From an uncultured Clostridia bacterium (GTDB lineage: Bacteria; Bacillota; Clostridia; Lachnospirales; Lachnospiraceae), in assembly GCA_946401715.1 (NCBI GenBank), contig CAMIVF010000002.1, positions 1 to 36,984 of the forward strand: a stretch of DNA of 36,984 nt, in the 5' to 3' direction. Below the pieces are notes generated by a model that made no database searches, was not told the DNA's origin, and was given only the letters and a program-made list of their open reading frames with translations. Positions within the stretch are counted from its first letter, which is position 1. Each line of letters opens with the position of its first letter. Position numbers and translations under genes: made by a program. Shown piece by piece: positions 1-36,984 of the stretch.

Positions 1-53
1 GGGGTCAAAAGTACCTTTTGCCCCCAACTATGATGTACGGATCGCTCCGTTGC

Positions 54-368
54 TTACAGATTTCTCTCGATCACAGCCTGCAGCTGCTGTTTCGGCACAA
101 ATCCGATCGACTCATCCACCTTCACACCGTCCTTAAACACGGCGACATAAGGGATAGAGCTGATTCCGAAACGAAGCGCCACACCCTGGTTGTCATCGAC
201 ATCCATCGCGTAGAAGGAAGCCTTCTCACTCATCTCACCCGAAAGCTCCTCCAGAACCGGGGCGAGCATCTTGCACGGGCCGCACCAGGTCGCGTTGAAA
301 TCCACCACCACAACACCTTTGCTGATCGCTGCTTCAAATTCCGGGGCATCAATTTTCTTCACACTCAT
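54..368 (-). CDS. trxA: thioredoxin
   Basis: MSVKKIDAPEFEAAI...ATWCGPCKMLAPVLEEL...ISSIPYVAVFKDG: canonical WCGPC active site and cis-Pro loop. Start trimmed to ATG at 366-368 from the 125-aa ORF. Confidence 0.95.
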   Translation of the reverse strand: MSVKKIDAPEFEAAISKGVVVVDFNATWCGPCKMLAPVLEELSGEMSEKASFYAMDVDDNQGVALRFGISSIPYVAVFKDGVKVDESIGFVPKQQLQAVIERNL

Positions 369-440
369 GGCAATTCTCCTTTTCCTTTTTCTTTGCTGCT
401 TTTCACTGCTGTTTTTGTTTCTGCTTCTCATTCATACGGA

Positions 441-1328
441 TCATTTCTGCTGATCCAGATAGGAAACCGCACTCAGCGCCGCGACATTCCCCTCGCCGGC
501 TGCCTTGACATACTGATAAGGCGTGCCTGTAATATCTCCTGCCGCATAAAGACCCGGCAGGTTTGTCGCCATCTTACGGTCTACTTTCACATGATTTCCA
601 TCGAGAACAAGTCCCGGCACCAGCTTATCCGGCGAGACGCTCTCCCGCAGAAGGAAGATCCCGTCCGTCTCGATCTCGCCCTCGTCTGTCTCAAGCACCA
701 TTCTGCCGTCTCTTCTGGAGATGCCCTTCGGGCTGCTCTTCCTCACTTCGATATTCGGCCTGTCCGGAAACAGCTCATCGGGCATGGCGTCCAGATCTGC
801 TTTTTTATAAACCGGAAGATACACCACCTTCTCCGCCATCTCTGCGAGGAACCTTGCGTCACTTTCCTCCTTCGGCGCATAGCCTGCCACGACTGCTTCC
901 TTCCCGCGGTACAGTGCAGCATCGCAGGTCGCGCAGTAACTCACACCGCGCCCCAGGTTTTCGTCCTCGCCGGGAAGCGGCTTGCCGAAGCTCACGCCGG
1001 ACGCGAGGATTACCGTGGACGCCTCTACAAAATCCTGGTCGATCTGCAGACTGAAATACGTGCCCATCGCGTAGATCATCGCCACCTTCCGGTCGGTAAT
1101 CTGAATATCCATCTTCTTCAGATGCTCCAGAAAACGCTCTGCCAGAGCGTCTCCTGAAATCTCCGGCAGTCCGGGATAATTCCGGATCTGATGTGCCTTC
1201 GATACTTTGTCGGAGCTGCCGGCGCTTCCCAGAAGGAGAACGCTCTTGTTTCTCGCTGTTGCTGTGATCGCCGCGGAAATGCCCGCAGGACCCGTTCCGA
1301 TAATCGCGATGTCATATCTCTGTTCCAT
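441..1328 (-). CDS. thioredoxin reductase-like FAD-dependent oxidoreductase with atypical (NADPH-motif-less) second nucleotide domain
   Basis: N-terminal FAD motif GTGPAGISAA, redox CATC motif, C-terminal GLYAAGDITGTPYQYVKAAGEG. Located directly upstream of trxA. Confidence 0.9.
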   Translation of the reverse strand: MEQRYDIAIIGTGPAGISAAITATARNKSVLLLGSAGSSDKVSKAHQIRNYPGLPEISGDALAERFLEHLKKMDIQITDRKVAMIYAMGTYFSLQIDQDFVEASTVILASGVSFGKPLPGEDENLGRGVSYCATCDAALYRGKEAVVAGYAPKEESDARFLAEMAEKVVYLPVYKKADLDAMPDELFPDRPNIEVRKSSPKGISRRDGRMVLETDEGEIETDGIFLLRESVSPDKLVPGLVLDGNHVKVDRKMATNLPGLYAAGDITGTPYQYVKAAGEGNVAALSAVSYLDQQK

Positions 1329-1410
1329 CTTTCGTTCTCCTTCGTAAACGCTGGACCGGTGCGTATCCTTGATTGTTTGAAATTAGATTGCGTACAATCT
1401 TTATAGGATT

Positions 1411-1439
1411 ACTATACAGGAATCCGCCTCCTGTGTCAA
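1411..1439 (-). promoter_or_regulatory. sigma70/SigA-type promoter for the trxB-like/trxA operon
   Basis: On the minus strand: TTGACA (1439-1434), 17-nt spacer, TATAGT (1416-1411), about 80 nt upstream of the ATG at 1328. Confidence 0.85.
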
Positions 1440-1529
1440 CCCCTGTCATCGATCGATCTGCCCGGAGATTCCACCCTTTACATTCATTCACATTTCAAAG
1501 ATAATAGGATGCAGAAGGAGGATCCCGCC

Positions 1530-2807
1530 ATGAAATCTCCCAAGTTTCTCTCAGGCTACACCAGTCTTGAAAAATCCTGGGTTATCTATGACATCGGCAA
1601 TTCTGCATTTACGCTTCTTGTCACAACGCTGATTCCGATCTGGTTCAACACGCTGTGTGACCGTGCAGGCATCAGCAGCATCGATTATCTGGCCAACTGG
1701 AGCTATGCAACTTCGGTCGCGACGATTCTGATGATTTTTGCAGGTCCCATCTTTGGCGCGATGGCGGATCACAAAGGATACAAGAAACGGCTCTTCACCG
1801 CATCTCTTGTCCTCGGAACCGCAAGCTGCGCTTTCATGGGAATTACGGGAATCCTTCCGCTTCCGGTGGCAATGATCTGGATTGTCTATCTTGTCGTCTA
1901 TGTCATCGCCAAGGTTGCGTACCAGACGTCTCTCGTTCTGTACGATTCGATGCTTGTCGATGTGACAACGCCGGAGCGCATGGATCTGATTTCTTCCAAC
2001 GGCTATGCATGGGGTTACATCGGATCCTGTATTCCGTTCCTGGCTGCCCTGATTCTGTACCTGCTTGCCAGCAAGGACGTCCTTCCCATGAGCGCGGCGA
2101 TCCTGCTGGGATTCTGCATTACCGCCGTATGGTGGTATGCCGTCACCGTCCCGCTGCTGAAGCAGTATCACCAGAAGTACTATGTTGACGCCAAGGATGC
2201 TTACATCAGTGAAAGCTTTGCGCGGATCGGACACACACTGAAAGAGCTTGCAACGAAAGAGCGTAAGATCCTGCTCTTTTTGCTGGCGTTCTTCCTCTAC
2301 ATTGACGGTGTGTACACCATCATCGATGAGGCGGTTGCCATCGGGACCGCCCTCGGCCTGGACCAGGTCGGCCTGCTTGTCGTGCTTTTGCTGACGCAGA
2401 TCGTCGCCTTTGCCTTCGCGGTCCTGTTTGGCCGGCTGTCACAGAAATATTCCACCATCGCGCTGATCTCGATCGCCATCATCGGCTATTTCTCCGTTGC
2501 GATCTACGCACTGTTCATGAAGACCCTCTGGCAGTTCGGCATCATGGCGTTCGTGGTCGGCATGTTCCAGGGTGCGATCCAGGCACTCTCCAGATCCTAC
2601 TACGCGAAGATCATCCCGCCGGATTCCAGCGGAGAATACTTCGGTATCTATGATATCTGCGGAAAGGGCGCTGCCTTCGTCGGCACCATGCTGATCGGTG
2701 TGACGACCAAGCTGACAGGGTCTGTCAACATCGGCGTCGGCACCCTGGCCTTCCTGTTCCTGGGCGGCCTGATCCTGCTGCGCCTCGCGGACCGGGCGAA
2801 AGCCTGA
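1530..2807 (+). CDS. MFS transporter, UMF1/Atg22 family
   Basis: MKSPKFLSGYTSLEKSWVIYDIGNSAFTLLVTTLIP: Atg22-like signature with about 12 hydrophobic segments. RBS AGAAGGAGG upstream of ATG 1530. Confidence 0.85.
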   Translation: MKSPKFLSGYTSLEKSWVIYDIGNSAFTLLVTTLIPIWFNTLCDRAGISSIDYLANWSYATSVATILMIFAGPIFGAMADHKGYKKRLFTASLVLGTASCAFMGITGILPLPVAMIWIVYLVVYVIAKVAYQTSLVLYDSMLVDVTTPERMDLISSNGYAWGYIGSCIPFLAALILYLLASKDVLPMSAAILLGFCITAVWWYAVTVPLLKQYHQKYYVDAKDAYISESFARIGHTLKELATKERKILLFLLAFFLYIDGVYTIIDEAVAIGTALGLDQVGLLVVLLLTQIVAFAFAVLFGRLSQKYSTIALISIAIIGYFSVAIYALFMKTLWQFGIMAFVVGMFQGAIQALSRSYYAKIIPPDSSGEYFGIYDICGKGAAFVGTMLIGVTTKLTGSVNIGVGTLAFLFLGGLILLRLADRAKA

Positions 2808-2827
2808 ACCATTCTGATGAACCGGAC

Positions 2828-2870
2828 AGAAAAGACGCAGCTTTTGCAAGCCGCGTCTTTTCTCTTTTTA
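2828..2870 (+). terminator. rho-independent terminator after the MFS gene, possibly bidirectional
   Basis: AGAAAAGACGC / GCGTCTTTTCT inverted repeat (2828-2838 / 2853-2863) followed by CTTTTTATT. Confidence 0.8.
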
Positions 2871-2889
2871 TTCTTCAGATCTGCGTCCG

Positions 2890-3144
2890 TTAACCCTTCA
2901 GGCCGCGTGACTGCCGGTCCATGTCCTCCACGACGATGTCATAGATCTCGCCGAGCGACCTGCAGTACTCCAGCACTTTCCATGGTTCATTGGTATGATA
3001 GTGGATCTTGATCGGGTCTCCGTCCCCACCGACCGCCAGCAGGCAGTCTCCCTGGAAGTTTTTGGTAAAATACTCCGCCACCTCGTCTTCGTCCAGATCG
3101 TCTCCATCGATCAGGAGCTGTGTGTCATATCTGAATTCAAGCAT
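2890..3144 (-). CDS. small stand-alone FakA/DAK-family-like domain protein (84 aa)
   Basis: MLEFRYDTQLLIDGDDLDEDEVAEYF...GDCLLAVGGDGDPIKIHYHTNEPWKVLEYCRSLGEIYDIVVEDMDRQ resembles the C-terminal region of FakA/YloV (TEF..., GDSLVVVGDxDxVKVHVHTNDPGKVLxYAxxxGxLxxIxIENM). RBS GTGAGGAAAAGAAT upstream of ATG 3144. Confidence 0.75.
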   Translation of the reverse strand: MLEFRYDTQLLIDGDDLDEDEVAEYFTKNFQGDCLLAVGGDGDPIKIHYHTNEPWKVLEYCRSLGEIYDIVVEDMDRQSRGLKG

Positions 3145-3288
3145 ATTCTTTTCCTCACTTTTCCTGCTGCCATTACACCTGCGGCTTCCTGCTTCAGTGT
3201 GCATACAGATCACCGCAGCGGATTGAGCCGCCATGATTGTACCCGCAAGGGCCGCTTTCGTCAAATCTTCTTCCGGATTGTTTTTCTG

Positions 3289-4629
3289 TCACTTCTCGTC
3301 CAGCACCTGGAATATCCCGAATTTGAGATAGTACGATGCATCTTCTCCCCACAGGATCGGGTGATCCGGCGCCTGCGCGCGGAATTCTACCTGTCTGAGC
3401 CGCTTTCTTGCTCCGCGTGCCGCCTCGGCCAGCGTCTTCCTGAATAAAGCTTCGTCCATAAAATGTGAGCATGAGCAGGTTGCCAGGAAGCCGCCGTTTT
3501 TCACCAGCTTCATACCGCGCAGGTTAATCTCGCGGTACCCTTTCACCGCGTTCTTCGTTGCCTGTCTGGACTTGGTAAATGCAGGCGGATCAAGGATGAC
3601 AACATCAAACTTCCGGCCTTCCCCCTCCAGCCGGGGAAGAAGCTCGAAGACATCTGCAACGCAATACTCCACCACCTTGTCCAGTCCGTTCGCGGACGCA
3701 TTTTCCCGTGCCATCGCAATGGCTGAGTCAGAAGCGTCCACCGAAAGCACAGACGAAGCGCCTGCCGCGGCTGCATTCAGGCCGAATGAGCCCGTGTGCG
3801 TGAAACAGTCAAGGACAGACGGCGCCGCAAGATTCCTCACCAGATCTGCCACTGCCCGGCGGTTGTACTTCTGATCCAGGAAGAATCCGGTTTTCTGCCC
3901 ATCCTTCACGTCCACGGTATAGCGGATTCCATTCTCGATGATCGGAACACAGGTGTCAAACGCCGGACCGATGAATCCCTTCACCCGCTCCAGCCCTTCC
4001 AGCAGGCGCACCTTCGCGTCGCTGCGCTCGAAGATCCCGCGTATGGTGATGCCGTCTTCCTCCATTATCCCGACCAGGTCCAGCAGGATCAGTTCCTTCA
4101 GGCGGTCTGTCCCAAGTGCAAGGGATTCGATCACCAGAACATCGGAAAACTTATCGACAGTGATGCCGGGAAGAAAATCTGCCTCACCAAAGATCACACG
4201 GCAGCAGCCGGTATCCGGCCCCATCACCGCCTTGCGCGTCTCCCAGGCATCCCGTACCCGGTCCCTGAAAAAGGAGGGCGTTATTCCCTCCTTTTCATAC
4301 CGCGCAAGCATACGGACACGGATCTTTGAAGCGGGGTTGAAACAGCCAAAGCCCAGCACATATCCGTCAAAATCCTTCACCCGGACAATTCCGCCGCCGC
4401 AGACACCTGTGCAGCCGGTTTCGTCCGCCGAAGCCGCTCCGGTCCCGGCCTCAGCCGGACCGACCCTGTCAATCTCATTGTCATAAATCCAGGCGCCACC
4501 CGCCTTCAGGCTCCGCGCTCCGCCTTTTCTGACCACAACCTCTCCCTCACAGGGAAGAGGCGCACGGGACGCCGTATCTGTGAATCCTGCGTTTTTACAG
4601 TATTCCGCTAACCATTCCTTTACTGTCAC
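3289..4629 (-). CDS. class I SAM-dependent rRNA methyltransferase, RlmI-like (PUA plus MTase domains)
   Basis: DGQKTGFFLDQKYNRRAV, VLDCFTHTGSFGLNAAAAGA, FDVVILDPPAFTKSRQA: RlmI/RlmK family motifs. GTG start overlaps the upstream stop codon. Confidence 0.9.
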   Translation of the reverse strand: MTVKEWLAEYCKNAGFTDTASRAPLPCEGEVVVRKGGARSLKAGGAWIYDNEIDRVGPAEAGTGAASADETGCTGVCGGGIVRVKDFDGYVLGFGCFNPASKIRVRMLARYEKEGITPSFFRDRVRDAWETRKAVMGPDTGCCRVIFGEADFLPGITVDKFSDVLVIESLALGTDRLKELILLDLVGIMEEDGITIRGIFERSDAKVRLLEGLERVKGFIGPAFDTCVPIIENGIRYTVDVKDGQKTGFFLDQKYNRRAVADLVRNLAAPSVLDCFTHTGSFGLNAAAAGASSVLSVDASDSAIAMARENASANGLDKVVEYCVADVFELLPRLEGEGRKFDVVILDPPAFTKSRQATKNAVKGYREINLRGMKLVKNGGFLATCSCSHFMDEALFRKTLAEAARGARKRLRQVEFRAQAPDHPILWGEDASYYLKFGIFQVLDEK

Positions 4630-5837
4630 TTATCTGCATCCTTTTTTAATTTCCCGACAACATCTGCTGCAGTCATCTTCCGGGAGTCTGCCCGCTCACG
4701 CTTCTGCACGTCCATGCGCAGCAGCTGATAAATCGCAGCCGTGACCGGCACGGCAAAAACCATACCAACGATTCCGCCGATCCCGCCGCCGACCGAAACA
4801 GACGCGATCACCCAGATGCCCGGAAGTCCCAGCGAGGTTCCGACCACGCGCGGGTAGATCAGATTGTCCTCCAGCTGCTGCAGGCAGAAGATGAAGATCA
4901 GGAATTCAATCGCCTTGACCGGGCTGACTGACAGACACATCAGGGCGCCGACAATCGCACCCAGATAGCAGCCCAGAACGGGGATCAGCGCCGTGACACC
5001 GATCACTGTGCCGATCATCGGTGCGTACGGAAGCCGTAAGATCCACATACCGACTGCGCAGAGCACGCCGATGATGATGCCCTCCGTGATCTGGCCGACG
5101 ATGAAACTGTGGAAGCAGCTGTCCACAACCGAAAGGAACGGATCGATCTTTTCTACCCAGCCGGTGCTCAGATAGCTCCGGAACAGTCTCCGGAACTGCC
5201 CGGCCAGCTTCTCCTTGCCAAGCAGAATGTAGATCGAGAAGATGAACCCCATGAAGACGGTCATGAATCCGGAAGTCAGCGATCCCAGAAGGCTGGTCAG
5301 GCTGGCGATTCCCGAGCCCGGTGAGCTGTTTGCACCGTTGGTCAGGAAGTTTACGATTCCTTCCACGAGCTTCTGGTAATCCAGCTTCTGGATCGCGTCC
5401 TGGATTTCCTCCGGCAGAATCTCCATGATCTTCTCATTCTGCGCAAGATCCTGCAGAAGTCCCGGGATCTGCTGCGTGATCAGGTTCAGCGCCTTGACCA
5501 ACTGCGGAATCACGATACAGAGCAGAAGAACAACCGCGCCGAGAATGGTTGCAATCGCCAGAATCAGGCAGACAGCCCGGCGCGATTTCTGAACCCACTT
5601 CTCGCCGGAGCGCTTTTTGAAATAGTGCTTCTCATACACGCTCATCAGAATGTTGACCATGTACGCAAGCGCAAATCCGATCAGCAGCGGCGCAGCCGCA
5701 CTGAACATCTTTCCGAGCAGGTTCAGAAGAGGCTTCCACCACGTGACCGCAAGATACACAAGGAAGAACGTAGTTCCCAGTCTCATACAGGTTCTGGTGG
5801 TGAAACTGATTACATGTTTGTGCTTATTCTCTTCCAT
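4626..5837 (-). CDS. AI-2E family transporter (PerM/YdiK-like permease)
   Basis: Multi-TM protein with conserved region ...YAPMIGTVIGVTALIPVLGCYLGAIVGALMCL...QQLEDNLIYPRVVGTSLGLPGIWVI. Confidence 0.88.
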   Translation of the reverse strand: MEENKHKHVISFTTRTCMRLGTTFFLVYLAVTWWKPLLNLLGKMFSAAAPLLIGFALAYMVNILMSVYEKHYFKKRSGEKWVQKSRRAVCLILAIATILGAVVLLLCIVIPQLVKALNLITQQIPGLLQDLAQNEKIMEILPEEIQDAIQKLDYQKLVEGIVNFLTNGANSSPGSGIASLTSLLGSLTSGFMTVFMGFIFSIYILLGKEKLAGQFRRLFRSYLSTGWVEKIDPFLSVVDSCFHSFIVGQITEGIIIGVLCAVGMWILRLPYAPMIGTVIGVTALIPVLGCYLGAIVGALMCLSVSPVKAIEFLIFIFCLQQLEDNLIYPRVVGTSLGLPGIWVIASVSVGGGIGGIVGMVFAVPVTAAIYQLLRMDVQKRERADSRKMTAADVVGKLKKDADK

Positions 5838-5949
5838 ATCCAGTTCCTTCCTTTCACCGTATCTTCTGACTGTATCCTCGTCTGCCTCCGTCCTCTGTCA
5901 TCTCCGGCAGCCTCATTCTCTCAGTCTGTGTGCGTCAGCCGGCACACCT

Positions 5950-7242
5950 TTACTCCGCCTTCTGTGCCAGGAGTTTTTCCACCGACACCAGCTTCGTACA
6001 CAGAGCAAGCACCTTCGCGGCCGTCTTCAGATCCTCCAGCGGCGGGAAGGACGGCGCGATACGAATATTGGAGTCATGCGGATCCTTTCCGCCCGGCCAG
6101 GTAGCGCCTGCAGGAGTCAGGGCAACGCCTGCCTTCGCGCAGCGCATCACGACTGCCTTCGCGCAGCCTTCCATCGTGTCAAATGACATGAAATAGCCGC
6201 CCTTGGGCGATGTCCACTTAGCAATATCAAGGCCACCCAGTTCCTGGGAGAGGATTTCCTCCACCGCCTCGAACTTCGGGCGCAGGATGTCCGCGTGCTT
6301 CTTCATATGCTCCACCATACCATGGATGTCCCCGAAAAACCTGACATGGCGCAGCTGATTCACCTTATCGTGACCGATCGTCTGAACCTTCAGCTGACTG
6401 CGGATGTCTTCCAGATTGTTCAGCGATGCGGCAAGGGCCGCAATTCCGCTGCCCGGGAAAGAGATCTTCGAGGTAGACGCGAACTTGTACACCAGATCCG
6501 GATTCCCGGCTCGCTTGCACTCTCCCAGAATCTCAATCACTCTGTCCTGATCCATGTCATACAGATGATGCACGGTGTAGGCATTGTCCCAGTAGATCCT
6601 GAAATCCGTAGCCGCCGGCTCCAGCCGTGCCATCCGCATGACGGTCTCATCCGAGTAGGAATTGCCGGTAGGATTCGAATACTTCGGCACGCACCAGATT
6701 CCCTTGATCGACGCATCCTCTGCCACAAGCTTCTCTACCAGGTCCATGTCCGGGCCTGTCGGAAGCATCGGAACAGGAATATTTTCGATGCCAAAGTATT
6801 CCGTAATCCGGAAATGGCGGTCATATCCGGGTACGACGCACAAAAACTTCACCTTGTCCAGCTTGCACCAGGGTGTGCAGCCCATGACGCCATGGCTGTA
6901 GGATCTGGAGATCTGGTCATACATCACGTTCAGGGAGCTGTTCCCGTAGATGATCAGGTGGTCCTTCGGAACCTCCATCATGTCCGCCATCAGCTGCAGC
7001 GCTTCCGGAATGCCATCCATCACGCCGTAATTGCGGCAGTCTGTGCCGTCCTCACAGCGCAGATCCGAATCAGAATTCAGCACGTCCATCATGCCCATCG
7101 AAAGATCCAGCTGCGCGATGCTCGGCTTGCCTCTGGCCATATTCAGGTTCAGGTCCAGCGCCTGCGCCTGCTTGTACTGCACTTTCAGCTGTGCCTGCAG
7201 TTCCTCCAGCTCTTCTCTTGTCATCTCCGAAAATGGTTTCAT
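5950..7242 (-). CDS. PLP-dependent aspartate aminotransferase of the PF12897/MocR-like (type Ic) group
   Basis: LNMARGKPSIAQLDLS, YGNSSLNVMYDQISR, WCVPKYSNPTGNSYSDETV, FASTSKISFPGSGIAALAAS. RBS AGGAGAAGGAAAA. Confidence 0.88.
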   Translation of the reverse strand: MKPFSEMTREELEELQAQLKVQYKQAQALDLNLNMARGKPSIAQLDLSMGMMDVLNSDSDLRCEDGTDCRNYGVMDGIPEALQLMADMMEVPKDHLIIYGNSSLNVMYDQISRSYSHGVMGCTPWCKLDKVKFLCVVPGYDRHFRITEYFGIENIPVPMLPTGPDMDLVEKLVAEDASIKGIWCVPKYSNPTGNSYSDETVMRMARLEPAATDFRIYWDNAYTVHHLYDMDQDRVIEILGECKRAGNPDLVYKFASTSKISFPGSGIAALAASLNNLEDIRSQLKVQTIGHDKVNQLRHVRFFGDIHGMVEHMKKHADILRPKFEAVEEILSQELGGLDIAKWTSPKGGYFMSFDTMEGCAKAVVMRCAKAGVALTPAGATWPGGKDPHDSNIRIAPSFPPLEDLKTAAKVLALCTKLVSVEKLLAQKAE

Positions 7243-7405
7243 TTTTCCTTCTCCTGTTTCTTCCGGTTCTGTGATTCTTCTCGCTGTAATAATAGAATGT
7301 GAGGTAAAAAAAGTAAAGAAAAGGTTACAGTTCGTGTTATACTCAAAGAAATGAAACCGTTGACGGCATCATTCCGGCTTCTGCGCCGGTGGAAGGCAGC
7401 CTTCT

Positions 7406-8464
7406 ATGAGATCAACCAGGAGCACCCTTGTTATTTGTACCATGATGATCACCCTGTCGGCCGTGTTCTGTGCCCGCGCAGAATCCGCCTATTCGCTTGC
7501 AGGAGCCGGATCAGACGATCGTATGCCTGCGGGCGCGGCAGCCGGGATGGAGGAAAGTACATCTGCAGGTACGGCAGCCGGATCACAGAGCGGCAGTTCA
7601 GACAGCACTTCCACCCAGGAGCATGTTGACCGTTCCGGAGGACGCGTATTCACGACAGATGCTTCTGACCGGCCTGCTCCCGGCACATTTCCCGCATCCG
7701 GCTCGGAGATCCTTCCGGACGATGAGATGCTCACTGTCATGGGTGCTTCCAGTACGCTTACCAACGAAACGGTAGCGGGGGAATACGAGTGGGTAAAGAC
7801 AGAGATGGCGGGCCGATTCATGCCTTATGTCATCGATCATGCCGAAGGGAATCCGAATGTCATTCATTTCCTGTATCTGTACGGACACGATGTTACCTCG
7901 CCGGACTCCTTCGAGATGACAGAGGATGAGAGGCAGGCACGGCTGCCTCTTCTGGGAGATGATGTGAAGGGCCTGGTCCCGCTCTTTATGCAGTGGGACT
8001 GGCGCTGGGGATATGACTGGTACGGCGGAGGCCCGATCGGCCTGACCGGCTGTGCGCCTACCTGTATGGCCATGATCGGCATGGGACTGACCGGCGACGA
8101 ATCCTTCAATCCCAGGCAGATGTGCGTCTACTCGGAAAACGCCGGCTTCTGGGTGCCCGGATCGGGTACTTCCTGGAGTCTCGTGACCAATGCATTTCCG
8201 AACCACCCGATCCAGGTCTGGCAGATCAGTCCTGACGAGGGCAGCATACGTGCAGAGCTCCAGGCAGGGCACCCCGTCCTGATCAACGTCGGCATCGGGA
8301 AGTTCTCCGCGGTCGGGCACTTCATGGTGCTGGCAGGGCTTGCGGACGACGGGACCTTTATCCTGAACGACCCGAACAATCTGGAAAACTGCTCCAGAAC
8401 ATGGCCCTGGGCAGACCTGGGGTCAGATATTGTCAATGCATGGAGCTGCGCGCTGAGCAGCTGA
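7406..8464 (+). CDS. secreted C39-like (C39_2) cysteine peptidase
   Basis: Hydrophobic N-terminus (LVICTMMITLSAVFCARA), then LTGCAPTCMAMIGMGLTG (Cys), SAVGHFMVLAGLADDGTFILNDPNN (His/Asp). Start codon uncertain. Confidence 0.8.
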   Translation: MRSTRSTLVICTMMITLSAVFCARAESAYSLAGAGSDDRMPAGAAAGMEESTSAGTAAGSQSGSSDSTSTQEHVDRSGGRVFTTDASDRPAPGTFPASGSEILPDDEMLTVMGASSTLTNETVAGEYEWVKTEMAGRFMPYVIDHAEGNPNVIHFLYLYGHDVTSPDSFEMTEDERQARLPLLGDDVKGLVPLFMQWDWRWGYDWYGGGPIGLTGCAPTCMAMIGMGLTGDESFNPRQMCVYSENAGFWVPGSGTSWSLVTNAFPNHPIQVWQISPDEGSIRAELQAGHPVLINVGIGKFSAVGHFMVLAGLADDGTFILNDPNNLENCSRTWPWADLGSDIVNAWSCALSS

Positions 8465-8503
8465 TGCAGACAGCTGATTCAAGTCTGCCGCTGACAGACG
8501 AAC

Positions 8504-8539
8504 GCCGGGAGGTGCCTTTCATGGCACGTCCCGGCATTT
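8504..8539 (+). terminator. rho-independent terminator between convergent genes
   Basis: GCCGGGA-g-GTGCC (8504-8516), loop TTTCAT, GGCAC-g-TCCCGGC (8523-8535), then ATTTT. Confidence 0.75.
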
Positions 8540-8558
8540 TGCTCTCTCCGATGTCTTT

Positions 8559-9593
8559 CTACAGCGCACTCGCCTTGTCAAAGAACTTGAACAGCTCCCG
8601 GAAGTACTTCCCCATCGACTCCGGATCACTGGCGTAGATCTCGTGTTCCGCTCCGGGAAAACGAACCAGCTTCACATGCTTCACCTTCCGGGCGAATTCA
8701 TTCTGCCCTTCGTTGTCGACATAGATATCCTTGCCTGCCTGGCAGAGCAGAACCGGAATCGTAATCTTTTCCAGCTCGAGGGCCGCATCCTGTGTCGCCT
8801 TCATCGCTGCGCGTCCCCAGTTCCAGGTTGCCGCGTTCATCGTGTATTTTCCCTCTGACGCCGGATCCGTCCGCAGCGCAAACTGATAATCGAAACGTGA
8901 CCTCGAGCTCGCTCCGCTTCCTTCAAAGTCCGGCTTGTCCGGGTCAAAGCGGTTCATCCCCGGCATCAGCTCTTTCTTCCAGCCGCGCACCTTCGATGCG
9001 AGCATGAGCAGTTTCACCTGCCACATCGGCGTCTCGCCAAAGTTCATCCGCAGCATCGGGGAAGACAGGACCGCCGCGCAGAAGTATTCCGGGTAACGCT
9101 CCAGAAACAGTGTACTGACGCAGCCGCCCATGGAATGCGCATACAGCAGAAGATTCTTCCGGTTCTTCGCAGCCCTGTCAGACTGTCTGTCCTTGCGGAG
9201 GAAAGATCTCGTTTTGAGATCCGCCGTGCCCGGAAGGACGACCTGATCCAGAAAACACTTCAGGTCTTCCACATATTCCGAAAAATCTTCCACATCGACA
9301 ATGTCCGGCGCTTCGGGATTGCCCGAACCGCCATGGCCTCTTTGCTCGATAAAGTAGACCGAATAGCCATTCTTCCAGAATCGGTACGCGGTCTCGTGAA
9401 ACTTCCCGAAGAATTCACAGAAACCATGCACCATGACGATCACGGCCTTCGCGTCCGGCCGTATGGCTCTGTAATACTGAATCTTTTTTCCGTCGAAGCT
9501 GTCGAACGTGGCACCGGTCACATATTTCTTCAGCCACGGCTTCAGGATCCTTTCCGCCGCTTCTTTGAATCTGTCTTCTACGAAAGGTGTCAT
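8559..9593 (-). CDS. alpha/beta hydrolase (monoacylglycerol lipase/lysophospholipase-like)
   Basis: VMVHGFCEFFGKFHETAYRF, EQRGHGGSG, nucleophile elbow AHSMGG, C-terminal PGAEHEIYAS. RBS GAGGAG before ATG 9593 (GTG at 9599 also possible). Confidence 0.88.
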   Translation of the reverse strand: MTPFVEDRFKEAAERILKPWLKKYVTGATFDSFDGKKIQYYRAIRPDAKAVIVMVHGFCEFFGKFHETAYRFWKNGYSVYFIEQRGHGGSGNPEAPDIVDVEDFSEYVEDLKCFLDQVVLPGTADLKTRSFLRKDRQSDRAAKNRKNLLLYAHSMGGCVSTLFLERYPEYFCAAVLSSPMLRMNFGETPMWQVKLLMLASKVRGWKKELMPGMNRFDPDKPDFEGSGASSRSRFDYQFALRTDPASEGKYTMNAATWNWGRAAMKATQDAALELEKITIPVLLCQAGKDIYVDNEGQNEFARKVKHVKLVRFPGAEHEIYASDPESMGKYFRELFKFFDKASAL

Positions 9594-9602
9594 AGTCACT
9601 CC

Positions 9603-10850
9603 TCACAGGCCGGATTCATTCATATACCGCTCCTGCTCTTCCGTCAGCGTGTCGATCTCTTTCCCGAGGAACGCAAGCTTCTTCCTGGCGATCTCCATGT
9701 CAACCTGAGCCGGAACATCCATCAGCATCGAATCAAACTGGCCCTTATGCTCCACCAGATATTTCGCGCACAGCGCCTGCACCGCGAAGGACATATCCAT
9801 AATCTCCGCAGGGTGCCCGTCTCCGCAGGCAAGGTTCACGAGTCTGCCCTCTCCGAGGATATAGATCCATTTCCCGTCCGGAAGCTGGTATCCGACGATA
9901 TTGTCACGCATCGCCTGTGTCTGAATGGCATGTTCCCTGAGCCAGGCGATATCAACCTCACAGTCGAAATGACCTGCGTTGCAGCAGATCGCGCCGTCCT
10001 TCATATTGCTGAAATCTTCCTCGTCAATCACTTTATTGCAGCCAGTCACCGTAACGAAGAAGTCACCCAGCCGGGCAGCCTGTGCCATCGGCATGACATC
10101 GTATCCGTCCATGACCGCTTCAATCGCCTTGACCGGATCAATCTCCGTGATAATGACCCGTGCGCCCAGCGCCTTCGCCCGCATGGCAACCCCGCGGCCG
10201 CACCAGCCATAGCCCGCAACAACGACCGTCTTGCCGGCAACGATCAGGTTCGTGGTCCTGTTGATTCCATCCCACACGGACTGTCCCGTTCCGTAGCGGT
10301 TGTCGAAGAGATGCTTCATCATCGCGTTGTTGACGCGCACCATCGGGAAGCGCAGCTTCCCTTCTCGGTTCAGCGCCTCCAGCCGGATGATGCCGGTTGT
10401 TGTCTCCTCGCAGCCTCCGATCACGCCCGGAATCAGATCCTGCATCTGTGTGTGCATCATATGCACCAGGTCTCCGCCGTCGTCGATAATAATGTTCGGC
10501 CCGCAGGACAGAACCGCCCTGATATGAGCATCATATTCTTCCGGCGTGACATTGTACTTCGCATGGACCTCCAGTCCCTGCGATACCAGTGCCGCCGCGA
10601 CATCGTCCTGGGTGGACAGGGGGTTGGAGCCTGTCACATACATCTCGGCACCTCCCGCTGCCAGCGTCAGGCACAGATAAGCCGTCTTCGCCTCCAGATG
10701 AACCGACAGCGCAATCTTCTGCCCCGCAAAAGGCTTTGTCCTTGCGAATTCCTCCGTCAGCATCGTCAGGAGCGGGCAGTTTCTCCGCACCCACTCGATC
10801 TTCCTCATACCCGATTCCGCCAGGCTGATATCCTTGATCTCACTTGCCAT
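9603..10850 (-). CDS. ahcY: adenosylhomocysteinase (S-adenosyl/S-inosyl-homocysteine hydrolase)
   Basis: VDIAWLREHAI, VVAGYGWCGRGVAMRAKALGARVIITEIDPVKAIEAVMDGYDVMPM, ILGEGRLVNLACGDGHPAEIMDMSFAVQAL. Start trimmed to MASEIKDISLAESG. Confidence 0.95.
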   Translation of the reverse strand: MASEIKDISLAESGMRKIEWVRRNCPLLTMLTEEFARTKPFAGQKIALSVHLEAKTAYLCLTLAAGGAEMYVTGSNPLSTQDDVAAALVSQGLEVHAKYNVTPEEYDAHIRAVLSCGPNIIIDDGGDLVHMMHTQMQDLIPGVIGGCEETTTGIIRLEALNREGKLRFPMVRVNNAMMKHLFDNRYGTGQSVWDGINRTTNLIVAGKTVVVAGYGWCGRGVAMRAKALGARVIITEIDPVKAIEAVMDGYDVMPMAQAARLGDFFVTVTGCNKVIDEEDFSNMKDGAICCNAGHFDCEVDIAWLREHAIQTQAMRDNIVGYQLPDGKWIYILGEGRLVNLACGDGHPAEIMDMSFAVQALCAKYLVEHKGQFDSMLMDVPAQVDMEIARKKLAFLGKEIDTLTEEQERYMNESGL

Positions 10851-10968
10851 GTCTGTTTCTCCTGCTTCCTTTCTGTATCCTCTGCCTGTTTCTTTTGATC
10901 TGAAGCGATTGATCTCTTTCACAAAATGATAATACCGCCAATCTTTGATTGCGGATTTGTTCTGCGCT

Positions 10969-12246
10969 TCACAGTCCCAGCCGTCCGCACATCTGCCGGA
11001 TTTCAAAGAACACCCGCTCTTCGTCGATCGTCTTCAGTTCCCTGCCCTGCATCACGATCCTTCCGTCGATGATCACAGTGTCGGTCTCGGATCCGTCCGC
11101 GCTGTAGCAAAGCGCTGCAACCGGATTGTTGTTCGGCATCATGCTCGCCGTATCCAGACGCAGGATTGCAAGGTCCGCCTTCTTCCCGACTTCGATCGAT
11201 CCTGTATGCAGGCGCAGTGCCCTGGCGCCTGCAATCGTCGCTGCCTCAAACACCTCTGGCGCTCCGACGCACTGCGGTGTCCTGTGCGTTCCCTTGTGAA
11301 TCAGCGCCAGATGCCCCATTTCACGGAACAGATTCTGGGCATTATTGGACGCCGCGCCATCCGTGCCAAGGCAGACATTCACACCCGCCCCGAGAAGCTC
11401 CTGAACCGGCGCGAATCCATTTCCCAGCTTCATATTGGAAGCCGGGTTTGTCACCACGCTCACCCCATTCTGCGCAAGAATGGAGATGTCATTTCCCTCC
11501 AGCTGCACGCAGTGCGCCGCAATCGCCGGCACGTCGAACACGCCTGCCCTGTACGCATATTCAATCGGCGTACAGTCATGATCCCGGCGCATATTCTCGA
11601 TCTCTGTCACTGACTCGGACAGATGTATGTGGATGCCAAGCCCCTTCTCCTTCGCCACGTCCGCCACCATACGCAGGTACGCAGGACCGCAGGTGTAAGG
11701 CGCATGGGGACCAAGAAGAAAGGTCAGCCTGTCACAGTCCTTTCCGTCGTTCATCTCCTCAAGCGCTTCCTGCAGACGCCTGTCGCTTCTGTCACAGGCA
11801 TCTCCGACCAGACCTCTGCAGATCACAGCCCGCATGCCGCTCTCGCGCACAGCCCTCGTCGTCTGATGGACATGCATCTGCATATCATTAAATGTGGTCG
11901 TTCCGGAACGGATCATCTCGATCTGCGACAGCAGCGATCCCCAGTATGCATCCTCTGAGGTCAGCTGATCCTCAATCGGCGACACGCGCCCGAACAGCCA
12001 GTCCATAAAAGACAGATCATCCGCGCAGTTGCGCATCATGGACATATACGTATGGGTATGCGCATTGATCAGGCCGGGGATCACCAGACGGTCCTTCCCG
12101 CTGATCACCTCGTCTTCTGAAAAGCCTTCCGGTTTTTCGTCAATCCCGGCAATCAGATCACCGGCAATGTAGATTGTATGCCTGCCCGTCTCCGGACCCT
12201 TCCCGCCCGGCAGAACAGCCAGCGCGTCCCGGATTACAATTCCCAT
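10969..12246 (-). CDS. mtaD: amidohydrolase: 5-methylthioadenosine/S-adenosylhomocysteine deaminase-like
   Basis: VIPGLINAHTHTYMSMMRNCADDLSFMDWLF, HLSESVTEIENM, AAHCVQLEGNDI, VCLGTDGAASNNAQNLFREM. Start trimmed to MGIVIRDALAVLPGG. Confidence 0.88.
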   Translation of the reverse strand: MGIVIRDALAVLPGGKGPETGRHTIYIAGDLIAGIDEKPEGFSEDEVISGKDRLVIPGLINAHTHTYMSMMRNCADDLSFMDWLFGRVSPIEDQLTSEDAYWGSLLSQIEMIRSGTTTFNDMQMHVHQTTRAVRESGMRAVICRGLVGDACDRSDRRLQEALEEMNDGKDCDRLTFLLGPHAPYTCGPAYLRMVADVAKEKGLGIHIHLSESVTEIENMRRDHDCTPIEYAYRAGVFDVPAIAAHCVQLEGNDISILAQNGVSVVTNPASNMKLGNGFAPVQELLGAGVNVCLGTDGAASNNAQNLFREMGHLALIHKGTHRTPQCVGAPEVFEAATIAGARALRLHTGSIEVGKKADLAILRLDTASMMPNNNPVAALCYSADGSETDTVIIDGRIVMQGRELKTIDEERVFFEIRQMCGRLGL

Positions 12247-12342
12247 GTCAATACACCTCCACAGACTCTTCGCGGTTTCTGCTCCGCGCCCCACAATCTT
12301 ACCATACCAGATCAAGCATTTCCACAACACACTGCTCTGGCC

Positions 12343-12477
12343 TCATTCCATTTCCGCAAACAGAATGCCGTTTTCCTGTGCGTACCGCTGTGCCGCACTT
12401 TTGCTTTTTCCGCAGATGACAAGGTCCGGACTGCATCCCTTGAATACATCCCTCTCCATATCAGATCGTTCGCTCAC
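12343..12477 (-). CDS. possible small protein (44 aa), not in the supplied ORF track
   Basis: GTG start at 12477 with AGGAGG (12490-12485) 7 nt upstream; reads VSERSDMERDVFKGCSPDLVICGKSKSAAQRYAQENGILFAEME*. Lies between a terminator hairpin and mtaD. Confidence 0.45.
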   Translation of the reverse strand: MSERSDMERDVFKGCSPDLVICGKSKSAAQRYAQENGILFAEME

Positions 12478-12494
12478 CACTGCCCCTCCTGCAG

Positions 12495-12546
12495 AACAAA
12501 AAACCTGATTACGCGAAACAGTATACTCTATTTCGCGTAATCAGGT
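12495..12546 (-). terminator. rho-independent terminator downstream of the DUF4428-like gene
   Basis: Perfect 16-bp inverted repeat ACCTGATTACGCGAAA (12503-12518) / TTTCGCGTAATCAGGT (12531-12546), followed on the minus strand by TTTTTTGTTCTG. Confidence 0.85.
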
Positions 12547-12632
12547 AACCTGTGTTCAGTGCTTTCCGGTCATCAGGCAGGTGCGGTCATCTCCTGACGG
12601 CCGGCATATCCGCCATCGGCGCAAAGGTATTC

Positions 12633-13472
12633 TCACTGTGCGTCCCCGACGTATCCTCCGCAGTACTGACACTTGCTGCCCTGCCCGATCTCAGTCTGCG
12701 CGCCGCAGTACGGGCACTTGATCATCTTCGGCCCTGCAGCCGCGGCTGCAGCTTCCTCACGCACAGTCTGCTGTGCGCCCGTCAGTGCCGCCGTAATCTC
12801 CTCCCCGAGCTTCTCGTACTTGGTATACTCCGGATTGGTGTGAGGGTCATATACCGTAGGCGCGGCAGTTCCGCCGAGTGCGTTCAGGACACCCATAATG
12901 CCGTCTCCGACAGAACCCTGCGACGGCGTGATGCACACGTCCGTGTTATTCAGATCAAACCTCATCTCATCAAAGTACGGGTTATTCACATTGATGATGT
13001 AATGAAAATCATACTTGTACTCATAGCGCGGCGGATTATAGGAAACCCACTTGGTCTGATCGCCTTCCTTCACCTCGCGTTTGATTTCATCTCTGTCCTC
13101 GTCAACATCTACCCTGCATCCTGTGATATCAGCATATGAAATGACGTCCGGGTTCTCCTCCCCGATCTTTCTGGGATCGCGTGTTAAGATAAACTTCTTC
13201 GCATTCTCATCCAAAAGAACATTCCACCTGTCACAGGCAATTGTCCGGGTAATCTTGAAGTTTTTTACCTCCTCCAGGTTTTTCAGACGGTATTCGAGCT
13301 GTTCCTTAATCTGATCGACCGTACTGTGCCTGCGCTCATCAAACCACACTGACAGTTTACTTGCACATGCCTTGCAGCAATTGCCATCCTCCAGTTTACG
13401 GTTTCCCAGCAGGCCGATTGTCGCTCCGCAGATATCACAGTTTTTATCCTTAATCAATCCAAACAGTGCCAT
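12633..13472 (-). CDS. DUF4428-like N-terminal zinc-binding domain protein with C-terminal zinc ribbon
   Basis: MALFGLIKDKNCDICGATIGLLGNRKLEDGNCCKAC...WFDERRHST; C-terminal KCPYCGAQTEIGQGSKCQYCGGYV. RBS GGAGGACTTGAAG before ATG. Confidence 0.82.
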   Translation of the reverse strand: MALFGLIKDKNCDICGATIGLLGNRKLEDGNCCKACASKLSVWFDERRHSTVDQIKEQLEYRLKNLEEVKNFKITRTIACDRWNVLLDENAKKFILTRDPRKIGEENPDVISYADITGCRVDVDEDRDEIKREVKEGDQTKWVSYNPPRYEYKYDFHYIINVNNPYFDEMRFDLNNTDVCITPSQGSVGDGIMGVLNALGGTAAPTVYDPHTNPEYTKYEKLGEEITAALTGAQQTVREEAAAAAAGPKMIKCPYCGAQTEIGQGSKCQYCGGYVGDAQ

Positions 13473-13600
13473 CTTCAAGTCCTCCTGTCTGTACTCTGAC
13501 CCTCCGGGCCAGATCGCTTTCCCTCCAAATATAGTGTATCAAAGCTTTCTTCTGTATGCAAAGCATTTTCAGCCTGTTTGCATGCACGCCGCCTGCAGAA

Positions 13601-13631
13601 AGCGCCCGGAGCAATATCTGCCCCGGGCGCT
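13601..13631 (-). terminator. terminator hairpin downstream of the 13656-15224 lipoprotein gene
   Basis: AGCGCCCGGAGC (13601-13612) / GCCCCGGGCGCT (13620-13631), 12-bp stem with one G.U pair in the minus-strand RNA. Following T-run is weak. Confidence 0.55.
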
Positions 13632-13655
13632 GAAGTCTGTGATATATGCAATTAT

Positions 13656-15224
13656 TTACGCTGCCGGTTCTTCTGTCTCCGGCACCTCCTGTGCAGCTGT
13701 CTCCATCGGAATGCCAGCCTCAGCGAACAGCTCCATGGCTGCTTCTGCGTTGAAGGACTCAACCCAGGCATTCAGATCCTGCACCGTATTGACCGGCGCC
13801 AGGTTCGTCACATCGACCTCTTCGATCGTGTCGTCCGCAGCCGGACCGCCGTATACTCTTGCATTGTAGAAGACCTTGTCGTTGACACGGTACGCAATGG
13901 TCTGGGCACCGCTCTCGTCGACATCGTAGGCTACCTCGCCGTTCATACCGCCGGCATCAATCCGGAAGGTTCCGATCATGCCGCCATTCTGCGCCACTTC
14001 AAGATCCATATCTGTGATGGTCACCTTCGCTGCAGTCTCTCCATTCACCAGAAGATCGATTTCCTCATTCAGCTTGCCGCCGGCAGCACTGCCCTGTCCG
14101 AGGAGATCCATTTCATTCACTCCCTCCATTCCGTTCATCATGGACAGCAGCATTGCTCCGGGAGTGACCTCAAACGCATGCTCTTCTCCATCCTGGATTG
14201 CCTTGCAGCTGAACAGCTCATACTCCGTACCGCCTGCTTCCAGCGCAGCGGAAAATCCTGCCGCACTCTGATCAGCGCTCTGCTGTACTTTAACGACGAT
14301 TCCCGGCATTCCGGAGAAATCAGCCGCTGCCGCACTGTCGATCACGCTGTGGAACTGATCCAGCAGATCCTGTCCGGTCAGCTGCACGCTGCCGCCGGAT
14401 ACCGCAGATACGAGATCGCTGAGGCTCGAAACCGCATCACTCTGAAGCAGGGACTCGACCAGCTGATCCTGTGACAGCGCATCCATGACGCCCTTCATCA
14501 CGTCGCCCATCTTCTCTGACGGGATCGCGAAGATCTGCGTCTGGACATCCGCACTCAGGCTTCCGATGGTAAGCACTTCCTGCGCAGCGTCCTGCTGCAG
14601 GTTGTTCATGACAGGCATCAGATAGCTCATCAGCTCCTCCTGCCAGACTTCCGCCGGTACTGACACAAAGAAGTCAACAAACTTCTGAGCCGTTTCCATG
14701 CCCATGTCGATCATCATCTGTATGATCTTGTTCTGGACCGAGCCCGCATCATCGGAACCGGTAAACAAAGAGCCGGACTGCAGGCTGTCCAGTAATGACT
14801 GCGGGCTGACCGCAATCGTCTGGTCAAAGTATTCCGGAATGCTGATATATGTCATACCGGTTCCCATGTCGACACAGCCCAGTACATGGAACAGCTGTGT
14901 ATCATTCACTTTGACAGACAACAGGCCCTTGAGCAGGTCATCGCCCGGAACCACTTTGACATATCCGTCCGCAGTCTTCAGCCAGGACAAGTCTGTACCG
15001 CTTTCCGCAGTCAGGTCATAGAGTCCATCCCCGAATTCCAGCGAGATTCCGCCTTCATACGGAGTGTCCTGTGCCGCGTCCACTGACTCTTCCAGGACAT
15101 CCTCAAGTCCGGACAGAAGCTCTGTCTCATCGGTCTCCTGCGCACAGGCACTCAGCCCTGCAGCAGTCATGACAGCCGCTGTTCCCAAAGCCAGTACGGT
15201 TTGAAACACTTTCCTCATTCCCAT
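13656..15224 (-). CDS. putative lipoprotein of unknown function
   Basis: MGMRKVFQTVLALGTAAVMTAAGLSAC with lipobox-like LSAC. RBS GAGGAGG before ATG 15224. No recognised domain. Confidence 0.75.
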   Translation of the reverse strand: MGMRKVFQTVLALGTAAVMTAAGLSACAQETDETELLSGLEDVLEESVDAAQDTPYEGGISLEFGDGLYDLTAESGTDLSWLKTADGYVKVVPGDDLLKGLLSVKVNDTQLFHVLGCVDMGTGMTYISIPEYFDQTIAVSPQSLLDSLQSGSLFTGSDDAGSVQNKIIQMMIDMGMETAQKFVDFFVSVPAEVWQEELMSYLMPVMNNLQQDAAQEVLTIGSLSADVQTQIFAIPSEKMGDVMKGVMDALSQDQLVESLLQSDAVSSLSDLVSAVSGGSVQLTGQDLLDQFHSVIDSAAAADFSGMPGIVVKVQQSADQSAAGFSAALEAGGTEYELFSCKAIQDGEEHAFEVTPGAMLLSMMNGMEGVNEMDLLGQGSAAGGKLNEEIDLLVNGETAAKVTITDMDLEVAQNGGMIGTFRIDAGGMNGEVAYDVDESGAQTIAYRVNDKVFYNARVYGGPAADDTIEEVDVTNLAPVNTVQDLNAWVESFNAEAAMELFAEAGIPMETAAQEVPETEEPAA

Positions 15225-15313
15225 ATGATACCTCCTCACGGTTATGAAATTATACTGCTCCACGCCGCGGCTGTGATACGCTGACAGCTTGGCGGCATGG
15301 TATCCTCACTTCT

Positions 15314-16174
15314 TTACCAGGACTCTTCGTCGTCCTCAGAATCCCCGTCCTCGACGTCCTCAACGTCCTCGCCATCCTCGTCTGCATCCTGCTCTTCGTC
15401 AAAATCTTCTTCCATCTCTTCGTCGGCATCGTAGTCAGTGCCGGCGTCATCTGCGTAAGCAGTATTTCCTCCGCCGTCCACGACCCTGTAATAGATGCCG
15501 TTCATGAGGGACTCTTCTCCCCCTTCTCCGGAAACAGTGACCGCCAGCATGTCTCCCGCAACGTCGAAAGAGAGCGTGTATCCGTCATCTCCCTGATAAA
15601 CGGCCGTGTTTCCGCTCGCCTGGGCCATCGCTCCGATTCCGCTCGTCTGGAACTGGAAGCTGATCTGGCTGTCATTCACAATCGTAATGACGACAGACTC
15701 TTCTCCGTCGCTCTTCTCAAACTCTCCGCCGAATGATTCCTCGGCATCAGGCCCGTCATCAAAATCAGCCTGCTCATCCGGAATCTGTGCCTGCGGCTGC
15801 GCGGTACCGGCATTCGCTGCCGGGGCAGCATTCTGCGTATTCCCGGCATTGCTCTGGGCCGCACTCTGCGTCGTAGTCCCCGTGACATTCTGTGCAGTCT
15901 GCCCTTCCACTGCGGGCGCATTCTGGCTTCCTGACGAAGCCGTGCTCTCAGCCGGCTGGGCGCCTGCCTCTGCGGTCTTTCCGCTTCCGGCTCCCGCAAG
16001 CGACTGGTCGCCCGATGTGCTGCTCACGACACCCTGTCCTCCGCTGGTCCCTCCGGCCGCATTCTGCGAGGAAGAAGCAACATCCGAACGGGTGCAGCCA
16101 AACAACATAAGCCCGGAAAGAAACGCCGCGGCTGTAATTCCAAAGTACTTTCTAATCTGATAGGTGTATCTCAT
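15314..16174 (-). CDS. putative lipoprotein with low-complexity Ala/Gln/Thr linker and polyacidic C-terminus
   Basis: MRYTYQIRKYFGITAAAFLSGLMLFGC lipobox; C-terminus DYDADEEMEEDFDEEQDADEDGEDVEDVEDGDSEDDEESW. Confidence 0.75.
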   Translation of the reverse strand: MRYTYQIRKYFGITAAAFLSGLMLFGCTRSDVASSSQNAAGGTSGGQGVVSSTSGDQSLAGAGSGKTAEAGAQPAESTASSGSQNAPAVEGQTAQNVTGTTTQSAAQSNAGNTQNAAPAANAGTAQPQAQIPDEQADFDDGPDAEESFGGEFEKSDGEESVVITIVNDSQISFQFQTSGIGAMAQASGNTAVYQGDDGYTLSFDVAGDMLAVTVSGEGGEESLMNGIYYRVVDGGGNTAYADDAGTDYDADEEMEEDFDEEQDADEDGEDVEDVEDGDSEDDEESW

Positions 16175-16239
16175 AAATAATACTCTCCTGCAAACATCTG
16201 TATCTGTTGGTTATGACTTAGACATCATACCACACCCTT

Positions 16240-16920
16240 TCAAGCCTGCACCATAAAAGTTTCATTAAAATTTCCTTGCGGAAAGTATACACCACTTTTC
16301 AGCAGAATTTCAAACTCTCCCCGTCTGATGCAGGAAGGAGGCGGATTGCGCAGCGCTTCGCCTCTGCGATGGTACTCTGCCAGCGTCAGGACCGGCCTGT
16401 TATCATGTCTGGACAGATACCGCATGACAGGAGCAATGTTTAATAGGGTCCAGTTATAGTGTCCCCGGTATGTATTGTAGCTCGTCCACCAGTAATCCTG
16501 GGCGCTGATGGTATATCCCTCCGAAAACGGGGTCAGGTGAATGTAGCGCAGAGCCGCCAGCGCGTCCTTTTCGTCCTCCATGCGCAGAACATTCACCCGT
16601 ATCACCGTATCACCGGGAACTGCGCCGGCCTCTCCCCGCAGGCCGGCATCCCGCTCATAACGCTCCATCGCGGCTGCCAGCATCCTCCGTATGGTGCGGG
16701 GCCTGACTTCCAGCCCTCCTGCAAGCAGTCTGATCCGGTCGTCCAGAACACAGAACGCATAGATCTCGGTCCGAAACAGTTCACCGGCTTCTTCCAGCGC
16801 AGTCAGGAAGAGACGCTTATCCCACTCATTCATCAGAATCTCCCGGCTCATGCGCATATCTGCATAATAAACCTGCCGTGTCATTCTGTTCTCTGACGCA
16901 GCGTTATCATAGTTCACCAT
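16240..16920 (-). CDS. Y1_Tnp/RAYT (REP-associated tyrosine transposase)-like protein with degenerate HUH motif
   Basis: KRLFLTALEEAGELFRTEIYAFCVLDDRIRLLAGG...ALAALRYIHLTPFSEGYTISAQDYWWTSYNTYRGH resembles the RAYT pattern (F..A.clMpNHfHLLl ... RYIHlNPvraGl...YpWSSy..Y.G). Start trimmed to MVNYDN. Confidence 0.65.
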   Translation of the reverse strand: MVNYDNAASENRMTRQVYYADMRMSREILMNEWDKRLFLTALEEAGELFRTEIYAFCVLDDRIRLLAGGLEVRPRTIRRMLAAAMERYERDAGLRGEAGAVPGDTVIRVNVLRMEDEKDALAALRYIHLTPFSEGYTISAQDYWWTSYNTYRGHYNWTLLNIAPVMRYLSRHDNRPVLTLAEYHRRGEALRNPPPSCIRRGEFEILLKSGVYFPQGNFNETFMVQA

Positions 16921-17108
16921 GATTGACTCTATTCCCCCTTTTTTCTGATATGCTTTCCTGTAAGCTCCACCCGTCAAGTCTTATATCGCAGCCGCACATC
17001 ATTTCTTTCCAAATGCGGCAGTTCTTATTGTAACAAAAGCGAATGAAGTTTGAAACTTATGATTTGTACAGTCTTTTGCTGCATATTCCGGCTTTTTGTT
17101 GCGGCGCA

Positions 17109-17155
17109 GAAAAGAAACATCGGAAAGGGACGTGCAAAGCAGTCCCTTTCCGATG
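17109..17155 (-). terminator. rho-independent terminator downstream of the CapA-domain gene
   Basis: CATCGGAAAGGGAC (17118-17131) / GTCCCTTTCCGATG (17142-17155), perfect 14-bp stem; minus-strand continuation TTTCTTTTC. Confidence 0.8.
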
Positions 17156-17200
17156 CAATTCGTCTTTTTATACAAAACAGGCGTTCCGGCCGGCCCGTCC

Positions 17201-20200
17201 TCAGGAAGTTCCGCCTGAACCGTCGGTCCACAGCGTCCCATCCACCATGTAGCCGGAGTAGCTCTGGCCGAACTCGGCACTGAGGCTGTCGATGGTCTGC
17301 ATGATTCTGGCCGCAGCGTCACCGGATACCGGAACCGGCTGATAATTGTTTATGGACGTATCGCCGCTGACCTGGCATGGGATAATCGCGATATCATCCT
17401 CTGATTCCAGGCCATCCGCCGTAAACGTGAAGGTCTGCTGCCAGATCATGGAGTCATAGGAGGTCGGGTTTGCATTTCCGCCGAAGCAGAAATTACCGAT
17501 CCCGTACAGGATATAAGAGCCATTGTACTTCTCTATTCCCATCAGAACATGGGAATGAGTGCCGACGACAAGGTTCGCACCTTCGTCGATGGCTGTATGC
17601 GCCAGTTCCCTCTCGAATTCATCGATCTCTGTCACGAGCTCAACACCCCAGTGGAATCCGACGATGATCAGATCCGCTCCATGCTGCTTCGCCTCCGCAA
17701 TCGCGGTCTTCAGAACAGGCATCGAATCCAGGCCGTTCTCCAGCGCATAGATACCGATAAACGCGGTACGGACACCATTCAGATCCTGATAGGCAACACG
17801 CTCGTTCTCGCACCAGTCAATACCGGCGTCATCCATCGCGCTCTTCGTATCTGCAAGTCCCTGCTCCAGATAATCGTGGGCATGGTTGTTTGCAAGGGTG
17901 ACCACCTCAACGCTTCCATCCTTGAGAATCTGCGTATAAGAAGGGTCTCCTTTGAAGGTGAACGGCGTATCCCGATGCTCCTCGGCGGTAGTCAGGGTTC
18001 CTTCAAAGTTGGCGAAGGTTGCATCATCCGCGCTCAGGATGCCCTTTACCTTCTCGAAGAAGTAGCTGTCGCCGTACATTGCTTCATAAGCGTCAAAGCT
18101 GGTGTTCTGGCTGAAGTCGGAATCAGATCCGAGCGTACAGTCTCCGATCGCGGAAATCGTGACCTTGCGCTGTCCGGAGACAGACACACTCGCCATAACG
18201 CCGGCAATCCCGTCCGCAGTGGCAGTGATCTTCGTGTCTCCTTCCGCCATGCCCCTGATCATCATGTCCCCTTCGACCTGAACGACCTTCGGGTTCTCCG
18301 CCTCCAGGGCAAGGTTGTTGACAAATGCATTCGGCGGCGTCGTAATGAGTCTTACCTGCTCTGCCTCACCCGGGAACAGTCCGTATCTTTCCTGTTCAAA
18401 CGCGATTGACTCAGCCGGTGTCAGAGCCACAGTGACAGGAGTCGTTCTGTTGCCTGCAGCATCCTCGGCATAGTAGGAAATCACCTTCTCGGGATCCATG
18501 TCCAGTGTTTCGGTGTACTTCTCATACAGCGGGACTTCCGACGTTCCGCTGGTCTTGCCGATGTAGATGGCATCCAGTCCGGATTCGGAATCCTCCGCGC
18601 TCAGCGCAATCTTCCCGTCCTCCTCCTTGATGGTGACAACAGGAGGCTGTGAATCAACATACGCAAGAACCACCTTCGCGCTGCGGACCTTATCGGTAGA
18701 AACCGCCATAAGATCAAGCGTTCCTCCGGTCGCATGATAGTTGAATTCAACGGATCTGTCCTGCGTCGAAACCACATTTTCTCCATTGACCGTAACAGAC
18801 TGAATGGTCTCGGGCGCCTTCACGCTGATCTGGACATCCCCCTCTTTCGTGAAGCTGTCCGGCTGTTTCAGGACACGGACCGTAAGACCTTCATCCGCCT
18901 GGATCTCTGCATGCCGTTTGTCCTTCATCCTGCCTGCCAGGACAACGATCAAAACCGCAAGGGCTATGATGACGGCTGCGGCCGCGACGCCGATCACCAG
19001 CGGTTTCCGGTGTACCGACAGAAACTCCCTGAATGCCCCGCTTCCCTTCACCCGTACACTGCGCCGCTCAGCAGGTTCGCCGCTCTGTTCCGGAAGCGCA
19101 TCGTTTTCCGGACGTTCACTGCTCTCTTTGGCACGCGCATCATTCTCCTTCGGACGGCGGGCTTTTCTCACCGGGAATCTGAAAGAGCGTTTCTTTCCGC
19201 CCGCACGCTTCAGCTCGGCAGGATCCGGCAGAGGCCCGGTATCGCCGACCAGCGGGATGACCTCTGCTTCCTTGTTGTTCTGGTTCTCATTCAGGTCAAT
19301 GATCTCAATGCTTCTGACCGCCGCATCTTTCCCTTCCGGGATTTCTTCCGGCTCTTTCCCGGCAGTCTGCTTCCCAGGCTGCTCCTCAGGCTCCTCTGCC
19401 GGGAAAGCAGCCCCTTCCTCCGCATCAGCCTCAGGGGAAGCGTTCTCCTTTCCAGGATCCTCCTCCGGGGAAACGGCCATCTCTTCAAACGCTGACTCAG
19501 GATCGTGCAGGTCTTCGGCAGGCGGAAGCTGCGCATTCTCCGTCAGCGCATCCAACGCTGCGCTTTCTTCCGGTCCTGCAGTCTCTTCTTTCGCCTTTGC
19601 CTTTGCTCTCTTCTCTTTTCTGCTTTTCTCTTTTGTTTCCTTTTCTTCGGTCTTCTTCTCTTTCCGCAGATGACTGCCCAGACTGCCTGTCGCCGCCATC
19701 ATGCGCTGGAAACGTGTCTTCTTTTTCGGCGCCTCTTCCATGCGCCGTTTCCACTCTTCGTCTGGTCCGTATTCCCGCGGTGCCGGCTCCCGGCCGGCTC
19801 TGCCGCCATCGTCCGCCTCTTTCTCGTCACGTACTGTGTCCAGGCTGTCCGTTCCGTCCGTAAGATCCGCTCCTGCCGTCTGCCCTGCGCGGTAAACGCT
19901 GTCCACGTCTTCCATGCTGTCTGTGTCTTCCGCGTCAGACGTGCTTTCGGCATCTTCAGGCTCTTTGGCCTGATCTTCCGGGGCGTCCTCTTCTTCTGTA
20001 TGCTTCCCCCGCACCCTGGTCAGGTCCTCCTTCACAGAATTCCGGATTCCGCCGAAGAACGACAGCATCCTGTCACTCAGTGCGCCAAACCGGCCCGGAA
20101 GCCCGGTAATGCTGCCCTCTTCCTCATCGTCTGAACGGAAGTCTGCTTCGTCCGAATCAAAGTCATCTTCGCCCGGGTCTGCACCTTCTGCAGCTCTGTT

Positions 20201-20671
20201 ACCCGGTTTCTTCCCTTTTCTCCCGGCATCTTCTCCTGCAGACGGTCCGAAATCTTCATCCCGCGCGAATCCGCTTTTCAGGGCAGGCTTCTCATAATGC
20301 CAGTTCAAATCCAGATCCACGGCCTCCTCTTCCTTCTCCTCATCCGGAAGAGATGCGTTCATCGACTGAATGGCATCGTCCAGATCCGCGGCAAAGCCGG
20401 CCTTTGCTTCCGCCTTGGCTTCCTCTACCGCCTCCAGCGCAGCCTTCTCCGCGTCGAGACGTCTCTCCGCTTCCAGCGCTTCGGCTCTGGCCTTTTCCTC
20501 TGCCTGGCGTCTTTCCTCGAGCGCCTTCGCCCTGGCCTTTTCCTTCCGCCGGCGCTCCGCCTCAGCCGGTGTATCCATATGAATCTTTACTACCTTGCTT
20601 CTGACAGCAGAGCTCTCGCTGGAAGTCTCCTTGAGTTCCTGGAGCAGTTTCTTGATTTCCTCGTTATCCAT
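17201..20671 (-). CDS. very large membrane-anchored CapA/PGA_cap metallophosphatase-like protein with long charged N-terminal region
   Basis: About 580-aa Glu/Lys-rich N-terminus, single TM (PLVIGVAAAAVIIALAVLIVVLAG), Ig-like repeat region, then CapA motifs ISAIGDCTLGSD, FANFEGTLT, TLANNHAHDYLEQG, VGFHWGVEL, VGTHSHVLMGIE. Confidence 0.9.
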   Translation of the reverse strand: MDNEEIKKLLQELKETSSESSAVRSKVVKIHMDTPAEAERRRKEKARAKALEERRQAEEKARAEALEAERRLDAEKAALEAVEEAKAEAKAGFAADLDDAIQSMNASLPDEEKEEEAVDLDLNWHYEKPALKSGFARDEDFGPSAGEDAGRKGKKPGNRAAEGADPGEDDFDSDEADFRSDDEEEGSITGLPGRFGALSDRMLSFFGGIRNSVKEDLTRVRGKHTEEEDAPEDQAKEPEDAESTSDAEDTDSMEDVDSVYRAGQTAGADLTDGTDSLDTVRDEKEADDGGRAGREPAPREYGPDEEWKRRMEEAPKKKTRFQRMMAATGSLGSHLRKEKKTEEKETKEKSRKEKRAKAKAKEETAGPEESAALDALTENAQLPPAEDLHDPESAFEEMAVSPEEDPGKENASPEADAEEGAAFPAEEPEEQPGKQTAGKEPEEIPEGKDAAVRSIEIIDLNENQNNKEAEVIPLVGDTGPLPDPAELKRAGGKKRSFRFPVRKARRPKENDARAKESSERPENDALPEQSGEPAERRSVRVKGSGAFREFLSVHRKPLVIGVAAAAVIIALAVLIVVLAGRMKDKRHAEIQADEGLTVRVLKQPDSFTKEGDVQISVKAPETIQSVTVNGENVVSTQDRSVEFNYHATGGTLDLMAVSTDKVRSAKVVLAYVDSQPPVVTIKEEDGKIALSAEDSESGLDAIYIGKTSGTSEVPLYEKYTETLDMDPEKVISYYAEDAAGNRTTPVTVALTPAESIAFEQERYGLFPGEAEQVRLITTPPNAFVNNLALEAENPKVVQVEGDMMIRGMAEGDTKITATADGIAGVMASVSVSGQRKVTISAIGDCTLGSDSDFSQNTSFDAYEAMYGDSYFFEKVKGILSADDATFANFEGTLTTAEEHRDTPFTFKGDPSYTQILKDGSVEVVTLANNHAHDYLEQGLADTKSAMDDAGIDWCENERVAYQDLNGVRTAFIGIYALENGLDSMPVLKTAIAEAKQHGADLIIVGFHWGVELVTEIDEFERELAHTAIDEGANLVVGTHSHVLMGIEKYNGSYILYGIGNFCFGGNANPTSYDSMIWQQTFTFTADGLESEDDIAIIPCQVSGDTSINNYQPVPVSGDAAARIMQTIDSLSAEFGQSYSGYMVDGTLWTDGSGGTS

Positions 20672-20682
20672 ATCTCTTTCCT

Positions 20683-23600
20683 TCAGGAGAAATACTTCAC
20701 GCCGCTCTCAAACACCTTCATGTCCTGTTCGCCGGTGATATTGATCGCCACACGTCTTCCTCGTCTCTCAATGTGCGCCATCTTTCCGTATATCCTGCCG
20801 TCCGGGCTTGTGATTCCTTCGATGCAGGCATAGGAACCATTGACATTCCATTCCGGATCGTCACTCACACGGCCGTCCGGATCACAGTACACCGTAGCCA
20901 CCTGCCCCTTTGCAAACAGGCTCTCGATCCACGCGGCTGGCGCTGCGAACCTCCCCTCACCGTGTGAAGCAGGGCTGGTATAGACCTCACCCGGTTTCGT
21001 CCGGGCAAGCCACGGGCTTCTGGCAGACACAATCTTTGTACAGACCATATGGGAAATGTGCCGGTGCAGCGTATTGAATGTCAGGGTGGGACTGTCCTTT
21101 TCCATCGGCCGGATCTTTCCCTCCGGCACCAGGCCCAGCTTGATCAGCGCCTGGAAACCGTTGCAGATTCCAAGCATCAGGCCGTCTCTTTCATTCAGGA
21201 AGCGCTCTACCGCGTCCTTCACCCAGTCATTCCGGAACGCAGCTGCAAAAAACTTCGCGGAGCCATCCGGCTCGTCACCGGCAGAAAACCCGCCGGGGAA
21301 CATGATAATCTGCGCCTCGTCGATCGCCGCCGCAAACCGGCGGGCACTCAGGCGGATATCTTCGGAGCTGAGGTTCCGGAACACGCACACGTCGGTGACC
21401 GCCCCGGCCCGCTCGAAGGCTCTGGCGCTGTCATACTCACAGTTCGTCCCCGGAAATACAGGAATGAACACACGCGGCTTCGCAAGCGAGTGCGAACTGA
21501 CATAGACCGGCGAAGGCTTTGTCACTTCCTCAGACGACAGCTCCTCAGGCGGCAGCTTCACGATCGTCTGCTTCTGGTCAGAGTTTTCCTGCGCCGGACG
21601 GGTACGGAAAATCTTCTCCAGCGTCCGGCTCCAGTACTCTCTGGCTTCGCTGAGGGTAATCTTCGTGTTCCGGTACTCGAACACCCCGGTGTCTTCCACA
21701 ACACCGACAACGGTGTACTCTGTCTGAAGATTTCCGACCTCAGTATCCTTCACCTCACACAGGATTGTCCCGAAGTCCGGCGAGAACAGATCCTCCGGCG
21801 CCACATTGTGCTCAATCCGGAATCCGAGCCGGTTGCCGAAAGCCATCTGGCAGGCGGCATACGCGAAGCCATTCGCATCCACGGCGCAGGCGCTCAGGAT
21901 CCGGTTCATCCGCATATCCTCCCGCAGCGCACTGTACTGTCTGATCACCGAATCATAATCCGGGAGGTCATATGCATCTCTTCTGACACGGACCAGGACC
22001 AGCTTGCTCCCGGCCTTCTTCAGCTCCGGGCTGATGATACTGTCAAGGCTTCCGGCATGTACTGCAAATGACACCAGCGTCGGCGGCACGTCAATCCCGC
22101 CGAAGGAACCGCTCATGGAATCCTTTCCGCCGATCGACGCGAGGCGCAGGGCCTTCTGCGCACGGTACGCGCCGAGCAGGGCGGACACCGGCTGGCTCCA
22201 CCGCTCCGGCTGTGCTGTCATCTGTCCGAAATACTCCTGGAAAGAGAAATGTATCTTCGACCAGTCTCCCCCGGCCGCGGCGATCTTTGCCACACTGTCC
22301 ACCACAGCCCACGAAGCTCCGTGAAAAGGACTCCAGGAAGACAGGTACGGGTCGAAGCCGTACGCCATCATCGTAGCAGTGCCGCAATCTCCGTCAGGCA
22401 CCGGTACCTTCGCCGCCATCACCTGCGTCGGGGTTGCCTGGTACTTTCCGCCGAACGGCATCAGCACGCTCCCGGCGCCGATGGAAGCATCAAACATCTC
22501 CACCAGGCCTTTCTGCGAGCACCCGTTCAGCCCTGACAGCTTCTCAAGAAGCAGTTCCCTGACCTTTTCTTCTTCTACCTGCTGTTTCCGGAAGAAACTC
22601 TCTCCCTGCGGCATCAGAACCTTGACGTCTGTCTCCTGATGGGCTCCGTTGGTATTGAGAAATGCCCTGTCCAGATCAACAATGGTTCTGCCTCTCCAGG
22701 TCATGACCAGACGCGGATCCTGCGTGACAACTGCCGTCTGCACCGCTTCCAGGTTTTCCTCGGCCGCATAAGCCAGAAAACGCTCCACATCCTCCGGCGC
22801 CACGACAACCGCCATTCGCTCCTGCGACTCTGAGATCGCAAGCTCGGTTCCGTCAAGGCCGGCATACTTCTTCGGCACCTTGTCCAGGTCAATCAGCAGG
22901 CCATCCGCCAGCTCTCCGATCGCCACGCAGACACCGCCGGCTCCGAAGTCATTGCACTTGCGGATCAGCCTGGAAACCTCTTTCCGGCGAAACAGCCTCT
23001 GAATCTTCCGCTCCGTCGGCGCATTTCCCTTCTGGACCTCGGCACCGCACGTTTCAATGGAAGACGTCGTGTGTGCCTTGGATGATCCTGTCGCGCCGCC
23101 GATCCCGTCTCTTCCGGTCCTGCCGCCAAGCAGTATGATCACGTCACCCGGCCTTGAGTCGGCGCGGACGACATTCTCCCGCGGCGCAGCCGCGATGACG
23201 GCACCGATTTCCATGCGCTTTGCGGCATAGGCGGGATGATAAATCTCTTTCACAAATCCGGTGGCCAGTCCGACCTGGTTTCCGTACGAACTGTAGCCGC
23301 GGGCAGCTTCCCGGACCAGCTTCTTCTGCGGAAGCCTGCCCTGCAGCGTCTGCTCCATGGGCGTCCTCGGATCTGCCGCACCCGTCACACGCATCGCCTG
23401 GTAGACATAGGCTCTTCCCGACAGCGGATCACGGATCGCGCCGCCCAGACAGGTGGCCGCCCCGCCGAAGGGCTCGATCTCCGTCGGGTGGTTATGTGTC
23501 TCATTCTTAAACTGGATCAGCCATTCCTGCGTCGTTCCGTCCACCTCAACCGGCACAATGATCGAGCAGGCGTTGATCTCATCCGTCTCTTCCTGATCTG

Positions 23601-24477
23601 TCAGGAAACCGTCCTTCTTCAGCTTCTTTGCTCCCATGACGGCAAGATCCATCAGGCAGACATATTTCCTGTTCTGAGGCCCGTACACATCAGCGCGGTC
23701 CTTCAGGTATTCCTGAAGCGCCGCCTCGATCGGCGCCCTGTAACATCCGTCCTCCAGAACAATATCCTTCAGCTCCGTGGAGAAGGTCGTATGGCGGCAG
23801 TGATCAGACCAGTAAGTATCCAGAACGCGGATCTCCGTTACGGTCGGATCCCGCCTCTCCTCTTTCTCAAACCAGGAGCGGATAAACGCAAAGTCCGCAT
23901 ATGTCATGGCCAGACCGAGGGAATCGTACAGGCTGCGGAAGGCCTCTTCCTCCATACTGCAAAACCCCTCAAAGGTCCTGATGTCCTCAGGCTCGGCGAA
24001 CTGCATCTCCAGCGTCGCAGGCTTCTGCTCCGACGCGATCCTCGAATCCACCGGATTGCAGCAGTAGTCCCGGATCAGGGCTTCCTCCTCGTCGCTCAAA
24101 GACCCGCTCAGCACGTAGACCGTCGCTGTGCGGATCAAGGGCTCCACATTCTCATCGAGAAGGCGGACACACTGGATCGCGGAATCTGCCCTCAGGTCAA
24201 ACTGTCCCGGCAGGTACTCCACCGCAAAAACGCGGTCGCCCTCTTCCATCGGAAACTGCTCCTCATAAAGATCGTCTACCGGCGGTTCGGAAAACACGGT
24301 GGTTTTCGCCTGCGGCCAGACCGTGTCCGGCAGGTTTTCGATGTCATAACGCACCAGTATGCGTACGCCGGTCAGGCCTCTCAGCCCGAGGTAGCTGCGC
24401 AGCTCATGCCTCAGATTCTTCGCCTCACCGGCAAATGCTTCCTTCTTCTCAACGAAAATACGGCGGAGGTCCCCCAT
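20683..24477 (-). CDS. purL: phosphoribosylformylglycinamidine synthase, single-chain (synthase plus glutaminase domains)
   Basis: YWSDHCRHTTFSTEL, NETHNHPTEIEPFGGAATCLGGAIRD, GRTGRDGIGGATGSS, glutaminase FPGTNCEYDSARAFERAGA...FPGGFSAGDE...LGICNGFQALIKLGLVP. RBS GGAAGGAGACAAGGGCTG before ATG 24477. Confidence 0.97.
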   Translation of the reverse strand: MGDLRRIFVEKKEAFAGEAKNLRHELRSYLGLRGLTGVRILVRYDIENLPDTVWPQAKTTVFSEPPVDDLYEEQFPMEEGDRVFAVEYLPGQFDLRADSAIQCVRLLDENVEPLIRTATVYVLSGSLSDEEEALIRDYCCNPVDSRIASEQKPATLEMQFAEPEDIRTFEGFCSMEEEAFRSLYDSLGLAMTYADFAFIRSWFEKEERRDPTVTEIRVLDTYWSDHCRHTTFSTELKDIVLEDGCYRAPIEAALQEYLKDRADVYGPQNRKYVCLMDLAVMGAKKLKKDGFLTDQEETDEINACSIIVPVEVDGTTQEWLIQFKNETHNHPTEIEPFGGAATCLGGAIRDPLSGRAYVYQAMRVTGAADPRTPMEQTLQGRLPQKKLVREAARGYSSYGNQVGLATGFVKEIYHPAYAAKRMEIGAVIAAAPRENVVRADSRPGDVIILLGGRTGRDGIGGATGSSKAHTTSSIETCGAEVQKGNAPTERKIQRLFRRKEVSRLIRKCNDFGAGGVCVAIGELADGLLIDLDKVPKKYAGLDGTELAISESQERMAVVVAPEDVERFLAYAAEENLEAVQTAVVTQDPRLVMTWRGRTIVDLDRAFLNTNGAHQETDVKVLMPQGESFFRKQQVEEEKVRELLLEKLSGLNGCSQKGLVEMFDASIGAGSVLMPFGGKYQATPTQVMAAKVPVPDGDCGTATMMAYGFDPYLSSWSPFHGASWAVVDSVAKIAAAGGDWSKIHFSFQEYFGQMTAQPERWSQPVSALLGAYRAQKALRLASIGGKDSMSGSFGGIDVPPTLVSFAVHAGSLDSIISPELKKAGSKLVLVRVRRDAYDLPDYDSVIRQYSALREDMRMNRILSACAVDANGFAYAACQMAFGNRLGFRIEHNVAPEDLFSPDFGTILCEVKDTEVGNLQTEYTVVGVVEDTGVFEYRNTKITLSEAREYWSRTLEKIFRTRPAQENSDQKQTIVKLPPEELSSEEVTKPSPVYVSSHSLAKPRVFIPVFPGTNCEYDSARAFERAGAVTDVCVFRNLSSEDIRLSARRFAAAIDEAQIIMFPGGFSAGDEPDGSAKFFAAAFRNDWVKDAVERFLNERDGLMLGICNGFQALIKLGLVPEGKIRPMEKDSPTLTFNTLHRHISHMVCTKIVSARSPWLARTKPGEVYTSPASHGEGRFAAPAAWIESLFAKGQVATVYCDPDGRVSDDPEWNVNGSYACIEGITSPDGRIYGKMAHIERRGRRVAINITGEQDMKVFESGVKYFS

Positions 24478-24505
24478 CAGCCCTTGTCTCCTTCCTTGTC
24501 TTTGC

Positions 24506-25957
24506 TCAACCCGCCATGGCGGTACTGACATACTCTGCAACGTCGGTGACGGCAGGACTGTAAACCATGCCGCTGTCTCCGTACAGCATAATCGTCAGAA
24601 TATACAGCGCTCCATTGTCTTCTATGACTGCAGTTTCGTTATATCTCGTCATCCCGTGTCCGTTCTGGTTCAGGACGGCAGATGCATCCTGAAGGCTGGG
24701 CGCCAGCCCGGCCAGCGTCGGCAGGCTGTCCCCTTCGCTGATGTGGAAGTACGTCCGCATAAAGTCTGTCCCGATCGAGGAAAATGCGCCGGAATAAAGG
24801 TCCTTCACCATCATCGTGATGTCTTTCGCGGACACATAATTATCCAGGCCGCCCGGATCGCCGGCGACAAGGCCGCGCTCCAGATTAACCGAGGTATATC
24901 CGGCCTCCTGGCAGACGGCATTAATCGAATCAAGCCCTATATAGTCAATCAGGATATTGATGCAGTTGTTATCGGAATAATTGGTCATCGTCTGCAGGTA
25001 GAAGGACAGTGGAAATTCCAGTCCATCCCGCTGCTCAGTCGTCATCTCTCCCCTGCCGCCGATGGTCGTGACATAGAGAATCGGGTCGTCCAGGGTCATC
25101 TCGCCTGCATCGACCTTACTGGCTGCCGTATACAGAATCGGGACCGTAATCAGAGCCGAGGCATACATCGGCTGCGTACAGTCATTCAGTGCTGCCTCGC
25201 TGTCATGCTTCAGATCATAGATATAAACCTCTGCGGAACTGGCAGTGGATTCACTGTCAAGAATAGACTGGATCTGAGCAGGATCGATCACATCCGATGC
25301 CGAAGGCGTGCTGCGCTCTGTCTCCGGAGCCGCTTCCGTCTCCGTCTCGGCAGCCTCTGTTTCCGGAACCTGTGAAGCTTCCGTCTCCGGTGTCCCGGAC
25401 TGTGCCGTTTCCGATTCCTGCGCCTCAGATTCCGGCGCCGCTTCCTCAGTCTGTGCCTCAGATTCCGGGAGTGCTTCTGCCGCCTGGGTTTCTGTCACCA
25501 CTACGGCCTCCTGGTCCGCACCCTGATTCCCGTTCTCCGCGCTTCCCTCAGGCAGCACGTCTGCCTGACCCGTCTCCGGAGCAGCCGGCACGGAAGATTC
25601 CTGCGCCTCGCTCTGGCCTATGATCTGGATGGCACTGCTGTAATCTGAACCGCTCTTTTTCGAGTTCAGATTCATGAAGTAGAACATCGCAAAAGCCGCA
25701 ACCGCAAGCATCATGACGACAAGAATCGTCACCGTGACAAGCAGCGCGCGGGAACGGTTCTCCCCTTCCTCAAAGTTCTCGCGATATCCCCGGCTGTTCT
25801 CAGGTTTCGTCTGAAATGTGATCTTCTTTTCCTGTTTTCTTCTCTGTGCGTTCTCTTTGCGTTCCCGGGCTTTTGAGCTTGGAGACCTTGTGCCGCATTT
25901 GCTGCAGTACTTATCTCCGTCCCGCAGAACAGCCCCGCACTTTCTGCAAATATTCAT
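24506..25957 (-). CDS. zinc-ribbon plus TM plus beta-lactamase/serine-hydrolase-fold protein, probably catalytically dead
   Basis: MNICRKCGAVLRDGDKYCSKCG zinc ribbon; TM LLVTVTILVVMMLAVAAFAMFYF; Glu/Thr/Ala linker; PMYASALITVPILYTAASKVDAGEMTLDD...NYSDNNCINILIDYIG. Confidence 0.8.
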   Translation of the reverse strand: MNICRKCGAVLRDGDKYCSKCGTRSPSSKARERKENAQRRKQEKKITFQTKPENSRGYRENFEEGENRSRALLVTVTILVVMMLAVAAFAMFYFMNLNSKKSGSDYSSAIQIIGQSEAQESSVPAAPETGQADVLPEGSAENGNQGADQEAVVVTETQAAEALPESEAQTEEAAPESEAQESETAQSGTPETEASQVPETEAAETETEAAPETERSTPSASDVIDPAQIQSILDSESTASSAEVYIYDLKHDSEAALNDCTQPMYASALITVPILYTAASKVDAGEMTLDDPILYVTTIGGRGEMTTEQRDGLEFPLSFYLQTMTNYSDNNCINILIDYIGLDSINAVCQEAGYTSVNLERGLVAGDPGGLDNYVSAKDITMMVKDLYSGAFSSIGTDFMRTYFHISEGDSLPTLAGLAPSLQDASAVLNQNGHGMTRYNETAVIEDNGALYILTIMLYGDSGMVYSPAVTDVAEYVSTAMAG

Positions 25958-25979
25958 ACTTCCCCCGTGAATCGTTCCC

Positions 25980-26972
25980 TTACTGATACTTCAGGTTTGA
26001 ATTGACGCTGATACCGGTCCATTCCTTTTTCCCGGAATCAACATATTCCGCCGGTATGGTGCAAGTCACCACGGAAGACTGCCCTCCCTCAAGAGCAGCC
26101 TGCACCGGCACATTGACCTTCATGACATCTCCGGCTCCCTCATCGGTGACGACAAGGTCAATGGTATCACACCACTTAGAGGTCTCGGTTCCATTTGCAA
26201 GCCATACCGCGCAGCAGACGGTTCCGTCCTCTTCCTGCCACAGAAGCGTAGGCAGCGCGTACAGAGCGCCCTCGAAGACCGCGCCTGACGCGAACCGCAT
26301 GCCCAGCGAAGGATAGAGATCAGCCGCGTTTCTCCCGCTGTCGGAGGCATTCCTGAATTCTTCCGGATAGTTCAGTGCGAGCAGTTCCCCTGCCGGAGAG
26401 ATGCTTGCCTTCCAACCGTCCTCATACTTTGCCAGCCGCATGAGCGTCGAATACCAGGAAACCGCCCCTGAGACATCCACATCGTAGTCGCACAGCGCCA
26501 CCGCAAAATAGTATGGGCTCTTCGTTGTATCCTGCGTAGGATCAAAGAAGCACAGATCTGCGTGATGTCCCAGATCTGAAGTGTCGCTCAGGGAAGACTT
26601 CACCGCCTGGAGCTGATCCTGAACAGTCTTTGCGTCCGCGCCTGCCTCGAACAGGGCAGCAAAGCTGCTGTTATCGTTGACGTCTGCGTAATGCTGCATC
26701 TGGGAATACAGTGTCCTTGCAGCACTCACCGCCTCCTCCGCCGTCAGGTTCTCCTCGACCGGATTCAGGATCTTCTCGTCTCCCGCAGCCGGAGCGTCCG
26801 TGGCTGCACTGTCTGCAGGCACACTCTCTTCGGGTAATACGTCAGCCTCTGTCTCGATCTCGGACTCTTCCGTACCGATGATCCGGATCCGCGCGGCTTC
26901 TGCAGCCGGAGCACAAGACACAGTGAATAGACTCACCGCTGCACAAAAAGCGATCCATCTGTTCTTTTTCAT
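25980..26972 (-). CDS. putative secreted/lipoprotein of unknown function
   Basis: MKKNRWIAFCAAVSLFTVSCAPAAEAA signal/lipobox-like N-terminus. RBS GGAGGAGATT before ATG. Confidence 0.75.
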   Translation of the reverse strand: MKKNRWIAFCAAVSLFTVSCAPAAEAARIRIIGTEESEIETEADVLPEESVPADSAATDAPAAGDEKILNPVEENLTAEEAVSAARTLYSQMQHYADVNDNSSFAALFEAGADAKTVQDQLQAVKSSLSDTSDLGHHADLCFFDPTQDTTKSPYYFAVALCDYDVDVSGAVSWYSTLMRLAKYEDGWKASISPAGELLALNYPEEFRNASDSGRNAADLYPSLGMRFASGAVFEGALYALPTLLWQEEDGTVCCAVWLANGTETSKWCDTIDLVVTDEGAGDVMKVNVPVQAALEGGQSSVVTCTIPAEYVDSGKKEWTGISVNSNLKYQ

Positions 26973-27011
26973 AATCTCCTCCGATCACATGCGAACGGCA
27001 TGGTTCTACAT

Positions 27012-27040
27012 ATTGTAGCGCATTTCCGGGCAGGATACAA
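27012..27040 (-). promoter_or_regulatory. candidate promoter of the 25980-26972 gene
   Basis: Minus strand TTGTAT (27040-27035), 17-nt spacer, TACAAT (27017-27012). Confidence 0.55.
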
Positions 27041-27063
27041 CAAGTTAACACACACGATCACCT

Positions 27064-27287
27064 CGCAGGCACCGAGGCCCTGAGGCTAAAAGGGTTACAC
27101 CAGAGGGCCGCTCGCGCTTATGGTCTCGCCTGCTGGCTCGGTCGGTGCTGAACGTGTGCCACTGGCACACAGCGCCCTCGCGTAGCGGTACTAACCTCGC
27201 GCAGAAAAGCACTGCGCTCGCTAAGTACCGACGCTGCGGATGCCCTCTTTGCGTAACCCTTTTAGCCTCAGGGCCTCGGTGCCTGCG
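27064..27287. repeat. 224-bp palindromic element with perfect 35-bp terminal inverted repeats and internal hairpins
   Basis: CGCAGGCACCGAGGCCCTGAGGCTAAAAGGGTTAC (27064-27098) is the exact reverse complement of 27253-27287. Internal pairs: AGAGGGC/GCCCTCT (27102-27108/27242-27248), GTGTGCC/GGCACAC (27154-27160/27164-27170), CGGTACT/AGTACCG (27186-27192/27224-27230), GCGCAG/CTGCGC (27199-27204/27212-27217). Confidence 0.9.
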
Positions 27288-27304
27288 CTTTGCCGCGTGG
27301 CATC

Positions 27305-27338
27305 CTGCCTGCGGCTATGCTATAATAGCCGCAGGCAG
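27305..27338 (+). promoter_or_regulatory. extended -10 promoter embedded in a 14-bp inverted repeat (candidate operator)
   Basis: CTGCCTGCGGCTAT (27305-27318) / ATAGCCGCAGGCAG (27325-27338); TATGCTATAAT spans 27316-27326. ATG of the HTH gene is at 27365. Confidence 0.75.
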
Positions 27339-27364
27339 ACCGGAATTCAGGAGACAGGAACGAC

Positions 27365-27886
27365 ATGGAAGATCCGAAGGAAATGATTGCAAACCTGAAT
27401 AAGCAGATCTCTGAGCTGAAGAGCCAGGTGAAGAGTGCCACTCTCGAGATGGAGATGATGCGTGCGCGGATGACGGATCTGCGCAAGGACGCGCAGCAGG
27501 CTGTTCAGATTGAGCGCTTTATCATCCCGGACGCGGACCGGCTTGGGGAGATCAATGACCTGGTGGATCTGATGGACAAAGCCATCAAGAAGACGCGGCG
27601 TTCGCGCAAGGCGCAGGCAGAGAAAACGGGACGCCCTGACAGCGCCCCGCCGAGAAAAGTCGATGAACGTATGATTCTGATCGTCCTGAAGCTGCGCAGG
27701 AAGGGATGCTATATCCGCGAGATCGCGGACCATACCGGCCTTGCGCACGGTACCGTTCATAATATCATCAAGAAATTCGGCAGCAATCCCCAGATGCAGA
27801 GCCTCGTGACGGAAGGCACGCAGATGGAACTGACGGATTATCTGCTGATCCGCCCGGAGGATGAGGCAGACGGATATGATGCATAA
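27365..27886 (+). CDS. coiled-coil protein with C-terminal resolvase/invertase-type HTH
   Basis: N-terminal heptad-like MIANLNKQISELKSQVKSATLEMEMMRARM; C-terminal GRPDSAPPRKVDERMILIVLKLRRKGCYIREIADHTGLAHGTVHNIIKKF resembles the Hin/resolvase HTH. RBS CAGGAGACAGGAACGAC. Confidence 0.8.
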   Translation: MEDPKEMIANLNKQISELKSQVKSATLEMEMMRARMTDLRKDAQQAVQIERFIIPDADRLGEINDLVDLMDKAIKKTRRSRKAQAEKTGRPDSAPPRKVDERMILIVLKLRRKGCYIREIADHTGLAHGTVHNIIKKFGSNPQMQSLVTEGTQMELTDYLLIRPEDEADGYDA

Positions 27887-27901
27887 CCGCCCTGTCCGGG
27901 C

Positions 27902-28753
27902 TCAGACCTTCCGCAGGCAGTCCATCGCGCCATTCATATATGCATTGTCCACCTGAGCAAACTTTCCTTCGTCGGCCTTTTCAGCATAGGCCGGCTCGAT
28001 CGGAATCCTGCCTGCAAGAGGCAGTCCGCTCTTTTTGGCGATCTCTTCGATCCGGCTCTTTCCGAACACTTCGATCTTCCTGCCGCAGTCCGGACAGCTG
28101 AGCCAGCTGTAGTTCTCGATCACGCCCAGCACCGGAATGTCCATCATCCTGGCCATGTTCAGCGCCTTCGTCACGATCATCTGCACCAGATCCTGCGGGC
28201 TGGTGACGATAAAAATCCCATCCACGGGCAGGGACTGGAATACCGTCAGCGGAACATCGCCGGTTCCCGGCGGCATGTCAACCAGCAGGTAATCCAGCTC
28301 ACCCCATACAACGTCTGTCCAGAACTGCTTCACGACGCCGGCGATGATCGGTCCTCTCCAGATCACAGCCTGCTCCGGGTCTTCCATGATCAGGTTCAGG
28401 CTCATCACCTTGATGCCGTTTTCTGTCATCTTCGGAAGAAACTCTGTCTCGCTGGCCGCCTCTGCCGGCCCTCTCAGCCCATACATCTTCGGAATCGAAG
28501 GACCTGTGATATCCGCGTCCAGGATGCCGACGCGCGCGCCAGTCTTCGCAAGCGCGTTGGCGAGGGAAGCTGTCACCAGGGACTTGCCCACACCGCCCTT
28601 GCCGGATACGACACCGATTACATGCCCGATGCTGCTGTGCGCATTCTGATCCACCCGGAAGGACTCCGGCTGGGCGCTTCTGCTCGGACATCCCTCGCAG
28701 CTTTCTCTGTCACAGGCGGACGCGCCTGCGCAATTCTGATCTTTTTCTGCCAT
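27902..28753 (-). CDS. Mrp/NBP35-family P-loop ATPase (Fe-S carrier)
   Basis: VIGVVSGKGGVGKSLVTASLANALA Walker A; LDADITGPSIPKMYG; LLVDMPPGTGDVPLT; CPDCG CXXC. Confidence 0.95.
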   Translation of the reverse strand: MAEKDQNCAGASACDRESCEGCPSRSAQPESFRVDQNAHSSIGHVIGVVSGKGGVGKSLVTASLANALAKTGARVGILDADITGPSIPKMYGLRGPAEAASETEFLPKMTENGIKVMSLNLIMEDPEQAVIWRGPIIAGVVKQFWTDVVWGELDYLLVDMPPGTGDVPLTVFQSLPVDGIFIVTSPQDLVQMIVTKALNMARMMDIPVLGVIENYSWLSCPDCGRKIEVFGKSRIEEIAKKSGLPLAGRIPIEPAYAEKADEGKFAQVDNAYMNGAMDCLRKV

Positions 28754-28887
28754 TTTTCTGTCTCCTTCTGCCTATAGTCTCATTCATCAGCACGCAAAAA
28801 CACAGGACGGACCGGGATGCCTGCAAGGCACCCCCCGCAGGATTTTGCGTTCCCACAATCCTACCACATATCTGCCATGGGCTCAAC

Positions 28888-30705
28888 TCAGATGGCGCGG
28901 GTCGCTTCCCGGAGCCATTCCTTTTCAGCACCCTCCAGATACGGGGCGATATTCTCATACACCTGTGCATGATACGCGTTAAGCAGTGCTTTCTCGCGGT
29001 CATTCAGCATCGAAGGTATGATGGCGTCAAGCTCCCACGGCACCATGGTCAGCGTCTCGAACCGCATGAACTGTCCGTAAGAATTCTTCTCATCCTTCAC
29101 GCAGAGCATCAGGTTCTCGCACCTTACGCCAAACTCATTTTCAAAATAAACGCCCGGCTCGTTGGAGGTGACCATGCCCTCCTCCATCACGCAAGGCAGC
29201 GGACGGTTCTGCATGAGCTTATAGCTGAAGCTGTTCGGCCCCTCATGGACATTCAGCAGGAAGCCGACACCGTGGCCGGTTCCGTGGTTGTAATCCACGC
29301 CAATCTCCCACAGAGGCTGCCTGGCAAGATAGTCCAGAACGGTTCCGGTGCAGCCATAGAGGAACCTTGCACCTCCCAGGTTCAGGTTCCCGCGCAGGAC
29401 ACGGGTGTAAAACTCCTTCTCCTTCTGCGTCAGAGGACCGCAGGCAATCGTCCGGGTAATGTCGGTCGTCCCCTCCAGGTACTGCCCGCCCGAATCCAGA
29501 AGCAGAAACCCTCTGGGCTCTACCGGGATATCCGATTCTACCGTCGGACTGTAATGAATCACGGCCCCGTGCGCGCCATAGGCCGCGATGGTTTCAAAGC
29601 TCGGCCCCAGAAAATGCGCCTGCTCCTGCCTCAGTGTAAGCAGCTTCTGCGCCACACCCAGCTCGGTGACCGGCCTGGCCTGATCCGCATGCTTCATCTG
29701 CTCCTTCAGCCAGCAGATCAGCCTGCATACACTGACGCCGTCCTTGATGTGTGCCTGGCGTATATGCGACATTTCCACGGGATTCTTGACCGCTTTCATC
29801 AGAATCTCCGGATTCGTCCTTTTGACGCATGCGGCATGCATCACTGACGTCCAAAGCGTGTCGCTGACTTTGGAAGGATCGAGCAGGACACGGTCTTTGG
29901 CCGGAATCTTTTTTGCGTCCGCATAAATCTCATCATATGGTCTCAGCTCCACGCCATCTTTTTCCAGCGCTTCGCAAACACTCGTGCCGAAGGCTTTCCC
30001 GGCCGCATAGAGATATGCCTTTTGGGGCAGCACCATCAGGTATGACAAAAAGACAGGATTATCCTCGCTATCAGCGCCGCGCAGATTCAACAGCCATGCA
30101 ATGTCATCCAGGGATGAGAGAATATGCCGGCTGCAGTTCTCCTTCTCCATGGCTTCCCGGACCATGGCCAGCTTCTGCACGCGGCTTTTCCCTGTATAGG
30201 AATCGTCCAGCTGCCACACCCTTTCCGCAGAAAGCGGCGGGCGGTCTTTCCAGATTCTCCCCACCAGATCCAGCGGGCCATCCGGAGCGCTTCCGACGCA
30301 GGAGATCCCCTTTGCTTCCAGCTTCTTCCGCAGCTGATCCGCCTTCGCGAACGCAACGCACCGGCCGTCATATCCAAGAACCTGGCCTTTCGACAGATGC
30401 TCCTCCAGAAAAGCTTCGATTCCGGGAACGCCTTCCTGTCCGGCCTTCATCAGTGTGATCCCTGTTCCATCCAACTGCTGCGCAGCCTGCAGGAAATACC
30501 TCCCGTCCGTCCACAGGTAAGCACTGTCTGCCAGCACCAGCGCGGTGCCCGCTGACCCGGTGAACCCGGTCAGGAACGCCCTGCACTTAAAGTAGTCTCC
30601 AACATATTCCGATCCGTGGAAATCATCGGTCGGCACCAGGTATGCATCGATTCCTTCCTGTTTCATGCACGCCCGAAGCGCGCTCAGTCTTTCACCAGCT
30701 GTCAC
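28888..30705 (-). CDS. aminopeptidase P family protein (Xaa-Pro aminopeptidase, M24B)
   Basis: LLDSGGQYLEGTTDITRTIACG, NHGTGHGVGFLLNVHEGP, VTSNEPGVYFENEFGVRCENLMLC: M24 metal ligands. GTG start. Confidence 0.94.
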   Translation of the reverse strand: MTAGERLSALRACMKQEGIDAYLVPTDDFHGSEYVGDYFKCRAFLTGFTGSAGTALVLADSAYLWTDGRYFLQAAQQLDGTGITLMKAGQEGVPGIEAFLEEHLSKGQVLGYDGRCVAFAKADQLRKKLEAKGISCVGSAPDGPLDLVGRIWKDRPPLSAERVWQLDDSYTGKSRVQKLAMVREAMEKENCSRHILSSLDDIAWLLNLRGADSEDNPVFLSYLMVLPQKAYLYAAGKAFGTSVCEALEKDGVELRPYDEIYADAKKIPAKDRVLLDPSKVSDTLWTSVMHAACVKRTNPEILMKAVKNPVEMSHIRQAHIKDGVSVCRLICWLKEQMKHADQARPVTELGVAQKLLTLRQEQAHFLGPSFETIAAYGAHGAVIHYSPTVESDIPVEPRGFLLLDSGGQYLEGTTDITRTIACGPLTQKEKEFYTRVLRGNLNLGGARFLYGCTGTVLDYLARQPLWEIGVDYNHGTGHGVGFLLNVHEGPNSFSYKLMQNRPLPCVMEEGMVTSNEPGVYFENEFGVRCENLMLCVKDEKNSYGQFMRFETLTMVPWELDAIIPSMLNDREKALLNAYHAQVYENIAPYLEGAEKEWLREATRAI

Positions 30706-30790
30706 TTTCTTTGTCCTTTCTGTGCGCCCCGCCCGGGTCCTTCAGCCAGCCGCTTCACAGGCCAAGTCTCCGGGCCGGTTCCTGTCTGCC

Positions 30791-31555
30791 TCACCTGTTT
30801 TTTTCGTAGATTGCCGCCAGCCCCGTCAAAAGCAGCGCCTTGTCCAGGATGATCTCATGCCGGCAGACCGGAGTCACACTGGAAGCAAGGCCTCCCGTCG
30901 CAATGACAGTCATCTTCTGTCCCATCTCCTCTTCCATCCGGTCCAGAAGTCCATCGATCATCGCGGCATGGCCAAAGACCAGGCCGCTGCGCATGGCGTC
31001 CACCGTATTGCGCCCGACCGCATGCTTCGGAATATCAAGGCTGATCCCGCTCAGCATGGAAGTGCCTGACACCAGAGAGTTCAGGCTCAGCCGGAGGCCG
31101 GGCATGATCGCTCCTCCGATATAATTACTCTCCCGGTCCACGACAGACAGGGTCGTCGCGGTTCCCATGTCGATGACGACAAGCGGCGGCCGGTATTTTG
31201 CCAGCGCGCCTGCAGCGCCCGCGACAAGATCCGCGCCTACAGAAGACGGATCATCGATCCGGATGCTCAGTCCGGTTTTTGTTCCCGGTCCGAGTACCAG
31301 CGCTGTCTTTCCCGTTATTTTCCGCAGCGCCGTCCGGATCACCGGTGTAATCGGCGGGACGACAGAGGAAATGATCGAGCCCTCCACACGCTCCGGACTG
31401 ATTTTGTGCAGATCCAGCGCAACCCGGAACAGAATCGCATATTCGAGTGAGGTCTTTACCTTGTCTGTCGAAAGCCGTTCCGTAAACAGGACCTTCTCCT
31501 TCTCCATGCCTCCGATCACGATGTTTGTGTTTCCTACGTCAATCGCAAGTATCAT
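30791..31555 (-). CDS. coaX: type III pantothenate kinase
   Basis: MILAIDVGNTNIVIGGME, VGADLVAGAAGALAKYRPPLVVIDMGTATTLSVVD, GGAIMPGLRLSLNSLVSGTSMLSGI, VIATGGLA. Confidence 0.95.
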   Translation of the reverse strand: MILAIDVGNTNIVIGGMEKEKVLFTERLSTDKVKTSLEYAILFRVALDLHKISPERVEGSIISSVVPPITPVIRTALRKITGKTALVLGPGTKTGLSIRIDDPSSVGADLVAGAAGALAKYRPPLVVIDMGTATTLSVVDRESNYIGGAIMPGLRLSLNSLVSGTSMLSGISLDIPKHAVGRNTVDAMRSGLVFGHAAMIDGLLDRMEEEMGQKMTVIATGGLASSVTPVCRHEIILDKALLLTGLAAIYEKNR

Positions 31556-31583
31556 AATTTCCCCCTCCGGCTGTTTTGCCGCT

Positions 31584-32378
31584 TCATACCCTGATTGTCC
31601 TGATTTCCATTCTCTTTCCCGGAACCGGCTTTACGATCCTGATCCGTGGGAATTCCTTCTCCGCCAGACGTCTCAAAGGCGTCAGGTCCACATTGCGTGA
31701 CATCGGCGGAAACGCATTGTCAAAATGACTCAGCACAACGATCTTCGGCTTCAGCCTCGCAAGCACCTCCCGCGCTCTGGCCGGCAGGTCATTGTTGCCC
31801 TGATAGGGAAGAATCACAATATCGGCTCCTTCCGGATACTGTTCTTCCGGATCCAGTGCCAGGCTCCCCAGCACAAGAATCCTCTTCCCGCCCGCCTTCA
31901 CGTCAAATACCAGACTCTCCCCCGCTTCCTTGAAGAACCTGTTTGCCTGAAACAGAAACGGGAGGTTCCCGGCATAGCGCAGTACGCGCCCGGGCGACAG
32001 CGTATCAAACAGATGCCTCCACTGGAAGTCGATATGCCTCCCTTTTAATACATCGATCATAATCGATCCGATCGCATAGGACCGGCCGGCATCGATCTGT
32101 ACCACATTGCTCTGGTCTTCAGAGAACTGCTCCAGCGTATCACAGCACTGCTTCGAGCAGAATACGCTGATATCCCCTTCGCCTGCTTCCAGCAGCTCCT
32201 GTGCGGTATACAGATGATCAAAATGGCAATGCGTCACGAAGATTGTATCATATTCCATCAGCGCTTCCGGATCGGCGCCGTAAGAGCCTCCCTTCAGCTC
32301 CAGGAACGGATCAAACAAAATCCTGTCCTCCCCGCACTGAAGTCCGAAGCATGCTGTTCCATACCATGTCAGTGTCAT
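31584..32378 (-). CDS. MBL-fold metallo-hydrolase
   Basis: MTLTWYGTACFGLQCGEDRILFDPFL, FVTHCHFDHLYTAQELL (HxHxDH-like HCHFDH), VLSHFDN. Start trimmed from the longer ORF. Confidence 0.85.
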   Translation of the reverse strand: MTLTWYGTACFGLQCGEDRILFDPFLELKGGSYGADPEALMEYDTIFVTHCHFDHLYTAQELLEAGEGDISVFCSKQCCDTLEQFSEDQSNVVQIDAGRSYAIGSIMIDVLKGRHIDFQWRHLFDTLSPGRVLRYAGNLPFLFQANRFFKEAGESLVFDVKAGGKRILVLGSLALDPEEQYPEGADIVILPYQGNNDLPARAREVLARLKPKIVVLSHFDNAFPPMSRNVDLTPLRRLAEKEFPRIRIVKPVPGKRMEIRTIRV

Positions 32379-32473
32379 ACGAATTGTCCTTTTCCCCAAT
32401 GGTGCAGCGCTGCTTTGCGAATCCCTCTGTCTGCCGCCAGTCATGCTGCGAACCGGTCCCGGCAGATCCTCCG

Positions 32474-33238
32474 TCACAGCGCGTCCAGAAGAAGCGCCTG
32501 CGTATAAGGATGCTCCGGGTGCCGGAAGACCTTGTCGATCTCTCCGAACTCCACAATACTCCCGTGCTGCATAACCATCACCTTGCTGCAGATCTGGCAG
32601 ATCACATTCAGATCATGGCTGATGAACAGATAACTGAGCGAATACATTTCTTTCAGTTTCATCAGAAGCTCCAGGATCTGCGCCTGAATCGTCACATCCA
32701 GTGCGGAAACCGCCTCGTCCGCTATGATCAGCTTCGGTCTCGTGATCACGGCAGCGGCGATGCTCACCCTCTGCCTCTGTCCGCCGGACAGCGCACGTGG
32801 TTTCCGGTCCAGATATTCCTCGTCCAGCCCCACGGCGGACAGCATCTCCCGGACCATCTCCCGTCTGGCCTTCCTGGTCCGTGGAATCCAGTCCTCCTGG
32901 CTTCGTTTTGCCAGAGCCTTCAGCGGCTCCTCCAGAATCCACCGGATCGGGCGGGAGGGATTGAGGCTCGAGAAAGGATCCTGGAACACCATCTGCGGAT
33001 AAGAGGTATGGTGAATCATTTCCCCGTCATAATCCTGCGCGATGCCGAGCAGTACCTTCGCCAGCGTTGTTTTCCCGCTGCCGCTCTCCCCTACCAGGCC
33101 GAGGATATCTCCTTTGCGGATCTCGAAGCTGACATCGTGCAGAACCTGCTGCCGCTCTTTCTTTGCAAGCAAAGAAGACCGCTCCTCTTCATAGTAGCTG
33201 TTCAGATGCCGGACCTCCAGAATCATTTCGTCATCCAT
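32474..33238 (-). CDS. oligopeptide/dipeptide ABC transporter ATP-binding protein (DppF/OppF-like)
   Basis: LVGESGSGKTTLAKVLLG Walker A, ALSGGQRQRVSIAAAVITRPKLIIADEAVSALD. RBS CAGGAGAAAACAGATCG before ATG 33238 (ORF extends to 33307). Confidence 0.93.
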   Translation of the reverse strand: MDDEMILEVRHLNSYYEEERSSLLAKKERQQVLHDVSFEIRKGDILGLVGESGSGKTTLAKVLLGIAQDYDGEMIHHTSYPQMVFQDPFSSLNPSRPIRWILEEPLKALAKRSQEDWIPRTRKARREMVREMLSAVGLDEEYLDRKPRALSGGQRQRVSIAAAVITRPKLIIADEAVSALDVTIQAQILELLMKLKEMYSLSYLFISHDLNVICQICSKVMVMQHGSIVEFGEIDKVFRHPEHPYTQALLLDAL

Positions 33239-33307
33239 CGATCTGTTTTCTCCTGTGATATCTGCGGACGGTGCCCGTTCAGACTGACGCCTCCGGAACC
33301 TGCGCAA

Positions 33308-34111
33308 TCAGTCCCGGCTGCGGCGGTTTCTCGACGGAATCGCCGCGATCAGCTGCTTCGTGTAGGTGTGCTGCGGATTCTCAAAGACTTCTTTTGTCAG
33401 TCCCTTCTCCACAATCTTTCCTCTCTGCATCACGATGACATGCCTGCACAGGCGGTTCACGACATGGAGGTCATGACTGATAAAAAGAATCGCCACCTTG
33501 TCTTTCCTGTTCAAGCGTTTCAGACGGTCGAGAATTCTTGCCTGCATGGAAACGTCCAGCGCCGTTGTAATCTCGTCCGCAAGCAGAAGCTTCGGCTTCG
33601 TCACGATGGCCGCCGCAATCATCGCCCGCTGCAGCATACCGCCGGACAGCTCATGCGGATACTTCCTGTATACCTCTTCCGCATTCGGCAGTCCCGCATC
33701 CTGCATGGCTTTCAGGACCAGTTCCTTCTTCTGGTCCTTGCTCAGGCCCTTTCCGTGCACATACAGGCTTTCCCCTACCTGGCGCCCGATCCGGTAGACC
33801 GGGTTGAATGAAGTCATCGGTTCCTGAAACACGATGGCCATCTCATTTCCCAGAATCCGGTTCAGCTCCTTCTGCGTACAGTCAAAAATCTCGGTCCCGC
33901 CGAGCGTGATGCTGCCCTCAGTATCCGCCTTCTCTCTCGGAAGCAGTCCGCCGATGCACATGCTCGTCACGGTCTTTCCGGTTCCGCTCTCTCCGACCAG
34001 TCCCAGAATATCGCCCTCTTCCATCGTAAAGGAGACGCCGTCCACAGCGAACCGGTCGGGAGCCGCATCATGAAAATGCACTTTTAAGTTTTTGACTTCC
34101 AGAAGGCTCAT
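33308..34111 (-). CDS. oligopeptide/dipeptide ABC transporter ATP-binding protein (DppD/OppD-like)
   Basis: LVGESGTGKTVTSMCIGGLL, ELSGGMLQRAMIAAAIVTKPKLLLADEITTALDVSMQARIL. Confidence 0.94.
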   Translation of the reverse strand: MSLLEVKNLKVHFHDAAPDRFAVDGVSFTMEEGDILGLVGESGTGKTVTSMCIGGLLPREKADTEGSITLGGTEIFDCTQKELNRILGNEMAIVFQEPMTSFNPVYRIGRQVGESLYVHGKGLSKDQKKELVLKAMQDAGLPNAEEVYRKYPHELSGGMLQRAMIAAAIVTKPKLLLADEITTALDVSMQARILDRLKRLNRKDKVAILFISHDLHVVNRLCRHVIVMQRGKIVEKGLTKEVFENPQHTYTKQLIAAIPSRNRRSRD

Positions 34112-34165
34112 CCTTCTCTCCTTCTATCACGTCCGGTCGCAGGCTGTCAGATCCGGACACAGGGG

Positions 34166-34987
34166 TTAAGCATCCTTCGCGCTTTGCTGGATCCCTTCAC
34201 TCAGCAGGGAAAACGCCAGGATCAGCAGGACGATCATAAAGCCGGTCCCCAGCGCATACCATGGCGCGGAGGTCAGATAATTCTGACTGTCCTTCAGCAT
34301 GGAGCCAAGGCTTGCCTTGGGCGGCTGAATCCCGATGCCGAGAAAGCTCATACTGGCCTCCGCCAGCACGGCATTGTTGAATCCGATGGTCATTGCAGGT
34401 ACCAGGATCGGGAGTGTGTTCGGCAGGATATGCGCGTACAGAATACGCGGTGTTCCGATGCCTTCCAGGCGTGCCGCCTTGATGTAATTCAGGTCCCGGA
34501 TGCCGGCGTACTGCGTGCGGACCACGCGGGCGAAACTTGGGATAAACAGGATTCCAAGTGCCAGTATGATATTGGTCACGCCGCTTCCCGCGATGCTGAT
34601 GATGACGAGCGCCAGCAGGATCGCCGGGAATGCTGTAATCGTATCACAGATCCGCATCAGGATCAGATCCGCCATCCCGCCAAAGTATCCGCACAAAGAG
34701 CCAATCAGAACACCGGCCGTACAGCCGATCACAACCACCATCACCGCAATCAGAAAGCTGGTTCCGGCGCCCTCCATGACACGCGAGAACACATCACGCC
34801 CGAAATTATCCGTTCCGAACAGATGCTGCCAGGAAGGCGGCTGCATTTTTTCCTTCGCATTCATCGCTGTTGTGCTGTATGGTGTCCGGAAAAAACCGCA
34901 CACGATGAGCGCTGTGACAAGACACGACAGAATGCCTCCTGTCAGCAGATACCCGTTTCTCTTTTTTCCGTACTTTGACTGTTTCAC
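34166..34987 (-). CDS. peptide ABC transporter permease (DppC/OppC-like)
   Basis: HLFGTDNFGRDVFSRVMEGAGTSFLIAV, FVARVVRTQYAGIRDLNYIKAARLEGIGTPRILYAHILPN-type EAA loop. AGGAGG-TGAGCGC-GTG supports the GTG start at 34987 (MKQSKYGKKRNG). Confidence 0.92.
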   Translation of the reverse strand: MKQSKYGKKRNGYLLTGGILSCLVTALIVCGFFRTPYSTTAMNAKEKMQPPSWQHLFGTDNFGRDVFSRVMEGAGTSFLIAVMVVVIGCTAGVLIGSLCGYFGGMADLILMRICDTITAFPAILLALVIISIAGSGVTNIILALGILFIPSFARVVRTQYAGIRDLNYIKAARLEGIGTPRILYAHILPNTLPILVPAMTIGFNNAVLAEASMSFLGIGIQPPKASLGSMLKDSQNYLTSAPWYALGTGFMIVLLILAFSLLSEGIQQSAKDA

Positions 34988-35087
34988 GCGCTCACCTCCT
35001 CTCACTCCAGGCATCCTGCGAAACGGCGCGCGCCTGCCGGACGATCCTCCTGCCGCCGCCTGTCAAGGGGCCGCTTCGGCAGGGCTG

Positions 35088-36032
35088 TCATACCTCGTCC
35101 CGAAGCCGCGGATCCATCCAGTGGTTCAGCATGTCAGCGGCGAAATTCACGATCATGATCCATGCGGCGAGAAGCACCACGATGGCCTGCACGACCGGAA
35201 AGTCCCTGTTCCCGATGGAGGACACCAGCAGTCTCCCGATTCCGGGGATGGTGAAGACCTGTTCAATGATAATGGTTCCGGTCATGATTTCCGCGGCGCT
35301 CACCGCCAGAAACGTCACCACCGGAATCATGGCATTGCGGAAGACATGCCGCAGCAAAATCTTCCCCCGGGACAGTCCCCTCGACTGTGCGGTCAGGACA
35401 TAATTCTTCGTCAGCTCCTCCCGGATCGATCCGCGCAGCATCCGCACTGTCATCGCGATACGCGGAAGCGCCAGGGACAGGGCCGGCAGAAACAGGTAGG
35501 CCATACAGCCTGTCACGCTTTCAGAAATGGATATGTAATTGCCCGGCATGAACCACCTCAGAACGATACCGAAGACATAACAGGCAATGATCCCGAAAAA
35601 CAGCGGCGGGACGGCCATGACAATCTGGTCCAGAATCACAGCCAGATGATCAAGGAGCCGGCTGCGCGTACTGCCGGAAGCGATCCCGAGCGGAATAGAT
35701 ACCGCCGCTGTCAGCGCAAAGGAAAAAACAGTCAGCAGCACTGTCACCGGGAGCTTGTCCGCCAGCAGACTGCCCACAGGCCTGAGATAATTGTAGCTGG
35801 TTCCGAAATCTCCCCTCAGGAAAGAAACCAGCCACTCCCAGTACCGGACCAGGACCGGCCGGTCCAGGCCAAGCTGTTCCCGCAGCCTGGCTGCCTTCTC
35901 GGCAGAAGCATGGGTCCCCAGGATTTTCGTAGTCGGGTCGCCGGGAATAATCTGAAAGGCAAGGAAGGCAAGCAGGGAAACAATGAACAATGTAATAATG
36001 AGAGATGCTGTTTTTTTCAAAACCAGTTTCAT
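35088..36032 (-). CDS. peptide ABC transporter permease (DppB/OppB-like)
   Basis: FLAFQIIPGDPTTKILG, REQLGLDRPVLVRYWEWL, FTIPGIGRLLVSSIGNRDFPVVQAIVVL. RBS AAAGGAGGAAGGCAGC. Confidence 0.94.
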   Translation of the reverse strand: MKLVLKKTASLIITLFIVSLLAFLAFQIIPGDPTTKILGTHASAEKAARLREQLGLDRPVLVRYWEWLVSFLRGDFGTSYNYLRPVGSLLADKLPVTVLLTVFSFALTAAVSIPLGIASGSTRSRLLDHLAVILDQIVMAVPPLFFGIIACYVFGIVLRWFMPGNYISISESVTGCMAYLFLPALSLALPRIAMTVRMLRGSIREELTKNYVLTAQSRGLSRGKILLRHVFRNAMIPVVTFLAVSAAEIMTGTIIIEQVFTIPGIGRLLVSSIGNRDFPVVQAIVVLLAAWIMIVNFAADMLNHWMDPRLRDEV

Positions 36033-36091
36033 GCTGCCTTCCTCCTTTCTTATTTTTTATCTGTTTCCTGTTTTCCTTCTTCTCCGCGCGC

Positions 36092-36984
36092 TCAGCCGGC
36101 CGGTCTGATCTTCGCAAAGTCCACTGCATAAAGCGGATAGAACGTGTAGCCGGTAAATTCCGGATTCAGCACGACAAAGTCGGCAAGATCCTGAATGTAG
36201 ACATTCGCCGCAGTGTCGGAAAGGATCTTTTCCGCTTCCTTGTAAGCCGCAGCCTGCGCCTCATCCTCGGTGGTATGCTGCGCCTTTTCGATGGCCGCAT
36301 CATACTCTTTGTTGCTGTAATTGATCATGTTCGAGGAATCAGTGGACACCCACCGCTGAAGCAGTGCATCCGGACTCAGATAAGCCGCGTCGAAGCCGAT
36401 CACGGTTGCCTCAAAGTCTCTGTCCTGATAGACATCGTTCAGCCAGGTATTCCATTCCACCTTTTTGATGTGGGCATTGATTCCCACCGCCGACAGCATC
36501 TCAACAATGACGTTGGCCGTATCCACATGCGGCGTATAGTTGGAGGGGACCTTAATGGTGAATTCAAGTCCCGTAGCCCCTGCTTCTTCCAAAAGCTCCA
36601 TCGCCTTCTGCGGATCATACGGATAGGCATCCACCAGGCTCTCATCAAAGTACTTGGTGAAGCTGGGATAGACACTGCTTCCAAGCTTCGTGCCATGGCC
36701 ATCCTCTGTCAGATCAAGAATGCCGTCAATGTCAATGGCATAGCACAGTGCCTGACGCACACGCTCATCGTCAAACGGGGCTTTCCCGTTGTTCAGATAG
36801 AGCGCCTGCACGAGGTTCATTTCTCCCTCGATCACCTCATACCCGTTGGACAGGTTATTCACCTGGTCCAGCGTCAGATGGAACGCCAGATCCAGCGTAC
36901 CCGCGCTGAGGGCAGTGTAGAGCGCGTTCGCGTCCTCATAGATCCTGCAGGTTACCTTGGTAAGCGCTGCCTTCTCCCCGTAGT
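36092..36984 (-). CDS. peptide ABC transporter substrate-binding protein, family 5 (5' end outside window)
   Basis: PFDDERVRQALCYAIDIDGILDLTEDGHG, AKVKLLEEAG-like AMELLEEAGATGLEFTIKVP. The frame stays open from 36862 to the edge: YGEKAALTKVTCRIYEDANALYTALSAGTLDLAFHLTLDQVNNLSNGYEV, so the listed start at 36862 (a GTG) is internal. Confidence 0.93.
   Translation of the reverse strand, partial: YGEKAALTKVTCRIYEDANALYTALSAGTLDLAFHLTLDQVNNLSNGYEVIEGEMNLVQALYLNNGKAPFDDERVRQALCYAIDIDGILDLTEDGHGTKLGSSVYPSFTKYFDESLVDAYPYDPQKAMELLEEAGATGLEFTIKVPSNYTPHVDTANVIVEMLSAVGINAHIKKVEWNTWLNDVYQDRDFEATVIGFDAAYLSPDALLQRWVSTDSSNMINYSNKEYDAAIEKAQHTTEDEAQAAAYKEAEKILSDTAANVYIQDLADFVVLNPEFTGYTFYPLYAVDFAKIRPAG

Follow-up and report, generated by a model that had tools for sequence, protein, structure and literature searches.

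The 224-bp segment and its surroundings

Between two divergent genes of an uncultured Lachnospiraceae bacterium lies a 224-bp segment (27064-27287) with palindromic ends, which raises the question of what kind of DNA it is and how it came to be there. Positions refer to the window, i.e., the whole stretch of 36,984 nucleotides that was analysed. As described in an earlier note on this DNA, the ends form an exact inverted repeat, with 35-nt arms (27064-27098 and 27253-27287) that are 100% complementary and separated by a 154-nt spacer. The 27064/27287 pair tops all inverted repeats in the window with a spacing of up to 400 nt, and it is also the longest in a survey of 926 kb (about 46%) of the bacterium's own genome. 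The second-longest inverted repeat found in that genome (L356, 10856-11040) has 30-bp arms, 125 nt apart. When folded, the segment reaches z-scores of -12.3 and -14.4 for the two strands relative to shuffled sequence, with none of the shuffles as good. The internal inverted pairs proposed earlier are real as well: GAGGGC/GCCCTC (27103-27108/27242-27247), GGTAC..GTACC (27187/27229), and GGTGCT/AGCGCC together with GTGTGCC/GGCACAC, both within 27144-27176.

The flanking reading frames are divergent (25980-26972 on the minus strand, 27365-27886 on the plus strand), and the segment itself contains no plausible reading frame; a mechanical 85-aa frame (27145-27402) runs into the start of the next gene. 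A promoter-like -35 element starts 10 bp downstream of the segment, and no intrinsic terminator (a hairpin followed by a T-run) is found in 26900-27450. No target-site duplication is visible at the flanks of the outer arms. As for the inverted repeat, the divergent genes and the missing duplication, the earlier description of the locus holds.

Just downstream, at 27305-27338, there is a second, perfect 14-bp inverted repeat, the apex of which holds an extended -10 promoter (TGCTATAAT). The corresponding position in genome G009 is enclosed by a TTTCTGC/GCAGAAA repeat, so the repeat may be an operator for the gene at 27365-27886. This gene encodes a conserved 173-aa protein with no Pfam match, of which the C-terminal half resembles a helix-turn-helix (REIADHTGLAHGTVHNIIKKFG). 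Elsewhere, parS-like sites (TGTTTCACGTGAAACA) form a cluster in L286 (14804-15080), because of which contig C13 is probably near the replication origin.

Layered anatomy of the segment

The segment can be divided into the following features:

27064-27098, plus strand: outer arm on the left (O), 35 nt long and fully complementary to the right arm, with a sequence unique to this locus
27103-27122, plus strand: core B, left part (GAGGGCCGCTCGCGCTTATG), which recurs in conserved form in contig C65, in nine G014 copies and in G008 (L015)
27123-27175, plus strand: element A, inserted at TATG(T)^CCTCGCG, missing from sister copies of B
27144-27176, plus strand: bulged hairpin of A, covarying, the basis of model R1
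27176-27179, plus strand: first of the two CCTC direct repeats on either side of C, placed from the sequence and from B without C in L015
27180-27243, plus strand: element C, an imperfect hairpin of 64 nt (GCGTAGCGGTAC...GTACCGACGCTGCGGATGC) that lies within B and is missing from L015 of G008
27244-27247, plus strand: second of the two CCTC direct repeats, which doubles as the right half of the stem GCCCTC in B
27253-27287, plus strand: right outer arm (O'), placed by its inverted-repeat match and by BLAST of the own genome

The segment is probably a nest of non-autonomous mobile DNA palindromes of the MITE/REP-like kind. The nested reading is supported by the existence of copies without C, without A, or without the whole insertion at other or orthologous sites. 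The idea of one element bounded by 35-bp terminal repeats had to be given up: at least three elements are nested here, and a BLAST search of the own genome, a check that the earlier note had called for, finds no second copy of the arms. The interior has one further copy in that genome, on contig C65, in addition to fragments elsewhere. Among 61 relatives it is dispersed: G014 alone gives 17 matches, and the hairpin is matched in many of the other genomes.

Core B (GAGGGCCGCTCGCGCTTATG...CCTC) is each time located at the apex of a palindrome, the sequence of which is unrelated between genome contexts. Its simplest form is found in L015 of G008, where GGAGGGCCGCTCGCGCTTATGTCCTCC lies inside a palindrome with neither C nor A. 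In the C65 copy and in four G014 copies C is present as TCCTC/GCGTAGCGG...GGATGC/CCTCC, with CCTC on both sides, an apparent 4-bp target duplication of C as read from the sequence. The window copy and five G014 copies contain A in addition to C, between CTTATG(T) and CCTCGCG, so that the B copies of G014 comprise five that are filled with A and four that are empty, with exact junctions (CTTATGT^CCTCGCG). The arm sets differ by copy: those of C65 begin with CTGCGGCCCCGCCGCCCGTG and are perfect over 20 nt, those of the G014 copies are about 60 bp long and end in GTTACAAGTCACACCC, and L015 has a third, different set.

Structure and insertion sites of hairpin element A

In the window, A comprises about 53 nt, which form a mini-hairpin, GTCTCGCC-TGCT-GGCTCGGTC, followed by a bulged hairpin, GGTGCT-[GAAC]-GTGTGCC-ACT-GGCACAC-AGCGC(C). 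The mini-hairpin has the layout GTCTC-stem-loop-stem-CTCGGTC, and its stem covaries across copies (GCC/GGC, GTC/GAC, up to GGCGTGT/ACACGCC). The bulged hairpin consists of a 6-bp lower stem, the final C of which is part of the target CC, a 4-nt 5' bulge RRAC (usually AAAC or GAAC), an upper stem of 7-8 bp (7 bp in the window) and a loop ACY (ACT/ACC). Among 25 distinct sequences 98.5% of the cells pair, a raw value that weighs less than the sliding and shuffle controls since the alignment rows were partly picked for pairing; seven pairs are changed on both sides, and the covariation score is 0.399 against 0.135 in shuffles. A is a family with a covarying hairpin and dispersed copies. Four tandem A-type hairpins with differing stems are observed in L111 (600-975) of G014.

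Three independent insertion contexts of A agree, i.e., core B (TATGT^CCTC), the tRNA T-loop (TTCAAGT^CCC) and palindrome D (CGA^CCCCC). In each of them A lands directly upstream of CC, without visible target duplication; the base before A is often G in filled copies, which leaves the left boundary uncertain by one base. When A is taken out of 181 copies in silico, three of the rejoined junctions read as a tRNA again, and in these three A is located exactly in the T-loop of tRNA-Glu(CTC) (L017, 700-770), tRNA-His(GTG) (L222, ~350-465) and tRNA-Arg(ACG) (L235, ~650-765). Further copies lie in inverted-duplicated tRNA 3' tails. At these loci (L036, 1-210; L007, 1400-1760; L100, 1400-1560) the tails and their terminators are repeated in alternating orientation as extended palindromes, with A in the T-loop, an arrangement whose sequence looks like snap-back duplication. 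The flanks are strongly palindromic for 15% of the A copies, compared to 0.5% of random pairings. A position of A always at a palindrome apex was ruled out by this value, and apex insertion is at most a preference.

Distribution of element A

Model R1 detects A in 14 of the 19 genomes of the genus and in roughly a quarter (78) of 292 Lachnospiraceae genomes, each at least 90% complete. When applied to 300 phylum-wide genomes, its matches are confined to Lachnospiraceae; BLAST matches also occur in G058 and G040, which belong to other families of the same order. G514 carries 19 copies of A. An exact pattern of A recovers at least 118 contigs, from named Lachnospiraceae and from some MAGs of other Clostridia; the named carriers include Oliverpabstia intestinalis, Catenibacillus scindens, Blautia MAGs and Mediterraneibacter MAGs. 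The genomes compared are mostly MAGs, and A is also present in isolates and complete genomes. Viral contigs, plasmids and phage collections gave no match to A. Its exact sequence was not found in the literature, and the libraries and openly licensed literature searched contain no earlier description of the family.

Filled sites, empty sites and target duplications

In the comparison of empty sites suggested earlier, the intergenic region orthologous to that of the segment is empty in G009, G007 and G015. The nearest genome with an empty locus is only ~86% identical at the protein level, so that exact junctions are unreadable there. In the same intergenic region G005 has an independent insertion of A, and G018 a different palindrome with target-site duplication AATGCGGA. 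The C65 locus is empty in G009, and in G008 it is half-deleted between GGGCCGC repeats. Palindromes ending in GTTACAAGTCACACCC are abundant in G014, with 261 end-matches versus 3 in a reversed-pattern control. They range in length from 41 bp to more than 280 bp, and exact 8-bp target-site duplications are observed in at least seven cases (L006, L019, L041, L256, L258, L260 and L274); the GTTACARGTCACACCC palindromes have 8-bp duplications. The related palindrome D is inserted in G008 at a site of which the counterpart in the own genome (G000) is empty. The outermost layer at the window has neither a target duplication nor a second arm copy, so that its own mobility is putative. In the earlier proposal of a MITE/REPIN-like palindrome, the mobile part is supported by the dispersal of the copies, by filled as well as empty sites, by orthologous intergenic regions that lack the insertion and by 8-bp duplications around related palindromes; a REPIN in the strict sense is not supported, as there is neither a GTAG tag nor an association with RAYT.

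In the own genome, three palindromes that differ from locus to locus have the core of repeat D (GAAGACTTTTGGGGGTCGGAGC) at their apex (e.g., L279, 9195-9384, and L282, 16180-16263); this core has 22 matches in G008 and 34 in G013.

Origin of the outer arms

The arms of the D copies in the own genome vary by locus, but are still self-complementary. At the orthologous loci L315 (G008) and L363 (G000) the flanks are near-identical and the core is conserved, whereas the arms are unalignable, each set being self-complementary; the difference would also be accounted for if a single hotspot had received separate insertions. Between the sister copies of G014 several stem pairs are changed on both sides, e.g., A-T/T-A at 104-143 and C-G/T-A at 55-179, while one-sided intermediates are absent. 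Selection on each copy seems unlikely as the cause of such paired changes. Instead, template switching across the palindrome at the time of replication (quasipalindrome correction) may preserve the match between the arms, or the arms may be re-made at each move. Template switching in palindromes is documented in E. coli (PMC7202029). This mutational process would account for imperfect inverted repeats turning perfect, but it has been described in E. coli, and its action in the present genomes is putative.

According to another explanation the outer arms are an inverted duplication of local DNA, made by snap-back copying at the arrival of the core, which would yield perfect arms at each locus. 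The arms are indeed locus-unique; those of the window match perfectly, those of C65 (with a 20-bp perfect part) and L015 almost perfectly, and the divergent but self-complementary D arms, the unalignable arms within the conserved flanks of L315 and L363, and the tRNA tails that are palindromically duplicated around A all fit this explanation. We nevertheless consider it unlikely. The sole close orthologue with a single arm, the C65 locus in G008, was rejected as a single-arm ancestor since it keeps part of B and is better read as a deletion. Moreover, the G014 arms are themselves a mobile palindrome with an 8-bp target duplication, which also occurs without B or A.

Proposed mobilisation of the layers

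In the preferred reading, a nest of mobile palindromes, each layer would have arrived by its own transposition into the loop of a palindrome already present, and the layers would be mobilised in trans by putative enzymes. The 8-bp duplications of the MITE-type palindromic layers point to a DDE-type transposase. Element A enters the loops of hairpins and the T-loops of tRNAs directly before CC and shows no visible duplication, which suggests the recognition of a folded strand or a hairpin tip. No transposase linked to A, B or C was found, and no recurring transposase-like protein was recognised adjoining the A copies. A variant is unlikely in which an unrecognised enzyme of a non-Y1 type acts on A as a folded single strand and sets it immediately before CC in the loops of other hairpins, tRNA T-loops among them, to build matryoshka palindromes, the arms arising by local snap-back synthesis instead of being carried.

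Y1 transposases mobilise REPINs. If A were a REPIN/REP-type element, a Y1 tyrosine transposase (RAYT or TnpA of IS200/IS605) would act on its hairpin, which would agree with the short bulged hairpin of A, its tandem and clustered copies, its precise junctions without visible target duplication and its entry into other palindromes. This possibility is slightly more doubtful still. Y1_Tnp was not found in the own genome, G001, G002, G009 and G011, nor in G014, G536 (a complete genome with 8 A copies), G398 and G020. Conversely, there are no A copies near 20 Y1 loci, and A has neither a GTAG tag nor an exact CGTC tag. In G536 (C1) all seven listed A copies (7/7) are co-oriented relative to replication, but a replication-strand bias was rejected, as the two orientations number 61 and 69 over 130 loci.

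A structured non-coding RNA, or a long RNA hairpin controlling the neighbouring genes, would agree with the very stable fold, the covariation of A and the adjoining promoter. Such an RNA, also put forward in the earlier note, is highly improbable. No match to a catalogued RNA family appeared: Rfam yields nothing over the window at the gathering score and nothing relevant up to E = 10, and only tRNAs on six other loci. The segment is missing from the orthologous intergenic regions, and its context changes from copy to copy. In addition, G-T mismatches in the stems are not in excess of A-C mismatches (13 versus 12 with a symmetric filter), whereas selection at the RNA level would favour G-U, which argues against such selection. 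The insertion lies between two plausible divergent promoters that are both intact, so that by default a selfish, nearly neutral element is to be expected rather than a regulator; it might influence the genes on either side, but nothing points to this.

A chance structure or an assembly artefact (foldback chimera) is hardly credible: the genome is a draft MAG and hairpins are occasionally artefactual, but C65, G014 and G008 each yielded the same interior independently, within arms that differ, and A is found in isolates and complete genomes.

Comparison with known systems

The segment resembles a MITE in being short, non-coding, intergenic and multi-copy, with inverted-repeat termini that at the window are perfect over 35 bp, and it has no coding capacity. 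The related palindromes of G014 and G018 have 8-bp target duplications, while the window has none at its flanks and CCTC around C. The copy number expected of a whole MITE is not reached by the copy at the window: its arms are single-copy, its interior has one partial copy (C65) and A a few. It also differs from a MITE in its unique arms, in the nesting of several elements at the apex, and in arms that are wholly different between loci.

With REPs and REPINs, A shares the properties of small dispersed intergenic stem-loops, clustered or in tandem, without clear target duplication. Unlike these, A has CGGTC before the stem instead of GTAG or CGTC (tag definition in PMC3733652), and it contains a 4-nt RRAC bulge and a second, upstream mini-hairpin. 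PF01797 is found neither in the own genome (73% complete) nor in the complete G536, and the repeat does not flank a transposase gene. In its behaviour the A family is akin to MITEs and REPs, but it has neither the tag of REPs nor their RAYT. Firmicutes are listed for neither of the GTAG- and CGTC-tagged REP superfamilies, and the CGTC REPs are likewise without a known dedicated transposase (PMC3733652). Insertion sequences that target REP palindromes (PMC1525189) are similar in that mobile DNA enters palindromic repeats and forms nested structures; here the incoming elements are non-coding hairpins of about 53 to 64 nt, and A lands in tRNA T-loops too.

Significance

The filled and empty junctions of A are good enough for hunting the missing enzyme. 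Some tRNA genes are disrupted by the elements, which are also a probable cause of breaks in many short-read assemblies. The locus-different, self-complementary arms provide a natural test of how bacterial chromosomal palindromes arise and stay perfect. Together, these elements give a major group of gut bacteria a set of mobile hairpins that is family-wide and apparently undescribed.
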